This document shows positions 1-64,000 of a stretch of DNA of 64,000 nt, one piece after another. The notes under the pieces are model-generated. The model saw only the letters and a program-made list of their open reading frames with translations, was not told the DNA's origin and ran no database searches. The stretch is taken from assembly GCA_003134995.1 (NCBI GenBank), contig PLDC01000017.1, positions 170,283-234,282 of the forward strand, read 5' to 3'. Source of the stretch: Acidobacteriaceae bacterium. GTDB taxonomy: Bacteria > Acidobacteriota > Terriglobia > Terriglobales > Acidobacteriaceae. The number at the start of each line of letters is the position of its first letter. Position 1 is the first letter of the stretch. The translations under genes and the position numbers were made by a program.

Positions 1-774
1 AACGTGGTCGGGGTTGTTGAAGGACGCTGCTGTGCGGTCGTACGTAGCATCGTCGAAATTCCACTTGGGCGAAGCCTGGTGCCAGATGAACTTATTGAAC
101 TGGTCGGTGTATTTCGCATAGCCGGCCTTGCCGACTGGGGTAGAGAAATAGTACTGGTACCAAAACAGGAATGCAGGCTCGGGTGGCCACGGTGTCTGGT
201 TGCCCGCCGGGGTGCTGATCAGGTAGCCGCCGACGGAAACGATCGCCTTGCAGCGTTCCGGCCAGAGTGTTGCCATGACGTCTGCCGTGCGCGCTCCCCA
301 ATCAAACCCGCCGATGATCGCCTTGTCGATCTTGAGCGCATCCATCAGAGCGATGATGTCGAGGCCGACGGCCGACTGCTGGGCGTTCCGCATCGTGTCA
401 TCTGAAAGGAAACGAGTCGTGCCATAGCCACGCAGGTACGGCACAATGACGTGGTAGCCCGCCGATGCTAACAACGGCGCAACATCCACATAGCTGTAAA
501 CGTCGTAAGGCCAGCCGTGCAGAAGAATCACGGCAGTCCCATTGGCGGGTCCAGCTTCAAAGTAACCGACGTTCAGGAGCCCGGCGTCGATCTGCTTGAT
601 GGGGCCGAACGAAGTATGTGACACGGACAGGTTCTGTTGGCTGGTTTGTGCCTCAGCAAGGCCGCTCATGCACAATGTGGTTGCAGCGATGATGGTGATG
701 GCGATGGCCATGGCGGAATTGCGCAAAAAGGGACGACGATCCTTGTTAATTACTTTGTTAGTATTCTTAGACAT
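1..774 (-). CDS. Secreted alpha/beta hydrolase, epoxide hydrolase/dehalogenase type (3' end outside window)
   Basis: An open frame of 258 codons runs from an ATG at 774 off the left edge of the window, so the C-terminus is missing. The N-terminus carries a twin-arginine-like export signal (RRPFLR, residues 13-18), followed by a hydrophobic stretch and a likely cleavage site after AEA. The oxyanion motif HGWP is at residues 86-89. The nucleophile elbow GGFDWGAR (155-162) has Asp158 where epoxide hydrolases and haloalkane dehalogenases carry their catalytic Asp. A GGAGGA-like ribosome site precedes the ATG. The next gene on the same strand is a second secreted hydrolase of the epoxide class, so the two may act together on exogenous epoxides or esters. 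The substrate cannot be read from sequence, and the catalytic His lies outside the window. Confidence 0.85.
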   Translation of the reverse strand, partial: MSKNTNKVINKDRRPFLRNSAMAIAITIIAATTLCMSGLAEAQTSQQNLSVSHTSFGPIKQIDAGLLNVGYFEAGPANGTAVILLHGWPYDVYSYVDVAPLLASAGYHVIVPYLRGYGTTRFLSDDTMRNAQQSAVGLDIIALMDALKIDKAIIGGFDWGARTADVMATLWPERCKAIVSVGGYLISTPAGNQTPWPPEPAFLFWYQYYFSTPVGKAGYAKYTDQFNKFIWHQASPKWNFDDATYDRTAASFNNPDHV

Positions 775-914
775 TTTATTTTCCTCCAATTGGATTAAAT
801 TCACTCTTGCTTACTTACTTTCCTCAGCGGCTTTGGACCACGTGAGCACGACTGTCGAGGTTGCCGCTGGCCCGTCGCGCATTCGTGCGCAGCGGGCACC
901 GGCAAGACGTTGAA

Positions 915-2186
915 TTAGCGCAGCGATTTGAACGCAGCTCGAATCTCCTCACTGAAGAGCTCCGGCTGTTCCCAGGCCGCGAAGTGACCGCCCTTGGCGG
1001 CTTCATGGAAGTAGTACAGCGAGGGATAGGCCTGCCGTGACCAGCTTTCCGGCGCGCGATAGATCTCGTGCGGAAACACCGTGATGGCCACCGGCACTTT
1101 GATCTGATTGGTCTTCTGCGCTGCGGCGCTGAAGTTGTTGTTGTTATTTTCCCAGTAGAAGCGGGACGAAGAGGCGCCGGAGTCGGTGAGCCAGTACAGC
1201 GTGATGTCGTCGAGTATTTTGTCGCGACCAATCACGCGTTCGGGGTGGCCATCGCTGTCGCTCCACTCGGCAATCTTTTCGTAGGTGAAGGCGGCCAGAC
1301 CAGTGGGCGAATCTACGAGCGCGTAGCCGATGGTCTGCGGACGGGTCACCATCATCGCTCCGTAGGCCGCATTTCTTCCGAAGAAGGTACTGAGGGTGTT
1401 GTACGCCAGCCGTTCCGGGGCGGTCAGCCCAGTGGGCGCCGGATCGCCGTTGTTGACGCCCTCCACCAGGTTCGCAGGAATCGTGGCTGGCATGGTGATA
1501 TGGATGCCGAGCAGTCCAGGAGGCGCCTGGCGCGCCATTGCGTCGGAGATGACCGAGCCGTGATCGCCACCCTGCGCCACGTAACGGGTGTAGCCCAAGC
1601 GCTTCATGAGCACGTCCCAGGCCCGCGCCACGCGGTCGGGATTCCAGCCGAGATCGGTCGGCTTGCCCGAAAAGCCATAGCCGGGGATGGCTGGGATCAC
1701 GACATCGAAGGCATCTTGCGCATGCCCGCCAAAGGCAACGGGATCGGTGAGCGGGCCTATCACCTTCAGTAACTCAATCGGAGAGCCGGGCCAGCCGTGG
1801 GTGAGGATCAACGGTAGCGCGTTCGGTTCACGCGAACGCACGTGGATGAACTGGATATCTACGCCGTCGATTGTGGTCACAAACTCCGGCAGCGCATTCA
1901 ACGTCGCTTCTCCGTTGCGCCAGTTGTAGCCGTTGCCCCAGTAGTGCACCAGCGCTTGCATCTCCGCCAAGCGGATGCCCTGGGATTCGTCATTGACCGT
2001 TTCCTTGTCAGGCCAGCGTGTCGCCGCGATACGTTGGCGGAGCTCAACGATTTGCTCTTCTGGAATGTTGATGTGGAACGGGCGGACGGAGTCATCTCCG
2101 ACTGGTGGACTGCTCTGGGCGTAGCCTGGGACTCCAAGTACCGCAACGCCCAAGACAGCGACGGCTAAAACTGATATTGCACGCAT
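915..2186 (-). CDS. Secreted epoxide hydrolase with EHN domain
   Basis: This 423-residue protein has a Sec signal peptide (about residues 1-24, ending GYAQ). An epoxide hydrolase N-terminal (EHN) domain follows (about 35-145), then an alpha/beta hydrolase fold. The oxyanion motif HGWPGSP is at 130-136, the nucleophile elbow GGDHGS at 206-211 with Asp208, and the likely catalytic His at about 401 (GGHFAAWEQPE). This is the arrangement of juvenile-hormone-type and bacterial EHN epoxide hydrolases, which open an epoxide by covalent attack of Asp. The start ATG has AAGGAGAAC just upstream. The gene is divergent from the response regulator at 2508 and shares a 321-bp intergenic region containing a strong dyad. 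Family membership is secure; the natural substrate is unknown. Confidence 0.9.
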   Translation of the reverse strand: MRAISVLAVAVLGVAVLGVPGYAQSSPPVGDDSVRPFHINIPEEQIVELRQRIAATRWPDKETVNDESQGIRLAEMQALVHYWGNGYNWRNGEATLNALPEFVTTIDGVDIQFIHVRSREPNALPLILTHGWPGSPIELLKVIGPLTDPVAFGGHAQDAFDVVIPAIPGYGFSGKPTDLGWNPDRVARAWDVLMKRLGYTRYVAQGGDHGSVISDAMARQAPPGLLGIHITMPATIPANLVEGVNNGDPAPTGLTAPERLAYNTLSTFFGRNAAYGAMMVTRPQTIGYALVDSPTGLAAFTYEKIAEWSDSDGHPERVIGRDKILDDITLYWLTDSGASSSRFYWENNNNNFSAAAQKTNQIKVPVAITVFPHEIYRAPESWSRQAYPSLYYFHEAAKGGHFAAWEQPELFSEEIRAAFKSLR

Positions 2187-2507
2187 GATCGTTCTCCTTA
2201 TGATTTTGCGAGTAACGCGTTCGGTCGTCTACGGAAGTGCACGCGGGTTCCAATCAAGTGAGGGACCGCGGTTTGCCCATGCCGTTACAGAGTTAATTTC
2301 GTTTGATACTTTTCCAATCCCGTGGTCTGGCTGGGAATGCAATGTTGCTGAAGTCTTGTTCAGCATGGTCACAAGAATGAACCGGTTCACAATGTGTGAC
2401 CACCTCAATCGCGATAGTATTTGTCCTGCATTCTTCTACAGGCATCGGGTCTCAGCTTGGACGGGGAGCTAAACAACTACTACAATTGCCCGCACGAGGA
2501 AATTCCT
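2187..2507. other. Divergent intergenic region
   Basis: This is 321 bp without a gene between the epoxide hydrolase (leftward) and the response regulator (rightward). Apart from the nested dyad at 2367-2401 and the ribosome sites at each end, I see no convincing sigma-70 hexamer pair. Promoters in both directions must lie here. Confidence 0.6.
2367..2401. promoter_or_regulatory. Nested dyad, candidate operator between divergent genes
   Basis: A perfect 12-bp palindrome, TGAACCGGTTCA (2378-2389), sits inside a second, nearly concentric inverted repeat, GGTCACA (2367-2373) / TGTGACC (2395-2401). The 35-bp element lies 107 bp before the response-regulator start and 181 bp before the divergent epoxide hydrolase start. 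Two nested half-site pairs around almost the same centre are what a dimeric or tetrameric regulator would bind. Which protein binds it is inference; the adjacent NarL-type regulator is the obvious candidate. Confidence 0.45.
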
Positions 2508-3137
2508 GTGGTTTCCGGCACGCCAATTCGCATTCTCTGCGTCGAGGACCACCCAGTTTTTCGCGAAGGGCTGAGCACGATCATTGGGTCGCAGCAGGAC
2601 ATGCTGCTGGTTGCGCTCGCTGGAAACGCGGTGGAGGCGGTAGCGGAGTTTCGCCGCCATCGGCCGGACATCACGCTGATGGATCTCCGCCTGCCTGGAG
2701 CCAACGGCACAGACATTCTTATCGCAATTCGTGGGGAGTTTCCCCAGGCTCGCATCATCATGCTGACGACCTCGGACGGTGATGGCGAGATCCAACGAGC
2801 AATGCGGGCGGGTGCCTCAGCTTACATGCTGAAGAGCATGCCGAAAGATGAATTGCTGGCCGTGGTCCGGTCGGTGCATGCGGGCAAACGGCACATACCA
2901 ACAGAGGTGGCGGCGCGCCTCGCCGAGCATCTGGGCGACGACGATCTGACGGCTCGCGAACTGGAAGTGCTGCGACTTATTCGAGATGGCTATCGCAACA
3001 AGCAAATCGCCGATCAACTCGCCATTGCCGAGACTACTGTCAACTTCCATATCAAGAACCTCGTCGACAAACTGGGCGCGAATGACCGGACGCATGCGGT
3101 AATGATCGCGGTCCGGCGCGGCCTGCTTCAAATCTGA
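2508..3137 (+). CDS. NarL/FixJ-family response regulator
   Basis: The protein has a receiver domain (residues about 7-125) with acidic pocket E13/D14, phospho-acceptor Asp59 (TLMDLRLPG) and the conserved Lys in MLKSMP. A LuxR/GerE helix-turn-helix follows (about 145-205; LTARELEVLRLI and the recognition helix TTVNFHIKNL). The frame is open upstream to a TTG at 2421, but GTG 2508 is preferred. It has GAGGA at 2496-2500 with 7-nt spacing, and the protein then begins at the normal distance from the first receiver strand. It is followed 163 bp downstream by a sensor kinase of the matching NarX/LiaS (HisKA_3) class, so the two should form one phosphorelay. The target genes are not known. Confidence 0.92.
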   Translation: MVSGTPIRILCVEDHPVFREGLSTIIGSQQDMLLVALAGNAVEAVAEFRRHRPDITLMDLRLPGANGTDILIAIRGEFPQARIIMLTTSDGDGEIQRAMRAGASAYMLKSMPKDELLAVVRSVHAGKRHIPTEVAARLAEHLGDDDLTARELEVLRLIRDGYRNKQIADQLAIAETTVNFHIKNLVDKLGANDRTHAVMIAVRRGLLQI

Positions 3138-3300
3138 TCCTTTCAAAGGGCCTGTAGAAAAATACAGGGCGGCGGCTGGAGGTATTGGGGTCGCGCAAAA
3201 GCCTGGCAGCTATGTAGCGTTGACAGTGCCGCAAAATGAACCCAATCCTTACTAGATTTGCCGGATCGATGTGAGCTGATGGCGCCGGCGTTCTGAGCGG

Positions 3301-6300
3301 GTGAAATTGACGATGAAACCCAATCGCGCTGTACAGACTTTCTTGATCTGGCTGCTCTGCGTACTTACCTGCGAGACGGCTTTCGCTCAAAGGCGTGACC
3401 GAACAATCTCCCAGTTCCAACATACGAGCTGGACTGCCAGGGAGGGTGCCCCAAGTCCGATTTACGCTCTCGCCCAGACAACGGACGGCTATCTGTGGAT
3501 GGCAACGCCGGCTGGTCTCTATCGTTTCGATGGAGTCCGCTTCGAGCGCTACAAACCCTCGTCCGGCCAGGAATTCAGGTCGGACAATTTATCGTGTTTG
3601 ACGGCGACATCGGATGGTGGACTGTGGATCGGCTTTCGGTACGGCGGCATAGATCTCTTGAAGAATGGGCGAATCACCGGCTACGGCGACCGTGACGGGT
3701 TGCCCCAAGGGACCATCTACAGCGTAGTGACGGATAAAGATGGTACGGTTTGGGCCGCGGCCAGCCTGGGTTTAGCCAGGCTCGACGGTTCACACTGGCA
3801 ACCTATTGGGAAAAACGCGGGATACCTCGGGCAGTCCGCCTTGTCTCTGCTTGTGGATCGCGCGGGGACGCTTTGGGTTGCGTCAGAAGACGCTCTCTTC
3901 TTTCTCACTCGAGGGGCTAAGGTTTTTACGAGAAGCGCCGACCACTTGGGCCGAGTTGTTTCTATCGCTCAGCCTCCCGATGACGCATTGTGGTTGTCGG
4001 AACTGAACAGCGGCGACTCTCTCCGGGATTGGACGGCTCGCGCGGTGCGGCCCATGACTGTCTCACACACGGGAGACGGGAAAGCGGTCTCGCAAATTTT
4101 AGGAATCGAGGCTGTTGTTTCGGCAATATTCGACCACACAGGCAGCCTGTGGATTAGCAGCGACGATGGCGTGTTCCGCGTGCCTTATCCAGAGCGTCTC
4201 GCGAAGAACAGGCCGGTGCGCTTCAATGAACACATCTTCGAGAGGTTTACCGAAAGGGATGGATTAACAGCCGATATCGCAGGCGCTGGACCAATGATCG
4301 AGGACCGCGACGGAAATGTCTGGGTTGGCACCACCCGTGGATTGGACCGTTTCCGCGAAGCGAACGTGGTGCCCATTGCCCCGTTTGCCCCCGATGCTCC
4401 ATTGGTGGCAGGCGAAACTGACGCCTGGGCTACCACCACAGTGGCCCTCAAGCACTACCTGGTGCATCTTCAGAAAACAACTGCAACTCTCCAGCCGTTC
4501 GACGGGGAAGCGACCGCCGCGACGCATAGCGCAGATGGGGTCATATGGCTGGGAGGGCCGGGGAAGTTGTGGCGCTATGCAAACGGGCAGATGGCCAATA
4601 TTCCCTTCCCCGATGGGGTCGACAAGCGAATGGATGTTCAGGCAATCGCTGCGAGCCGGTCGGGAGACTTCTGGGCATCGATCATGCAAGCGGGGATGTA
4701 CCGCCGCATAAATGCGTCTTGGATACATAACGGAAACCTGCCCGCACTGCCCAAGGAAATCGCAGTTTCGCTGTTCGCCGACTCATCTGGCAGGACGTGG
4801 TTGGGATACATGGGGAAGAAGATGGCCCTCGTTGACGGAGATAGAGTTAGAACCTTCTCTTCCGCAGACGGCCTGCAGGTAGTGAATGTGCAGGCGATTT
4901 CCGAGCACGCCGGACACGTCTGGGTCGGAGGCGAACGCGGGCTGTCGCTTTTTATAGATGACCGTTTCCAATCGTTCACGGCCGATGATAGCGATCTGTT
5001 TCGTGGAATATCGGGAATCGTTGAAACCAGGGACGGCGATCTGTGGTTGAATTCGGTGCCTGGAATCATCCGCATTCCTGCGGCGGAAATCAGGCGGGCG
5101 ATTGAGACCCCTGGCTATCGCGTGCACTGCGAACTCTTCGATTTTCAGGAGGGCCTCATCGGAACGGCTCCGCAGCTCCGGCCCATCCCAACCCTGGTGT
5201 CTAGCTCGGACGGACGATTGTGGTTTTCCACCACCCAAGGCATCGTTCAGATCGATCCGAATCATCTCTTACGGAACACGATTCCCCCTTCGGTTTCTAT
5301 TCGAGAAGTTGATTCCGGAGGCGTAGTGTATGCCGCGCCAGGGGACGTGAACCTGCCACTGCGGACAAGCCGCGCACACATTGAATACACCGCCCCAAAT
5401 CTATCGGTGCCGGGACGAGTCCGTTTTCGATACCTGCTCGACGGGGTCGACAAGGACTGGCAAGATGCGGGAAGCCGCCGCGAAGCGTTTTACACGAACC
5501 TCCGCCCTCGCCGCTATCGTTTCCGTGTAATCGCCTGCAACGAAGATGGTGTTTGGAGCGATGTAGGCGCTGTCGTAGATTTCAGCATCGCGCCCGCATG
5601 GTACCAGACGAATTGGTTTCGTCTCCTGTGCGCGGTTTCCGTGTTACTTGTCGTTTGGGTGATCTATCGATTGCGAGTGCGGCAGATTGCTAAAGCCATG
5701 AGCGCCCGCTTCGATGAGCGCTTGCATGAGCGGACTCGCATGGCGCGAGACCTTCATGACACGTTTCTGCAAACCATCCAGGGCAGCAAGCTGGTTGCCG
5801 ATGATGCGCTGGACCCGTCTACTGATCCCGCCCGCATGCGTCGAGCCATGGAACAGTTATCAGTCTGGTTGGGACGTGCAACAGAGGAGGGTCGTGCAGC
5901 TCTGAACTCTTTGCGTACTTCAACCACAGAAAAAAACGACCTCGCTGCAGCTTTTCGGCGGGCGATGGAGGAGTGCCGCATACATACCTCCATGGAAGCC
6001 TCTCTGTCTGTGGTCGGTGAGGCGCGCGAGATGCACCCTATTGTTCGCGATGAGGTCTATCGCGTCGGCTACGAGGCAATCCGCAACGCGTGCGTGCACT
6101 CGCAAGCCAGCCAAATGCGGGTCGAACTCACTTACGACCACGACCTCGCCTTGCGCGTTAGCGACAATGGCGTTGGCGTGGACCCTGCGGTTGCCGATCG
6201 TGGCAGGGAGGAACACTTCGGTCTGCAGGGAATGCGGGAGCGGGCCGCCCGCATCGTGGGCAAGCTTACGCTCGTAAGCTCTGCGTCCTCCGGGACGGAG

Positions 6301-6420
6301 ATTAAGCTTGTTGTTCCCGGCAGCATCATCTATCGCGAGACAACTTCCAACCGGCGGAAGTTGCCTGCGAAAATCAAAGCGGTCCTTAAACAACTGGGTC
6401 TGACATCCACCCCCGACTGA
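3301..6420 (+). CDS. Two-component sensor kinase with periplasmic beta-propellers (Reg_prop/Y_Y_Y/HisKA_3)
   Basis: This 1039-residue membrane sensor begins with a signal peptide (about 1-29, ending AFAQ). A long run of two-component-regulator propeller repeats follows (about 35-670; recurring D-G-x-x-W-x-G/A-T units), then a Y_Y_Y Ig-like domain (about 690-755) and one transmembrane helix (about 775-797). The DHp helix carries His819 (RDLHDTFLQ), and the HATPase has the N box (EAIRNACVHS), DNGVGVD and FGLQGMRERA. This is the one-gene sensor architecture common in Acidobacteriota and Bacteroidota, where the propeller usually reads an extracellular substrate. The start is GTG 3301, with ATG 3313 as an alternative. 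It pairs with the regulator at 2508. A 93-bp piece of it (5019-5111) is duplicated just downstream. Confidence 0.92.
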   Translation: MKLTMKPNRAVQTFLIWLLCVLTCETAFAQRRDRTISQFQHTSWTAREGAPSPIYALAQTTDGYLWMATPAGLYRFDGVRFERYKPSSGQEFRSDNLSCLTATSDGGLWIGFRYGGIDLLKNGRITGYGDRDGLPQGTIYSVVTDKDGTVWAAASLGLARLDGSHWQPIGKNAGYLGQSALSLLVDRAGTLWVASEDALFFLTRGAKVFTRSADHLGRVVSIAQPPDDALWLSELNSGDSLRDWTARAVRPMTVSHTGDGKAVSQILGIEAVVSAIFDHTGSLWISSDDGVFRVPYPERLAKNRPVRFNEHIFERFTERDGLTADIAGAGPMIEDRDGNVWVGTTRGLDRFREANVVPIAPFAPDAPLVAGETDAWATTTVALKHYLVHLQKTTATLQPFDGEATAATHSADGVIWLGGPGKLWRYANGQMANIPFPDGVDKRMDVQAIAASRSGDFWASIMQAGMYRRINASWIHNGNLPALPKEIAVSLFADSSGRTWLGYMGKKMALVDGDRVRTFSSADGLQVVNVQAISEHAGHVWVGGERGLSLFIDDRFQSFTADDSDLFRGISGIVETRDGDLWLNSVPGIIRIPAAEIRRAIETPGYRVHCELFDFQEGLIGTAPQLRPIPTLVSSSDGRLWFSTTQGIVQIDPNHLLRNTIPPSVSIREVDSGGVVYAAPGDVNLPLRTSRAHIEYTAPNLSVPGRVRFRYLLDGVDKDWQDAGSRREAFYTNLRPRRYRFRVIACNEDGVWSDVGAVVDFSIAPAWYQTNWFRLLCAVSVLLVVWVIYRLRVRQIAKAMSARFDERLHERTRMARDLHDTFLQTIQGSKLVADDALDPSTDPARMRRAMEQLSVWLGRATEEGRAALNSLRTSTTEKNDLAAAFRRAMEECRIHTSMEASLSVVGEAREMHPIVRDEVYRVGYEAIRNACVHSQASQMRVELTYDHDLALRVSDNGVGVDPAVADRGREEHFGLQGMRERAARIVGKLTLVSSASSGTEIKLVVPGSIIYRETTSNRRKLPAKIKAVLKQLGLTSTPD

Positions 6421-6429
6421 ATCCGACTA

Positions 6430-6522
6430 CGTTGAAACCGGGGACGGCGATCTGTGGTTGAATTCGGTGCCTGGAATCATCCGAATTCCTGCGGCGGAAA
6501 TCAGGCGGGCGATTGAGACCCC
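6430..6522 (+). repeat. Partial duplicate of the upstream sensor-kinase gene
   Basis: These 93 bp match 5019-5111, inside the propeller part of the sensor kinase, with two mismatches and no gaps. Homology stops abruptly at 6522, where a tlpA-like fragment begins in a different frame. The copy has no start codon context and is not part of an open gene. It looks like a short templated insertion left by a recombination or repair event. Confidence 0.9.
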
Positions 6523-6705
6523 AAGGAGCGTGACGTCAATTTCCTGACCGTCCGTGACCCGGAGCAGAAAAGCAGCGCGCTGTACGGAACCTTCGGCTGG
6601 CCCGAGACCTACATCATCGACCGCCAGGGAGTGCTGCGCCGCAAGTTGATCGGCCCGGTAGACTGGAATTCGCCGGAGATCACGGAATTTCTTCGCACGC
6701 TTTAG
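6523..6705 (+). pseudogene. C-terminal fragment of a TlpA/ResA-like thioredoxin
   Basis: Read from 6523, 60 codons and a TAG encode the end of a thiol-disulfide oxidoreductase. The segment YGTFGWPETYIIDRQG contains the cis-Pro loop and the following strand typical of TlpA/ResA/CcmG proteins (G-x-P-x-T-x-x-I-D), then a normal C-terminal helix. The catalytic CxxC half is absent, because the sequence before 6523 is a copied piece of the neighbouring sensor gene, out of frame. The gene is therefore decapitated and presumably silent. The family call is good, although only the C-terminal third remains. Confidence 0.75.
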
Positions 6706-6708
6706 TTT

Positions 6709-7341
6709 CTATCTCTTCCCCAGCCACGGATTTGTTTCTCTTTCTTCTCCAATGCTCGTCAGCGGCCCATGCCCGGGAACCACTACGGTATCGTCGGGCA
6801 ATGCGAGCACCGTGCCGTGCAACGATTGCATGATCTTCTGCATCGATCCGCCGGGCAGGTCGGTGCGGCCAATGGATCCGGCAAACAGAGTGTCACCGGC
6901 AATCAGAGTTTTTTCGGCAGGGAAGTAAAGGCAGATGCTGCCTTCGGTGTGTCCCGGTGTATGCAAGATGCTGGCTGCGTGCGACCCAGCTTTTACGGTA
7001 TCGCCGGTGCTCACGCTCTGGTCGATTTCGACCGCGCCGGGCTCCGCCATGCCGACCCATACGGCCTGCGCGTCGAGCATCTTCAGCAAGGCGTAATCAT
7101 TCTGGTTCAGGAGAATGGGCGCTCCAGTGGCCGCGCGCAGCTTCATCGCTCCTCCCACATGATCGATGTGAGCATGGGTGATGACGATTTGCTTGACTTG
7201 CAGGTTATGCTTGCGCAGGAGTGCGAGGACGTCCTCAATATCGTCGCCAGGGTCAATGACCATGGCTTCGCGCGTGGTCTCGTCGCCGACAATCGAGCAG
7301 TTGCACTGCAAAGGCCCGACGGGAAAAATCTCGTGAATCAT
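6709..7341 (-). CDS. MBL-fold metallohydrolase (GloB/YcbL-like)
   Basis: This 210-residue single-domain metallo-beta-lactamase protein has the metal motif THAHIDH and downstream ligands HTPGHTEGS, AGDTLF and VPGHGP. That set is typical of glyoxalase II-like hydrolases and of small YcbL/persulfide dioxygenase relatives. The frame extends upstream to 7425, but ATG 7341 gives the usual N-terminus (MIHEIFPVGPLQCN, as in many bacterial GloB-like proteins). The protein is shorter than true GloB (about 250 residues) and lacks its C-terminal substrate domain, so hydroxyacylglutathione hydrolase activity is uncertain. It should be cytoplasmic. Confidence 0.85.
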   Translation of the reverse strand: MIHEIFPVGPLQCNCSIVGDETTREAMVIDPGDDIEDVLALLRKHNLQVKQIVITHAHIDHVGGAMKLRAATGAPILLNQNDYALLKMLDAQAVWVGMAEPGAVEIDQSVSTGDTVKAGSHAASILHTPGHTEGSICLYFPAEKTLIAGDTLFAGSIGRTDLPGGSMQKIMQSLHGTVLALPDDTVVVPGHGPLTSIGEERETNPWLGKR

Positions 7342-7535
7342 GATTCCATTGTAGCGAGTTGCGAGATGCGTGAGCGCGCCCGATAAATGGGCTCGGGAAG
7401 GGCATGGCTTGAGCCGTTGCATCACGATCCGATAAATACGCGGGCTTCAGCCGCTGAGGTTTTCGTTTCGCAGCTTTCAGACTTGCCTTAGAGCGCGGCT
7501 GGCGAGACAATACGCCAGCGTGCCGGGAGGTTCCT

Positions 7536-7976
7536 GTGGCAGCCAAATACCGTCAGCACGGATATCAGGACCGCGACCGCGAATCTACGCCTCGCAAAGA
7601 GTCCCCACAAAAGCCAGCCTCGGTGCCGCCACCACGGCACGACTACAGCATGGGACCGAAGCCGGTGAATATGCCCGGCACGCGCGCCGTCTCGCGTTGC
7701 GCGCAGTGCGGCACCGTGCTGCAGGAGATTCCGCCGACGGGGCTCTGTCCAAAATGCGGCTTCGAGTTGCACTCCTGCAAGCAGTGCATGTTCTTCGACC
7801 CCGGCAGCCGCTTCGAGTGCATGCAGCCGGTAAAAGAGCGCGTGGCCAAGAAAGATGCCCGCAACGATTGCACGTTCTACGAGATTCGAGTGACCCGAGA
7901 GAAAGAAACATCCACGCCTGCCAGCCAGCGCCCCAACGATGCCCGGCAGGCATTTGAGAATCTGTTTAAGAAATAA
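7536..7976 (+). CDS. Zinc-ribbon hypothetical protein
   Basis: This 146-residue protein starts at GTG 7536 with GGGAGG at 7525-7530. The first 45 residues are basic and disordered. A zinc-ribbon follows (CAQCG ... CPKCG), then a second Cys cluster (CKQC, later C and C in RFECMQP and NDCTFYE), so up to two metal sites are possible. The C-terminus ends in a short helix (NDARQAFENLFKK). I do not recognise a named family; similar small Cys-rich proteins are common as conserved hypotheticals in Acidobacteriota. It is followed by the Nmad3 gene about 33 bp downstream on the same strand, and may be co-transcribed with it. Confidence 0.7.
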   Translation: MAAKYRQHGYQDRDRESTPRKESPQKPASVPPPRHDYSMGPKPVNMPGTRAVSRCAQCGTVLQEIPPTGLCPKCGFELHSCKQCMFFDPGSRFECMQPVKERVAKKDARNDCTFYEIRVTREKETSTPASQRPNDARQAFENLFKK

Positions 7977-8009
7977 TAGCTACTTTCGGTGTCGGGGTCA
8001 GGAGGCCGC

Positions 8010-8897
8010 TTGAAGATCGTCCTTAGTAGAAAGGGCTTCGACTCCGCATTCGGCGGATGCGCAAGCCCTATTTTCCCGGGAGACGAGATGCTGAGTCTTC
8101 CAATCCCGGAGGATTCGGGGTTCGCAAGAGCGAACATTCGTTATGGTGACTTGCTGTCTTCTGTCGATGGGTTTCCAAACGTCGGTGCAATTGTTGAGCA
8201 ACTAACCGCCAACCATCAAAAACCCTATTCTTCGAACTCGCTCGTGCACCTAGACCCTCATTTAGATCCGAACATGTACGGTCGAACCACCGGCTGGAAG
8301 GCGCTTTTCGGGCAAATTGCGGCAGCGCAAGGACACCTGCGAAATCAGCAGGTTCGGGAAGGCGACCTGTTCCTATTTTATGGTCTCTATCGCGAGGTCG
8401 ACGTCAACGGTAAACGCATCAAATTCCGTCCGAACACACGCACGCGGCACGTGATCTTCGGATGGATGAGCATCGGTGAGGTCGTTCCTATCGAGGAGCC
8501 GGCCGATGCCGAGGGGTGGTCACGGGAGCACCCGTGGGGGAGGTATCACGCTCACCTTCACGGCGGGAAGGTGAAGAACAACGTCCTGTACGTCGCCGCC
8601 TCGGATTGTTTCTGTGGCTTGCCCGGCGCGGGCATTTTCGGAAAATACTCTTCACAAAGGTGCCTTACCGCTTCAGAGGAGAGCTGCAGCGTCTGGCTGC
8701 TCCCGAAGTGGTTCGATCCGGAACGCTGCAAGGAACCTCTTTCATATAATAACAACCGCGGTAAGTGGACGAAAACAGCCGACGGATTTCTATTACGTAC
8801 GAAATCCCCCGGACAGGAATATGTGCTTGATACCCAGTGCTTTCCGGAAGCGGCTGCATGGGCCCAACACATGATTGCCGCCGCAAACTCCAGTTGA
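8010..8897 (+). CDS. Nmad3-family putative nucleotide-modification protein
   Basis: The roughly 295-residue product opens with KIVLSRKGFDSAFGGCASPIF, continues with MLSLPIP and then GWKALFGQIAAAQGHLRNQ. Later comes DLFLFYGLYR and HVIFGWMSIGEV. I recognise this series as the Nmad3 (nucleotide modification associated domain 3) family, proposed from genome context to act on modified bases or nucleotides. No reaction has been established. The frame is open from a GTG at 7989, but TTG 8010 after AGGAGG (8000-8005) puts the conserved K-I-V-L-S at the N-terminus. No methylase, glycosylase or restriction partner lies nearby, only a zinc-ribbon protein upstream. Confidence 0.7.
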   Translation: MKIVLSRKGFDSAFGGCASPIFPGDEMLSLPIPEDSGFARANIRYGDLLSSVDGFPNVGAIVEQLTANHQKPYSSNSLVHLDPHLDPNMYGRTTGWKALFGQIAAAQGHLRNQQVREGDLFLFYGLYREVDVNGKRIKFRPNTRTRHVIFGWMSIGEVVPIEEPADAEGWSREHPWGRYHAHLHGGKVKNNVLYVAASDCFCGLPGAGIFGKYSSQRCLTASEESCSVWLLPKWFDPERCKEPLSYNNNRGKWTKTADGFLLRTKSPGQEYVLDTQCFPEAAAWAQHMIAAANSS

Positions 8898-8961
8898 CCG
8901 GCTGGACACCACTGTCGGAACCCGCCTGAATGTGACGAGCACAATAGGCTCCAAACTGTCC

Positions 8962-9699
8962 CTAAGGTTTCTGCGTAGGCCTCAGAAGAATTTCGCTCAC
9001 AAACGACTGCGGACTCTGCGTCACCAGCATGGCCACAGCATGCGCCACGTCTTCCGGCTGCAGCATCTTCGCCGGATCCTTGCCAGCGTGCGGACTAAGA
9101 TCAGTGTTAGTCGATCCAGGACAGACCACTGCCACGCGAATGTTGTGGCCCCTCAGTTCCTCCGCCATAGAGTAGCTCAGTCCATTCAATCCCCACTTCG
9201 AAGCCGCGTAAGCCGCGCCGTTCGGCAGCGCGTTCTTTCCGGCCAGAGATGAAATGTTGATGATGTGACCCGCTCGCGCGCGAATCATCATCGGCGCGAA
9301 AGCACGAGTCGTGTAGTAAACGCCGCGCAAGTTCGTGTTCAAGATCTGCTCCCATGCTTCGGGAGGAAGTTGATGCAGCGGGCCGCCGAATCCGCCAACG
9401 CCCGCATTGTTAACCAGAATGTCAACGCGCCCGAACGAAGCCACCACCTGCTTGGCCGCCGCCTCGACCGACTGAAGACTGGTCACGTCGCAGATAACGA
9501 CTTCGGCCCTTCCTCTAGCCTGCGCGATCGCCTGCGCCGACGATTCGAGCACGTCACGAGTGCGTCCGCACAGAACGGCGATGGCGCCAAGGTTCGATAA
9601 CTCCAGCGCGATGGCTGCTCCAATGCCGCGGCCGGCTCCGGTAACCACGGCCACTTGCCCGTCCAAGGGACCGTCCGCATCCATTCGAACCATACTCAT
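8962..9699 (-). CDS. SDR-family NAD(P)-dependent oxidoreductase
   Basis: This 245-residue classical short-chain dehydrogenase has the cofactor motif VTGAGRGIGAAIA near the N-terminus, NNAG in the fourth strand region, a catalytic Ser (NISSLAGK) and the active-site YAASK. Length and motif order match 3-oxoacyl-ACP reductase-like (FabG-like) enzymes, but the fold is used on many substrates. The frame begins at a GTG at 9714. ATG 9699 is chosen because GGAGG sits 8 nt before it. The gene stands alone and its substrate cannot be predicted. Confidence 0.88.
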   Translation of the reverse strand: MSMVRMDADGPLDGQVAVVTGAGRGIGAAIALELSNLGAIAVLCGRTRDVLESSAQAIAQARGRAEVVICDVTSLQSVEAAAKQVVASFGRVDILVNNAGVGGFGGPLHQLPPEAWEQILNTNLRGVYYTTRAFAPMMIRARAGHIINISSLAGKNALPNGAAYAASKWGLNGLSYSMAEELRGHNIRVAVVCPGSTNTDLSPHAGKDPAKMLQPEDVAHAVAMLVTQSPQSFVSEILLRPTQKP

Positions 9700-9714
9700 T
9701 GAGACTGCCTCCAC

Positions 9715-10086
9715 TCTCGATAAGGCGCTGCGACTCTTCTAATCTGAATGCCGCCCCTTCTGAATAAGGTGCTATCCGCGAGGCGCTGCCATTGCATCTT
9801 ATACAATAGCCCAGAAGGTAGAGGGGGAAAGAGGCTTGCCTTCGGTGAAAGAGGTACTTATAATCCGGCAACCGGGAATGAAAGGGTCACTCGCCTTGCG
9901 TCCCGCAGTTCGCCCTCTCTTCCAGGGCGTGCCGGGAGCATTACCCGGCGCTTCCAAAGCGGAATGTAGAACGCAGAAAAGCTGTCAGTGTCGAAGCAAC
10001 CGAAAAGTAAAGAGTAAAGAATACGATTTCGCGACATTGTGAATTACCGACGATTCAGGGAGCCATACTTTCAAGGAGCCATACTG
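9715..10086. other. Intergenic region with several hairpins
   Basis: This is 372 bp without a coding frame that I trust. It contains consecutive inverted repeats: gccct/agggc (9912-9928), GCCGGG/CCCGGC with a 7-nt loop (9931-9949), and cgctt/aagcg (9949-9961). An 11-bp direct repeat, ggagccatact, lies at 10059-10069 and 10075-10085; the second copy carries the ribosome site of the next gene. The middle part could be a structured leader or a small RNA of the 10087 gene. I could not match it to 6S, SRP, tmRNA or RNase P RNA. Confidence 0.4.
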
Positions 10087-11472
10087 ATGAAAAAGATTCT
10101 GGTCACGGTCGTGCTTGGAATTGCTGTAACGGCGGCAGCAAACGACGCGGCGCTGCTAGCGCAAACAGCGACTCCACAACCCTCCGCGACACCCGCGCAG
10201 GCGCAAGCACCAGCCTCAACGGCACCCGCGCCGGCACAAGCCGCAGCTCCCGCAGCGGCAGCGCAAGGGCCAGTCATTAAAGATCCCGCCGAATACAACG
10301 CCTACGTCGGCGCAATCGGGCAGAAAGATCCCGGGGCGCAGGTCAGCGGCCTCGAAGCTTTTCTGACGCAGTATCCCAACAGCATCATGAAGACCGCGGC
10401 CCTGCAAACGCTGATGCTCGACTATCAGCAGACTGGCAACCAAGCCAAGACGGTAGACACTGCCACCAGACTTCTCGCCGCCGATCCCAACAACGAGCGT
10501 GCCTTGTTCTTATTGGCCTATATTGATCGTCTCGCGGGGCAGAGCGGTGGTCCTGACGCCCAGCAGAAATTGAATGATGCAAAAAAATATGCTCAGGCTG
10601 GGCTTGATAACTTGCCGAAGTTCGCTAAACCCGATGGCACTTCAGACGCTGATTTCCAAAAGATGAAGGATTCAATGACTGGCGTGTTCAACGCTGCCCT
10701 CGGTGTCGCCGCTCTTTCCGACCATGACTACGACACGGCGAGAAAAGACTTGAAGGCCGCCATCGACACCAGTCCCGACACGCAGAAGGATTTCACTCTC
10801 ATCTATGCGATGACGCAGGCGTACATCCCGCCCAAGCCGCCGGATCCGAAATATCCTGCCGACCCTTTGAGTTCGGCTTGGTATAACGCTCGCGCTTCCG
10901 TTCTGGCACCCTCACCGCAATATCAGCAGTCGTTCGAGAAGTATGCCAAGAGCCAATATGTAAGATTCCACGGCGGCGATGACGGCTGGAACGATTTCTT
11001 GGCGGCGGCAAAAGCTGGCCCCGGCCCCATCCCAACAGTGAAACCTGCGCCCACCCCCGCCGAGCAGGCTCACACCATGGCTGCCGCGGGCGATCCCACG
11101 CAGATGGACTTCGCCCAGTGGGAGTTCATCCTCTCCAACGGCGCTCAAGCCGATCAGGATCTCGTCTGGAATGCCATCAAAGGCAAAGGCGTGAAACTGC
11201 AGGGAACGGTAATCAAGGCGAGTGCGACGGAACTGCAAATCGCTGCCAGCCTCGACGACATCGATGCCAAGCAGGCCGATGTCACGCTCACCTTCGAAAC
11301 GCCTATTGTAAAACTTCACATCCCAAAAGAAGGCGCGGCCCTGGAGTACTTTGTCGGCGTACCTGCCTCGTACACGCCCAACCCGTTCATGATGACAATG
11401 GAAAAGGGAGAGCTGCCGAAGCCCAAGACGGCCGCTCCTGCGCATCCCAGACCCAAGCCGGCAAGTAACTGA
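10087..11472 (+). CDS. Secreted Ala/Pro-rich protein with TPR-like helices
   Basis: This 461-residue exported protein has a signal peptide (about 1-26, MKKILVTVVLGIAVTAAAND... ending LAQ). An Ala/Pro/Gln linker follows (about 27-65), then a helical region resembling tetratricopeptide repeats (about 75-250: SGLEAFLTQYPNSIMK, AATRLL-like and LFLLAYIDRLAG segments). The C-terminal part (from about 340) has no family that I recognise, and the tail is Pro/Lys-rich. ATG 10087 is preferred over the ATG 48 bp upstream because AAGGAG (10073-10078) is correctly spaced and the signal peptide then begins at once. A clear terminator follows at 11498. A TPR scaffold role in the periplasm is plausible but not shown. 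Confidence 0.8.
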   Translation: MKKILVTVVLGIAVTAAANDAALLAQTATPQPSATPAQAQAPASTAPAPAQAAAPAAAAQGPVIKDPAEYNAYVGAIGQKDPGAQVSGLEAFLTQYPNSIMKTAALQTLMLDYQQTGNQAKTVDTATRLLAADPNNERALFLLAYIDRLAGQSGGPDAQQKLNDAKKYAQAGLDNLPKFAKPDGTSDADFQKMKDSMTGVFNAALGVAALSDHDYDTARKDLKAAIDTSPDTQKDFTLIYAMTQAYIPPKPPDPKYPADPLSSAWYNARASVLAPSPQYQQSFEKYAKSQYVRFHGGDDGWNDFLAAAKAGPGPIPTVKPAPTPAEQAHTMAAAGDPTQMDFAQWEFILSNGAQADQDLVWNAIKGKGVKLQGTVIKASATELQIAASLDDIDAKQADVTLTFETPIVKLHIPKEGAALEYFVGVPASYTPNPFMMTMEKGELPKPKTAAPAHPRPKPASN

Positions 11473-11497
11473 CACGAGTCCGGTTCTACGTCTTTAG

Positions 11498-11528
11498 GGC
11501 AGCCCGCGAGGGCTGCCTTAGCTTTTTT
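11498..11528 (+). terminator. Rho-independent terminator
   Basis: GGCAGCC (11498-11504) and GGCTGCC (11511-11517) form a perfect 7-bp stem with a 6-nt loop. The stem is followed by ttagctttttt. It lies 26 bp after the stop codon of the secreted TPR-like gene. Confidence 0.85.
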
Positions 11529-11571
11529 CCGGGAGATAGAAACAGGGAATGCTTTGCGGCAGAACTGGCTT

Positions 11572-11862
11572 TCAGCGGATCGCTTTCTTGTCCCGATCCC
11601 GATCCAAAGAAACTGGCCGCGCGCTGCGGGGCGGCCGTTTCGCCCCGTCCCGAAGCTGGCGCACGTCGATCTTGAGTTCATCGATAGTCCGGCTGAGCGT
11701 ATTGCGATGCATTCCCAGTTCGCGGGCAGCGCGGCACTGGTTGCCTTTATTCTCCTGAAGGACGGTCAGGATAAAGCGCTTCTTGAATTCGCGCACGCCC
11801 TCGGAATAAAGAATGTTGCTCTTGTACATCTGCAGGATGAGTGCTTCCAGTTGATCTTTCAC
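11572..11862 (-). CDS. Fis-type helix-turn-helix protein
   Basis: The 96-residue product has a Fis/NtrC C-terminal-type DNA-binding domain in its centre. FKKRFILTVLQENKGNQCRAARELGMHRNTLSRTI has the typical NQ/N-K-x-A-A-x-x-L-G-x-x-R-x-T-L pattern. The C-terminal 25 residues are Arg/Lys/Pro-rich. No AAA+ or receiver domain is attached, so it is a stand-alone DNA-binding protein, perhaps nucleoid-associated. The start is GTG 11862 behind a purine-rich stretch. It is read after purC and cvpA on the same strand, with 57 bp between cvpA and its start. Confidence 0.82.
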   Translation of the reverse strand: MKDQLEALILQMYKSNILYSEGVREFKKRFILTVLQENKGNQCRAARELGMHRNTLSRTIDELKIDVRQLRDGAKRPPRSARPVSLDRDRDKKAIR

Positions 11863-11919
11863 GTTAGTCTCTCTCTTCTTTCAAATGTCTTTGTCTTATC
11901 TGCTTGGCCGCCACGGATT

Positions 11920-12468
11920 TCATTTCGAATGCGAAGCCGGAGGTCCGGTCAATTCTTTCGGGGCCCGATGCAGAAAGTCGAGCCCCTCGTAGAATCGCGC
12001 CCGCAACGCCGAGGGCGCCACCCAGATCGCGGCCCTACCGACCACTAGGAAATACGGTGCAAGTTGCGACTTCTCCAGCATGGTTGAGGTTGGCGTGAAC
12101 GCGGTCAATCCCATCAGCACCACGGCCACCACCAACCCACCCTTCACCAGCCCCAACAAAGCGCCCAGAAAACGGTCAAACCCGCTGAGCCCAACTTCTT
12201 TCATCAATTTTCGAGCGATCTTGCCGGCAATACCGAACAGGATCATGATCGCAAAGAAAATAATGAGGAAGCCGAAAATCTCGGCCAGCCACTCGTTCTT
12301 TAAAAACGACATCAACCACTCCGCCAGGCGCTGATACTGCCAGGCGGCGACAATGTAACCAATCACCAGGCCAGCCATGCTTAGAATCTCGGCGAAAAAT
12401 CCTTGGATGGCCGCCATAACCACACTCAACAGCACAGCCACGACAATCAGCCAATCCGCCGCAGTCAT
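11920..12468 (-). CDS. cvpA: CvpA family membrane protein
   Basis: This 182-residue inner-membrane protein has four predicted helices (about 5-22, 28-45, 62-84 and 100-122) and the CvpA pattern: N-terminal D-W-L-I-V, then GFFAEILSMAGLVIGY and a Gly-rich FDRFLGALLGLVKGG segment. CvpA is needed for colicin V production in E. coli and for envelope and bile resistance elsewhere; its molecular role is unclear. GGGAGAG precedes the ATG. It starts 36 bp after the purC stop on the same strand, recalling the purine-gene linkage of cvpA (cvpA-purF) in enterobacteria. Confidence 0.85.
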   Translation of the reverse strand: MTAADWLIVVAVLLSVVMAAIQGFFAEILSMAGLVIGYIVAAWQYQRLAEWLMSFLKNEWLAEIFGFLIIFFAIMILFGIAGKIARKLMKEVGLSGFDRFLGALLGLVKGGLVVAVVLMGLTAFTPTSTMLEKSQLAPYFLVVGRAAIWVAPSALRARFYEGLDFLHRAPKELTGPPASHSK

Positions 12469-12504
12469 GCTGCTCTCCCAACCGCTCTCGTGCCAGCGCG
12501 GCGT

Positions 12505-13416
12505 TTACACATCCAGCCTGCGCCCCGTGATCTGAAAGTAAGCCTCGAGATACTTCTCGCTGGTGCGGCGCGCAACTTCTTCCGGCAGAGCCGGAGCAGG
12601 TGGCTGTTTGTTCCAGCGAATCTCTTCCAGATAATCACGGACGTATTGCTTGTCGAAAGATTCCTGCCCTCGTCCCGGCGAGTACTTGTCGGCGGGCCAG
12701 AAGCGGGAAGAGTCCGGCGTAAGCACCTCGTCGGCCAGCGTAATTCCCTTCGGCGTGCGGCCAAACTCAAACTTGGTGTCGGCGATGATGATTCCTCGCT
12801 GGCGCGCGTATGCGGCAGCCTTCTTATAAATCCGCAAAGTCAGCTCGCGCAATGTGCTGGAGGTCTCAGCGCCCAGGATCTCGCACATCCGCGCAAACGA
12901 AATATTTTCATCATGGCCGGTCACCGCCTTGGTGGACGGAGTAAAGATGGGCTCAGGGAAGGCTTCCGATTCGCGCAGCCCCTCCGGTAGCGCGATGCCG
13001 CAAACTTTACGGGTCGCCTGGTACTCCTTCCAGGCGGACCCTGAAATGTAGCCGCGCACCACGCACTCCACGGGAAACATCTCCGCGCGATGCACGATCA
13101 TCGAGCGGCCGCGCAATTGATCGGCATACTTCTGCAACGCCTCCGGATAGCGATCCACGTCCGCGGTGATGACGTGGTTGGGCACGACATCGGAAAGAAA
13201 GTCGAACCAGAACAGCGAAATCTGGCTGAGGACGCGGCCTTTGTGTGGGATCCCAGTCGCCAGCACATAATCGAACGCGGAAATGCGGTCGGTGGCTACG
13301 AACAGTAGGCGCTCATTATCCAACTGGTAAACGTCGCGCACTTTTCCGCTGGCCAGAAGCTGCAGATCGGGAAAATCGGTTTTTAAAATTACGGGATCGA
13401 GAAGTTTATTAGTCAT
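12505..13416 (-). CDS. purC: SAICAR synthetase
   Basis: This 303-residue phosphoribosylaminoimidazole-succinocarboxamide synthase joins CAIR and aspartate with ATP in step 8 of purine synthesis, in the cytosol. The N-terminal ATP-grasp-like lobe has LLASGKVRDVYQL, and FVATDRISAFDYVLATGIPHKG follows. VECVVRGYISGSAWKEY and IIIADTKFEFG are the two PurC signatures. The length matches the longer (yeast-like, about 300-residue) form rather than the 237-residue E. coli form. It is followed by cvpA. No other purine gene is in the window. Confidence 0.96.
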   Translation of the reverse strand: MTNKLLDPVILKTDFPDLQLLASGKVRDVYQLDNERLLFVATDRISAFDYVLATGIPHKGRVLSQISLFWFDFLSDVVPNHVITADVDRYPEALQKYADQLRGRSMIVHRAEMFPVECVVRGYISGSAWKEYQATRKVCGIALPEGLRESEAFPEPIFTPSTKAVTGHDENISFARMCEILGAETSSTLRELTLRIYKKAAAYARQRGIIIADTKFEFGRTPKGITLADEVLTPDSSRFWPADKYSPGRGQESFDKQYVRDYLEEIRWNKQPPAPALPEEVARRTSEKYLEAYFQITGRRLDV

Positions 13417-13694
13417 GTTGAAATTTTACAGGGAAAGAGCGAGGCGTATTTTAGACTCTCAGAATTTTTTGTCAACGACAGAAATTACAGCCGGGAAAGA
13501 TGCCCGTATCCTGTTGATTGGGGAAATGTTGCCGGCCGCGAGCATGGCGGCCCCGGGATACCTAGCGAGTTGTCGGCAAGCAAGCTGTGGAAAAGCTGAG
13601 GATGAAAGTGGATAACGTGGCAGTACAACGTCAGCCATCGGAAGGCCGAACTGACGGCGATCGAAATTGCCCGCTACAGCGACCCGCCGCCGTC

Positions 13695-16600
13695 TTACGC
13701 CGCGCCGAAGCGCACTGAGACCAGCTTCGACACGCCCGGTTCCTGCATGGTCACACCATAGAGCACGGGCGCGATGCTCATGGTTTTTTTGCTGTGCGTG
13801 ATGAGCACGAATTGTGTCTTGATGCTCATCTCTTTCACGAGTTCCGTGAAGCGGCCGATGTTAGCTTCATCAAGCGGCGCGTCCACTTCGTCGAGGATGC
13901 AGAACGGACTCGGCGTGTACTGGAAGATGCCGACAAGCAATGCGAGCGCGGTCAGCGCCTTCTCACCGCCTGAGAGCAGCAACACGCTCTGCAGGCGCTT
14001 CCCAGGAGGCGACGCGACCACGTCAATTCCGCTCTCGGCGGAATTCTCTTCATCGGTGAGCTTCATAAATGCATGACCGCCGCCGAAAAGCTTTTTGAAC
14101 GTAGTCTGGAAGTTTTCATTAATCTTGGCGAAGGCTTCCTGGAACTTCAGCCGCGAAACTTCGTCGATCTCGCGGATAGTTGCCGTCGTGTTCTCGATCG
14201 ATGAGATGAGATCTTTGCGCTGAGTGTCGAGGAATGTGTGGCGTTCCGCGGTTTCGCGATACTCCTCGAGCGCCATCATGTTCACCGGTCCCATCGCCTC
14301 AAGCTTGGCGCGCATTTCGCGATAAGACTGATCGCAGGCCGCAAGTTCGTCGCCGGTCACGAGGACGAGTGTTGTGTCGGCCAGCAGAGCATCGCGTTCG
14401 ATGTTGAGTTCGTTCAGGCAAGTATCCGCCATATACATCGCGTCAGCTTGCAGCTTGGCAAGCGCAGCTTGCAATTCGCCGCGACGGTCGCGAGCCTGAT
14501 CGAGAAGTTGGCGCGCGCTGCGCAAGAGTTCATCGATCTCGCTCAGGCGAGCTCGAAGCTGATCTTTCTCAAATTGTAGAAGTCCCTCGCGCGCTTGGCC
14601 CGCGTTGCGCTCGGCTGCGAAGTCTTCGACTTGCTGTTCGAGTTGAAGATTCTCGGTTTCACGCTGCAGCTTTTCAGCAGCGGCTGCTTCAATCTGTGAG
14701 GTTAAAGTGTGAAGCCGCTCACTCATCTCGGAGAAAAGAGACTCGATGCGGGCGAGCACGCCCGTCGCCGAGCGATGGCGCTCCTGCAAGGCTGCGACGC
14801 TGGCGACACGCTGCGAGCTGGCTTGTGCCGCGTCTTCGCGACGCTGCCGCACCACGCCGAGAGATTCCTGAGCCGCCGAGATTTGCTGTTCGAGCTGAGC
14901 ACGCGTCTCTTCAAGTACCGCGATTTCTTCCTGGCGCACCGCGATGATCGATTCCTGCTCACTCCGCTCAGCGGCAAGCCGCCGCAACTCGGCTTGCGAA
15001 ATGTTCATGCGCTCGGTTACACGCGCCATCTCAGAATCGAGTTGCTGCAGCATGTGGCCTGAAGTCATCGATTGATGTTCCGCCTGGCGCTTTTCTCCTT
15101 CAAGGCGCTCGAGCAGGGAAGCGAAGTCTTTGATTTCGCGCCCGAGCGTGAGCGCGCGCATCTCTTCTTCGCGAAGAGCACGCTCCAACTCTTCAAGCTG
15201 TCGAAGAACTTCGCGAAGCTCGCGCTTCATCGAAAGCGGCCCTTCCGCGCGCTGCTTGCCGCCCGTAACGGTTACGTTATGAAAGCATTCTCCAGATTGC
15301 GAAAGGAAAAATGCATCAGGATTCTCAAGTGCGAGCCCGCGAGCAGTATCGGAACCGGGAACGATGTAACCATCGCGCAGCTTCGGCAAGATCACCTCGA
15401 GCGATTTGCCGAATCCGTCGAGAACACGAATCGTATTCTTCAGCGGCACGATCGATGCGGTCGGCGGAGCGCAGTGCGCAGCCTCGTCAAGGATGAAGGA
15501 AAACTTGGCCTGCGAGTCCTCAGGATGAACCAGGAAAGTTGCGCGACCATCCACATCACTGCGCAGCAATCGTAAGCCTTCGTCGGCAGCGTCCCAGGAC
15601 TTGACCACGATGTAGTTCAATTCGTCGCGTAAGAAGTCTTCGACCACGCGCTCGAAGCGCGGCTCGACCTCAAGAAAATCCGCGAGAACGCCGACCGGCG
15701 CGAATCCGCCCTGCATCACTCCCGACTGGAAAAGGCGGCGAACCGATTCCGTCGAGTATCCGTGCTCTGCGATAACCGCTTCGAGCGATCCCTTTTTTCC
15801 CAGAGCTGTGGCGAACTCCGCGCGAAGCAGGTCGAGATGACCCTTCGATCGAGTCTCTTCCAGACGTTTCGCTTCGATCGCGCGGCGAAGCTGACTGATC
15901 TCTTCAGTAATTCCGGCGACACGCTGCGTCACGGTTTCGAATTCAAGGGCAAGTTGGCCGCGCTGTCCACCAAACGCTTCCACTTGAAGGCTGCCATTGG
16001 CGATTTCGGCGTGCAGGCGCTGCGCATCGCGATCGGCGCCGGCGCGCCGCTCTTCGGCTTGCGCGAGCTGGTTGCGAAGGCGAGAAACCGACGACACCGT
16101 ATCAAATATAGCGACGCGAGATTCTTCCTGTTGATGTTCGAGGTCAGCCAATGCAGCGGACGCTGCGGCAGCTTCCTGCTGCGACGAGGCCAGTTCAGCC
16201 TGGGCCAATGCGAGATCAGCCGCTGCGGATTCCAACACCTTGCGATTGGAATCGCGCTCTGCCTCAAGCGATGTGAGGCGCTGACGAGCTTGAGCCAGTT
16301 CTGCCTCAGCCGAAGCTGAGCGAGCGACCAACTCGGCGCAACGTTCGTCATTGTGATTCCGTCGCGCGCGGGCCCGATCGATTTCCAAATCAATCTGGCT
16401 GAGGCGCTCGCGGTTTTCCCGCAACTCGGCTTCAATCGCGTAGCCGCGCTCGGTGCCTTCACCGTGCTCGGATTCCAGTAGTTGCACCGCTTCAGTGCGC
16501 TGCTGCATATCTTCGGCGAGGGCGCTGAGTTGGATTTCGAGCTGAGTGTTTTCTTGTTTGATCGCAGCGAACTTGCTGGCCAGAACGATACGAAGCTGAG

Positions 16601-17621
16601 CACGCATCTCGTCACGGAGTTTTGCGTAGCGCTCGGCCTTGGAGGCCTGACGCTTCAACGAATTCATCTGGCGCGTGACTTCGTCAAAAATATCGTTGAT
16701 GCGCGCAAGATTCAGCTTGGCATCTTCGAGGCGCGCTTCAGCGAGGCGCTTCTTGGTTTTAAACTTTGTGATTCCGGCAGCCTCTTCGAGAATCGCCCGG
16801 CGATCAGTTGGCCGGCTGCTGAGAATCTGGCCGATTCGTCCCTGCTCGATGAGCGCGTAGGTTTCGGGTCCGAGGCCTGTGCCCATGAAAAGTTCCTGAA
16901 TATCGCGCAGGCGGCACAACTTGCCGTTCAGTAAATATTCGCTGTCGCCGGAGCGGAACAAGCGGCGCGTAACTACAATTTCTCCGGTGTGGAATGACTG
17001 CTGGTTGAATTTTCTGCGGCGGATTTTCAGCACGACCTGCGGAGATGCGAGCACGGCGGCCGAATTGATCGGCGTCACAGTAGCCACAAATCCTGAAGGC
17101 ATCGCGAAGACAGGTTCATCATCCGGGAATGCGACCGCGATGGTCGTAATCTTCGACCGCGGAATTTCCACTTCCTCTGTCTTGCCCGGCTGAGCGTCTT
17201 CGACTGCGCGCTCAGTTTCTTCGGCAGCGCGGGCGCGAACCTCAGCTTCGTCCCAATCGGCCGCTGGCCTGCGCAAGGCTTCCGCGCTGACCGGAACTTC
17301 ATCTTGAATGTCGAATTCTGTGGGCGCATCGGCGTCTGGGCAGGGGTATTCCTCCGGATCGATCAGAGTCAGCGATACCTCGGCCATGCCTGTGGGCTTG
17401 CGGTCGCGAGTGCCGGCGAAGATCACATCTTCCATGCGCGATCCGCGCAGCGTTTTGGCCGACTGCTCGCCCAGCACCCACGAAATAGCGTCGGCAATAT
17501 TTGACTTGCCGCAGCCGTTGGGGCCGATGATGGCGGCGATGCCATCCCCGTGGAACTTGAGGTCGGTGCGATCGCAAAATGATTTGAAGCCGAGAATCTG
17601 AAGCCGCTTCAGTTTAAGCAA
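13695..17621 (-). CDS. smc: Chromosome segregation ATPase Smc with head insertion
   Basis: This 1308-residue SMC protein compacts and segregates the chromosome with ScpAB. Walker A is GPNGCGKS (33-40). Coiled coil follows to a hinge (about 560-690; GVLADFLEVEPRFERVVEDF), then a second coiled coil, the ABC signature LLLSGGEKALTALAL and Walker B FCILDEVDAPLD near the C-terminus. About 120 residues, very acidic and low-complexity in part, are inserted in the N-terminal head between the strand EVSLTL (about 81-86) and EIVVTRR (about 214). This makes the protein about 100 residues longer than typical bacterial Smc (about 1190). The start is TTG 17621, with AAGGAG 6 nt upstream. The neighbouring minus-strand genes are separate transcription units. 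Confidence 0.96.
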   Translation of the reverse strand: MLKLKRLQILGFKSFCDRTDLKFHGDGIAAIIGPNGCGKSNIADAISWVLGEQSAKTLRGSRMEDVIFAGTRDRKPTGMAEVSLTLIDPEEYPCPDADAPTEFDIQDEVPVSAEALRRPAADWDEAEVRARAAEETERAVEDAQPGKTEEVEIPRSKITTIAVAFPDDEPVFAMPSGFVATVTPINSAAVLASPQVVLKIRRRKFNQQSFHTGEIVVTRRLFRSGDSEYLLNGKLCRLRDIQELFMGTGLGPETYALIEQGRIGQILSSRPTDRRAILEEAAGITKFKTKKRLAEARLEDAKLNLARINDIFDEVTRQMNSLKRQASKAERYAKLRDEMRAQLRIVLASKFAAIKQENTQLEIQLSALAEDMQQRTEAVQLLESEHGEGTERGYAIEAELRENRERLSQIDLEIDRARARRNHNDERCAELVARSASAEAELAQARQRLTSLEAERDSNRKVLESAAADLALAQAELASSQQEAAAASAALADLEHQQEESRVAIFDTVSSVSRLRNQLAQAEERRAGADRDAQRLHAEIANGSLQVEAFGGQRGQLALEFETVTQRVAGITEEISQLRRAIEAKRLEETRSKGHLDLLRAEFATALGKKGSLEAVIAEHGYSTESVRRLFQSGVMQGGFAPVGVLADFLEVEPRFERVVEDFLRDELNYIVVKSWDAADEGLRLLRSDVDGRATFLVHPEDSQAKFSFILDEAAHCAPPTASIVPLKNTIRVLDGFGKSLEVILPKLRDGYIVPGSDTARGLALENPDAFFLSQSGECFHNVTVTGGKQRAEGPLSMKRELREVLRQLEELERALREEEMRALTLGREIKDFASLLERLEGEKRQAEHQSMTSGHMLQQLDSEMARVTERMNISQAELRRLAAERSEQESIIAVRQEEIAVLEETRAQLEQQISAAQESLGVVRQRREDAAQASSQRVASVAALQERHRSATGVLARIESLFSEMSERLHTLTSQIEAAAAEKLQRETENLQLEQQVEDFAAERNAGQAREGLLQFEKDQLRARLSEIDELLRSARQLLDQARDRRGELQAALAKLQADAMYMADTCLNELNIERDALLADTTLVLVTGDELAACDQSYREMRAKLEAMGPVNMMALEEYRETAERHTFLDTQRKDLISSIENTTATIREIDEVSRLKFQEAFAKINENFQTTFKKLFGGGHAFMKLTDEENSAESGIDVVASPPGKRLQSVLLLSGGEKALTALALLVGIFQYTPSPFCILDEVDAPLDEANIGRFTELVKEMSIKTQFVLITHSKKTMSIAPVLYGVTMQEPGVSKLVSVRFGAA

Positions 17622-17979
17622 CGTGAACTCCTTGGGAAAAGCAGTTGCCAGTTGTCAGTGGCCAGCTGCCGGTTCTGCTGTCGGCTGACCTCTTTACTAA
17701 GTCGATACCCCTTGCGGTCGAAGCGGATTCGCTCAGACCAATTCTGTCCGCGGCTGAATAGGACAGGCACAAATTAAAGCTACTGTAACGGTGAAATCGG
17801 GGCGGGGTCAAGCAATATAACGCTATATATTGTATGGCCTTGCGACCGACTGCGTTAAGTTGCACACACATTGCAGCAAATTGACGATTTACAGGCGAGG
17901 GAAAGACGAGGTGGGAGAAACGCGAGAGCAGGATTATGGTATCGCGGCGCGGTGGCGAAAACAATGGGAAGTGCGTAAT
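17622..17979. other. Intergenic region between hicA and smc
   Basis: This is 358 bp without a credible gene. It holds a 7-bp inverted repeat, CAATATA/TATATTG (17813-17832), in an AT-rich spot, and the smc ribosome site at its left end. No terminator with a U-tract was found after hicA. Confidence 0.5.
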
Positions 17980-18204
17980 TCAGAGGTTCTTCAGAAGGTC
18001 CTCTACGGACAGGTCGACATCGCGGAGGATGGAACGCAGAAGGCCGGGGCCGAGTGTTTCACGAGAGTGCACGGGAACAGTAGTCACCCTGCCATCTGGA
18101 TGTCTCAGAAAAACGTGGCTGCCGCGGGTTCGAATAATCTGGAACCCGATTCTTCCGAGGGCGCGCACGGCTTCCTTCCCAGTAAGCCGCGGGAGGCGCG
18201 TCAT
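17980..18204 (-). CDS. hicA: HicA-family mRNA interferase toxin
   Basis: This 74-residue toxin of a type II toxin-antitoxin pair folds as a dsRBD-like domain and cleaves mRNA when free. The family pattern is visible: TGKEAVRALGRIGFQIIRTRGSHVFLRH, with the catalytic His at position 30 in GSH, then VPVHSRETLGPGLLRSILRDVDLS. ATG 18204 overlaps the antitoxin stop codon in ATGA (18201-18204), so translation is probably coupled. The longer frame to 18270 lies inside hicB and is not used. Confidence 0.92.
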   Translation of the reverse strand: MTRLPRLTGKEAVRALGRIGFQIIRTRGSHVFLRHPDGRVTTVPVHSRETLGPGLLRSILRDVDLSVEDLLKNL

Positions 18205-18416
18205 ACAGAAATCTGCTGGATGCCGACAAGTTCCAGCGAGCTTGCCTTTTGGCCGGCATCCTCCAGACACAACTCGACTACCTCGTGCACGCGCTTCATA
18301 AGCGTATCCAGATTCTTAGCCTGTGTATGGCATCCCCGCAGCGCTGGCACGGTAGCGACATAGTAGCCTTGCTCGTCCCGTTCGATGAGCACTGTGAACG
18401 TGCGTGTATGTTTCAC
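18201..18416 (-). CDS. hicB: HicB-family antitoxin
   Basis: The 71-residue antitoxin has the partial RNase H-like HicB fold: FTVLIERDEQGYYVATVPALRGCHTQAKNLDTLMKRVHEVVELCLE. No DNA-binding domain follows, so this is the short form. Autoregulation, if any, would need HicA or another protein. It is transcribed first and overlaps hicA by 4 nt. Antitoxin-first order is seen in part of the family, while E. coli has hicA first. Confidence 0.92.
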   Translation of the reverse strand: MKHTRTFTVLIERDEQGYYVATVPALRGCHTQAKNLDTLMKRVHEVVELCLEDAGQKASSLELVGIQQISV

Positions 18417-18489
18417 ATGCCGATTCTATCATTCGAGAAACAGTTCGACAGATAGACCGGATGGAGCGGGTGAATCACTCGTCATGGAA

Positions 18490-20367
18490 TCACTTTCTCT
18501 CCCCGATGTACCAGGGCGCGTTCACCGTAAAAATTCGTTCGTTGCCGCGAGCGAGAAGTGCCCACTCCAGAAGCCGGCCACGCTGATTGTGCAGGAAATA
18601 TTCATACCATCGGTCTTCCACAAGCTCCGGGATGATCACAACAATGCTGCGAGCGGGATTCTTCTTTGAAAGATCGAGAACGAATTGCACGATGGGAACG
18701 ATGACAAAGCGGTAGGGTGAAGGCAGCACGCGAAGCAGAGGCGGTTCCTTGCCTGCATCGCGGAACGGCTTTTCGACATAGTGTTCCCAATCGTCTTGCA
18801 GCAACTCGGAGTGCTCGCTGGGATCGACGTGCAGGGCAATCACTTCGGGTGAAAGCCGCGCGGCAAATTCGATGCCCTGGCGAGTGATGTTGCTCCAACG
18901 GTCGATCACAATCACGGCAATCGGAGGTTTGTTGAGTCCTGCCGCATCGACGGGAAGCTTGCAGCTGGTGAGCACTTTCACCGAATGGTAGTGGCGACGG
19001 ACGATGGCAAAGAAAAAAATGGTTAAAGGAATGAACAACAGCGTGATCCATGCGCCTTCGACGAATTTCGCCGCCAGTACGACGCAGGTTGTGACGCCGG
19101 TGACCAAAGCGCCGAGTCCATTAACGAACGCGCTCTTCAGCCAGTTCGGGCCGCGATGCTTCCTCCAGTGCATGACCATTCCGGCTTGGGAAAGCGTGAA
19201 GGCCAGAAACGCGCCAACGGCGTAGAGCGGGATCAACCGGTCGGTGACACCACCGAAAAGTATGAGAACGCCGCCACACAGCAGCGCCAGCACGACGATG
19301 CCATAGGTGTAGACCAGTCGGCGTCCGCGATAGCCGAAGACGTGCGGCAAATAATTATTCAGCGCAATCGCGCGACAAAGACGAGGAAAATCGGCGAAGG
19401 CGGTGTTCGCGGAGAGAGAGAGAACGACAAGAATCGAGCCGATGGTCAGGTAATAAAAAAAACTTTTGCCGAAGACCGAGGCCGTGAGCATGGATAGCAC
19501 GCTCTGGTAGCCGGGTTGGCCGGGATCGGTCGCGGCAATTCCGTAAACCCTGACGAGATAGGAGACTCCCGCCAGCAGTACGGCCAGCAGAAAAATAATT
19601 ATCGTGAGAGTGCGCTGGGCATTCTTCACGGTCGGATCCTTGAATGCCTTCACGCCGTTGCTGACCGCTTCAACGCCAGTGAGCGCGGTGCAGCCGCTGG
19701 CGAAAACCTTGAGCAGCAGCCAGTAACTGACGGCTTCCGTGATCGGCGGAGCCGCCGGAAGCGGAACTACCGGCGTAGGATGGCCTCCACTGAGAAGAAC
19801 ACGCACAATGCCCGCCACAATGGTGATCACCAGCGTGCCGACAAATAGATAAGTAGGAATGGCGAAAGCACTCCCGGCCTCCCGTACGCCGCGAAGATTG
19901 AGAATCGTGATGATAATCAGAATGCCGACGCAGAGAGAAACAGTGTGCGGCAACAAGGATGGGACGGCGGAGATCAAGGCGCCCACCCCCGCAGAGATGC
20001 CCACTGCAGCCGTGAGAATGTAATCGGCCAGAAGCGCGGCTGCGGCGAGCAGGCTGGCAGGCGCTCCAAGATTGAACCGCGCCACCGTGTAAGAGCCGCC
20101 GCCGGAGGGATAGGCGGCGATGGTCTGGCGATAGGAAAAGAAAACGATGATCAGCAGCGTGATAATCGCGGCGCTGATGGGCACGATGTAGCGAACGCCG
20201 AGAAGTCCGAGCGGGATCAGCAGGCTGAGCGCCGCTTCCGGGCCATACGCAGCCGAGCTAAGTGCGTCCAGACCAAAGATGGGAACGCCCTGCGCCGGGC
20301 CGATTTGCTCGGCGCGTTCGTCGCTGGTCCGGATGGGCTTGCCGACAACGAGATCGAGTAAGTTCAT
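18490..20367 (-). CDS. APC-superfamily permease, KimA-like potassium transporter
   Basis: This 625-residue membrane protein has about 12 helices in its first 460 residues and a cytosolic C-terminal domain of about 160 residues. The N-terminal part (IFGLDALSSAAYGPEAAL, FSYRQTIAAYPSGGGSYTVA, LADYILTAAVGISAG, ILNLRGVREAGSAFAIPTYLF) closely follows Bacillus KimA/YdaO, a proton-coupled K+ importer inhibited by c-di-AMP. Homologues are usually annotated as amino acid permeases. K+ uptake is therefore the better guess, though ligand residues cannot be checked here. I see no ydaO-type c-di-AMP riboswitch upstream. The dipeptidase gene ends 47 bp before it on the same strand. Confidence 0.8.
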   Translation of the reverse strand: MNLLDLVVGKPIRTSDERAEQIGPAQGVPIFGLDALSSAAYGPEAALSLLIPLGLLGVRYIVPISAAIITLLIIVFFSYRQTIAAYPSGGGSYTVARFNLGAPASLLAAAALLADYILTAAVGISAGVGALISAVPSLLPHTVSLCVGILIIITILNLRGVREAGSAFAIPTYLFVGTLVITIVAGIVRVLLSGGHPTPVVPLPAAPPITEAVSYWLLLKVFASGCTALTGVEAVSNGVKAFKDPTVKNAQRTLTIIIFLLAVLLAGVSYLVRVYGIAATDPGQPGYQSVLSMLTASVFGKSFFYYLTIGSILVVLSLSANTAFADFPRLCRAIALNNYLPHVFGYRGRRLVYTYGIVVLALLCGGVLILFGGVTDRLIPLYAVGAFLAFTLSQAGMVMHWRKHRGPNWLKSAFVNGLGALVTGVTTCVVLAAKFVEGAWITLLFIPLTIFFFAIVRRHYHSVKVLTSCKLPVDAAGLNKPPIAVIVIDRWSNITRQGIEFAARLSPEVIALHVDPSEHSELLQDDWEHYVEKPFRDAGKEPPLLRVLPSPYRFVIVPIVQFVLDLSKKNPARSIVVIIPELVEDRWYEYFLHNQRGRLLEWALLARGNERIFTVNAPWYIGERK

Positions 20368-20414
20368 TGGCGATAGTGACCAGGTGGGGCGCTGTCGCCA
20401 CGTTTTGCCCGATC

Positions 20415-21791
20415 CTATTTTCCTCCCAGCTTCTCGAAGAATAAACAGATGGTTTCGATGCCATGGTGGAAGTTAGGGATGTGAAACTTTTCGTTGGGAG
20501 CGTGCAGATTATCGTCGGGGAGCCCGAAGCCCATCATCACGCTTGGGATTTTTAACTCGCGGTAGAAATCGTTGACGATCGGAATCGATCCTCCGCTGCG
20601 GATGAAGACAGTTTCTTTCTTAAATGTATCGTGCAGAGCTTCGGTCGCGGCTTTGATGTAAGGATTATCGGTGCCAACTACGCAAGCCGGGCCCTTGCTG
20701 TGCACTTTGATTTTCGTTTCGATGCCTTTGGGCGTTAGCTTCTTCACGAAGGCGGTGTAGCGCTTCAAGATGTCGTCGGGATCTTGATTAGGTACGAGTC
20801 GCATAGAAACTTTGGCTGTGGCTTTCGCTGGAATTACAGTCTTCGCGCCGGCTGCCGTGAATCCTCCGGGCATGCCGTGAACTTCAAGCGTCGGCCGCGC
20901 CCAAGTGCGATACAGAACTGAGAAGCCGGGCTCGCCCGTGAGCGCTTTCGAGCCGACTTCGGTTTTGCGATAGTGTTCTTCGTTGAAAGGCAGGCGCTTC
21001 CAGGCTTTGAGTTCGTCTTTGCTAGGCGCTTTCACGTTCTTGTAGAAGCCTGGGATGAGGATGTGGCCTTTCGCATCCTTCAGCTTGCTGATAATTTCGA
21101 TGAGAGCGAAGAACGGATTGGGCGCTGCGCCGCCGTAGACGCCGGAGTGCAGGTCGATCATCGCGCCGACGGCTTCGATCTCGGTGTAGATCAGTCCGCG
21201 CAGTCCGACACACAAAGTAGGAAGGTTGGGAGCGAAGAGTTCGGTATCGCAGACCAGAGCGAAATCAGCCTTCAGCTTGGCTTTTTGCTTCTTTACATAT
21301 TCCGTGATCGATTCGCCGCCAACTTCTTCTTCGCCTTCAAAAATCACTTTGACGTTGATGGGCAGCTTGCCGTTTCCGGATTTCATCAGCGATTCAAGCG
21401 CTTTCACTTCCATCCAGAGCTGGCCTTTGTCGTCGACGGCGCCGCGCGCGTAGATGTTGTTGTTGCGCTCAGTCGGCTCGAACGGCGGAGTCTTCCATTC
21501 GTCGAGAGGGTCTGGCGGTTGCACGTCGTAGTGCGCGTAGCAGAGCACAGTCGGCTTGCCGGGGGCATGCAGCCAGTCCGCATAGAGAAGCGGATGATTT
21601 TTCGTGGGGATGACTTCAATATTCTCCATGCCAATGCGGCGCAGGTCTTCGGCTACGAAATGCGCGGCTTTCTGGACGTCCGGTTTGTGCTCTTCGAGCG
21701 TGCTGACGCTGGGAATGCGAAGGAGATCTTTGAGTTCACTTAGGAAACGCGCCTGATTATTGCGGGCGAAATCGACTGACGGAGAAGCCAT
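20415..21791 (-). CDS. M20 family dipeptidase
   Basis: This 458-residue zinc metallopeptidase of the ArgE/DapE/carnosinase group has the first metal motif CYAHYDVQP (His and Asp), the catalytic Glu pair in FEGEEEVGGES, CDTELF for the second zinc site, and a late His near NEKFHIPNFHHG. The dimerisation lid domain occupies about residues 195-330. The whole sequence is typical of cytosolic M20 dipeptidases. It starts at ATG 21791 with AAGGA upstream. No signal peptide is visible, so it probably serves peptide turnover in the cytoplasm. Confidence 0.92.
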   Translation of the reverse strand: MASPSVDFARNNQARFLSELKDLLRIPSVSTLEEHKPDVQKAAHFVAEDLRRIGMENIEVIPTKNHPLLYADWLHAPGKPTVLCYAHYDVQPPDPLDEWKTPPFEPTERNNNIYARGAVDDKGQLWMEVKALESLMKSGNGKLPINVKVIFEGEEEVGGESITEYVKKQKAKLKADFALVCDTELFAPNLPTLCVGLRGLIYTEIEAVGAMIDLHSGVYGGAAPNPFFALIEIISKLKDAKGHILIPGFYKNVKAPSKDELKAWKRLPFNEEHYRKTEVGSKALTGEPGFSVLYRTWARPTLEVHGMPGGFTAAGAKTVIPAKATAKVSMRLVPNQDPDDILKRYTAFVKKLTPKGIETKIKVHSKGPACVVGTDNPYIKAATEALHDTFKKETVFIRSGGSIPIVNDFYRELKIPSVMMGFGLPDDNLHAPNEKFHIPNFHHGIETICLFFEKLGGK

Positions 21792-21862
21792 GGAGTAATC
21801 CTTTCTATGCGAAAACGCTCCAGTATACCCGAAGGAATGTAAGGGCTGTGCGAGGCGTCCGC

Positions 21863-22924
21863 CTAGCTTGAAAACCGCGTCGCCGAAAACAAGGCAAGAT
21901 CGTGCTCAGGATTTTTTCCCTCGATCACAGCCGTCATGACTTGGGCCGTGATTGGTGCAAGCAGAATGCCGTCGCGAAAATGCCCAGTGGCAACGTAATA
22001 GCCGGGGGTGCTGGTTGCGCCGAGAATCGGCAACCCGTCGGGAGTTCCAGGCCGCAGGCCGGCCCAGTCTTCCAGAATCTTCGCATTGCGCAGCTCCGGA
22101 ACCATGGCGATCGCGGCCGCGCGCAAGCGCTGAATTGCCGCGACGTCCGTGCGCTTGTCGAATCCCACCTCCTCAACTGTGGTGCCAACGATAATTCGTC
22201 CATCGCTGCGCGGGATCGCGTAAACCTCAGGCGCACGGATTACGTGCTTCAACCTACGAGAAGCCGACACGAGACACAGCATTTGCCCTTTGACCGGACG
22301 GGTGGGGAAGGCGTGGGGCGCAATTTGTCCGGACCACGCACCGGCGCAATTGACGACCTTCGGCGCAAGGAATGAAGTCTTCTGCGTAGTAACTCCGGTC
22401 ACGTGGCCATCGGAGAGATTCACCGCTATAACTTCTTCCCCCGAGGAAACGTCGACCCCCAAGCGTCTCGCCGCTTTCAGCGCGGCTGGAGCGAGAGCGC
22501 GCGGGTCGACGCTGCGCTCTTTCAAGTAAAACGCTGGTCGATTAACATCGGCAAGCGCGGGTTCAAACTCCGCCAGAGGCGCTGGAATCCGGGCCTCAGA
22601 TTCGAAAGCAGGATGGGAAACGTGTGCGGCGGAAGAAAATAAAATTGTCCCTTGATCGCGTAGATCGATCTTCATCCCGGATTCTATTTCCAGTTCACGC
22701 ACGAACTCCGGATACATGCTTGCGCTGGCGCTGGCCAGCGACTGCAAAGCGGTAGGTGTTTCGAACGGGCAATCCACCAGCATGCCGCCCGCAGCCGAGG
22801 AAGCCTCCCGCCCCGGTTCGCCGCGTTCCACGACGAGTACGCTTGCGCCTCTCTTGCGCAGTGCCATCGAGAGCGAGAGGCCAATGATGCCGCCGCCGAT
22901 GATGATTACATCCCAACTCTTCAT
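21863..22924 (-). CDS. ThiO-like FAD-dependent amine oxidase (glycine oxidase family)
   Basis: This 353-residue DAO-fold flavoprotein has the Rossmann motif VIIIGGGIIGLSLSMAL followed by the acidic ribose-binding position in VVERGEPG, then EASSAAGGML. NCAGAWSG and the C-terminal WAGLRPGTPDGLPILG and GHFRDGILLAP are shared with ThiO glycine oxidase. ThiO converts glycine to iminoglycine for thiazole synthesis, but no thiamine gene is next to it, so a broader amine or D-amino acid oxidase role is possible. No signal peptide is seen; the protein should be cytosolic. Confidence 0.85.
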   Translation of the reverse strand: MKSWDVIIIGGGIIGLSLSMALRKRGASVLVVERGEPGREASSAAGGMLVDCPFETPTALQSLASASASMYPEFVRELEIESGMKIDLRDQGTILFSSAAHVSHPAFESEARIPAPLAEFEPALADVNRPAFYLKERSVDPRALAPAALKAARRLGVDVSSGEEVIAVNLSDGHVTGVTTQKTSFLAPKVVNCAGAWSGQIAPHAFPTRPVKGQMLCLVSASRRLKHVIRAPEVYAIPRSDGRIIVGTTVEEVGFDKRTDVAAIQRLRAAAIAMVPELRNAKILEDWAGLRPGTPDGLPILGATSTPGYYVATGHFRDGILLAPITAQVMTAVIEGKNPEHDLALFSATRFSS

Positions 22925-23054
22925 TCGAGCATTGTAGAAGAAGGCGCGTCGGGCATCCCTAAAGCAACCTTAAAGCTCTAATTTGACACTGGCGCTCTTG
23001 TGCTAAACAATCAAAGGGACCCCATAGCCAAGGCGGTCTACCCTGGGAGGAAAT

Positions 23055-23879
23055 ATGGCGGAAGATGGCGAACTGATACACAGTGAGCAGCAGTCGTCTG
23101 CAGGGAAGTGGATTCTGGTTGTTCTCGCGATTGTGTTTGTCGCGGCGTCCGTCTATGGGTACGTAACCACGCAGCAGCATGTCGACAAACTGACCAAGGA
23201 CTTGAGCGAGAGCCAGTCGCAGGTCGGAGAGCTGCAAAAGCGCATGCGCTCCGCCGAAGCCCAGGAAGAGACCTTGGGCCAGAAGCTTGGCATGACCAAG
23301 AAAGAATTAGCCCAGCGAGCCAGCGAACTGCAGGCGCAACAGAAGGCCGCCGAATCACGCCTGCAAGACGAAGCCAACAAAGAGAAGGAACAGATTGGCC
23401 AAGTGAGCGGGGAAGTCGCGGGCGTTAAGAGTGACGTCGGCGGCGTGAAGACCGACGTTGCCTCCACCAAGGCTGATCTTGAAACCACCAAGGCGAGTCT
23501 GCAGTCCACGATTGGAGATTTGGGCAAGCAGAGCGGATTGATCGCCAACACGCGCGGCGATTTGGATGTGCTGAAACATAAAGGCGACCGCAACTACTAC
23601 GAATTCACTTTGCTCCGTGGTGCGAAGCCGCAGCCTGTCGCGACAGTGAGCCTCCAACTCAAAAAGACTGATCCCAAGCGCGGCAAGTACTCCTTGAACG
23701 TGACTGCCGACGACAGGACCATCGAGAAACAGGATCGCAATGTTTCCGAGCCGATTCAGTTTTATTCCGGACGCGATCACTTGCTGTTTGAACTTGTTGT
23801 GTGGAATGTCGACAAGAAAAAGGCGACAGGATATTTGAGCACGCCCAAGGGCGCGCCCGTTCCGGTGACGGCCAATTGA
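23055..23879 (+). CDS. Membrane-anchored coiled-coil hypothetical protein
   Basis: The 274-residue product has a short N-terminus, one transmembrane helix (about 17-38) and a long coiled coil (about 45-170) rich in K/E/Q/S heptads, with repeats of the type VGGVKTDVASTKADLETTK. A beta-rich C-terminal domain follows (about 185-274; YYEFTLLRGAKPQPVATVSLQLKKTDPKRGKYSL). ATG 23055 is preceded by GGAGGAAAT. The domain is not one I can name. The orientation suggests that the coiled coil and beta domain lie outside the cytoplasm. The DUF421 gene follows with overlapping codons. Confidence 0.75.
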   Translation: MAEDGELIHSEQQSSAGKWILVVLAIVFVAASVYGYVTTQQHVDKLTKDLSESQSQVGELQKRMRSAEAQEETLGQKLGMTKKELAQRASELQAQQKAAESRLQDEANKEKEQIGQVSGEVAGVKSDVGGVKTDVASTKADLETTKASLQSTIGDLGKQSGLIANTRGDLDVLKHKGDRNYYEFTLLRGAKPQPVATVSLQLKKTDPKRGKYSLNVTADDRTIEKQDRNVSEPIQFYSGRDHLLFELVVWNVDKKKATGYLSTPKGAPVPVTAN

Positions 23880-24055
23880 ACGGAGTGCTTTTCCCGGCGG
23901 GGGTCCACGTCGCACTGCAGATCGTACTGCGCACCGGCGCGATTTATCTGGTTGTGCTGATCGGGGTACGTCTGAGCGGCAAGCGCGAAGTCGGTCAGAT
24001 GACGCCCTTCGACCTCACGCTTCTCTTGCTGCTTTCCAATTACAGAATGCGATGA
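23876..24055 (+). CDS. DUF421 (YetF-like) protein, N-terminal part of a split gene
   Basis: The frame encodes the membrane part of a YetF/DUF421 protein: VALQIVLRTGAIYLVVLIGVRLSGKREVGQMTPFDLTLLLLLSN. It then breaks. The family continues with A-V-Q-N-A-M-x-G-P-D, whereas here the reading frame runs YRMR-stop. Aligning the DNA to that pattern needs about 4 bp restored after the SN codons (about 24035). The stop TGA overlaps the ATG of the next frame as ATGA. The start is uncertain: TTG 23876 overlaps the previous stop, and GTG 23885 is the alternative. This half would keep the first two to three helices only. Confidence 0.7.
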   Translation: MNGVLFPAGVHVALQIVLRTGAIYLVVLIGVRLSGKREVGQMTPFDLTLLLLLSNYRMR

Positions 24056-24408
24056 CCGGCCCTGATACATCGCTGATCGGCGGCATCGTTGCGGCAACCA
24101 CGTTGTTGTTGATGAACTACTTAGTCGGCACGTTCGCAGGCAAGAATCGCGGCTTCCGGCGCGTGGTGGAGGGCGAGCCCAGCCTTCTGATTCACGACGG
24201 AAAGCCCATTGAATCGCACATGGAGCGCGAGCACGTGAGCATGGATGAACTCAATCGCGCCGTGCGCGAGCACGGCATTGCGAACTGTTGCGACGTAGCT
24301 CTGGCCGTTCTGGAAGTGGATGGCTCGATCAGTTGCTTGAAATACGACGAGATCAAGCCCGATGCCAACACCCATCTCGTGCGGCGAAGATTCATTCAAA
24401 AAAAATAA
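24052..24408 (+). CDS. DUF421 (YetF-like) protein, C-terminal part of a split gene
   Basis: This 118-residue frame begins at the family's internal Met (M-T-G-P-D-T-S-L-I-G-G). It contains one transmembrane helix (about 8-27) and the cytosolic beta domain with GEPSLLIHDGK and the SMDELNRAVREHG helix typical of YetF-like proteins. It is separated from the N-terminal half only by a small deletion. The ATGA overlap at 24052-24055 could let ribosomes restart, giving two polypeptides instead of one. Whether the pair works, or is a young pseudogene or an assembly error, cannot be decided here. Confidence 0.75.
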   Translation: MTGPDTSLIGGIVAATTLLLMNYLVGTFAGKNRGFRRVVEGEPSLLIHDGKPIESHMEREHVSMDELNRAVREHGIANCCDVALAVLEVDGSISCLKYDEIKPDANTHLVRRRFIQKK

Positions 24409-24430
24409 TTCTGGAGTCCGATTGCAAGCG

Positions 24431-25615
24431 TCAATCGATCGGAACGAATTTCACGCAGACGGGCGCGGCTATTTCCAGAACTTTACCCGTGGCCGTAAGC
24501 CGTCCTGTTTGCGGATCGATGCGAAATATCACAAGGTTATCTGATTTTTCGTTGGCGTCGAAGAGCAGCGATCCTCCGGGAGCTATCTCAAAATGGCGGG
24601 GACTCGCGCCCTTGGTCGAAACGTCTTCGATAGGCGTAAGGGTGCCTTTGTCCGCATCAATAGCGAATACGGCAATGCTGTCGTGGCCCCGGTTCGAAGC
24701 ATAGAGAAACTTTCCGGAAGGATGCACCTCGATCTCGGAAGCGCCATTCTGCCCGCTAAAGCTCTTGGGCAAAGCTGAGATCGTTTGCAACGGATGCAAG
24801 GCCCCACTGCCCGCGTCGAAGCTGAAAGCCGCAACCGTAGATCCCATCTCATTGATCACATAAGCAAACTTGCCGTTGGGATGAAAGGCAAAGTGCCTGG
24901 GGCCGGCGCCGGGATCAGCTTTGGCGAACGTCGGATCGGCAGCGAGCGATCCCGTGCCGCTGTCAAACTTGTACACGAGCGTTTCATCCAGCCCGAGATC
25001 ATCCACGATGGCAAATCGGTTGTCGGGCGATAAGTCGACGGAGTGGGCGTGCGGTCCCTCCTGTCGCGCTGGGTTCGTGCCGTGGCCGGTGTGCTGCACG
25101 AAAGCTGAAACCTCACCCAGTCGGCCATCGTCGAGCACTGGAAAAACCGCCACGCTGCCACCCGCGTAATTCGCCACGAGAACATATTTTCCGGTTTTGT
25201 CGACGGTGACAGAACAGGGATCGCCACCCTTGGTTGCCACTTTGTTTAGAAATCTAAGTTTGCCTGTGACTCGATCGATGGCAAAGGCGCTGACGGTGCC
25301 GCTCTTCTGTCCAGCGTAGTTCTGGACTTCGTTGACCGCGTAAAGAAAACGGTGGTTGGGGTGTACAGCAAGAAACGATGGATTAATAGTTCGCACGGCC
25401 AATCCGAGCGATGTGATCGCGCCGGTACTCGAGTCGAAACGATAAGCATAAATGCCCTTGCTCTCGCTGCCGTCTTCAGTGTAGGTGCCGACGTATACCA
25501 GATACTTCTTGTGTGCGGCAGGGGCCGCAGTTCCAGCCGACAGCGCCGAGAAGACAAATGCCAGCAACAGAGTGAGCATTTTCAAAACACTCGGAGTTGA
25601 TTTCATTTCCGTCAT
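24431..25615 (-). CDS. Secreted lactonase-family beta-propeller protein (Pgl-like)
   Basis: This 394-residue seven-bladed propeller of the YbhE/lactonase family has repeated blades of the type P-S-F-L-A-V-H-P-N-H-R-F-L-Y-A-V-N-E, G-P-H-A-H-S-V-D-L-S-P-D and GPRHFAFHPNGKFAYVINE. A signal peptide covers about residues 1-31 (ending SAGTAAPA), so the protein is exported. This differs from cytosolic 6-phosphogluconolactonase, and its physiological substrate is therefore unlikely to be 6-phosphogluconolactone. It begins 7 bp after the stop of the 25623 gene, so the two are probably one operon. Confidence 0.87.
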   Translation of the reverse strand: MTEMKSTPSVLKMLTLLLAFVFSALSAGTAAPAAHKKYLVYVGTYTEDGSESKGIYAYRFDSSTGAITSLGLAVRTINPSFLAVHPNHRFLYAVNEVQNYAGQKSGTVSAFAIDRVTGKLRFLNKVATKGGDPCSVTVDKTGKYVLVANYAGGSVAVFPVLDDGRLGEVSAFVQHTGHGTNPARQEGPHAHSVDLSPDNRFAIVDDLGLDETLVYKFDSGTGSLAADPTFAKADPGAGPRHFAFHPNGKFAYVINEMGSTVAAFSFDAGSGALHPLQTISALPKSFSGQNGASEIEVHPSGKFLYASNRGHDSIAVFAIDADKGTLTPIEDVSTKGASPRHFEIAPGGSLLFDANEKSDNLVIFRIDPQTGRLTATGKVLEIAAPVCVKFVPID

Positions 25616-25622
25616 GTGAAAA

Positions 25623-26234
25623 TCACTTGGTCAAAGTTATGGGCACAGGCTGGTCATAAGGTTGGATCACTACGCTAACGGAGCGCCGGTCTTTGAAATC
25701 AGCCAAGGCCAAAGGAAAGCTCACGATAACCGTGCGCTTGGTTTCCTGACCAGGCTGCAGTTTGTCCTCGGGAGCGAGAGCCGGCTGCGCATCCGCCTTC
25801 AGCGCAGGAAACGCCTGATAGTAACGATTGAAATCGACGGCAGAGACCGCTTCGCCGCTCAGTTCACCAGTAGAAGTTACAACCTTACCCTGGATGTCAT
25901 GTACCCAAAGCGCCTTCTCGCCAGCATTTTTCAGAGTAAAAGTGAGAGCAGCAAGAACGGCGTTTTGATTCGGCAGATTCACTGCCGTAACGTCGTCCAG
26001 TGATCCACCGCCCTGAGGTTTAGCGCGCTGAAAAAAAGAATAAATACCAACGATGATAAGAATCACGGCCGTAGTTAACAGCAGAACTTTTAATGGAGGC
26101 AGGTTGCGCTTCGCCGTACCGAACTCATCGGCGATATGAATCGTGGGCCCGCGCTGCGCCGCCGGTGCAGCGTTCGCAGGAGCAATCGGCCCAGCTTGAG
26201 GATCGAATGCGGAATTGGATGTTTGATCAGCCAT
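25623..26234 (-). CDS. Single-pass membrane protein of unknown function
   Basis: The 203-residue product has a cytosolic Ala/Pro-rich N-terminus (about 1-45), one helix (LLLTTAVILIIVGIYSFF, about 51-68) and an extracytoplasmic beta-sandwich-like domain (about 85-203). In that domain, conserved-looking pieces (LTFTLKNAGEKALWVHDIQGKV and TVIVSFPLALADF) suggest an Ig-like or FxLYD-type fold. I do not recognise a named family. The lactonase gene follows after 7 bp. Confidence 0.65.
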   Translation of the reverse strand: MADQTSNSAFDPQAGPIAPANAAPAAQRGPTIHIADEFGTAKRNLPPLKVLLLTTAVILIIVGIYSFFQRAKPQGGGSLDDVTAVNLPNQNAVLAALTFTLKNAGEKALWVHDIQGKVVTSTGELSGEAVSAVDFNRYYQAFPALKADAQPALAPEDKLQPGQETKRTVIVSFPLALADFKDRRSVSVVIQPYDQPVPITLTK

Positions 26235-26305
26235 GTTCTCTTAGATGCGTTTCGATTCTACTCCGCCGTTCCCGAAGCCCGAAGCCCAAAGCCCGAAGCC
26301 GCTTT

Positions 26306-28051
26306 TCATCCCCGCTCATGCTTCATAGCTCGAGCAAACTTTTCCGCGGGCAAAGTATTCAGCACATCTTCCTTAGTCAGCCACGCCCGCCGCGCCTGCA
26401 GAATGCCGTAACGAATTTTGTCGAGATGCGAAGTGTGATGCGAATCGGTGTTAACGACGATCTTCACCCCGCGCTGCTTCGCTTGCCGCAGGTGGACGTC
26501 GTTAAGGTCAAGCCGATCAGGGTAGGAGTTCAATTCCATCGCGACTTTGTGTTTTGCCGCCGCAGTCAGAACCGCGTCCATGTCGAAGTGATAACCATCG
26601 CGCCGAAGCTGCAATCGACCCGTAGGATGGCCGATGATTGAGGTGTTTGGATTCTCAACCGCTTTGAGCAGACGCTCGGTCATCTTCGCCGGCTCCTGAT
26701 TAAAAACCGAATGCACACTGGCAATCACCACATCCATCTGTGCGAGAACATCGTCGGAAAGATCGAGATCGCCGTCGGCGAGAATGTCCACTTCGATTCC
26801 CGCGAAGATAGTGATGCCATCAATCTTCCTGTTGGCATCACGAATCCGCTGAATGTGCGCCAGCGCCCTCGTATCGTCGAGGCCGTTTGCAAAAGCAAGA
26901 TTCTTCGAGTGATCGGTGATGGCCATGTACCTGTAGCCGCGCTCTTTGGCGGCCTCGGCCATTTCTTCGATCGTATTCTTGCCGTCGGTTTCGACCGTGT
27001 GCATGTGCACGTCGCCCTGAATGTCGGCCAAGGTGATCAGCACCGGCAGCGTGTGATTGGCCGCAGCATCGATCTCCCCCAGATTTTCGCGCAGTTCTGG
27101 AGGAATGTAATCAAGCCCGAGCTTTCCGTAAATGTCCTCTTCCGTTTTCCCCGCAACAGGCTTCTCCGTTTTCAGATCAGCCAGGCTGTACTCGTTCAGC
27201 GTGTAACCCATCTTGAGCGCGCGCTGGCGCAACACAACATTGTGAGCCTTCGATCCCGTGAAATACTGCATGGCCGCACCGAACGACTCTGGAGAAAGAA
27301 GTCGCACGTCCACCTGCATATCGCTGCGCAAGCGAAAGCTGATCTTGTTATCGCCGCGCGCAATCACGTCCATCAGCGGCGGATAATTGGCAACGTACTC
27401 CACGGCATTCGCGCGCTCGGTTTCGCTGCAGCAGGCCGTTCCGGTCACGAGAATGTCGAGATCGCCTACCGTTTCGCGGCCGCGGCGCAGCGAGCCCGCC
27501 GGCGTGATGCGGTCGATGCCAGGATACTTCGCGAGATATTCCGTGAGCTTCGTCGCCTCGGCTTCAGCAGCGTCAATGAGAAATCGTCCTGAGATGCGCC
27601 GGTAATCTTCGATCGCCTTCAGCAATTTCTGCTCGTGCTTTTCACCCATGCGCGGCAGCTCGCGAATCTTGCCTTCACGCGCCAGCTTTTCTACGCCGTC
27701 AACGTCGCAAACCTGATGAGCGCTCCAAATCAGTGCGATCGTCTTCGGCCCCAGTCCCTGAATCTTCAACAACTGCAGCATCGACGGGTGATACTTCTTC
27801 AGCAGTTCCGCTTGCAAGCTGAGTGTGCCGTCCTTGAATAGTTGCCGTAGGTTGGCGAGCATCCCCTTGCCGATACCGGGGATGGCAAGCACCTTCTTGT
27901 CGTCGCCGATAATATCTTTGATCTGCTCGGTCAGGTTTTCGATAGCCTGGGCGGCGTTGCGATAGGAGCGGATGCGGAAAGAATCCTGCGCATCGATTTC
28001 GAGCAGGTCCGCAGTCTCGTATAGAATGTTAGCGATGGATTTGTTGTCCAC
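26306..28051 (-). CDS. polX: DNA polymerase/3'-5' exonuclease PolX
   Basis: This 581-residue family-X polymerase has an N-terminal helix-hairpin-helix region (about 1-140; IPGIGKGMLANLRQLF, IQGLGPKTIALIW). The nucleotidyltransferase palm has metal-binding Asps in TVGDLDILVTG and in MQVDVRLL. A C-terminal PHP phosphoesterase domain (about 345-581) has metal-binding HMHTVETDG, AITDHS, GIEVDIL, IASVHS, IGHPTGR and TDSHHTSHL. Bacterial PolX fills gaps in base-excision repair. The start is GTG 28051. It stands alone upstream of the membrane protein/lactonase pair. Confidence 0.94.
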   Translation of the reverse strand: MDNKSIANILYETADLLEIDAQDSFRIRSYRNAAQAIENLTEQIKDIIGDDKKVLAIPGIGKGMLANLRQLFKDGTLSLQAELLKKYHPSMLQLLKIQGLGPKTIALIWSAHQVCDVDGVEKLAREGKIRELPRMGEKHEQKLLKAIEDYRRISGRFLIDAAEAEATKLTEYLAKYPGIDRITPAGSLRRGRETVGDLDILVTGTACCSETERANAVEYVANYPPLMDVIARGDNKISFRLRSDMQVDVRLLSPESFGAAMQYFTGSKAHNVVLRQRALKMGYTLNEYSLADLKTEKPVAGKTEEDIYGKLGLDYIPPELRENLGEIDAAANHTLPVLITLADIQGDVHMHTVETDGKNTIEEMAEAAKERGYRYMAITDHSKNLAFANGLDDTRALAHIQRIRDANRKIDGITIFAGIEVDILADGDLDLSDDVLAQMDVVIASVHSVFNQEPAKMTERLLKAVENPNTSIIGHPTGRLQLRRDGYHFDMDAVLTAAAKHKVAMELNSYPDRLDLNDVHLRQAKQRGVKIVVNTDSHHTSHLDKIRYGILQARRAWLTKEDVLNTLPAEKFARAMKHERG

Positions 28052-28196
28052 AGACTAGAGATTAAACAAGATTGGCTCGCGCGGCCAGTGCTGGCGACAC
28101 AGAAGAGACGCGAATCAAAAACAGATTTCGCGCAGCCGGCCGCAAAGTCTTCCGGACCGGCATCAAGCTTCGGATACATCGCGCCGACTTGCCACG

Positions 28197-28406
28197 TCAG
28201 GCGCTCTTGCTGACGTTAGCGGCCTGGGGTCCCTTTTGACCCTCGGCGATTTCAAACTCCACCGGGTCGCCCTCTTGCAGGCTCTTGTATCCCTCGGAAG
28301 AGATCGCGCTGTAATGCACAAAAACATCGGGACCATCCGCACGCCCGATGAATCCGTAACCCTTCGCGTTATTGAACCACTTTACTGTGCCTTTCAGACG
28401 TTCCAC
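28197..28406 (-). CDS. Cold-shock domain protein (CspA family)
   Basis: The 69-residue OB-fold nucleic-acid chaperone has RNP-1 KGYGFI and RNP-2 DVFVHY, with [11 protein letters not shown] at the start and [11 protein letters not shown] at the end. GTG 28406 after AAAGGGGG gives exactly the family length. The frame extends to 28472, but the added residues are not part of the fold. It is single-gene, like most csp genes. Regulation by cold cannot be judged from the short leader visible here. Confidence 0.92.
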
Positions 28407-28627
28407 GTGAACCCCCTTTTTTCGCACGTCTAAGTTGGGGGGCCAGAAGACGTGCCCGCATTTAAGATGCATTCTGAAACGATAAGGATGGGAGTGTCAA
28501 GATGAAATGGCTGCGAAACGTCTGGTGGCTTATGCAGGGACGGCCGCCTCGCGTGCTTGCCCCGAGCGCAGTCGAAGGGTCCAGCCGAGCGCAGCGAGAC
28601 GCACCTGACCCGGATCCGAGGAAGAGC

Positions 28628-29227
28628 CTATTTGCCTCGCCGCTGATGATCGAGCCACAGCACCGATGAGATGGTCTTGGCATCCCGAATCGTGCCCTTC
28701 AACACCATGCGAACCGCCGCAGGCAACGGCACTATGCGCTTGCGGATGACCTCATCAGCTTCTGGCTGCGCCGTGCCGGCGCGAAGGCCGGTGGCTAAAT
28801 ACACCGACATGGTCTCGGCAACGAATCCGGGGCTGGCATAAAAGTTGAGAATGCGCCGCCAATGCGTGGCCGTGTATCCCGTCTCCTCGAGAAGCTCGCG
28901 TTGAGCCGCGGGCAGAGCCTTTTCGCCAGGATCGATGCGCCCAGCCGGAATTTCCCACAGATAGTCTTTCGCAGCGTGGCGATATTGCCGCTCCAGCAAA
29001 ACGCGCGGAGTCGAGCCCGATTCATCGACGGCCAACACGACAACCGATCCCGTGTGATGAATAATGTCGCGGCGAGCACGAACCCCACCGGGTTCCTGCA
29101 CTTCGTCCGTGGTCACCCAAAAAACCGGTCCACGATAGACCGTGCGCGAAGAAATCAATCGGGCTTTGGGATGTGAACCAGCTTTGGATTTAAGGGCCTT
29201 CGACTTGGAGCGTGGAGACTTGGGCAT
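28628..29227 (-). CDS. Nudix hydrolase, ADP-ribose pyrophosphatase type
   Basis: The product is 199 residues from ATG 29227 (GTG 29245 is an alternative). The complete Nudix box GRIDPGEKALPAAQRELLEETGY (G-x5-E-x7-REUXEEXGU) is present. The flanking DYLWEIPAGR and FYASPGFVAETMSVYLA segments are those of ADP-ribose/NDP-sugar pyrophosphatases (NudF-like). The first 20 residues are Lys/Ser-rich and probably disordered. It is divergent from the DUF2520 gene at 29378. Confidence 0.9.
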   Translation of the reverse strand: MPKSPRSKSKALKSKAGSHPKARLISSRTVYRGPVFWVTTDEVQEPGGVRARRDIIHHTGSVVVLAVDESGSTPRVLLERQYRHAAKDYLWEIPAGRIDPGEKALPAAQRELLEETGYTATHWRRILNFYASPGFVAETMSVYLATGLRAGTAQPEADEVIRKRIVPLPAAVRMVLKGTIRDAKTISSVLWLDHQRRGK

Positions 29228-29377
29228 CACAACAATATAAAGCACGGAACTGCGGTCTTACTTCTTCATTCTGACTTCATACTTCTTCGTTCCCAGATCA
29301 GAAGTGAGAAGTCTGAATGCAAAGCAACGCTGTCGTCGAAGCGCATGCCAACTTCTGATTCTGCTATGCTGCCGGGC

Positions 29378-30295
29378 ATGTCTCGAGAGCCGTCGGCCAA
29401 GCCGCGCGTCACGTTTGTCGGCGCAGGGAATTTGGCGAATGCACTGGCCCTGTCCCTTTGCGAGGCGGGATACGAGATCGAGCAAATCGTTTCACGAGAA
29501 GACCCATCGTCCCTCCGGCGAGCCCAGCGCTTGGCTCACAAAGTTGGAGCGACTGCGATAACGATTTCGCGGGCGCGAATTCAATCTGAAGTAGTTTGGT
29601 TTTGCGTGCCCGATCGCGCGATTGCCTCCGCGGCGAAATCCATGGCAGCCTGCGCGGATTGGACCGGCAAAGTGGCCCTGCATTCCAGCGGCGCTTTAGC
29701 CAGCGACGAACTCACCGCGCTGCGGAGCCGAGGAGCATCGATCGCGTCAGTGCATCCACTGATGACGTTCGTCCGAGGTTCGCGCCCCTCGCTCGCGGGA
29801 GTTCCATTCGCCGTCGAAGGCGACTCCGCAGCGGTTCGCGTAGCGCGCCGCATCGTGAAGAATCTTGGAGGCCATGCTTATTCCCTCAGGAAGGAAGACA
29901 AGGCCGCCTACCACGCCTGGGGCACTTTCGCGTCGCCATTGTTGACGGCCTTACTCGTGACCAGCGAGCACGTGGCCGCTGTCGCCGGCATCGAGCGAAA
30001 AACCGCGAAGAAAATGATGCTTCCGATGATCCGGCAAACCCTGGCCAACTACGCGGCCCTGGAAGCAGCGCAAGCGTTCAGCGGACCTATTATTCGAGGC
30101 GACGTAGAAACTGTGAAACGCCATCTCCGTACGCTGCGCAGTCTTCCCGTTGCGCGAGATGTTTACCTGTCTCTCGCCCGGGCAGCCCTGGCGCACTTGC
30201 CGGGAAAAAATAAAAGAACGCTGGAGCGGGCGCTGAAATCGGCGCGGAACTTATTAACGCGGAACTTATCGACGAGGATCAGTGGCAGGGGTTAG
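29378..30295 (+). CDS. Rossmann-like/DUF2520 NAD(P)-binding protein
   Basis: This protein of about 305 residues has an N-terminal Rossmann domain (RVTFVGAGNLANALALSL, then WFCVPDRAIASAA and LHSSGALASDEL). A helical DUF2520 domain follows (ASVHPLMTFV, AYHAWGTFASPLLTALL, MMLPMIRQTLANY, GPIIRGDVETVKRHL). The family resembles 6-phosphogluconate or pyrroline-carboxylate dehydrogenase relatives, but its reaction is unknown. ATG 29378 is chosen because it puts the Rossmann motif at the usual distance. In-frame ATGs at 29345 and 29366 exist, and none has a strong ribosome site. The 3' end overlaps the convergent GT87 gene by 30 bp. Confidence 0.8.
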   Translation: MSREPSAKPRVTFVGAGNLANALALSLCEAGYEIEQIVSREDPSSLRRAQRLAHKVGATAITISRARIQSEVVWFCVPDRAIASAAKSMAACADWTGKVALHSSGALASDELTALRSRGASIASVHPLMTFVRGSRPSLAGVPFAVEGDSAAVRVARRIVKNLGGHAYSLRKEDKAAYHAWGTFASPLLTALLVTSEHVAAVAGIERKTAKKMMLPMIRQTLANYAALEAAQAFSGPIIRGDVETVKRHLRTLRSLPVARDVYLSLARAALAHLPGKNKRTLERALKSARNLLTRNLSTRISGRG

Positions 30296-31621
30296 TCCCG
30301 CTTGCCTTCGCAACTGCATACGCAGGGCCAGCGCCAGCAAAGCCAGTACAACGAAAGGGAGCGGACCCGCCGTGCGCAAGGGCAGGGCAAACACTGCGCT
30401 AGAGTAAAGCCGTTCCGCCCCTATGAATGGGCGTAACGCAATCAGCGCTAGTGACGCGAGCCACGGCCATAACAGAACTGCTGCCCCGACCAACAAAAGC
30501 GAGCGAAAGATCGGACCAGGATGCTCTCGTTCTTTGCGGCACGCGAGCAAAAGAATCCCCGGCAAAAGAATCACATGATCGTAAACGGCCTGACCAGGAA
30601 GCACCGTGACTGCCGTGAGCGCAAGCAAAACGCTAACAGAGAGCCAGAACTCGTGCGAACCGGCGGCCACACCGCCGAACCGCCAGCTGAACACAAAAGC
30701 CGCTACCAGCGTGATCATAATCAGCACAATGTTGCTGTGGGCTCCTGGCGCCCATCCGAGCAGGTCGAGTGCAAGCGGAGGCGTGGCATAGCGGTGGTAG
30801 CCGAGAATCACATTTTTCCAGGACTCGATCCAGTTCGGCCATACAGCTAGCGAAGCGCCGGTGAGAAGTATCATCGTCGCGAAGAAAGCCACAAGAAAGC
30901 GCCCGCGCCTCCGCCAGTCATGCACACTCCAAATCAAGAGGTACAGGATCGCCAGCAAAGTCATTTGCGGCTTGATGGTGGAGAGCGCCATGAGGACTCC
31001 GGCCAATAACAACCTGTCGCGCACCAGCGACAGCAGCGATGCGGCCAGCAAAAATCCCACTAGTAATCCCAACTGCGCCGCATAGAGTCCCTCGAGAACG
31101 GGATAGTTGCACAACGCCAAGAGAAGAATGATTGACAACCATATTCGCCCTGGATTCCACCTCAAGGCCTGTGTCCACAAGAACACGCTTGCCGCAGTCA
31201 AAACAACGAGCAGAGCAACCCACGCAATCCGTAAGATGGGAAACGGCACTTCGGCAACTGGCCAGAGCAGAAGATCGGCATAAGCCGGATAAGCGAAGGT
31301 TCGATAGTCGGCCGGGGGATCCGTCGGAAGCCGGCCTTCTAATGGCCGTCCGAACAACCCCGTTTGAATCTCTCGCGTGGTCTCTGGACCGTAGGGATCG
31401 TTCCGTCCGCCCAGCCTTAGCTTTAAAGTCAGCCAGATTGGGTAGAAGTCGTCACCGAGAGCATATTCACCTGCCAAATGTTTGGCGGCGGCAACTTTTC
31501 GCACCTGCGGCCGGAATAAACCAAGATGGAAGTAAAGCATGGATGCTGCGCCGAGCAGCGCGACAACCAGCGCCAGAGTGGCCATACGAGACCGTCGATT
31601 ACCGGAGTCGGGCGTGGGCAT
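30266..31621 (-). CDS. GT87-family (DUF2029) membrane glycosyltransferase
   Basis: This 451-residue polytopic protein has about 10-11 hydrophobic helices. The first periplasmic loop has the acidic pair DDFYPIWL (the GT-C catalytic Asp region) followed by a long loop with DPYGPETTREIQ. STIKPQMTLLAILYLL matches the conserved K-P-Q region of DUF2029. Family members such as mycobacterial PimE-type mannosyltransferases use polyprenyl-phosphate sugars. Donor and acceptor are unknown here. It ends inside the convergent DUF2520 gene. Confidence 0.85.
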   Translation of the reverse strand: MPTPDSGNRRSRMATLALVVALLGAASMLYFHLGLFRPQVRKVAAAKHLAGEYALGDDFYPIWLTLKLRLGGRNDPYGPETTREIQTGLFGRPLEGRLPTDPPADYRTFAYPAYADLLLWPVAEVPFPILRIAWVALLVVLTAASVFLWTQALRWNPGRIWLSIILLLALCNYPVLEGLYAAQLGLLVGFLLAASLLSLVRDRLLLAGVLMALSTIKPQMTLLAILYLLIWSVHDWRRRGRFLVAFFATMILLTGASLAVWPNWIESWKNVILGYHRYATPPLALDLLGWAPGAHSNIVLIMITLVAAFVFSWRFGGVAAGSHEFWLSVSVLLALTAVTVLPGQAVYDHVILLPGILLLACRKEREHPGPIFRSLLLVGAAVLLWPWLASLALIALRPFIGAERLYSSAVFALPLRTAGPLPFVVLALLALALRMQLRRQAGLTPATDPRR

Positions 31622-31701
31622 TCCTGGAGAAATGACTGAGCGAATTAGAGCACGGCTGCACTCTATCGCGCAAAGGCGGCGAGCAATCGAGGGCGTAATT
31701 C

Positions 31702-32316
31702 CTAGCGGGAGGAAAACAAGTGCCCAAGTTTTTCCTTCTTGGTCTTGAGATACTCTTCCGCGTGCGGGCTGGGTTTCACTTCGCAGGGCACGCGCTCCAC
31801 CACTTCAACCCCTGCGCGCTGCAAAGCCTCCACCTTCTCAGGATTATTCGAAAGCAACCGTACTCGGTTCACGCCCAGCGCCTTCAGCATCTCACCCGGC
31901 AACGCAAAGTCGCGATGGTCCGCCTTAAAGCCGAGCCGCTCGTTGGCCTCAACCGTGTCCAGGCCCGAATCCTGCAACTCATAAGCCTGCAATTTCGCCA
32001 TCAAACCGATCCCGCGTCCTTCTTGTTGCTCGTAAATCAAAATCCCCGCACCCAACTCGCGAATCATCGACAGCGCCATCTCCAACTGTTGCCGGCAATC
32101 GCAACGCAGAGAATGAAAAACATCGCCGGTAAGGCACTGCGAGTGAATCCGCACCAACGGAGGAGTGGAATGAACATCGCCCATCACAAGCGCCACAGCT
32201 TCCTCAACCGCGCCACCAGTGGAGCCGGCTTCCGATCGGAAACCGTAGATTCGGAACTTGCCCCAGCGCGTAGGGAAGTCTGCAGATGCGAGGGGCTGAA
32301 GCGTGTTAGAAGTCAC
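31702..32316 (-). CDS. ribA: GTP cyclohydrolase II
   Basis: The 204-residue enzyme opens GTP to the first pyrimidine of riboflavin synthesis. The zinc ligands are in HSQCLTGDVFHSLRCDC (three Cys), followed by YEQQEGRGIGLMAK and the C-terminal VRLLSNNPEKVEAL. It is a single-domain form without the RibB/DHBP synthase half that many bacteria fuse to it. No other riboflavin gene or FMN riboswitch is visible. Cytosolic. Confidence 0.93.
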   Translation of the reverse strand: MTSNTLQPLASADFPTRWGKFRIYGFRSEAGSTGGAVEEAVALVMGDVHSTPPLVRIHSQCLTGDVFHSLRCDCRQQLEMALSMIRELGAGILIYEQQEGRGIGLMAKLQAYELQDSGLDTVEANERLGFKADHRDFALPGEMLKALGVNRVRLLSNNPEKVEALQRAGVEVVERVPCEVKPSPHAEEYLKTKKEKLGHLFSSR

Positions 32317-32377
32317 TTCTCGATTATAGCGACGATCATAGCCGCTGCGCGATGAGCCGTGAACAATCGACGCTCAA

Positions 32378-33079
32378 CTACCCGCGCGCTTTGAATGGAA
32401 AAATCGCATCCTGCTTGGAGGGAATCGGCGACCCGTTCCGAGTAGCCGGCTGAAAACGCCAGCTCTCCAGCGCCGCCAGGCACTTGTTATCGATCTCCGG
32501 ACCCAGGCTCTGCAGCACCGTCTTGCGAACGATCTCCCCAGTCTCGTCAATCGTGATTTCGATAATGACCTTGCCTTCAGACAACGGCCGTTGCCACGGA
32601 TAAATCAACGGGTCAGCAGTAGCAATCGGCAGCGCCGGACGAACCTCGTCGCCATAAATCGGCCCGCCCGGCACACTTCCATAAGGAAGTCCCGCAGGCG
32701 CACCATGGCCCAGCTTGGAAAGTGTTGCGGTTTTGGCGTCGTCCTCGGCCCCGGATGGAACGGGCGGAAGCGAAGGCAACGCCAACTTAGGCTGCGTAGA
32801 GCTCGGCTTCCAAGTCAACTTCTGATGCCCCAACCGCTGGTGCCGATAAGCCTCGCTCGCGCTATCGGATGAACTGGTAGTGCTGTCGTCCGGAGATTGC
32901 GTTGGAAAGTAAAGATGCGCCACCACTTTTCCATTGCGTCCGATCGCAACCGAAGTCGGCATCAGCAATTGCGGTTCCGGTGTATGCAGCAGCCACGCAA
33001 ACACCAAGCCATGCAGCACCAGCGAAACGGCCAGCACTCGCCGCTGCGTCGGCCTCCCCGGATTCAATTGCGCAAACAA
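32378..33079 (-). CDS. TonB-like energy transducer
   Basis: This 233-residue protein has an N-terminal membrane anchor (about 14-32), a Ser/Pro-rich periplasmic spacer and a C-terminal TonB fold (about 150-233; EGKVIIEITIDETGEIVRKTVLQSLGPEIDNKCLAALESWRFQPA). It should couple the proton-motive force to outer-membrane receptors, but no ExbB, ExbD or TonB-dependent receptor is nearby. The anchor lacks the classic SHLS motif, having SLVLHGLVFAWL instead. It is separate from ribA (62 bp). Confidence 0.85.
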   Translation of the reverse strand: MFAQLNPGRPTQRRVLAVSLVLHGLVFAWLLHTPEPQLLMPTSVAIGRNGKVVAHLYFPTQSPDDSTTSSSDSASEAYRHQRLGHQKLTWKPSSTQPKLALPSLPPVPSGAEDDAKTATLSKLGHGAPAGLPYGSVPGGPIYGDEVRPALPIATADPLIYPWQRPLSEGKVIIEITIDETGEIVRKTVLQSLGPEIDNKCLAALESWRFQPATRNGSPIPSKQDAIFPFKARG

Positions 33080-33308
33080 GTCGAGCGAACCCCCAGTCCC
33101 TACAACTCTAATTCTAGGTTAGACGCGCAGCCGGGGCATTCGTCAAGGCCCTTTCGTGCTAACCCCCAGCGAGCCCGTGGAGCGCAGCGACGCGGCCTTG
33201 CTCTCTTACCATCCGCACAGAAATCAATATCAATTCGTCCCCCGCATAGCTCCGAACAACGAATCGCTGGTAAAATAATTTGGCAGCCGGATTACACTTC
33301 CACTTCGT

Positions 33309-33384
33309 GGGGCTATAGCTCAGTTGGGAGAGCGCGTCGTTCGCAACGACGAGGCCGTCGGTTCGAGCCCGACTAGCTCCACCA
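33309..33384 (+). tRNA. tRNA-Ala (anticodon CGC)
   Basis: This is a complete 76-nt cloverleaf with encoded CCA. The acceptor stem is GGGGCTA/TAGCTCC with one G-U pair, the D-arm is GCTCAGTTGGGAGAGC, and the anticodon stem is CGTCG/CGACG with loop TTCGCAA (anticodon CGC). The T-arm is GTCGGTTCGAGCCCGAC. Discriminator A followed by CCA fits alanine. It is a single tRNA with no operon partners. Confidence 0.95.
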
Positions 33385-33696
33385 TTTACATAGTCGTCAT
33401 CCAGCGCGCAGCCGCTCCCCTTGCGCAGCGACGAATCTCCCGCCTAACCACCCCGCGCGTAAGCCAAAACTACACCGCACTTACATGTGACCCCCATCAC
33501 CTGCCCACGTGACCAAGGCACTACCCCATCATCCTCCGCTGGAATAATGTCGTTAAGTGCGAGAGAATAGCGGAGCGGTGTCTGCGGCCTTCGAGACCAT
33601 CCCACCGCAACTCAAAACGCCGAGCCGACTCCAGCCGCAGCCGCGCTCAGCAACGTTCCTGTGTCCGCATTCATCCTACGGGAGACATCTACCATC
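33385..33696. other. Leader region of PEPCK
   Basis: These 312 bp lie between the tRNA and the PEPCK start. I see no gene, repeat or clear promoter hexamers. An in-frame GTG at 33661 would add 12 residues to PEPCK. Confidence 0.5.
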
Positions 33697-35529
33697 ATGG
33701 CCACCATCACAATAGAAGTTGAAGCACCCGCGAGTAATCCCAGGCACACCAGGCTGGGACGCTGGGTCGACGAAGCCGCGCAGATGTGCAAGCCCGATCG
33801 CGTTCATTGGTGCGATGGCTCCCCGGAGGAATACCAGGCGATGCTCCGCCTTCTGGTTCAAACCGGAACCGCCATCCCGCTCAATGAAGAGAAGCGCCCG
33901 AACAGCTACCTCGTCCGTTCCGATCCCGCCGATGTTGCCCGCGTCGAAGACCAAACGTTCATCTGCTCCCGTACCAAAGAAGGTGCAGGTCCCACCAACA
34001 ACTGGGAAGATCCCGCCAAGATGAAGCAGAAGCTCGCGGGACTATTCGCCGGCTCCATGGTCGGCCGCACCATGTACGTCGTCCCCTACAGCATGGGGCC
34101 GATCGGCTCGCCAATTTCAAAGATCGGAGTCGAGATCACCGACTCACCCTACGTCGTCGTCAGCATGCACATCATGTCGCGCGTGGGAAGCCATGTGCTC
34201 GACGTTCTCGGCGAAGACGGGGAGTTTGTGCGCGGACTGCATTCAGTCGGTGCACCGCTCGCTCCCAACCAGCCGGACTCGCCCTGGAGTTGCAACGCGC
34301 AGCAAAAATACATCTGCCATTTCCCCGAGACCCGCGAGATCTGGTCCTACGGTTCCGGTTACGGCGGCAATGCGTTGCTCGGAAAAAAGTGTCACGCGCT
34401 GCGCATCGCCTCGGTGCAAGCCCGCGACGAAGGCTGGATGGCCGAGCACATGCTCATCCTCAAACTCACCAGCCCTTCCGGCCAAGCGAAGTACATGACC
34501 GGAGCTTTTCCCTCCGCCTGCGGCAAGACCAATTTATCGATGATGATCCCCACACTCCCCGGTTGGAAGGTCGAGACCATCGGTGACGACATTGCATGGA
34601 TGAAGTTCGGCGCCGACGGCCGCCTCTACGCCATCAATCCAGAGTACGGCTTCTTCGGCGTCGCCCCCGGCACCAGCATGAAGTCGAACGCCAACGCCAT
34701 GCTCACCATCAACCAAAACGCCATCTTCACCAATTGCGCGATGACGCCTGATGGCGACGTCTGGTGGGAGGGCATGACCGATCACAAGCCCGCGAAATTA
34801 ATCGATTGGCTGCGCCGCGTGTGGACTCCTGAGTCCGGACGAAAGGCAGCACATCCCAATGCGCGCTTCACCGCAGCCGCGAAACAGTGCCCCGTGATCG
34901 CTCCCGAATGGGAAGATCCCAAAGGCGTCCCAATCGATGCCATCCTCTTCGGCGGAAGGCGCGCCGGAATCGTTCCCCTAATCACAGAAGCCTTTAATTG
35001 GCAGCACGGCACTTTTCTGGGAGCCACTGCCAGCAGCGAAACCACCGCCGCAATCACCGGCAAAGAAGGCCGCCTGCGCCGCGATCCCATGGCCATGCTT
35101 CCATTCTGCGGCTACCACATGGGCGACTACTTCGCCCACTGGCTCAAAATGGGAGTGCACTCCAACGCCTCCAAGCTGCCCAAGATTTTCTACGTCAACT
35201 GGTTTCGCCAGAATAAAAAAGGCGAGTTCCTCTGGCCCGGCTACGGCGAAAACAGCCGCGTCTTGAAATGGATCTTCGACCGCTGCGACGGCAAAGTCCA
35301 CGCCAAAGAAACTCCAATCGGAAGAACTCCTGAGGCCGCGGACCTCGACATCAAAGGCCTGGATATCAAGAACGCCGATCTGGACGAACTCCTAAGCGTG
35401 GATGTCGAAGGCTGGAAGGCCGAAGTCCCGTCAATCAAAGACCACTTCGCCCAATTCGGCGCTCATCTTCCCAGGGAATTAAACGCCGAAGTGCAATCCC
35501 TGGAACAGCGCCTGCAAGCAGCAAAATAG
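33697..35529 (+). CDS. pckG: Phosphoenolpyruvate carboxykinase (GTP)
   Basis: This 610-residue GTP-type PEPCK converts oxaloacetate to PEP in gluconeogenesis. The active-site Cys loop and P-loop [15 protein letters not shown] (Cys275), the guanine-binding region, [10 protein letters not shown] for Mn ligands and the R-loop region near EEKRPNSYL all match the family. Length is normal. ATG 33697 is chosen (GGGAG about 11 nt upstream). With malate synthase at 47.7 kb it supports growth on acetate, fatty acids or amino acids. Confidence 0.95.
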
Positions 35530-35582
35530 CGGAGTCGAAGGTTTCGCAGGCTCCAGGGCGGGCGAAAGCCCGTTCTTCGGTC

Positions 35583-36761
35583 TTAAGGCTGTGTTACCGC
35601 ATTCTGCTCACGAGTGACCGCCGTCTGCGCGAGAAGCCTGCCGTTTGACGACGCTCCCGTCTTCATGGCGATCATCGTCTTAGACAGTATGACTCCCTCA
35701 GCCTTCGCAGTCGTTCCGATGGAAACAGCGCCGGATGTCTGCCAAAAAATGTTCTTCGACACAGCCCCGCCAGCCAGGATCATCTTCGTTGCGCTGGCCT
35801 GGGTAAGTTGTCCCTCGATCTGGAAGATCCACACTGCGTCGGCTCCCCCTGACAGCGTGACATCCGTCGAGACCAAAACACTGGTAGTCCATTTGTAGAG
35901 GCCGGGAACCAGGGTTAGCCCGCCAATCTGTCCAGCTCCCAGGTTCGTAAAATTAGGATTCGATCGCCCCGCGGCGTTCGTGTAGGCGGTTTGCATGTTG
36001 GCTACCGCCGTTGTCAGTAAAGTTGGGTCAGTCACCCGGCAAGGAAGCGGCCCCGCCGCATTCACGCTATAAATTGTCCCTGTCACTTCTGTGCACTCCA
36101 GGTGAATGGCAGCCCCGGTAATCGGACTGGCTCCCACGTCCCCGGCGATAGTGGATGGATAAACGTCGGTCACTCCCGACTTGGTCAGAATAGCGAAAAG
36201 GCCTGCATCTCCCAGGGCCACCGGTGCCTGGCCCGTAAGCGCGACGGCGTTGGTCGTGAAGCTCCAAGCAATGGGATGGGCCATTGCAACGCCAGCTGCG
36301 TTCCTCGCCGACGTCGTAATCGCGGCGGTATATCTGGTATTGAGCTTCAGCGCGGACAAGCTGGGCGTAAAGGTTGCGACTGTCTTCGCCTCATTCATGG
36401 CGACGGTACCGGCTACGTCGTTTCCGGTTGTCTCTTTCACCGTGAACGTGGACAAGTTTTCCGCTGAGGACGAATTAAGCGTTGCCGCGTCCATGGGTTC
36501 GTTGAAGGTTGCGGTTACCACAGTGCCGGTCACGACGTTCTCACTGGAGTTTTTGCTGGTCGGTGCCTTCGTGGCCCAGTTACTTGGGCTTGACGAAATC
36601 ACCGTGGGTTCTGTAGCTGCGCCGTCGAACGTTCCGGGAGCGACGGTAACGCTTGGATCAACGGCAGCAAAAATCGTTTTAACTCCGGCAACTGCCGTCA
36701 AACAGACGAATAGCAGCGCCATAAACAGACGTAGTTTGTGCGAGGTTTCGAATAGGGTCAT
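35583..36761 (-). CDS. Ice-binding-like (DUF3494) protein with Ig-like BIG_5 domain
   Basis: The 392-residue secreted protein has a signal anchor (about 8-32), a bacterial Ig-like BIG_5 domain (about 50-172; VVTATFNEPMDAATLN, ATFTPSLSALKLNTRYTAAITTSA) and a DUF3494 beta-helix (about 182-392). The beta-helix has LGDAGLFAILTKSGVT, GDVGASP, GGLTLVPGLYKW, DAVWIFQI and FWQTSGAVSIG. DUF3494 includes proven ice-binding proteins that inhibit recrystallisation, but many soil relatives have not been tested and may be adhesins. The single BIG_5 module suggests surface display. No sortase or PEP-CTERM signal is present. Confidence 0.85.
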   Translation of the reverse strand: MTLFETSHKLRLFMALLFVCLTAVAGVKTIFAAVDPSVTVAPGTFDGAATEPTVISSSPSNWATKAPTSKNSSENVVTGTVVTATFNEPMDAATLNSSSAENLSTFTVKETTGNDVAGTVAMNEAKTVATFTPSLSALKLNTRYTAAITTSARNAAGVAMAHPIAWSFTTNAVALTGQAPVALGDAGLFAILTKSGVTDVYPSTIAGDVGASPITGAAIHLECTEVTGTIYSVNAAGPLPCRVTDPTLLTTAVANMQTAYTNAAGRSNPNFTNLGAGQIGGLTLVPGLYKWTTSVLVSTDVTLSGGADAVWIFQIEGQLTQASATKMILAGGAVSKNIFWQTSGAVSIGTTAKAEGVILSKTMIAMKTGASSNGRLLAQTAVTREQNAVTQP

Positions 36762-36951
36762 TGGTTTTACCTTGGTTTACCTTTCATGAACCGCATGGCA
36801 CGCGTAGCTGCCAGTCCGTGCCTGGACAACTGGAGATCGATCGCATCTTCCAGAATGAGGCCAAACCGCGAAAGTAACTGTTCTATATTGACCAATCGCA
36901 GCAACCATTCTGCGGACTCACAGCCCCTTCTGGGTATGCGTAAGAAGCAGG

Positions 36952-37200
36952 TTCGCGCTCGCGGCGGAATGAAATTCGGTGGTTCAGCCGCGAAGCGGCG
37001 CCAGAATGCAGCCCACGGCGCAAGCCGTGGGTAGAATGTGGGAAATGAGCAAGCCCCGAAGAGAGTGCGTGCAAACTAGATTCGCGCTCGTGGAGGAACG
37101 AAGCTGAGGATTCAGCCGCAAAGCGGCGACAGAATGCAGCCCACGGCGTCAGCCGTGGGTAGAATGTAGGAGATTAGCAAGCCCCGAAGGGGCGGAAGGT
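36952..37200. repeat. Two ~130-bp direct repeats, each a series of hairpins
   Basis: The two units start at 36952 and 37081, a period of about 128-129 bp. Each holds gccgc-loop-gcggc (36987-36999; 37115-37127), an 8-bp stem cccacggc/gccgtggg with a 4-nt loop (37012-37031; 37140-37159), and gcccc-gaa-ggggc (intact at 37181-37193, decayed at 37053). Loops differ between copies (gcaa against gtca) while the 8-bp stem is kept. They resemble REP/MITE-like hairpin repeats scattered in acidobacterial genomes. No RAYT transposase is in the window. Confidence 0.85.
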
Positions 37201-37255
37201 CAGTTCTCACCCACACTCTTCTGGGGCGATACTCATGAGCCCCGGACGTAAGAGT

Positions 37256-37410
37256 CTGTTACGAAACTCGATTGCGATTCCGCAATGTGGAACAATCCGT
37301 GCTCCAGTCGCGAAAGCGACGGCATGCGAAAGCCCGGCACGGCAGTGCCGGGAAAGCGGAAGTGGAACAAACCGAGTCCGCTTCAGCGGACGGCACGAGT
37401 TTCGTAACAG
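37256..37410. repeat. 155-bp multi-hairpin element closed by a 15-bp inverted repeat
   Basis: A perfect 15-bp terminal inverted repeat, CTGTTACGAAACTCG (37256-37270) and its complement (37396-37410), encloses four perfect hairpins. They are attgcg/cgcaat (37271-37286), gtcgc-gaaa-gcgac with a GNRA loop (37307-37320), cccggcac-ggca-gtgccggg (37333-37352) and gtccgc-ttca-gcggac (37376-37391). The whole can fold as a closed multi-branch structure on either strand. It could be a non-autonomous mobile element or a structured RNA. It contains no coding frame that I trust. Confidence 0.75.
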
Positions 37411-37527
37411 TCGTAAGTCCCGAATCACGCGGGAGACGGAGAGAGTCCCCGAAAGGGACGGCGCCAGTTCTAACTCACTCTGGATAACTGCGGGCTTCGA
37501 ACGCTACAATCATCACGGTCACTCACC

Positions 37528-37872
37528 ATGCCTTCCACCAAGAAAAGCACCATCCCCGCCGACAAACTATCCCAATACGAAACTCTCCTCTCCACCAACC
37601 ACATCGAACGCAAAGGCGACGTCCACCCCTACACCTCGCTCAACGGACACATGGCCACCTACCTCGACCAAACCGGAGTAATGGGCCTGCGCCTACCGAA
37701 AGAAGAAGTAGAAAAGTTCCTGAAAAAATACAACACCACCCTCTTCAAATCCTACGGAGTGATCAAGAAAGACTACGTAACCGTCCCCGACAAACTATTA
37801 GCAAACACAAAAGAGCTAAAAAAGTACCTGGAAATAAGCCACGAATACGTAAAAAACCTAAAATCAAAATAG
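37528..37872 (+). CDS. Small TfoX-like hypothetical protein
   Basis: The 114-residue basic protein has the pattern KGDVHPYTSLNGHMATYL...GLRLPKEEVEKFLKKY...YGVIKKDYVTVPDKLL and a C-terminal helix ending YVKNLKSK. The order (short strand with N-G-H-M, then L-R-L-P and a helix) resembles the TfoX N-terminal/YjbR fold, but membership is tentative. Codon use differs from its neighbours, with many aaa/aac/aca codons in the last third. A second, truncated copy of its N-terminal part lies at 38753-38825 beyond a toxin-antitoxin pair. Confidence 0.6.
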   Translation: MPSTKKSTIPADKLSQYETLLSTNHIERKGDVHPYTSLNGHMATYLDQTGVMGLRLPKEEVEKFLKKYNTTLFKSYGVIKKDYVTVPDKLLANTKELKKYLEISHEYVKNLKSK

Positions 37873-37892
37873 TCGCCACGGCCCCGCGATTT

Positions 37893-37952
37893 TGTCATCC
37901 TGAGCGGAATTTGTCGCGCGCGAAGCGCACGACAAATGAAGTCGAAGGATCC
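37893..37952. repeat. Dispersed palindromic repeat
   Basis: The sequence begins gtcatcctgagcgga and ends gtcgaaggatccc, with an inserted hairpin atttgtcg/cgacaaat between. The same two ends, in inverse orientation, occur at 56135-56181. This looks like a genome-wide intergenic repeat family. Confidence 0.55.
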
Positions 37953-38094
37953 CTATCGTGCCAGCAGTGCTCGAGCGCCTAGAGGCATTCTCACGGTGAG
38001 GCCCTCAGCAAGGGGCTCCCCACCAACAGGCACTCATGGGCACCGTTCATCCTTCTCATAACTACTCCTAGGTGAACCGAACAATGTTTCCCAC

Positions 38095-38400
38095 TCAATG
38101 CGCACCCTCGCGATCCGGCTCAAAGCGGATGCGCAAACGCGTGCGCGTGGCCTTGGCGAAACGTTCCAGCGTGCGCGTCGATGGCAGAACCTTCCCACTC
38201 TCGAGGCGCGCAACCACTGCCTGGGTCGTCCCCATCGCTTCGGCCACTTGCTCTTGCGTCATATCCGCCCTGCCCCTCGCCTCGATCAGAGCCGAGGCCA
38301 GCCCAAATTCCTCCGCCAGCGACTCATACGCAGCCACGTATTTTGGATCTTTCTTCCACCGCTTGAAGGACTCTTCCACCGGAATAAACTTACGCTTCAT
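38095..38400 (-). CDS. XRE-family antitoxin (HigA-like)
   Basis: The 101-residue protein has a helix-turn-helix in its centre (about 47-95; MTQEQVAEAMGTTQAVVARLESGKVLPSTRTLERFAKA) and an N-terminal helical extension. The ATG overlaps the toxin stop codon in ATGA (38397-38400). In this toxin-first arrangement the antitoxin normally binds its own promoter upstream of the toxin gene. The family assignment is clear and the HigA label is by arrangement. Confidence 0.88.
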   Translation of the reverse strand: MKRKFIPVEESFKRWKKDPKYVAAYESLAEEFGLASALIEARGRADMTQEQVAEAMGTTQAVVARLESGKVLPSTRTLERFAKATRTRLRIRFEPDREGAH

Positions 38401-38720
38401 GACACCTCCTGTGCCTGTTTGAGGGCCTTTATGATCTCCCGCCGTGGCGTCTTCTGCGTTTTCTTTTCAAACACGTGGACCACAACCACGCGCTTACCCA
38501 CAGCCGTTACGTAAACAGCACGGGCGATTCCGCTCCTGCCCTTCATGCGCATTTCCCAGAGCGGACCCTCCAAATGCTTCACATAAGGCTCGCGCACACG
38601 TTCCAACCCGTGTGCCTGAATCAACTCCACAATGCGCTGAAAGCTGGCTCGAATATCCAGAGGAAACGCATCCAGCGATGCCTTCACCTCCTCATTCAAG
38701 AATTCAACGGCCCACGACAT
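38397..38720 (-). CDS. HigB/RelE-superfamily toxin (Gp49-like)
   Basis: The 107-residue protein matches phage-derived Gp49-like/HigB toxins: VEFLNEEVKASLDAFPLDIRASFQRIVELI, then VKHLEGPLWEMRMKGRSGIARAVYVTAVGKRVVVVHVFEKKTQKTP. These fold like RelE and are expected to cut mRNA on the ribosome. It lies upstream of, and overlaps by 4 nt, the XRE antitoxin. The pair sits between a gene and its own truncated copy. Confidence 0.9.
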   Translation of the reverse strand: MSWAVEFLNEEVKASLDAFPLDIRASFQRIVELIQAHGLERVREPYVKHLEGPLWEMRMKGRSGIARAVYVTAVGKRVVVVHVFEKKTQKTPRREIIKALKQAQEVS

Positions 38721-38752
38721 CTAGCAATTATACCTTTTTTGCAATGTTCACA

Positions 38753-38825
38753 GCAAAGGCGACGTCCACCCCTACACCTCGCTGAACGGACACATGTTCA
38801 CCCATCTGGATCAAACAGGAAGGTA
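38753..38825 (+). pseudogene. Truncated second copy of the TfoX-like gene
   Basis: The frame reads KGDVHPYTSLNGHM, then FTHLDQTGR and a stop. At DNA level it is nearly identical to 37610-37657 and then diverges. Only about 24 codons are left, with no start and no C-terminal part. It is a fragment from a duplication that now brackets the HigBA-like pair. Confidence 0.8.
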
Positions 38826-39309
38826 AGAACAGCGCCCTCCCAAACATTTCCACAGCCCCCTTGTGACATCTGACCTTGCGCGTCATTTCAAATTCATTCA
38901 TGATTGCCCCTGCAAAGGCAGTTAACAAGCAGTTCTTTGAAAACTGAATATCGTTTGGCTAAGGCCTTCCCCTTCAAGGTTTTGCGGCCAACTGCGGCAG
39001 TTTTCAGTCCCGACAGAAACTGCCTCACTGATTCCAAAGGATTTACGGGATGCCGACGTACCTAACTCCCGTGTCCACAATATTTTACAGACAAGTTATT
39101 TAGAATCAATATTTTAGTTGGACTCAGACTGGATATGATCATCGCAAGTCATTGATTCTAAGGAATTAATCGGATTCTGTCCGCAAATTTTTCTGATCCA
39201 ATTAGCAGCTCAGACAATCCTGGATGCCACCAGCTTTGGGGACACACGCCCGACTGCCACTGCTTTTTTCTTGTGGCCCAGCCTCTTTTTGATATAGTTC
39301 CCCACTGAC
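38826..39309. other. AT-rich intergenic region with a 10-bp inverted repeat
   Basis: This is about 480 bp without a gene. The part from 39077 to 39180 is clearly more AT-rich than its surroundings. It contains TAGAATCAAT (39101-39110) with its perfect complement at 39151-39160, plus two copies of caatatttta (near 39078 and 39108). It may hold the promoter or an operator of the MFS gene, or be foreign DNA. Confidence 0.5.
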
Positions 39310-40626
39310 ATGCCGACCCTAGCGCCCGAAGTGAATCCTCCCGCTCCAGCCCCACCTACGTCGCTAACTCGCAATCAGATTCGCGGCTTCTGGGCATCGT
39401 GGGGCGGATGGACCCTCGATGGCATGGACTCAGTGGTCTACGCACTCGTGTTAGTTCCAGCATTGCGAGAGTTGTTGCCCCACTCCGGTATTGCCGCCAC
39501 CAAAGGCAACATCGGCTACTACGGATCTTTATCGTTCGCGTTGTTTCTAATCGGATGGGGACTCGCCTTTTTATGGGGACCCATCGGCGACAGGTTTGGC
39601 CGCGTGCGCACGCTGATGCTGACCATCGTCTGGTATTCGCTGTTCACATTCCTGAGCGCGTTCGTCCACACAGTCTGGCAACTCGCAATTCTGCGGCTGC
39701 TCGCGGGCATAGGCATCGGGGGAGAATGGGCCATGGGCGGCACATTCGTAGCCGAAGAGTGGCCCGAAAATCGTCGTCGCATGGGCGCCGGATTCATGCA
39801 CACCGGCTACTACGTGGGATTTTTTCTGGCGGCGCTAGCCAACTACTACATCGGCAGCCACTATGGATGGCGCACCATGTTTGTCGTAGCGGGACTGCCC
39901 GCGCTGCTGCTCGCCTGGGTTCGACACGGCGTTACAGAACCGGAAGCGTGGAAGAAGAAAGAAAATGTAGTCCGGTCGTGGGCGGTTTGGCGTCCGTTCG
40001 CAGCGCTATTTTCTGACGCCTTGCGCCGCCGCACGATTATAAACGCACTGTTGATGCTGGCTTCCATCTGCGGTCTGTGGGCCGGAACCGTCTATGTTCC
40101 CGCGGCGATTACAGCGCTCGCCGAAGCGGGCGGCCGCGTTGGCCCGCAAGCCGCACAACTGGCTTCATGGGGAACGATGCTGGTTTCGCTCGCGACCATT
40201 CTTGGCTGCCTCGCGATGCCGTCGCTGGCGGAGCGCCTCGGCCGCCGCGGCGCGCTCGCTCTTTTCTTCGTGCTGATGATGGTGTTCATCGCGCTAACCT
40301 TCGGCAAGATTTTTTATCTTGGACCAACCGCGCTGCCGTGGTTTTTTGTCTGCTTGTTTTTTTTGGGATTGGGCGGCGCGAACTTTGCCGTTTACACGCT
40401 ATGGCTGCCTGAGCAATATCCCACGGAATGCCGCGCGAGTGCTTTTGCTTTTGCCACTTCGTTCGCGCGCTTCGGCGGCGCGGGAATTACTTTTCTCGTG
40501 GGCAGCGGCGTGCGGCATTTCGGATCGCTGGGAACGCCAGTCGCGTTAACTTCGATTGCATTCGCGCTCGGACTGATTCTGATTCCGTTCGCCGCCGAGA
40601 CGCGCGGACAGCGCCTTCCGACGTAG
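39310..40626 (+). CDS. MFS transporter (SHS/AAHS-like sugar or organic acid:H+ symporter)
   Basis: The 438-residue permease has 12 helices in two halves. The loop 2-3 signature is GPIGDRFGRVRTLMLTI and the loop 4-5 region is LRLLAGIGIGGEWAMGGTFVAEEWPENRR, the form found in the sialate/lactate and aromatic acid symporter groups. The N-terminus is Pro-rich. No ribosome site stands out before ATG 39310. The substrate is unknown; a monocarboxylate or aromatic acid is likely. Confidence 0.88.
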   Translation: MPTLAPEVNPPAPAPPTSLTRNQIRGFWASWGGWTLDGMDSVVYALVLVPALRELLPHSGIAATKGNIGYYGSLSFALFLIGWGLAFLWGPIGDRFGRVRTLMLTIVWYSLFTFLSAFVHTVWQLAILRLLAGIGIGGEWAMGGTFVAEEWPENRRRMGAGFMHTGYYVGFFLAALANYYIGSHYGWRTMFVVAGLPALLLAWVRHGVTEPEAWKKKENVVRSWAVWRPFAALFSDALRRRTIINALLMLASICGLWAGTVYVPAAITALAEAGGRVGPQAAQLASWGTMLVSLATILGCLAMPSLAERLGRRGALALFFVLMMVFIALTFGKIFYLGPTALPWFFVCLFFLGLGGANFAVYTLWLPEQYPTECRASAFAFATSFARFGGAGITFLVGSGVRHFGSLGTPVALTSIAFALGLILIPFAAETRGQRLPT

Positions 40627-40637
40627 TTCAATCGTCG

Positions 40638-41819
40638 CTATGCGCTCAGCGCTTGTTTAAATTCTTTCAGGAAAAACTGCACGTTGTCTTCCGTCGCCAA
40701 CGGTCCCATCACGCCGATGCGGAAGACTTTGCCCGCGAGTGGCCCGAAGCCGCCAGCGATTTCAATGCCTGGTCCGTTGATGAGTTGTTTGCGCACTTTG
40801 GCTTCATCAATACCATCGGGCACAACGACAGTGTTCAGCGTGGCGATGCGATGTTCTGCGGGCACGTGCATGCGCAAGCCCATCGCTTCGATACCTTTCA
40901 CAAATTGCTGATTGCAACGGCGATGACGTTCCCAGCGGTTTTCGATTCCTTCTTCGGCGATGACCAGAAGCGCCTCGCGCAAGGCGTAGAACATGGAAAT
41001 CGGCGCGGTGTGATGATAACGATGCGAAACGGTTGAGTAGTCGTGAATCAGTTTGAGGTCGAGATACCAGCTGCGCGACGGAGTCGTTCGTGCGCGCAAC
41101 CATTCCATTGCGCGCTGCGACATCGCCATCGGAGATAAGCCTGGAGGGCAGCTCAATCCTTTTTGTGTGCAACTGTAGGCGATGTCGATTCCGGTCTTGT
41201 CGAACTCGACTGGAACTCCGCCGAGCGAGGTCACGCAATCTGCGATTACAAGCGCGCCGGCTTCGTGCGCTGCGGCGCAGATCGCCTTGCCTGATTGCAA
41301 CGCGCCCGTTGATGTTTCGGCGTGAACATACGCCACAACTTTCGGCTTCTCGTGCGCTATGAATTCTTTCGCTTCATCGTCGGTGTAAGTTTCGCCCCAG
41401 GCTTTTTCAAAACGGACTACGTTTGCTCCGTTGCGCTTGGCCATTTCGGTGAGGCGGTCGGAGAAATATCCGTTGGCGAAGACCGCGAGCTTTGAGCCGG
41501 GCTCGACGAAGTTGGCGACCGCAGCTTCCATGCCCGCGCTGCCTGTGCCGGAAATCACTAGCGTCGCGCCGTCGTTCGTGCCGTAGGTTGTCTTGAGTAG
41601 CTGCTGAACATCCGTCATGACCTGGATGAAATAGGGATCGAGATGTCCGACAATCGGCTTCGAGAGCGCTTCGTAGACGCGCGGATGAACCATGGTTGGT
41701 CCGGGACCGAACAGGTAGCGGCGTGGCGGTGCCAGGGCAGGGAATTGAAGTGCGGCGGGCTGCGGTTTTGTTTGTTCGATCTTCGTTTGTTCGATCTTCG
41801 TCTGTTCGAGCGTGCTCAT
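40638..41819 (-). CDS. PLP-dependent aminotransferase, alanine-glyoxylate/serine-pyruvate type
   Basis: The 393-residue class V aminotransferase has GPGPTMVHPRVYEAL near the N-terminus, VISGTGSAGMEAAVAN (cofactor phosphate cup), VIADCVTSLGGVPV (the Asp that pairs with the pyridine) and the Schiff-base Lys in SCTQKGLSCPPG. It most likely moves the amino group from alanine or serine to glyoxylate, which also fits the glyoxylate metabolism implied by malate synthase nearby. The first 19 residues are extra: TKIEQ repeats made by a 15-bp tandem repeat (41770-41810). GAGG precedes the ATG. Confidence 0.92.
   Translation of the reverse strand: MSTLEQTKIEQTKIEQTKPQPAALQFPALAPPRRYLFGPGPTMVHPRVYEALSKPIVGHLDPYFIQVMTDVQQLLKTTYGTNDGATLVISGTGSAGMEAAVANFVEPGSKLAVFANGYFSDRLTEMAKRNGANVVRFEKAWGETYTDDEAKEFIAHEKPKVVAYVHAETSTGALQSGKAICAAAHEAGALVIADCVTSLGGVPVEFDKTGIDIAYSCTQKGLSCPPGLSPMAMSQRAMEWLRARTTPSRSWYLDLKLIHDYSTVSHRYHHTAPISMFYALREALLVIAEEGIENRWERHRRCNQQFVKGIEAMGLRMHVPAEHRIATLNTVVVPDGIDEAKVRKQLINGPGIEIAGGFGPLAGKVFRIGVMGPLATEDNVQFFLKEFKQALSA
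41770..41810. repeat. 15-bp tandem repeat in the aminotransferase N-terminus
   Basis: A 15-bp unit (gtttgttcgatcttc and variants) occurs about 2.5 times. It encodes the repeated E-Q-T-K-I at the start of the aminotransferase, outside the conserved fold. The unit is a multiple of three, so copy changes keep the frame. Confidence 0.8.
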
Positions 41820-42035
41820 AGTCCTCGTTTCTCGATTGCGAGATAGTTCGATTTTACGGCACTGAGCGAACCGATGCCAGTTTCACGCGTGGAGTCCAAA
41901 ATTCTTACCACGGAGTGCATGGGGTTTCACGGGGTAGAGCTTGCACTTCCCTTGACTTCATCGGGCAGCGGTGACGCTTTATTGTTTGAACTAATCCGGC
42001 AAGAAGTTAGTCTTAATTCCGAGGATATGTAACCT

Positions 42036-42449
42036 ATGACAGATTGGTTCGCACGACCCGTGCTGCACGTAGCGGATGTTGATGCGTCGCTTCTCTTCTA
42101 TGTGAACCGACTTGGTTTCACGAGTCCATGGCGCTACGACGAGGACGGCAGGGCGAGCGTGGCGCAGGTTGATCGGCAGGGCTGTGCGCTTATCCTGGCC
42201 GACACGTGGCCGGAGAAGATTGGCAAGGGGCTGATTTTTATTTCGCTGAACGTAGAGCCCGCGACGCACGAGGCCGCAGTCGCGGCGTTGGACGGGCTGC
42301 GCGCGGAACTCGACGCCAAGGGCGTTGCGGTGAAGGACGGTTCCTGGGGATACAAGCTTCTGGTGGTCGATGATCCCGACGGCAATCAGTTGTTCTTCAA
42401 CTATCCGAACGAGAGTGCACCCGGCAAGACTGCTGGAGATGGGGCGTGA
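42036..42449 (+). CDS. Glyoxalase/bleomycin-resistance-fold protein (VOC superfamily)
   Basis: This 137-residue vicinal-oxygen-chelate protein has RPVLHVADVDASLLFYVNRLGF at the N-terminus, VDDPDGNQLFFNYP at the C-terminus and a beta-alpha-beta-beta-beta pair between. The potential metal or ligand positions (His10, Glu/Asn near the end) are partly kept. Length and sequence are like small single-domain members, used in antibiotic resistance or as dioxygenase-like enzymes. A start at ATG 42036 with GAGGA about 12 nt upstream fits. Confidence 0.82.
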   Translation: MTDWFARPVLHVADVDASLLFYVNRLGFTSPWRYDEDGRASVAQVDRQGCALILADTWPEKIGKGLIFISLNVEPATHEAAVAALDGLRAELDAKGVAVKDGSWGYKLLVVDDPDGNQLFFNYPNESAPGKTAGDGA

Positions 42450-42620
42450 TCGTGCAGGCGCGTGCATGGCTACGCCTAGCGGAAACTCAGATGGCCTTAA
42501 GGTCTGAAATCGATTGGCGAAAGCTCGCCTTCACACTCACTGGCTAGCCTCAAAACGTGTAATGGCCTGTTCTCGACAGTTACGTTGCCGTATTATGGTC
42601 CGCGATGAGGAAACTGGCCC

Positions 42621-42704
42621 ATGGACACGGTTGCGCGGGATTGGCGGTTGGCCAAGGCATGGCTAATGCGCGAACTGAGCGAAAAGAAATCCGATGAAGC
42701 CTGA
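42621..42704 (+). pseudogene. C-terminal remnant of an ECF sigma factor
   Basis: Twenty-seven codons, MDTVARDWRLAKAWLMRELS and eight more, match the last recognition-helix segment of acidobacterial ECF sigma factors (consensus T-V-x-R-D-W-x-x-A-R-A-W-L). An in-frame TGA lies five codons upstream, and no sigma-2 or earlier sigma-4 sequence was found in any frame. The 3' end overlaps the kinase ATG by 11 bp, as intact sigma-kinase pairs often do. The sigma factor has been lost, and only its tail remains. Confidence 0.7.
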
Positions 42705-45204
42705 GCGATGGAGCAAGATCGAAAGCATTTTTCACAAGGCTCTCGAGGCGGACGAAAGCCGGCGCAGTTCCGCGATTGAAGAATCGTGCGCTGGTGATGC
42801 GGAACTGCGCCGCGAGGTGGAATCGCTGCTGGCGCATCACAGCGACTCTGCGAGCTTCATCGAGAAACCAGCATTTGCGGGCCAGGTGACCACCTGCAGC
42901 GTTGGGCCCGTCACAGCCGCAGATGCGCCGAGGCCTGACCTGAAGGGCGTTGCGTTTGGACATTACCGCATTCTTGAGGAAATCGGCGTAGGCGGCATGG
43001 GACAGGTGTTCCGCGCCCTCGACACGCGGCTTCACCGGACGGTGGCGATTAAGGTGCTGCCCTCGACGCATGTCGCCGATCCGGATCGAAAGAGACGCTT
43101 CCTTCAGGAGGCGCGGGCGGCCTCGAAGCTGAATCACCCGAATATCGTCACGCTGCACGACATGGCGAGCGATGGCGGAGTGGATTACATCGTGATGGAG
43201 TATGTGGCGGGTAAGACGCTCAAGGAGTTGATCCCTCCCGAGGGCTTGCCGATTTCCGAGGCCGGCGGTTATGCGATCCAACTCGCCGGCGCGCTGGCGG
43301 TTGCACATGCTGCGGGATTGATTCACAGGGACATCAAGCCCGCGAACATTATGGTCACGAACGACGGCCAGGTAAAGGTTCTCGATTTCGGGCTGGCCAA
43401 ACAGCTGATCCCGGCGGGTGCCGATTCGCTCGATGCGGAACAGTCGGTACCGGGAATGTTGGTGGGGACGGTTTCCTATATGTCTCCCGAGCAGACGCGC
43501 GGTGAGCCGCTCGATGCGCGGTCCGATATTTTTGCTTTCGGCTCGGTCCTTTATGAGGCTGTCACGGGCCAGCTGGCTTTCAGGGCCGCCAGCCTGCTAT
43601 CGACGATGCACGAAATCGCGCTGCATGATCCACCGCCACCGTCGCGGGTCCAGCCGCGCATTCCCCTGTGGTTGGAACAAATCATCCTGCGGTGCCTGCG
43701 GAAACAGGTCGCGGATCGCTACCAGTCGATGACGGAGCTGCTCGAGGCACTTCGCAGCGGCGGCGTCCGAGCCGTCCCCGAGACGGTGAGGGCCAGCACG
43801 AGTCCGGCTTCTTCGATCGCGGTGTTGCCCTTTGCCAGCGCGAGTGGGGATGGCGAACAATTCGGCGACGGACTGGCCGAGGAACTGATCCACGCCCTGA
43901 GTCTGTATGACGACCTGCAGGTGATCGCACGAACGTCGGCCGCTGCCCTACGCGGGCACGGGTTGGATATTCGCGAAATTGGGCGGCGGTTGAATGTAGG
44001 TGTGATCCTCGACGGAAGTGTTCGGCGTGCCGGTAACCGGCTCCGGATCACCGTTCAGTTGATCGACGTCAACGACGGTCATCACCTGTGGTCCGAGCGG
44101 TACGACCGGGAAATGACGGACGTGTTCGAAGTGCAGGATGAGATCGCGGCTGCGATCGTAGACAAGCTGCGCCCACAGTTACTGGGCGCCCGCTCCCCCT
44201 CGGCGGCGCGCCATTCGGAAGATCCGGAAGCGTACGCGCTGTATTTGAAAGGCCGCCATCATTGGGGAAGACGCCCGGCGGGCACGATGGAGGCAATTGC
44301 CTACTTCGAACAGGCGATCAAGCGCGATCCGACATATGCCCTTGCGTACACGGGCCTGGCGGATGCTTACAACACGCTAGCGAGCTGGGAAGGCGGTGTG
44401 CTTCCGCCACGTGAGGGTTTTCCAAAGGGGATGTCGTATGCAGAGCAGGCGCTTCGCCTGAAGCCAGAGCTGGCCGAGGGGCATGCGGCGCTGGCTTACG
44501 CTCTGCTCCACTACCGCTGGGAGATTCCGGAGGCCGAGCGGTTGTTTTCGGAGGCAATCCGGCTCAATCCGCGTTACGGGCCGGCGCACCATTGGTATTC
44601 GCATCTGCTGGTGGCAACGGGACGCATCGAGGAGTCGCTGGCCGAGAGCAAAATCTACCTGAACCTCGATCCCGCAGATCCAATGTCACAGCTTCACCTC
44701 ATGTGGCACCACGTGATGGCGCACAACTTCGATCAAGCTCTCAGCGAATCAGGTCGTGCGTTGGCCAATGACCCAGGCTTCTCGTGGAATCGCATTTTTC
44801 AGGGTTGGGCTCATCTAGGCGCAGGCGCGCCCGGCGAAGCGGAAGCAGTCATCCGAAAAGGGGCGGAACTCTCGGGCGTGAGTGTGCACCTCAGCTTTCT
44901 TGGGCACGCGCAGGCGGTCAACGGCAATCGGGCGGATGCGCTTCGGACGCTGGAGCGGCTCACTGCGCGATCCGCGGAACGGTACGTTTCGCCCTATGAG
45001 CTGGGATTGATTTACGAAGCGCTCGGCGACCACGATCAAGCCTTTGCGTTACTGGAGCAGGCGTTTGCGGAACGCTCGCCGTGGTTGGTTTATTTGGCCC
45101 GTGAGCCCCGACTGAGGCATTTGCACGGCGACCCGCGCTTTGATACTTTGCTGGCGCGGATGACCCGCGACTTCGGCGGAGCGCCAGCGGGTGCGACTCG
45201 GTAG
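42694..45204 (+). CDS. Ser/Thr protein kinase with CadC-like and TPR domains
   Basis: This 836-residue protein starts with a short helical region (MKPERWSKIESIFHKAL), then a Hanks-type kinase (about 90-365). The kinase has the glycine loop GVGGMGQVF, VAIKVL, catalytic loop HRDIKPANI, DFG in VLDFGLAK and APE-equivalent SPEQTRG. A CadC/adenylate-cyclase-associated TolB-like module follows (about 375-505; IAVLPFASASGDGEQFGDGLAEELI and GVILDGSVRRAGNRLRI), then TPRs (about 515-830). No transmembrane helix is evident, so it is probably soluble. It is translated from within the tail of a decayed ECF sigma gene, its likely former partner. Confidence 0.92.
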   Translation: MKPERWSKIESIFHKALEADESRRSSAIEESCAGDAELRREVESLLAHHSDSASFIEKPAFAGQVTTCSVGPVTAADAPRPDLKGVAFGHYRILEEIGVGGMGQVFRALDTRLHRTVAIKVLPSTHVADPDRKRRFLQEARAASKLNHPNIVTLHDMASDGGVDYIVMEYVAGKTLKELIPPEGLPISEAGGYAIQLAGALAVAHAAGLIHRDIKPANIMVTNDGQVKVLDFGLAKQLIPAGADSLDAEQSVPGMLVGTVSYMSPEQTRGEPLDARSDIFAFGSVLYEAVTGQLAFRAASLLSTMHEIALHDPPPPSRVQPRIPLWLEQIILRCLRKQVADRYQSMTELLEALRSGGVRAVPETVRASTSPASSIAVLPFASASGDGEQFGDGLAEELIHALSLYDDLQVIARTSAAALRGHGLDIREIGRRLNVGVILDGSVRRAGNRLRITVQLIDVNDGHHLWSERYDREMTDVFEVQDEIAAAIVDKLRPQLLGARSPSAARHSEDPEAYALYLKGRHHWGRRPAGTMEAIAYFEQAIKRDPTYALAYTGLADAYNTLASWEGGVLPPREGFPKGMSYAEQALRLKPELAEGHAALAYALLHYRWEIPEAERLFSEAIRLNPRYGPAHHWYSHLLVATGRIEESLAESKIYLNLDPADPMSQLHLMWHHVMAHNFDQALSESGRALANDPGFSWNRIFQGWAHLGAGAPGEAEAVIRKGAELSGVSVHLSFLGHAQAVNGNRADALRTLERLTARSAERYVSPYELGLIYEALGDHDQAFALLEQAFAERSPWLVYLAREPRLRHLHGDPRFDTLLARMTRDFGGAPAGATR

Positions 45205-46004
45205 ACGGCGAGCTTGGATGTCACGGGAGGGCTTCTAAGAGCGGTCGCGAAACTCCTGGCGAGTGGCCCGCCCTTCCGGTGATTTTTCTTACCCTCTTAT
45301 CAACTGGGGGGCCCATCCTAGCCGCGTTCTTTGGGGCTAGGGGGGAATTCCGCAAACGTCCAAGGCCTTCCTTCCACAGATCCGTGGCCTGGCTGCCTCA
45401 TGTTTCGAGTCGCCAATGATGAGCGACACCAGCGTGGTGCAATCTATTCTCTGCGGTGGAATACGCAGTAGCTTCTCCGGTCAGCAGTTGGTAATCGCAA
45501 TATCCCGGAAAGTTTCCTCTACGGTCGAGCAGTGCTTCGCAAGCACTGGAAAGACCCGGTGTCACTGGCCGGATCGTCGGCAACCCGGAAGTTATCCGGC
45601 CCGACCAACTCGGGCGAATCGTGTCAATTGGTGAAAAATCGCCATTACACTCAGATCCGCCGACACGTGTGATCGCATGGTTTTGAAAGTTATTTGAACC
45701 ATGAAAACCTAGTCTTCTTCTCTGCTTCCATTCTGCTCACAACTCGGCGTTGCACCGGCGACGCGCCGGGGCGAGGCGGATTTCATCTACGGAACGCTGG
45801 TGGAGGATTCGCCCGGCGATGCGGCGGGACGCTCGGGCGGGGAGTATGTCTCTGGACTGGGTTGGGGCCGTCCGGTTGAAAGCACTGTGATCGCGCAATA
45901 CCTTTTTTATTCGGCTAGTTTGGCTGGATGGCGGGGGCGATACATTGATGTGTACGCTTAGTGAGTGATTGCCGCTTAGACTGTCCGCACGATATTGTGA
46001 TTCC
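45205..46004. other. Intergenic region, probably with gene debris
   Basis: These 800 bp lack a complete gene. From 45712 to a TAG at 45959-45961, 82 codons are open without a good start. They read like protein (RRGEADFIYGTLVEDSPGD, then GLGWGRPVESTVIAQYLFY), which suggests the tail of a lost gene that I cannot name. The part 45205-45700 shows nothing clear. Confidence 0.35.
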
Positions 46005-46457
46005 ATGCCGATAGCAAGCTCTCTCCTGCTCCGACATAATGCAGGACCGCCCCTCTTCTCTCTGGCCTATTTTGGCGGAATCCTTGCCGTGATTATAGGG
46101 TTCATTCTGTGGGACCGACGGTATCGAAGAGCATGGCAACAGTTCCGCGCAAGAAACTGGCCACAGCTCTCAGGCAAATTCGATGAGGGCGAAATCGTCG
46201 CGATGCGAAAGGGCAAGTCCGATGTCATCTCTGGATATCAGGTATGGCTTGGCTATGACTATCAAGGTGACGGAGAAGAGACAGAAATCTATACGCTGCC
46301 CTTTTCTGGCGAGTACCCAACCGAAGAAGAAGCGGAGGCGAGCCGTAAGTTGCTCGCCCATAGGCGCGTGATGGTGCGTGTGTCTCCACGGAATTCGAAA
46401 CACTCGTGCATTTTGGATGATGACGTGAGACCACTAATTGCGACCGCGAGCAAATGA
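46005..46457 (+). CDS. DUF3592-like membrane protein
   Basis: The 150-residue product has one helix near the N-terminus (about 18-36; FGGILAVIIGFILWD) and an extracytoplasmic domain with NWPQLSGKFDEGEIVA, YQVWLGYDYQGDGEETEIYTLPF and RVMVRVSPRNSKHSCIL. This order (W-P-x-x-x-G, Y-x-Y and a late V-x-x-x-P-x-N/D) is like DUF3592. No function is known. The frame opens at 45969, but ATG 46005 gives the expected N-terminus. Confidence 0.65.
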   Translation: MPIASSLLLRHNAGPPLFSLAYFGGILAVIIGFILWDRRYRRAWQQFRARNWPQLSGKFDEGEIVAMRKGKSDVISGYQVWLGYDYQGDGEETEIYTLPFSGEYPTEEEAEASRKLLAHRRVMVRVSPRNSKHSCILDDDVRPLIATASK

Positions 46458-46541
46458 ACGTCAAATCGCAGCGATAGTGATTGGCGCTATATCGCCATTT
46501 CATTCAAAATCTTTTCTTGAGTTTGCCTCACTTGACGAACC

Positions 46542-47591
46542 CTATTCCTGTCGGGCTGGTGGTGATGCAATATCTCCGGAATGGAGAAATTCGAAGCCGG
46601 CCCGATTCTTACGGATTTGTTGGGAGAAGTTGGGGGCGTCACTCGACGTGTTCGCGACTGGATTAATGTAGGCCTGCGCCTTGAGCTCGGGAAAAGGCAG
46701 GTCGCCGGCGAAGTTTCCACCGCGATAGAGCATATCCGGCACGCGGCCGTTTAGCAGAACCCACCACGAGTATCGCGAAGTTCCCGCCAGCATGCGGCCT
46801 GTGGCGGCCATGTTGGCGAATATTCCCGTGGTGCAGTTGTTGGTGATGGCGTTGAACCACCTGGGTTCGTCCCGCAGGCGGTTCGCCTGGTGGAGATACT
46901 GCAGGAAGAGATTGCGCGACCATTGCGGGCTGGCTGTGGTGTGGAAGAGATAGACCTTCTCGCCGGAGCGATAGTTGGTGCGGAGGCGAATGACATCGCG
47001 CTCACTGGCGAGCACGTAGATGACGGTGAATTGGCGAAAAAACGAGCGGATGGGCGAATAGCCCTGGCCGGTCTGGTAGCGAGCTTCGATGGAGGCCGCT
47101 ACATAGTCATTGTCTCCGAACTGGAAACTGAGGATCGGGTGCGCGATCCAGGGCGAACCCCAGTAGTCCACGAAGAAGTCGACGCCGCGAATATGGGAGA
47201 GGAACACTTCTTTCGTGAGCCAGTCGCAGGTGAACTGTGCTTCTTCGCGGTAGTAGCAGTGGCGGAAATTATGGATGGTCACGAGGTCGCCGCTGATTTC
47301 GGCCCACGGCGTTTGGGAGAGATTCGACTGCCAGTTGTGATCGTTGGAAGGTTTGAGGGATAACCAGCAGGCCAAGACGATAAGAAAGCCGGTGAGGCAG
47401 GCGCAGATTTTCAGGGCTCGGGTTTTTAGAATGTTGAGAAAAAGCGTGAGGACTGGAAGATAGAGCGCCGGGAGCAACCACTCTCGACCGGCGCGTGAAA
47501 AATCAAAATACAGTGCGGCCATCGCCCAGGTGGTGAGGCAAGCCGACAATAGCCAAACTGCTGCAATGCCGGAGAGACGCAGAGCGCGCAT
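46542..47591 (-). CDS. Lnb-like (DUF4105) membrane protein
   Basis: This 349-residue protein has two to three N-terminal helices (about 7-70) and a periplasmic DUF4105 domain (about 95-330): ISGDLVTIHNFRHCYYR, GVDFFVDYWGSPWIAHPILSFQFGDNDYVAASIEARYQ and RWFNAITNNCTTGIFANM. Lnb in enterococci and Bacillus forms lyso-lipoproteins by moving an acyl chain on the lipoprotein Cys. The Cys in NNCTT is a plausible nucleophile. It is not established that acidobacterial relatives have this activity. Alone on its strand; the start ATG has a GGAG about 13 nt upstream. Confidence 0.8.
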   Translation of the reverse strand: MRALRLSGIAAVWLLSACLTTWAMAALYFDFSRAGREWLLPALYLPVLTLFLNILKTRALKICACLTGFLIVLACWLSLKPSNDHNWQSNLSQTPWAEISGDLVTIHNFRHCYYREEAQFTCDWLTKEVFLSHIRGVDFFVDYWGSPWIAHPILSFQFGDNDYVAASIEARYQTGQGYSPIRSFFRQFTVIYVLASERDVIRLRTNYRSGEKVYLFHTTASPQWSRNLFLQYLHQANRLRDEPRWFNAITNNCTTGIFANMAATGRMLAGTSRYSWWVLLNGRVPDMLYRGGNFAGDLPFPELKAQAYINPVANTSSDAPNFSQQIRKNRAGFEFLHSGDIASPPARQE

Positions 47592-47701
47592 CAGAGGATT
47601 TGCTCCAAGGAGTCGACAATTACTCCGTAAGCGGCGTGTTCAGCCGGTGTAAAGTCCGTCGTTCGGCACATAAACTTTTTTGCTTCGCCGGATCGTTGCG
47701 T

Positions 47702-49270
47702 CTATACCGGGGAGTGGTGGCCTTGCACTATTAATTCTTCTGCTATGCGGCGGGCTTCGGGTAAGGTGGCTGACGCTTTCTTGTCGATTTCTGCCGGCAG
47801 GTCTTTTTGGATTTTTGCCAGTTCCTCGTCGAACAGCCGCGTGATTAATGCGGAGCTGTGTTCTATCGGTTTGCCGTCGTCCCCTTGCACTTTCACTTTG
47901 TGCTGCACGCGCTGCGCGATCATCAGGCGGTAGATTCGGTCGGTGGCCAAATCTTCCATGTAGCCGTCGAGGAGGCTGGCGCCTTTTCCGTTCAGCACGC
48001 CGTTGCGATAGCGAATCACGGTGCGCACTGCGGCTCGGGTTCCGGCTAGAGTGATTTCGCCGACACCTTTCGGGATTGGCCTCAGATCGGGATGGGAGTT
48101 CGGCAGGTTGGGTCGCTTCGAAATTTGATTGGGAAACGGGAACTGGGCTACTGCAATTTCGTTTTGATCGGGATGGCCGGTCCAGGCGCCATCCATCAGG
48201 CAGTTGGCTTCGTTCTTTTTATCTTGCTCGAGGGCTTTCATGGCGCGAGCATTCAACTCTTTGTCGGTGCGGCTGGGGAAGAGTGCGGTCATTCCTCCGA
48301 TCGCCAGCGCGCCGTGCTTGTGGCAGATTTCCGGCATCAGCGTGCGGAAGTTCTGGAAGAACGCGACGTCGTGCGGAATGGTGTTGCGGTCGGGCAGAAT
48401 CCAGTTGGGGTCTTCTAGCATGAAATCGATGAGCGAGGCCATGTAGTCCCAGCGGCCCAAGTTCAATCCCAGGCAGTGCTCGCGCAGGTTGAAAAGAAAT
48501 TCTTCCATCTGATAGACGAGCGGGTGCGACTCGACGAGCGCCATGCACTTGATGTAATCCTTGGGCAGGTTTTTCTGTTTGGCGAGAGTCTGGAATAGAT
48601 CGCGCCACCAGAAAGCTTCCTCCGCCGACTCGCTCTTGGGGATATACACGGAGAAGTTGTGGGGCAGGGTCGCTGGGTCGAGTTGATACCAAATGAGTGC
48701 GAGATCGAAGAGGGAAGCGGAGGTGAGTTCGTTTTTTATCACTCCGCCCTGGCTGATGTGCAGGCCGCGCGGACGCACCCAGGTTACGGTTTTCGAGCGT
48801 TGCACCGTAACGGTCTTCTGCCGCTTCTTGTCGTCGTAGCTGAGTTCGTATTTGTAGGCGGCGAGAGTATTGTGGACACCGAGCAAAGTTTCCTTCCAGG
48901 CGTTCGCCATGGAGTCTTCCAGATCGATCATCACCGCGGGAGAACCGGAGTTGAGCAGCTTTACGGTTAGCTCGGCGTCGGCGGCGGGGCCGGTCATCTG
49001 GTTGCGCTGATCGGCGCACCAGTCGGGAATCTCGATGCGCCAGTCGGACGTGGTCGCTTCTGAGGATGGCAGGTAATTTGGCGGATGTCCGGCGTGCGAC
49101 TGTTGTAAAACTTCCGCGCGTTTGGCGATCAGCTTTTGTTGCCACGGCGTGAATTGCTGATGCAGCGGCAACAGGAAATCGAAGAATCCGCCGGGAAGAT
49201 CTTTTTGTGGATTTAAATCTGGTGGCGCGCAGTTCATGTATTGCGATGTGCTGCCGGAATGCGGGGGCAT
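47702..49270 (-). CDS. aceB: Malate synthase A
   Basis: This 522-residue enzyme of the glyoxylate shunt condenses glyoxylate with acetyl-CoA. Features include VMIDLEDSMANAWKETL, TWVRPRGLHIS, the acetyl-CoA/Mg region LVESHPLVYQMEEFLFNLREHCLGLNLGRWDYM, GGMTALFPSR and the C-terminal catalytic domain with DGAWTGHPDQNEIA. Length is that of the A form. The ATG has AAGGAA 7 nt upstream. Isocitrate lyase is not in this window. Confidence 0.95.
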   Translation of the reverse strand: MPPHSGSTSQYMNCAPPDLNPQKDLPGGFFDFLLPLHQQFTPWQQKLIAKRAEVLQQSHAGHPPNYLPSSEATTSDWRIEIPDWCADQRNQMTGPAADAELTVKLLNSGSPAVMIDLEDSMANAWKETLLGVHNTLAAYKYELSYDDKKRQKTVTVQRSKTVTWVRPRGLHISQGGVIKNELTSASLFDLALIWYQLDPATLPHNFSVYIPKSESAEEAFWWRDLFQTLAKQKNLPKDYIKCMALVESHPLVYQMEEFLFNLREHCLGLNLGRWDYMASLIDFMLEDPNWILPDRNTIPHDVAFFQNFRTLMPEICHKHGALAIGGMTALFPSRTDKELNARAMKALEQDKKNEANCLMDGAWTGHPDQNEIAVAQFPFPNQISKRPNLPNSHPDLRPIPKGVGEITLAGTRAAVRTVIRYRNGVLNGKGASLLDGYMEDLATDRIYRLMIAQRVQHKVKVQGDDGKPIEHSSALITRLFDEELAKIQKDLPAEIDKKASATLPEARRIAEELIVQGHHSPV

Positions 49271-49401
49271 GGGTTAGTTCCTTCTGTGTATGTTGGAATT
49301 ATGCTACTTGCAATCGGGAATGTCGAAGGGCGTGGGGTTTTGCGCTTCGCTTCGCTCGCGGGACGGACGAATGCATCCGTCCCCACACGAGTATCTCGCG
49401 A

Positions 49402-49437
49402 GAAATAAAAAGACCGCGCTGCATTTCGCAGCGCGGT
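49402..49437 (-). terminator. Rho-independent terminator of the PEP-CTERM gene
   Basis: On the minus strand a perfect 10-bp stem, ACCGCGCTGC/GCAGCGCGGT (49413-49422 with 49428-49437, 5-nt loop), is followed by cttttta. It lies about 42 bp beyond the stop codon at 49479. Confidence 0.85.
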
Positions 49438-49478
49438 TCGGGTGTTGTTGCCCCCAGCGTAAAGTGATGCAGTTGTAG

Positions 49479-50132
49479 TTAAACTTTTGCGAACTTGCGG
49501 CGAATCGCTCCTGCTAATCCGAGAAGACCGGTTCCCATCAGCATCAGGCTGCTGGGCTCAGGAACTGCGGAGTAGCCGATGAACTCTTGCGGCATGCCGC
49601 CCCAACTCTGCGTGCCGGCAACGGGCGTGTAGAGCAGAAGTCCGTTGTAGGCGCTGTTGGGAGCGGTGTCGGCTAGGGCCAGATAAGTGGCATCAGTCGC
49701 AGCGCCGCCGGTGAGCGTGAATTGAGACTGGCCGCGCGCGTTCGATGAGAACAATCCCCAAATGGCCCAGTTCGCGTTCGTGGCGCTGATATTTCCCGCC
49801 AGCATGCTCTTGAAGATCAAGCCTGCGGCTTTGTAGTCCTGAGTCATCGAGGACCCGAAGAGGCTGTTGGCGATGCCTGCCAGGAACGGAGTGACGGTGG
49901 CCGTCCAGGTCTCGCCGGGGCGGATGGTGTTGTCGTAGCTGTCGCACATCAGATAGGTGTAGTTGGAGCTACCGTTGATGTAGAAGGCGTAAGGATAAAC
50001 TCCGCCGCCGCCGATGCCGCTGCCTGTGCCTTGAGCGTATTGCATCTGGACAGTAGTGGCGAATGCGGAACTCGCGAGAAACAGCGAGAAAACCAGAACC
50101 GAGAGAGCGATTTTAAAACGACTTAAGCGCAT
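49479..50132 (-). CDS. PEP-CTERM sorted secreted protein
   Basis: The 217-residue exported protein has a signal peptide (about 1-25, ending SSAFA) and a beta-rich body with no family I recognise. Its C-terminal PEP-CTERM signal is VPEPSSLMLMGTGLLGLAGAIRRKFAKV: V-P-E-P, then a hydrophobic helix, then a basic tail. Such proteins are usually processed by exosortase EpsH/XrtA-type enzymes and take part in biofilm surface structures. No exosortase is in this window. ATG 50132 follows GGGAGG; the frame opens at 50168. Confidence 0.85.
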   Translation of the reverse strand: MRLSRFKIALSVLVFSLFLASSAFATTVQMQYAQGTGSGIGGGGVYPYAFYINGSSNYTYLMCDSYDNTIRPGETWTATVTPFLAGIANSLFGSSMTQDYKAAGLIFKSMLAGNISATNANWAIWGLFSSNARGQSQFTLTGGAATDATYLALADTAPNSAYNGLLLYTPVAGTQSWGGMPQEFIGYSAVPEPSSLMLMGTGLLGLAGAIRRKFAKV

Positions 50133-50599
50133 AGGTTTGCCTCCCAGCAAACAACGAGGGCTGTCCATAAGAGTGCGCGACAGCGGGTGATTCCATCCTT
50201 CGATCGGGGGAGATCGGCCAGCGAATCTCGGGGAGAGATCAAACTTTGCTGAAAGCTGGTTGAGCCGCGAAGGGCGGCATCTCTGTTACCAAGTGCAACT
50301 GACCCCGGTAATATGAAGTGAGAGTACCAGTGGGTTTGGGCTTTGAAAATGGCCCGAGCGTGGTATTACTAGTGTCACCTTCGGGCAGGGACGCGGCTTT
50401 CCGCTGAGTGAGAAATCCACAGGAGAATAGTGTGCAAACAGTTTCGCTCTCTGCTAGGATGATCGCCAGAAGAGGGCGGATCTCCTTTAGATTGAGGAGG
50501 ACGTCGAGACTGCGGTGTGGCACTCGAACTGCAATTATTGGTTACGATGGAGTGCCTCTCGTCTGAGCCCAGGACGGCAGCCGCAGGTAGGAGTAGTTT
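50133..50599. other. Divergent region between the two PEP-CTERM genes
   Basis: This is 467 bp without a gene I can support. A 94-codon minus-strand frame (50239-50523) has no family features and no ribosome site. TAGGAG before GTG 50600 is the only clear signal. Confidence 0.45.
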
Positions 50600-51583
50600 G
50601 TGACTGATCCCGAGAACGGGAACGTCCAGGTGGTAGTGGTGAGGCGACGGAGAACCCGTCGTCACCGTCGAAACCGACGCACACGCCGCTGGCTTGCCGG
50701 CGCGGTTGTCGCGGTTTTTTGCGCTTGCGTTTCTATCTTCGCTTTGCAATACCTCAGCCCTTCGTTGTTTCGCGGGCGGCCGGCCACGGCTCTTGCTCTT
50801 AAACAATCTGAACTTAGCCGCAGCCGCGCCGCTACTCTGAACCAGATTCTCTCGAATGTTCAGCCGCGTCCGGTGTATCCATATTCTGTTGTGCCCGGTG
50901 GGATTGCGAATGCAAAAGAGTTGAAGTGGGTGGCGGAGCACGATCCGGTCGTGGCGGCGCACTACGCGGGATTTGATTATGAACGTGCGCAACTTGTGCG
51001 GCTTACGCTGGCCCGCACAGTCTACGTTTCGTACCGGATTGGCAACAACATTTACTGGACTCGGCGAAGATTGACACTGCACAAGGGCGAGACAGTCATC
51101 ACCGACGGAAAAATGATGGCGCGCACGCGTTGCGCCAACCGAGTGGAAGGAGCTCCGCAACAGCAGGCGGCTTCGCCTGTTGAGCCTCCGCTGGAAAAAT
51201 TTGAGGAACCGCTTCACGCCGGTGAAGGCACGGCTGTGCAAGGTCCGCCTGTGGCGTTCGAGTCGGCGCTGTTGAACCGGCCGCCCGTGCCCGGACTTGG
51301 GCCTGCGGGGCCGTTGAACTTATACGATCCGTTTACCGGTGGGAGTTTTGTTCCCATCCAGCCTCCGCCGTTGCCCGAAGGGCTTTGCTCTCCGGTGAAG
51401 AAAAAGAAGGGTGGCGGCGTCGAGATCGAGATCGAACCCGACGGCAAGAAGAAAGTATCGACCAACGCTTGCGGCGGCGGTGGTGGAATGGGAACTGTGC
51501 CGGAACCTGGGACGTGGTTGATGTTTGCCTCCGGGTTGATTGCCATTTACTGGGCGGCTCGGCGAAAGCTGTCGCGCGCTTAA
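50600..51583 (+). CDS. Membrane-anchored PEP-CTERM protein with Arg-rich N-terminus
   Basis: The 327-residue product begins with an acidic start, then an Arg-rich run (RRRRTRRHRRNRRTRR, about 15-30) before one hydrophobic helix (about 32-50) that does not look cleavable. The middle (about 60-175) seems a folded domain of unknown family, with YERAQLVRLTLARTVYVSYRIGNNIYW. A Pro-rich part and a C-terminal PEP-CTERM signal (VPEPGTWLMFASGLIAIYWAARRKLSRA) follow. Both ends may thus be membrane-bound until sorting. The start is GTG with TAGGAG 6 nt upstream. Confidence 0.75.
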   Translation: MTDPENGNVQVVVVRRRRTRRHRRNRRTRRWLAGAVVAVFCACVSIFALQYLSPSLFRGRPATALALKQSELSRSRAATLNQILSNVQPRPVYPYSVVPGGIANAKELKWVAEHDPVVAAHYAGFDYERAQLVRLTLARTVYVSYRIGNNIYWTRRRLTLHKGETVITDGKMMARTRCANRVEGAPQQQAASPVEPPLEKFEEPLHAGEGTAVQGPPVAFESALLNRPPVPGLGPAGPLNLYDPFTGGSFVPIQPPPLPEGLCSPVKKKKGGGVEIEIEPDGKKKVSTNACGGGGGMGTVPEPGTWLMFASGLIAIYWAARRKLSRA

Positions 51584-51792
51584 TCCTTTCGAAAAGGCAA
51601 TTATTTTAGGCGCCTTCAATCTTAGGCGGCTCCAATCCAATCTTCAGTTTAACCCCGACCCAAAGTTGTAATCCTTTCGTAAGGGGCGGCATTCCTAAAC
51701 GCTGCTAGAATCGCCCTTAGCGCCACTGCACACAATTTAAGGCATTCATTTTCAAGTGCAACCGCGTTCAGGCAAACCGCATTAGGAAAAAT

Positions 51793-52794
51793 ATGAACCG
51801 CTCACTCAGAGCCGCTGCCGCTTTGCTGTTGTGGACGGCGGTTTGTTTTCCCGTTCCGGCGAAGTGCCAGACCAAGGTGGTGCCATCGATTCGGCGCGTG
51901 CAGGTGCTGCACGGTCGAGGCCAGGTCGAGATTGAGATTGAAGCCAGCGATCGCATCACGCCACATACAAATATTTTGACCGGCCCGGATCGCCTGCTCG
52001 TGGATTTTGTGGGAGCGGTTCCGAGTGCCCAACTGAAAAACCAAACCGTGAGCCGCGGGAATGTGAAGAGTTTGCGCGTGGGCTTGTTTTCATCGAATCC
52101 GCCGGTCACGCGGATCGTAATCGATTTGAATGGTCCGCAACCTTATCAGGTTTTTCCTTCGGGACGAACTGTGATTGTGAAGGTCGGCGGACCGGGGGAC
52201 GCTCAAGCTGTTCTCCATGCCGGCTCGGGAGGCGCGGTCTCCGGGGCAATGCTTGTAAATTCGAATTATCCTTCGGGCGCGCATCTCTCAGTGCCGGTTG
52301 AGGCTCCGGCGCGGCCTGCGCTTGAGGTTTCGTTCCGGCGTGGCTTGCTTTCGATCAGTTCGAACAAGGCCAATCTGTCGGAAGTTCTTTTCGCAATCCA
52401 CCAGCAGACTGGGGCGGAGATCGCGATTCCTGCGGGAGCGGAACAGGAGCAGGTTGTAGCTGAGATCGGGCCCGCGCCAGCGCAGGAAGTGCTGGCTCAG
52501 TTGCTGAACGGTTCCAAATTTAATTTCTTGATTCTGAGTTCGACCACCGATCCTCGCGCTCTCGATCGCGTGATTCTTAGTTCGCGCCCTGAAGGGCCGA
52601 TGCCGCCTCCGCCGCGACCTCAGCCCCGCGCTGTGGCTGAGGAAGATGCTGACGTTGAGCCTGAGGCCAAGCCGGCTCCGGCGAGCAAGATCACTACGCC
52701 AGCGGTCGACAAATCCGACCCTGCGTCTGACAAACCGGCCACTGCTCCCGACGCTACGAAGCCGGCGAGCGGCGACACTGACGCTCCCAACTAA
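51793..52794 (+). CDS. Secreted AMIN-domain protein with secretin/STN-like domain
   Basis: The 333-residue product has a signal peptide (about 1-24, ending PAKC or later), an AMIN domain (about 30-130; RRVQVLHGRGQVEIEIEASDRI and RVGLFSSNPPVTRIVIDLNGPQPYQVF), and a short STN/secretin N-domain-like part (about 178-265; VSFRRGLLSISSNKANLSEVLFAIHQQTG). The tail is Pro/Ala/Asp-rich. AMIN domains bind peptidoglycan in PilQ and AmiC. The protein could aid a pilus or secretion complex in the cell wall, though no secretin gate is attached. Confidence 0.8.
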   Translation: MNRSLRAAAALLLWTAVCFPVPAKCQTKVVPSIRRVQVLHGRGQVEIEIEASDRITPHTNILTGPDRLLVDFVGAVPSAQLKNQTVSRGNVKSLRVGLFSSNPPVTRIVIDLNGPQPYQVFPSGRTVIVKVGGPGDAQAVLHAGSGGAVSGAMLVNSNYPSGAHLSVPVEAPARPALEVSFRRGLLSISSNKANLSEVLFAIHQQTGAEIAIPAGAEQEQVVAEIGPAPAQEVLAQLLNGSKFNFLILSSTTDPRALDRVILSSRPEGPMPPPPRPQPRAVAEEDADVEPEAKPAPASKITTPAVDKSDPASDKPATAPDATKPASGDTDAPN

Positions 52795-52861
52795 TCTTCA
52801 GCTTTCTTCTGAGCTGCTTCGGGATTCACTGCGGACTTACTGCGGATTATCCGCGTGGTGA

Positions 52862-54325
52862 TTACGGCGGCGTAATTAGACGTACGGGCACGGGAGAGCT
52901 TCCTGTGACGAAGGGGCTTGCGGCGGTGGATTGATTGCTGCAGCCTGCAACGTTCAACACGGTCACGTTCAAGCTGCCGTCGGCGTTTACGTAGTTGATG
53001 AAGACTTGCAGAAATCCAATGACAGTCACGTCAGGTTGCTGGCCCGTTAGGACCAAAGTGCTATCGTAAATCGGCAGCGACACAATAGAAGTGCTACTTG
53101 AGATGTTCGTGTTGGAGCCGACAGCCAACGGATTTAAGGAACCCGCCTGGATTAGAAAAGGATACGAATTCGTCACCAGCGAATCTTGGCCACTGTTTGT
53201 CGAGCCTGTCGATGCTGCATGGATCAGACACTGTGCCCCCAAAGAGGTGTCGCCGTTGGCACCGTAGGGATTTTCGTTGAGGTTCACTTGGGTTGAAGTC
53301 GTCGCGGTGCCGAACGGGACACCGCATTGATAGGGAGTGGTGTTATCGCATCCTGCGATGGCTTGTTGATAATCGCCTACCGCACAAGTTGGCGCCGCCG
53401 GTGAAGGATTTTGGACGTAGGCCGGAAGATACTGCAGATTGGGCGTGGATGGCGGCGTGGTTGGGACGTTTGGCTGTGCTATGGCGTTGAACGGGCCTGA
53501 GTTGCAGAGACCTGTCGTATTGCAATCCGGGAGTAAATTGAAAGTTTCGCCGATCACGCCAGGTCCAGCGGCGCCCCCCAGCACGATTCCGGGACTGACA
53601 ATCATTCCCGTATTTTGAACGAACAGGGAGCAGGCTCCAACACCACTGCCAGGGCAAGTATTCGTCGGATGGAGCGGATCTCGGTCCGGCACGATCCATG
53701 GTTTCACGCAACGTGGCTGCACGGGAATCATCCCAGATGACAAAGAGGCCGAGCCGGAGGGGTTGTAGACTTCCGCGGTGGCGGTTCCGCTGACGCCGGA
53801 ATTTTTGGATGTGCCGCCGGGTATCAGCGCAAAGATACGGCCGAAGAACGTCGGCACGTTCGGCTGTTGCACATACACCGTCACCGTGGGATTCACGGTG
53901 AAGCTTGAGGTTGATCCGGCCAGGGTGGAGCAATCGGTCGACCCCGCGCCCGTACCGTAGGTGACCGTTACGGTGGGAGCGGGAATACCACCGATAAAGT
54001 TCCACTGAGCCTGTGCGACGGAGTTCGCGGCCAGAGTGGCTGTGCCTGAGGTTCCGCATACGGCTTCCCACGACGACACCGTGTTCGGATCTCCGGTGAC
54101 GCCCGAAATCGAGATTACTCTGGCGGCGGCCAGGGCTGCTGCGTCGGCGGCGCGCTGCGCTTCGGCCTTCACCTGGTAGAGCGTGCCAATGTCGATGGAG
54201 AGCGCTGCCATGGCAATCATGGCGACCATTGCCGCAGCCACCAGCGCGAGGGTGACGCCGCGCTCTTTCAGGCGTGCATCGTTATTCCTGCTTTTTCCTG
54301 CGCGGCGAATTAGCGGTGAAAGCAT
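52862..54325 (-). CDS. TadG-like pilus-assembly protein
   Basis: This 487-residue protein has the TadG N-terminus: RGVTLALVAAAMVAMIAMAALSIDIGTLYQVKAEAQRAADAAALAAARV. One helix leads into a coiled AA-rich segment. The rest is a large extracellular region rich in Thr/Ser/Pro/Asn. No vWA domain like that of larger TadG proteins is evident. It follows two TadE genes on the minus strand with a gap of only 6 bp and is probably in one operon with them. Confidence 0.87.
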   Translation of the reverse strand: MLSPLIRRAGKSRNNDARLKERGVTLALVAAAMVAMIAMAALSIDIGTLYQVKAEAQRAADAAALAAARVISISGVTGDPNTVSSWEAVCGTSGTATLAANSVAQAQWNFIGGIPAPTVTVTYGTGAGSTDCSTLAGSTSSFTVNPTVTVYVQQPNVPTFFGRIFALIPGGTSKNSGVSGTATAEVYNPSGSASLSSGMIPVQPRCVKPWIVPDRDPLHPTNTCPGSGVGACSLFVQNTGMIVSPGIVLGGAAGPGVIGETFNLLPDCNTTGLCNSGPFNAIAQPNVPTTPPSTPNLQYLPAYVQNPSPAAPTCAVGDYQQAIAGCDNTTPYQCGVPFGTATTSTQVNLNENPYGANGDTSLGAQCLIHAASTGSTNSGQDSLVTNSYPFLIQAGSLNPLAVGSNTNISSSTSIVSLPIYDSTLVLTGQQPDVTVIGFLQVFINYVNADGSLNVTVLNVAGCSNQSTAASPFVTGSSPVPVRLITPP

Positions 54326-54331
54326 AGTCTC

Positions 54332-54946
54332 TCAGTTCTCGTTAAGCGCGCCGGCCTTCACAACAATGGTACTTGGCCCCGAACCCGTCCACCCCAGCGA
54401 GGACGCCACATTGTTGAACTCCCACTTGTATGGATAGGTGATGGTGACGCAGGTTCCGATTAATTCGACGGTTCCGCCACTGGTGGAAACTGCGTTTATG
54501 CAGCCCCGGTTGATTAGGAGCGTGATGCCGCTTCCAGGACACGTGCCGGTGGAGGCGTATGTCCAGTTAAGAGGAGCGGAAAATGTCGCGGTGGCCCCTG
54601 AGAGGCCGCAGTCGTTGAGCTGTTCGGATAGGAGATAGTTGTCGGCCACCTGGAAGGCGTCGCCGACGGATACGGGAACGCCAGACGCAGCGGAAGGATT
54701 TACGAGATCGGTGGCGGGATCTGCGGCGGCCACGCGGGCGGCATCACGCGCGGCGTTGGTCAACCTTTGCTTGAGAGTGAGCGCGTTGCTGAAATCAAAA
54801 ATCCCGACGACAAGAAATACAAGAAGAGGTAATGAAATCGCGAACTCCACGATTTGCGACGCGTGATCGTCGCGCCAATGTCGTGCTGGTTTCGCGAGCG
54901 GCGGAGCCTGCGAAACTCTTTTCGTTGCCATGGTCATCGCGCCCAC
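54332..54946 (-). CDS. TadE-like pseudopilin
   Basis: The 204-residue protein has the TadE pattern near its N-terminus: QIVEFAISLPLLVFLVVGIFDFSNAL, with Glu at the position usual for prepilin processing, then LTNAARDAARVAAADPATD. The rest is an extracellular domain with few Cys. Its GTG start overlaps the end of the preceding TadE gene within a few bases. ATGs at 54937 and 54931 are alternatives. It presumably needs the prepilin peptidase at 55535. Confidence 0.87.
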   Translation of the reverse strand: MGAMTMATKRVSQAPPLAKPARHWRDDHASQIVEFAISLPLLVFLVVGIFDFSNALTLKQRLTNAARDAARVAAADPATDLVNPSAASGVPVSVGDAFQVADNYLLSEQLNDCGLSGATATFSAPLNWTYASTGTCPGSGITLLINRGCINAVSTSGGTVELIGTCVTITYPYKWEFNNVASSLGWTGSGPSTIVVKAGALNEN

Positions 54947-54947
54947 G

Positions 54948-55547
54948 TTATTGCGTCTCCACTCTCATCTGGGCCTGGCCTGGGAGCTGAATATTGCCGA
55001 GATCGAGGTTGGTAAGCGGAATCTTAAACGAGAAAGGATACTGATAGCGCAGGCTCACCGATGTGCCGCAAATGCCCATGCCTCCCTGAGGATTCGTGGG
55101 AGCAGCGTAGGACAGTTGGACGTTCTCCTGCACGCATATTGGGATGGTGACGCTGCCGTCGCAGAGAACGGCCGTCGGAGGCGTAGTGCGGCATTGATAT
55201 AAGACAGGTATCGTCCACGCAGAAGTTGAAACCAGTTGATTGGTGTTTAAGTGCGCGGCCGCCATTGCGTTGGTCACAGCGGTTTGGGCGATCTGGCCTG
55301 GGCTGGAGCCTGTTGAGGCGCAGGTCGCGCAGACCGGGGCCACAGCGGCACGCGCTCCGGCGCGAGTGGCCTGCGTAAGCGTACCATAAATTCTGAAAGC
55401 TTGACCGAACCAGAAGATCGCGATCAGGAACATGAATAGCAGAGGAACCACCATGGCGAATTCGGCGATTTCGCTGGCGCTGGTATCGCGCGCGAGACGG
55501 CGCAGGGTGAGTGAGCCGAGTCTGATTCTTGTGGTCAGGTTCGCCAT
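54948..55547 (-). CDS. TadE-like pseudopilin
   Basis: The 199-residue protein has SEIAEFAMVVPLLFMFLIAIFWFGQAFRIYGTLTQATRAGARAA, the classic TadE E-F-A...L-x-x-x-x-Y-x-x-x-x-x-A-x-R-x-G-A-R segment. A Cys-containing extracellular domain (CATCAS, CQCRTT-like) follows. It overlaps the prepilin peptidase gene by 13 bp and is directly followed by the second TadE gene. Confidence 0.88.
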   Translation of the reverse strand: MANLTTRIRLGSLTLRRLARDTSASEIAEFAMVVPLLFMFLIAIFWFGQAFRIYGTLTQATRAGARAAVAPVCATCASTGSSPGQIAQTAVTNAMAAAHLNTNQLVSTSAWTIPVLYQCRTTPPTAVLCDGSVTIPICVQENVQLSYAAPTNPQGGMGICGTSVSLRYQYPFSFKIPLTNLDLGNIQLPGQAQMRVETQ

Positions 55548-56086
55548 ATCGAATGAACGCCGAAAAGCACAGTGGTCAAAGCTAATGCTACGCCATACGG
55601 AACCTTGAGCGATTGCGGATTATCGAGCGAAACTTCGGGGCTTGGTTTATGAAAAGTCACCATGGAAACCAGAATGCCTCCGATGTTGCGCAGCGTTTGC
55701 AGGAATCTTCGTTTGTAAATCACCAGCGCCAAAGCCATGACTCCCGCGACGAAGACGGAGCCCATCAGCAAAGTTACCATTGCCTGCCAGCCGACGAACG
55801 CGCCTAGAGCTCCGGCCAGCTTCCAATCGCCCGCGCCCAGGCTGCGCAGAAAAACAAATGGCAGAAGCACGAGCAGTCCAAGCCCGGCGCCCAGCAGGGA
55901 AGTCTTCAGCCCAGCCCATCCGCCGCTCAGTGTGTTCAGCGACATTCCGATAAGCAATCCCGGCACCGTCAGCCAGTTTGGGATGCGGCGGCTGCGCCAA
56001 TCCGTGTATCCGGCGATCAGCGCCAGCGCGACCGCCAGTCCCAGAATGATCGGCTTCAAACTCCCCCCGCTGCCGCGGATTTTCAC
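55535..56086 (-). CDS. A24-family prepilin peptidase (TadV/CpaA-like)
   Basis: The product is about 183 residues from GTG 56086; TTG 56059 is a shorter alternative that starts closer to the first helix. It has about five to six helices and catalytic Asps in YTDWRSRRIPNWLT and SLGAGDWKLAGALG, the latter the G-x-G-D motif with two-Asp chemistry. There is no N-methylase domain, as in TadV/CpaA. It should process the TadE proteins encoded next to it. A tad ATPase, TadB/C and an RcpA secretin are not here. Confidence 0.87.
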   Translation of the reverse strand: MKIRGSGGSLKPIILGLAVALALIAGYTDWRSRRIPNWLTVPGLLIGMSLNTLSGGWAGLKTSLLGAGLGLLVLLPFVFLRSLGAGDWKLAGALGAFVGWQAMVTLLMGSVFVAGVMALALVIYKRRFLQTLRNIGGILVSMVTFHKPSPEVSLDNPQSLKVPYGVALALTTVLFGVHSIWRT

Positions 56087-56134
56087 ATAGCCAGATAGCG
56101 AAGTCAATTGTGGGAGCGAAACGCGTGCTGCCTG

Positions 56135-56181
56135 GAGATCCTTCGCTCCGCCTGAAAAGCGGCTCCGCTCAGGATGACGCC
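56135..56181. repeat. Dispersed palindromic repeat
   Basis: Its inverse complement begins gtcatcctgagcgga and ends gaaggatc, the same ends as the copy at 37893-37952, though the middle differs. It lies between ctpA and the tad operon. Confidence 0.55.
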
Positions 56182-56203
56182 ACCATAAAAACCTTCTTGC
56201 CAA

Positions 56204-56231
56204 CAACAAAGGCCCGGAATCGATCCGGACC
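56204..56231 (-). terminator. Rho-independent terminator after ctpA
   Basis: On the minus strand GGTCCGGA pairs with TCCGGGCC (one G-T pair) around a 5-nt loop, followed by tttgttgttg. It is about 47 bp beyond the ctpA stop and separates ctpA from the tad genes. Confidence 0.75.
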
Positions 56232-56277
56232 TATTGTCATTGAAACTTTGGAGCCTTGAAACTCTGAAACCTTGCTA

Positions 56278-57879
56278 TTACCGGTTGAAGGCCCCTGCGC
56301 CGTTATGTTCCGCTACGATCTTCTTGGCATTGTCGGCCAGCGCTTTCGCTTGCGGGAGCAGGTCGAGGCCTTTCAGAATTTCCGGATCGGATTCCGCGCG
56401 AACCTTCATGCCTTCATCCTGGCCGAACGCATCGACAAAAATCTCAGCCTTGATGTTGGCCTTGAGCCAATCGCTGTTATCCAGCAGATCGGCCTGAGTG
56501 TAGGGGACATTGGCATCGTCGAGCGACTTGCGGAACTCCTGCAGGAGGGCATCGTCAACTTCAAAGCTCTTCGTGGGGTGATGACTCACGACATAGCGTT
56601 TGGCGAAGTTGAAGAACGCATAGTGCTGCAAGAGCGTGTCCTGAAAGTGATTGCTCTTCGTCGGAGGAATCACAACATCAGGCGTGATGCCGCCGCCGCC
56701 GTAAACTGTGCGTCCGCTGTCGGTGAGTTTCACTTCGCGATTGGCGTTGCTGCCGGATTCTGCCTCGCGATTGTAATAATAATCGTAGAGCGAAATGTTG
56801 CTGTAATCGCGCTGAATCAGCCGTCCGCTGGGCGTGTAGTAGTGCGCAGTCGTGAGGGCCAGTCCGGTATTTTCCGATAGCGGATAGACGGTTTGAACGA
56901 GACCCTTGCCGAATGTTACCTCGCCCACGATCAGGCCGCGATCGTGATCCTGAATGGCTCCGGAAACAATCTCGGCTGCCGATGCGGTCAAGCGATTCAC
57001 CAGCACTACCAGCGGATAATCTTTTCCGCCATTACCATGCTGCGCGACGTAGCGTTTCTCAGCCGAAGCGCGGCCATGATGAGAAACGATGAGTTGATTT
57101 TTCTTGAGGAACTTGTCGGCTACGCCGACGCCTTCGCTCAGCAGACCGCCGGGATTCCCGCGCAAATCAAGAATCAAGCCCTTCAGGTCGCCGAACTCAT
57201 CCAGGGCTTTCGAGACTTCTTCTTCCGTAGTTTCGTTGAAGCCGGTGACGTGCAGGTAGCCGACGCCGGGGCGAATCAGGAAATGCACATCCACGCTGTA
57301 GCGCGGAATCTCGTCGCGGATCAGGGTGAACTCCATCGGCTTCTCGACGCCTTCGCGCGAGATGCTGATGTGCACCGTCGTTCCTTTGGGTCCCTTGAGC
57401 ATGTCGGCCACGTCGGGCGTCGTCATGTTCTCGGTGGATTTGCCATCGACGGCAATGATCACGTCGCCGGGATGAATGCCGGCCTTATAAGCGGGCGTGC
57501 CGGTGAAGGGGAAGATCACAATCACTTTATTGTTGCGCGGGCCGACGGTCATGCCCACGCCGTAGTACTTGCCGCGCTGGTCCTCGCGCATCAGCGCGTA
57601 AGACTTGGGGTCGAAGAAGTTCGAGTGCGGATCGAGCGAGTGCAGCATGCCCGGAATTGCGCCGTTGTAGATGGCTTTATCGGGGTTAACCGGCTCGGCG
57701 TAGTTATCTTCAATGACGGCATAGACGTCCGTGAACTGCTTCAGGCTGTCTTTGACGTCGGTGTCGCCGCTGAGCGACGACTGCTGTCCCGTGCGCTGGG
57801 CAAAAACGATTCCCAAAAAGCCGCAGGCAAGAAGAAAGAAAGCTACCAGGAAGAGTGAGCGGCGTGAACTACGTGCCAT
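56278..57879 (-). CDS. ctpA: S41 C-terminal processing protease (CtpA)
   Basis: The 533-residue protease has an N-terminal signal or anchor (about 8-28), an N-domain (about 40-110), a PDZ domain (about 115-200; TGTPAYKAGIHPGDVIIAVDGKST) and the S41 core. The core has LILDLRGNPGG, nucleophile Ser in TASAAEIVSGA and the general base Lys in GEVTFGKGLVQTVYP. It trims exported proteins near their C-terminus. ATG 57879 with AAGGAAAT is preferred to the frame's first codon at 57993. An ordinary terminator follows. Confidence 0.92.
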   Translation of the reverse strand: MARSSRRSLFLVAFFLLACGFLGIVFAQRTGQQSSLSGDTDVKDSLKQFTDVYAVIEDNYAEPVNPDKAIYNGAIPGMLHSLDPHSNFFDPKSYALMREDQRGKYYGVGMTVGPRNNKVIVIFPFTGTPAYKAGIHPGDVIIAVDGKSTENMTTPDVADMLKGPKGTTVHISISREGVEKPMEFTLIRDEIPRYSVDVHFLIRPGVGYLHVTGFNETTEEEVSKALDEFGDLKGLILDLRGNPGGLLSEGVGVADKFLKKNQLIVSHHGRASAEKRYVAQHGNGGKDYPLVVLVNRLTASAAEIVSGAIQDHDRGLIVGEVTFGKGLVQTVYPLSENTGLALTTAHYYTPSGRLIQRDYSNISLYDYYYNREAESGSNANREVKLTDSGRTVYGGGGITPDVVIPPTKSNHFQDTLLQHYAFFNFAKRYVVSHHPTKSFEVDDALLQEFRKSLDDANVPYTQADLLDNSDWLKANIKAEIFVDAFGQDEGMKVRAESDPEILKGLDLLPQAKALADNAKKIVAEHNGAGAFNR

Positions 57880-58032
57880 CTTGAATTTCCTTCGGTTGAG
57901 GGCTCTAGAGCATCCCCGGCTACCGTACTGAATATACAGAGTATACCACCCCGTTAGACGGCCCTGAACCGGGATGGTCACCGCGGTAACCATCCCGGCA
58001 CGGTCGCTTGTTATGAGATGCGGATGGGCCGG

Positions 58033-58686
58033 TTAAGGTTCTACGCGCCTTAAAGCGGCGGGTGGGCTTGGGGTAGTAGGTCTCGCCGACTGCCCGGTGT
58101 GCGTTTCATGGGGGTTGGGATGCGAAGCGAGTTCGCTCTCGTCATCGTTGTTGTTAGGGCCGGATGGTAGATGGGTTCCTCTGTGATGCGCAGACGCAAA
58201 GTGCAGATCCTGCAAATCGCCGACGGCCTTGCCGACGCATCCGCCGAGCAAGGCGAAGAGTCCGCCGCCGATGACAATTCCTCCCGCGACTGGCGTGCCG
58301 TCGCGAGCGCTATTGTGCGCGCCGAGGGCCGCTCCAATGCCAAACCCGATCGCTGCCCCGACGAGAATGTGTCCGGCGTCTCCGTGATACCGCCACGGCG
58401 TTTGGTAAGTTCCTCGCGGATATGGACGTTGGGATGGAAATGGATGTCCGGGTCCACGGCCGCGAAGCTGCGCCAGCGTTGTGTTGCCTGCGTCGAGCGA
58501 GATGTCCGAGGTCTGTGTGTATTTACTTCGCGCCGCAGCCACTGTGTCGATGCTGCGAGCATCTTTTCCAGTTTCAGTTTCAGTTTCAGTTCGCTGATCT
58601 TCTATCGTTTGCGCCATCGCGCCCGGGGCAAGCGTGAGAGCAGCCAGCAAGAACGAGAGGAACAGAATGCATTTTGTATTTTTCAT
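58033..58686 (-). CDS. Secreted glycine-zipper hypothetical protein
   Basis: The 217-residue product has a signal peptide (1-25, ending GAMA), a low-complexity TETETETG run encoded by a short repeat, and a basic spacer. A glycine-zipper helix pair (about 105-155; GHILVGAAIGFGIGAALGA, GGIVIGGGLFALLGG) follows, then a polar tail. No named family. The zipper suggests a membrane-associated part in the envelope. It is followed on the same strand by no other gene; the next gene upstream (59388) may be in one transcript with it. Confidence 0.6.
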   Translation of the reverse strand: MKNTKCILFLSFLLAALTLAPGAMAQTIEDQRTETETETGKDARSIDTVAAARSKYTQTSDISLDAGNTTLAQLRGRGPGHPFPSQRPYPRGTYQTPWRYHGDAGHILVGAAIGFGIGAALGAHNSARDGTPVAGGIVIGGGLFALLGGCVGKAVGDLQDLHFASAHHRGTHLPSGPNNNDDESELASHPNPHETHTGQSARPTTPSPPAALRRVEP

Positions 58687-58695
58687 AGACGCATC

Positions 58696-59388
58696 CTAGA
58701 AACAATGCGTCGATGAGGTTGGCGAGTCTGTGACAGTTTCGGGAGTGTCACAGCGATGCGGTGGGGCGAGCGCCTGAACAAGCCGTGTGTCTTTCGAAAC
58801 AGCGGCATAAAAATGCGTGCCCGTCACGATCGTTTCTTCCTGCCCCGGAGTTCCGTCGCAACTTCCTTCGTGTGACATCGCGACGGCCATCAAAATAAGT
58901 GCGGGGGATAAGAGCACAACCAACGGCGCCGTCATTGCGTAGGAGGCATCTCTGGCGATCTTTTCACCCGTAGTATCCAGCCAGACTCGATCGACCACAT
59001 GGTCACCACGCGGCTTGGCCAAATACACAGGGATTGACTGCACCTTGATTTTCCTGCCACTCGCTGTTTTCAGCGGCTCAAGCTTCCAGCGTACCCGACC
59101 CTCTTTACAGTTTTTTCCAGCGCGCACAACCTTCGTGATGCGACCGTGGATGGCCGAGTTCCTCGGAAGGACTGTTAAGCCGTTCGCATTAAGGTCACGC
59201 TCCAGCTTGAAAGAGATTTCGTCTCCCACGTGGGCGTGTGCCGAATCGAGTGGCGTTACCACTGACAAGTCGAGCACCTGGCCTCGCTCGAGCTTGACGA
59301 TTTTCGGTTCCGGATTGTCCGCTACACCTTGTGCGCAGAGCGTCGCCGGTGTAATCACGAGCAGACAAAACGCGACAAATTTCTTCAT
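58696..59388 (-). CDS. Secreted hypothetical protein
   Basis: The 230-residue product has a signal peptide (1-20, ending LCAQ). A beta-rich domain follows (about 30-130; VVTPLDSAHAHVGDEISFKLERDL and LPRNSAIHGRITKV), then a hydrophobic segment (about 150-170) and a Cys/Thr-rich tail. Similar beta domains occur in acidobacterial secreted proteins without assigned role. GGGAGG precedes the ATG. It ends 9 bp before the glycine-zipper gene, so the two form a likely operon. Confidence 0.65.
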   Translation of the reverse strand: MKKFVAFCLLVITPATLCAQGVADNPEPKIVKLERGQVLDLSVVTPLDSAHAHVGDEISFKLERDLNANGLTVLPRNSAIHGRITKVVRAGKNCKEGRVRWKLEPLKTASGRKIKVQSIPVYLAKPRGDHVVDRVWLDTTGEKIARDASYAMTAPLVVLLSPALILMAVAMSHEGSCDGTPGQEETIVTGTHFYAAVSKDTRLVQALAPPHRCDTPETVTDSPTSSTHCF

Positions 59389-59472
59389 GCTGCACCTCCC
59401 TAAAACTCTGGTAAGTGCAGCCTAAGGAATGTTTTCAACTGAAAGGGGGAAGCTGGGACACTTTCGAGACTG

Positions 59473-60390
59473 TCACACAGCTTCGAGCGGCTTGCTGACA
59501 AACTCCGCGTAGCGCCGCAGTTCGTCGATCGAAGATTCGGCCAGCAGAGAGAAGGGAATCGCGCGGCAACCGGCAGGCAGTTCTTTGGCGGTGACCGAAT
59601 CGCACACCACTGCGGCCGTCTGTTTTAGCCCGCGCTGCCAGTTCGGTTGGCTCGCGTCGCGTAACACGAGGCTGTCAGGATGGAAGCCCGCGGCATGCAA
59701 CATGGTGCGCGCTAGTTTCAGAAAATCCGGCCACCGGGATGCAACGCCTACTAAAGCGCCGGAAGGCGCCGGCAGCCATTGCCCCAACGACGATGTAACC
59801 GAGCGATAGCTGAGTGTCAGAAGTTCGGTTCCTGCCGGCAGGGCTGGCCGCACCGTCGCGACCCGGTTCGCAAGCGCGATGGGGATGCTGCCTTCCAGCA
59901 TCTTCGCAAGATCGTCTAACCCGCAACTCATGACCGGAAGAGTTACTGCCTGCTGCATCTCCGCGGCCACAATTCGTCGGAGCTCTTCGTTAGGCTCAAT
60001 CAGCAGAAAGTGGTCGGGTGGTTGCAACTCGAGCCACTGGCGCAGACGCGCGCGCAAGATCGGCAGCGACACGCCTTGTTTCCGCGCCGATCGAAACAGG
60101 CCGGCAATCATCTGATCGAGCGCGAACGTCTGCGATAGAGGTGCGTCCGGCTTGTTCGCCCGGACAAAAACGCCGCTCCCGCGCCGGTACTCAACCCAGC
60201 GCTCGCGCGCCAATTGCCGGTAGCCCGCGCTGACCGTGTTGGGATGCAGATGAAAGCGCCGCGCCAACTCCCGCGTGCTCGGCAAGCGTTGGCCGGGAGC
60301 GAGATCGTCCCCGAGAATGCCGAGAACAACTTGCGTCACAAGCTGTTCGCGAATGCTGACCTCGCTCCCGCGCGCAAACCAAAGCTGCAT
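59473..60390 (-). CDS. GntR-family transcriptional regulator
   Basis: The 305-residue regulator has an N-terminal winged helix (about 8-78; IREQLVTQVVLGILGDDLAPGQRLPSTRELARRFHLHPNTVSAGYRQLARE) and a C-terminal part without the aminotransferase domain of MocR or the FCD domain. The C-terminal part appears alpha/beta (LPILRARLRQWLELQ, VMSCGLDDLAKML) and may bind a ligand. It is upstream of the two secreted proteins on the same strand with 84 bp between. Regulation of them is possible but not shown. Confidence 0.85.
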   Translation of the reverse strand: MQLWFARGSEVSIREQLVTQVVLGILGDDLAPGQRLPSTRELARRFHLHPNTVSAGYRQLARERWVEYRRGSGVFVRANKPDAPLSQTFALDQMIAGLFRSARKQGVSLPILRARLRQWLELQPPDHFLLIEPNEELRRIVAAEMQQAVTLPVMSCGLDDLAKMLEGSIPIALANRVATVRPALPAGTELLTLSYRSVTSSLGQWLPAPSGALVGVASRWPDFLKLARTMLHAAGFHPDSLVLRDASQPNWQRGLKQTAAVVCDSVTAKELPAGCRAIPFSLLAESSIDELRRYAEFVSKPLEAV

Positions 60391-60560
60391 GGCCGACTAT
60401 CTTACGGCTAATGAAGGAAACATGCTTGAGGTTGCCCGGTGCCAGTGCCGAACCCCGGCCGAAAAGGCTATTGACTCGGAGGTCAACCCGAGATATTGTG
60501 GCCCTCACCAAACGTGCGGGGGGCCCGTTTTGGTGATCGCAGGCGCTCGGGGGTTGGACT

Positions 60561-62552
60561 GTGCCGCTTCGTCGAGGATTCTCTGTCAGTACATTTGCCC
60601 TTTTCCTGGTTCTCGCTGCCGCTGAACTTTTTCCGTCCACTGCCAGCGCTGGCATTGGCTTTCAGCCAGTCTCTCCGGACGAATTGAAGATGACCAGCGA
60701 GCCACTCGCTCCCGGCGCGCCGGCCATCATCCTATACCGCCAGGTCGACCGCGACGACAACGGGCGCACTTCTCATGAGGATGATTACATCCGCATCAAG
60801 ATCCTCACCGAGGAAGGGCGCAAGTATGCCAACGTGGAGATCCCATCCTACGAAGGAGGCACCGAGGTTCCGAAGGTGCGCGGTCGCACCATCCGGCCGG
60901 ACGGTTCGATCGCTGAGTTCGATGGAAAAGTCCTTGAACAAGAGGTTGAAGGCCCGCGGTTTGAGAGTCAAAGTGAAGACGTTAACACTCCCGGACGCGC
61001 AACCCGGCAGCATCCTCGAATATTTCTACACCGTGGATTATGCGGAAGGTTTCGTCTTCGAATCCCATTGGATTCTGAACGATGAACTGTTCACGCGGAG
61101 CGCCCGGTTTTCGCTGAAGCCCTACCGGCACCCGGGTAGCAGCTTAGCAGTGCGCTGGAGTTGGGAGAACCTGCCAACGGGTGCCTTCCCTCCCAAGACA
61201 GAGGGCTTCGACCATGCCCTGCAGATGGAGGTAAAGAATATTCCCGGCTTTCAGACGGAGGACTATATGCCTCCCGCGGATGAACTGAAAGCACGCATCG
61301 ATTTTCATTACGACAGCTTGATCATGGGAGGCGACGAGAAGAGCTATTGGAAGAGCATTGGGAAGGAATGGAATAGTTATCTGGAGAAGTTCGTCGACAA
61401 ACGCAGGGCTATGGAGGAAGCGGTCGCGCAAATCGTCGTTCCGAACGATTCGCCGGAAGTAAAGCTGCGGAAGATTTATGCGCGAGTGCAACAAATCCGC
61501 AATACTTCGTTCGAGCTGCGCAAGACCGAACAGGAACAGAAGCGTGAGAAGGAGAAAACGGACGAAAACGTCGAGGACGTGTGGAAGCGAGGATATGGAG
61601 ACGGTGTGCAACTGACATGGCTCTATCTCGCTCTAGTCCGGGCCGCCGGTTTTGAAGCCTATGGATGCTGGGTTTCGGATCGCCGCAACTACTTTTTTGA
61701 TCCGGCAACGATGCAAAGTAGAAAGCTCGACTCCAATGTTGTGCTGGTCAAACTTAACGGCAAGGATTTGTACTTCGATCCCGGCGGGGCGTTTACACCT
61801 TTTGGCATGCTCACCTGGTCCGAGACTGGGGTCAGAGGTTTGCGCCTGGATAAAGATGGCGGCGCCTGGATACAGACTACACTTCCGGAGAGCTCGGAAT
61901 CTCGGATCCAGCGCGTGGGAAAGTTCAAGCTGTCTGAAACCGGAGACCTCGAGGGAACCGTGACCGTTACTCATACGGGCTTGGAGGCGATGTATTACCG
62001 CCTTGACCTACGCCATGAAGACGACGTGGCGCGCAAGAAGTTCCTGGAGGAGCGCGTGAGATCGCAGATTCCCGCCGCTACCGAGGCAGATTTGACCAAC
62101 AAACCGGACTGGAGCAGTTCGGAAACGCCGTTGGTGGCCGAATTTGCGGTCAAGATTCCCGGATGGGCTTCGAACGCAGGCAAGCGTGCTTTGATCCCGG
62201 CGGGAGTCTTTACTGAGGCGGAGAAGCGCATCTTCGAGCACGCGGAGCGCGTGCACCCAATCTACTTTGAGTATCCGCACGAGAAGTTTGACGACATAAC
62301 CGTTGAGCTGCCATCCGGTTGGAAGGTCGGCAGCATTCCCCCGGCGCAGGACCAGGACAAGGGAGTGGTGGCCTACAACCTTACCGTGGAAAACGGCAAA
62401 GATTCGGTGCACCTGACGCGCAAGGTAAAAGTGAATTTTCTGTTATTGGAATCCAAATATACCCAGCGCTGCGAGCTTTTTTTCAGGGAGTGAGAACCGC
62501 AGATGAACAACAAATTGTTTTGCAACCGGGCGCATCGACCGCGGCTAACTAA
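60561..62552 (+). pseudogene. DUF3857/transglutaminase-like protein, frameshifted twice
   Basis: Homology runs through three frames. The first (open 60561-61085) carries the signal peptide and DUF3857 start (YRQVDRDDNGRTSHEDDYIRIKIL). Near 60945 it shifts to the second (open 60775-62493), which holds the rest of DUF3857 and a transglutaminase-like domain (VWKRGYGDGVQLTWLYLALVRAAGFEAY). Near 62460 one base seems lost, and the tail (YPALRAFFQGVRTADEQQIVLQPG) is in a third frame ending at 62552. The catalytic Cys of the second paralogue (GDC) is Gly here (GDG). The intact paralogue begins inside the tail at 62503. Decay or sequence errors are both possible. Confidence 0.75.
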
Positions 62553-64000
62553 TTGGCTGCTGCTGTTGGCTTGCGGCGCGGCAAGCCTTTTCGCTTGTGC
62601 TCCGCAGGCTTTTGCAGGTGATGCTCCGCAGTGGATGCATGCCCTCGTTAACGCTCCGACGACCGCTTACGACGAGAAGACCAATGCTGTGTTGCTGTAT
62701 TCCGAGCGTGACGTTTCGATGATTTCGGCGGACAAGATGATCGTTCGTGTCCGCGAGGTCTATAAGATTCTTCGGCCGGAGGGCCGCGAGCGGGGGATGG
62801 CGCTTGTTTCATTCAACCCCCAAAAAAAAATCAAGAGCATGCAGGGTTGGTGCATTCCCGCGCAAGGAAAAGACTACGAGGTGAAGGAGAAAGATGCGGT
62901 CGATATGTCGCCGAACACCGAGGGTGGCGAGCTGATCACGGATACGAAATACAAGATACTGCATATACCCGCCTCCGAGATCGGAAACATCGTCGGCTAT
63001 GAGTACGAGATCGAGGAACAGCCGATTTTCCTGCAAGATATCTGGGATTTTCAAGGAGTCGACCCGGTCAGGGAGGCGCACTATTCGCTCCTTCTCCCGT
63101 CGGGATGGGAGTTCAAGAGTTCGTGGATCAACCATGCCGAGGCGAAACCCACTCACGCTGGCGGCAATTCGTGGGAATGGAGCGTTAGCGACGTGAAGGC
63201 TATCCGATCGGAGCCCCGTATGCCCCCACGGGAGGGAATTCAGGGCGAGATGATTCTCTCTTTCTACAGTTCGGATGCGCCAGCCAACAATGCCAATGCC
63301 AACTGGAACGCGATGGGGAAATGGTACACAAGTCTCGTAGGTAAGAGAGTGGATGCATCGCCGGAGATCAAGCAAGAGGTGGCGACGCTGACTGGGTCGA
63401 AAATCACGCCCTTGCAAAAAATGCAGGCGATCGCCGTTTTTGTGCAGCACGACATTCGCTACGTGGCAATCTCCTTGGGTATTGGCGGAGTTCAACCTCA
63501 TGCTGCGCCTGAGGTATTCTCGCATCGGTATGGAGACTGCAAGGACAAGGCGACCTTAGTGCGGTCCATGTTGCGCGAGATTGGCGTGGATTCTTACTAT
63601 GTGGTGATCAATGACAGACGCGGCGTGGTAACCAAGGACATGCCCGCACACAGCGGTTTTAATCACGTGATCACGGCAATCAAGCTGCCGGACGGAGTGG
63701 ACGACCCATCCTTGGTTGCGACCGTGCAACATCCGCAACTGGGCCGGCTTCTTTTCTTCGATCCGACCAATCATCTGATTCCATTTGGCCAGCTTCCAGG
63801 TTATGAACAAGCTAGCTACGCCTTGCTGGTCGAGCCTGACGGCGGGGAATTAATTCAGATGCCTCAGGAACCGCCGTCCATGAATAGCATCCGTCGAACC
63901 GCGAAACTGACCCTTAGTCCTGCTGGCGGGCTTACAGGCGATGTGGAAGAGACGCGAATGGGTTTCCGCGCTGCGTCGGAGAGATGGCGCTTGCACAACG
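62503..64000 (+). CDS. DUF3857/transglutaminase-like secreted protein (3' end outside window)
   Basis: The frame is open for 499 codons from ATG 62503 off the right edge. A signal peptide covers about residues 1-36 (LLLLACGAASLFACAPQAFA). A DUF3857 domain follows, with YSERDVSMISADKMIVRVREVYKIL and EYEIEEQPIFLQDIWDFQ. The transglutaminase core has the likely Cys in RYGDCKDKATLVRSML, His in SGFNHVITAIKL and Asp in LLFFDPTNHLIPFGQ, a complete triad. The start overlaps the tail of the frameshifted paralogue. Proteins of this type are found in many Acidobacteriota and Bacteroidota; what they cross-link or cut is unknown. Confidence 0.87.
   Translation, partial: MNNKLFCNRAHRPRLTNWLLLLACGAASLFACAPQAFAGDAPQWMHALVNAPTTAYDEKTNAVLLYSERDVSMISADKMIVRVREVYKILRPEGRERGMALVSFNPQKKIKSMQGWCIPAQGKDYEVKEKDAVDMSPNTEGGELITDTKYKILHIPASEIGNIVGYEYEIEEQPIFLQDIWDFQGVDPVREAHYSLLLPSGWEFKSSWINHAEAKPTHAGGNSWEWSVSDVKAIRSEPRMPPREGIQGEMILSFYSSDAPANNANANWNAMGKWYTSLVGKRVDASPEIKQEVATLTGSKITPLQKMQAIAVFVQHDIRYVAISLGIGGVQPHAAPEVFSHRYGDCKDKATLVRSMLREIGVDSYYVVINDRRGVVTKDMPAHSGFNHVITAIKLPDGVDDPSLVATVQHPQLGRLLFFDPTNHLIPFGQLPGYEQASYALLVEPDGGELIQMPQEPPSMNSIRRTAKLTLSPAGGLTGDVEETRMGFRAASERWRLHN

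Follow-up and report, generated by a model that had tools for sequence, protein, structure and literature searches.

A probable IS1182-type MITE built around an Acido-Lenti-1 core and lodged in a similar repeat hairpin of an acidobacterial genome

The IS1182-family element IS1272/TnSha1 carries terminal inverted repeats and inserts into hairpins, often those of terminators, regardless of their sequence (PMC5678879; PMC4923244). IS1272 deletes the target stem-loop on insertion and makes no duplication (PMC5678879; PMC4923244); in a hypothetical pathway, drawn as pathway c, joining at the 5′ edges of two loops would duplicate the loop only (PMC5678879). A MITE with 18-bp IS1182-like ends, direct repeats and a long stem-loop fold, MITEPye1, is described from Paracoccus yeei (PMC11578231). 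Two further lines of work concern repeats of the kind discussed here. Acido-Lenti-1 has been described as a candidate structured RNA (PMC2864571), and the Acidobacteria contain TIRtrons (TIRYT genes), in which tyrosine transposase genes lie between inverted, partly double-palindromic repeats, some of which are repeat families, Koribacter included (PMC3733652). Insertion into REP sequences has been reported for IS elements of the IS3, IS110, IS4, IS256 and IS5 families, with IS1182 unmentioned (PMC1525189).

The element described here is located in a 64-kb stretch of the genome of a soil acidobacterium (Acidobacteriaceae), referred to as the window (Table 1). A first-pass annotation made from the sequence had placed a multi-hairpin element at 37256-37410; the ends determined by comparison with full copies lie slightly beyond these coordinates, and the right end is 2 bp short of CAGACTC. 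The 15-bp arms and the four hairpins were all found exactly where that annotation had put them. The arms form a perfect inverted repeat with 125 nt between them, the sole perfect 15-bp inverted pair in the window at a gap of 200 or less, and no such pair arose in ten versions of the window generated with a first-order Markov model. The predicted RNA fold reaches -80.4 kcal/mol, against -48.8 +/- 3.7 for shuffled sequences (z = -8.5). Several mechanical open reading frames run across the element with no recognisable gene among them; with 161 bp and no transposase gene, it has the make-up of a MITE. There is a strong case for a mobile element: the suggestion that it is a non-autonomous one is well supported by its dispersed copies, by the terminal inverted repeats that it shares with the IS1182 family and by a flanking direct repeat.

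Table 1. Positions of the element, of its parts and of related features (single positions and ranges refer to the window unless a contig is named).
Feature	Position	Strand	Basis or remark
Host hairpin, left stem, CCCCGGAC	37240..37247		sequence
Left copy of loop, GTAA	37248..37251		identical to 37413-37416; predicted loop of the intact host hairpin
Whole MITE, 161 bp (GAGTCTGTTACG ... CGTAACAGTC)	37252..37412	+	comparison with full copies L002, L003, L111, L043 and others
Left terminal inverted repeat, 15 bp, CTGTTACGAAACTCG	37256..37270	+	sequence
Hairpin 0, TTGCG-attc-CGCAA	37272-37285	+	sequence
Hairpin 1, GTCGC-gaaa-GCGAC	37308-37321	+	sequence
Hairpin 2, CCCGGCAC-ggca-GTGCCGGG	37333-37352	+	sequence
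Hairpin 3, GTCCGC-ttca-GCGGAC	37376-37391	+	sequence
Right terminal inverted repeat, 15 bp, CGAGTTTCGTAACAG	37396..37410	+	sequence
Right copy of loop, GTAA	37413..37416		sequence
Remnant of host right stem, GTCC	37417..37420		first 4 bases of right stem kept
Acido-Lenti-1 (RF01687) match spanning hairpins 1 and 2	37306..37352	-	43.6 bits; gathering score 37
Neighbouring Acido-Lenti-1 copy	36986..37031	-	52.2 bits
Neighbouring Acido-Lenti-1 copy	37114..37159	-	54.2 bits; belongs to a 79-nt direct repeat whose other unit, 91% identical, is 36983-37061
Full copies, own genome	C29:65862 (92%); C19:205612 (87%); C9:459008-459172		DNA search
Right-hand partial copy, own genome	C27:237268		DNA search
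Y1 loci flanked by Acido-Lenti-1	L377, L380, L381, L388, L390, L394, L396, L397, others; G000:C23:636616-636945

A DNA search of the genome to which the window belongs (G000, 5.62 Mb) identified four full copies including that of the window, together with many shorter hairpin cores that have no arms. Among 61 genomes searched, full copies are confined to the same genus. They are most numerous in G015, where matches to the full-element model include degenerate ones without arms, so that only the approximately 15 strong ones are counted; others occur in G001, G010, G019, G025, G061 and further genomes, and one member of the genus, G066, corresponds to the MAG Candidatus Sulfotelmatobacter sp. 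In an alignment of 19 full copies, the outer arms and the hairpin core are conserved and the stretch from the left arm to the core is variable. The outer part of the left arm, GTTACGAAAC, is conserved in these 19 copies and is also present at the ends of IS1182-family elements. The first-pass annotation had let its reading stand or fall with the existence of further copies and the conservation of the arms in relatives; both were looked for and both were found.

The ends link the MITE to complete insertion sequences. The sequence (C/G)AG(T/G)CTGTTACGAAAC, or a close form of it, delimits complete IS1182-type elements of approximately 1.5 kb at loci L212-L218, complete insertion sequences also have AGNCTGTTACGAAAC, or a sequence close to it, at their ends, and the GTTACGAAAC core with the preceding AGNCTG is common to the window MITE and complete IS1182-type elements among L212-L218. 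The element L205/L212 of G066 is 1.49 kb long and has a frameshifted transposase; its protein, a frameshifted fragment, matches the NCBIfam IS1182 transposase at 1e-65, below the curated cut-off for the full protein, and carries the Pfam DUF772 and DDE_Tnp domains. An intact transposase of 444 aa is encoded by L215, from Terracidiphilus. In G001, the same end sequence is located where contigs stop, the pattern that a collapsed multicopy IS should give, and a search of the G001 contigs found these ends but no IS body. The tie between transposase and MITE rests on shared ends and domains, and mobilisation by an IS1182 transposase is predicted from them. The genome of the window gave no match to PF13751, and its terminal-inverted-repeat matches included no pair enclosing a gene; judged by this one domain model, the copies there appear now to be stranded, with no detectable transposase of IS1182 type.

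The window reads CCCCGGAC-GTAA-[GAGTCTG...CAGTC]-GTAA-GTCC, in which the square brackets enclose the element. Removal of the element and one GTAA leaves CCCCGGAC-GTAA-GTCC, and GTAA is the loop of the hairpin GGAC-GTAA-GTCC; the target-site duplication that had been proposed for a search is GTAA on each side. The uninterrupted form, CCCCGGAC-GTAA-GTCCGGGG, occurs at four other places in the same genome, inside Acido-Lenti-1-type repeats. The core of the MITE itself comprises three REP-like hairpins (Acido-Lenti-1). We consider it probable that the element is an IS1182-type MITE whose core is Acido-Lenti-1 and which sits in the loop of another repeat hairpin of the same type, with that loop duplicated. 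The idea of a recombination target, also raised in the first-pass annotation, fits the hairpin that hosts the element rather than the element itself. Because the right end is short by 2 bp and the right stem of the host is largely lost, the repeat of the window copy is only 4 bp (6 bp with the closing pair).

Sister sites display the same arrangement. The C9 copy lies in CCCACGGC-GTGA-GCCGTGGG with GTGA on both sides, a copy in G025 lies in CCCTTCGC-AAAGAAC-GCGAAG with AAAGAAC on both sides, and the flanking repeats of IS copies are TTTTG (L215), TCGC (L216) and CTTACC (L218); where MITE and IS copies are located in well-kept hairpins, the direct repeats are 4-7 bp long and equal to the loop. 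At 16/30 sites the elements were directly flanked by an exact direct repeat (3 bp or longer), compared with 2.8% of 870 cross-paired flanks; at 10/30 sites, compared with 0/870, a stem of 4 bp or more adjoined this repeat directly. Three end pairs from G001 had been joined by flanks matched by eye, and were dropped from the main statistic because they had been chosen by flank matching; 13/27 and 7/27 sites, respectively, are then left. A later set of 20 weaker family members, in which small offsets were allowed and shells with other end sequences were included, gave 3/20 against 1/380 cross pairs. DNA folding of 11 reconstructed empty hairpins placed the predicted loop precisely on the repeat in nine; in the other two, with 3-nt loops, the repeat equals the loop plus the closing pair, the loop being one base shorter on each side. 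The empty hairpins found are paralogous only, from the same genome. No orthologous empty site was found in the three closest species that share the downstream 114-aa gene, which have no shared upstream spacer. In many older copies the repeat is absent or degenerate (L002, L102, L129, L161, L214), and L213, with a perfect palindrome at both ends, lacks a repeat and resembles an IS1272-type replacement. Shells with other ends (AGTCTGTGTC..., AGTGTGCGTGAGAAC...) around the same core were also observed, at L105, L366, L370 and L373, in hairpins with the loop duplicated.

A simpler account would treat the element as an ordinary IS1182-type MITE with a short target duplication and a preference for palindromic, terminator-like sites, so that repeat and loop would agree only as a side effect of insertion at the centre of short palindromes. 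Proteobacterial relatives (~42% identity; L228-L290) are in keeping with it, because they mostly have GGCC on both sides, at the centre of a short dyad, a target that is seemingly sequence-specific rather than loop-measured. The loop-duplication test was passed by 1/31 of them, so that loop duplication is not general in the family. We nevertheless regard this account as unlikely for the acidobacterial sites, since a fixed length would not yield the repeats of 4, 4, 4, 5, 5, 6 and 7 bp seen at the seven clearest of them, each exactly abutting the stem.

On the preferred reading of a MITE inserted in a duplicated loop, its landing exactly in a hairpin loop, with two copies of that loop flanking it, suggests that the borrowed transposase finds its targets by folded shape, a mechanism that we infer from the flanking sequences. 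The target palindrome would be extruded, either into a cruciform or, on single-stranded DNA, into a hairpin. In each strand the transposase would join the ends of the element to the loop at its 5′ edge, and gap repair would then copy exactly the loop, so that the target rather than the enzyme would determine how long the duplication is. This length is normally held to be a fixed trait of a transposase, and here it is apparently dictated by the loop of the target. If so, these sites would provide natural evidence for a loop-duplicating pathway that exists for IS1272 only as a sketch, and the true substrate would seem to be a cruciform or hairpin. The "sRNA" of Rfam would be recast as a transposase-linked repeat, and the nested repeat cluster would be explained by one mobile element within another. 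A wider model, put forward tentatively, is that one lineage of IS1182 transposases measures target shape at the stem-loop boundary of an extruded hairpin, of whatever sequence, with a duplication equal to the loop and variable in length, and that REP-like hairpin cores spread by Y1 transposases serve both as landing sites and as MITE cargo, with two unrelated transposition systems feeding each other. A search of the open-access literature revealed no earlier description of direct repeats whose length depends on that of the loop.

Acido-Lenti-1 is found beside Y1 tyrosine transposase genes. A copy is present no more than 300 bp from the domain in 20/29 strong Y1 loci, often on each side and in inverted orientation, in contrast to 1/11 IS1182-type transposase loci with a copy within 300 bp; this adjacency holds for the Acido-Lenti-1 core as a family and not for the window copy itself. 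In the sequences read, the terminal GTAG tetranucleotide by which GTAG-type REP/RAYT elements are recognised is absent, and TGCC precedes the hairpins on the reverse strand. The flanking of Y1 genes makes Acido-Lenti-1 REP-like or, by the usage of PMC3733652, TIRtron-like, and suggests a transposase-linked repeat where an "sRNA" family had been listed; that the TIRtron repeats are Acido-Lenti-1 is a guess. With eight Y1 genes in the genome of the window and Acido-Lenti-1 beside Y1 genes in the genus, the element might itself owe its mobility to the Y1 (RAYT-like) tyrosine transposases associated with Acido-Lenti-1, its arms being incidental. This is quite improbable, because the arms match IS1182-type ends and mark the boundary in the 19 aligned copies, and because direct repeats flank the element; Y1 transposition is not expected to leave such repeats.

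The proposal of a structured RNA in the first-pass annotation holds in part: the core matches Acido-Lenti-1 of Rfam, which appears here as a repeat tied to tyrosine transposase genes. Taken as a whole, the element might be a trans-acting sRNA of this family with an extra closing helix, as the Rfam match, the low folding energy and the base changes could suggest. Two-sided changes affect 6/32 pairs over the 19 copies, a number reached in 0/500 shuffles, although relatedness can account for part of this signal; 92.9% of cells are paired. Hairpin 0 is kept nowhere but in 3/4 copies of the genome of the window, one of the three with a two-sided change; hairpin 1 has a two-sided C-G to U-A change in 3/19 copies, hairpin 2 has 96% of cells paired and two-sided changes at two pairs, and hairpin 3 is almost invariant. 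The outer arm pairs well, but most G015 copies do not pair in the inner stretch of the closing helix (column pair 22-163 broken, 13/19). Matching changes in both arms are as compatible with the recognition of DNA ends as with a helix and hence do not decide for RNA. The broken inner helix, the Y1 genes flanked by Acido-Lenti-1 and a copy number that differs widely among the species of a single genus (0 to at least 83 per genome) make an sRNA very improbable. A chance product of local GC-rich repeats, in a region that is full of hairpin repeats, is ruled out for practical purposes by the full copies elsewhere with conserved ends and by the Markov windows. The core of an integron attC site is GTTRRRY, and the arm sequence GTTACGA does not fit it; this candidate was rejected.

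The element lies between an ice-binding gene and the 114-aa gene, with two Acido-Lenti-1 copies just upstream. The earlier view that its own terminal arms set it apart does not hold, because the neighbouring repeats are also bounded by arms, imperfect ones of a different type (AGTGTGCGTGAGAAC-like), at 37062-37076, 37201-37217 and 37467-37481; thus, a second arm-bounded element may enclose the present one. Ice-binding-like and bacterial Ig-like domains are encoded by the gene at 35583-36761 (minus strand). Part of the 114-aa gene (37610-37677) recurs, with a broken frame, at 38753-38820 (88%), beyond a pair of minus-strand HTH_3 and Gp49-like genes (38095-38400 and 38397-38720) that overlap by a few bases and resemble a HigBA-type toxin-antitoxin pair. 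Elsewhere in the window, a 93-nt direct repeat (5019-5111 and 6430-6522) has two copies that are 98% identical and lie 1411 bases apart.

Set beside the described systems, the element shares insertion into palindromic repeats with the REP-targeting IS elements, which belong to families other than IS1182 (PMC1525189). Its core passes the gathering threshold of Acido-Lenti-1, which Rfam lists as an sRNA and which is here bounded by IS1182-type ends; the TIRtron paper makes no mention of Rfam (PMC3733652). MITEPye1 is likewise short and gene-less, with IS1182-family-like ends and flanking direct repeats, but is from another host group, and the accessible text of its report gives no hairpin-loop target rule or REP-like core (PMC11578231). 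IS1272 also inserts at hairpins; it removes the stem-loop, whereas at the window element and its sister sites the stem is retained and the loop is present twice. As far as can be read from their sequences, the sites described here look like the loop-only pathway drawn for IS1272 (PMC5678879).
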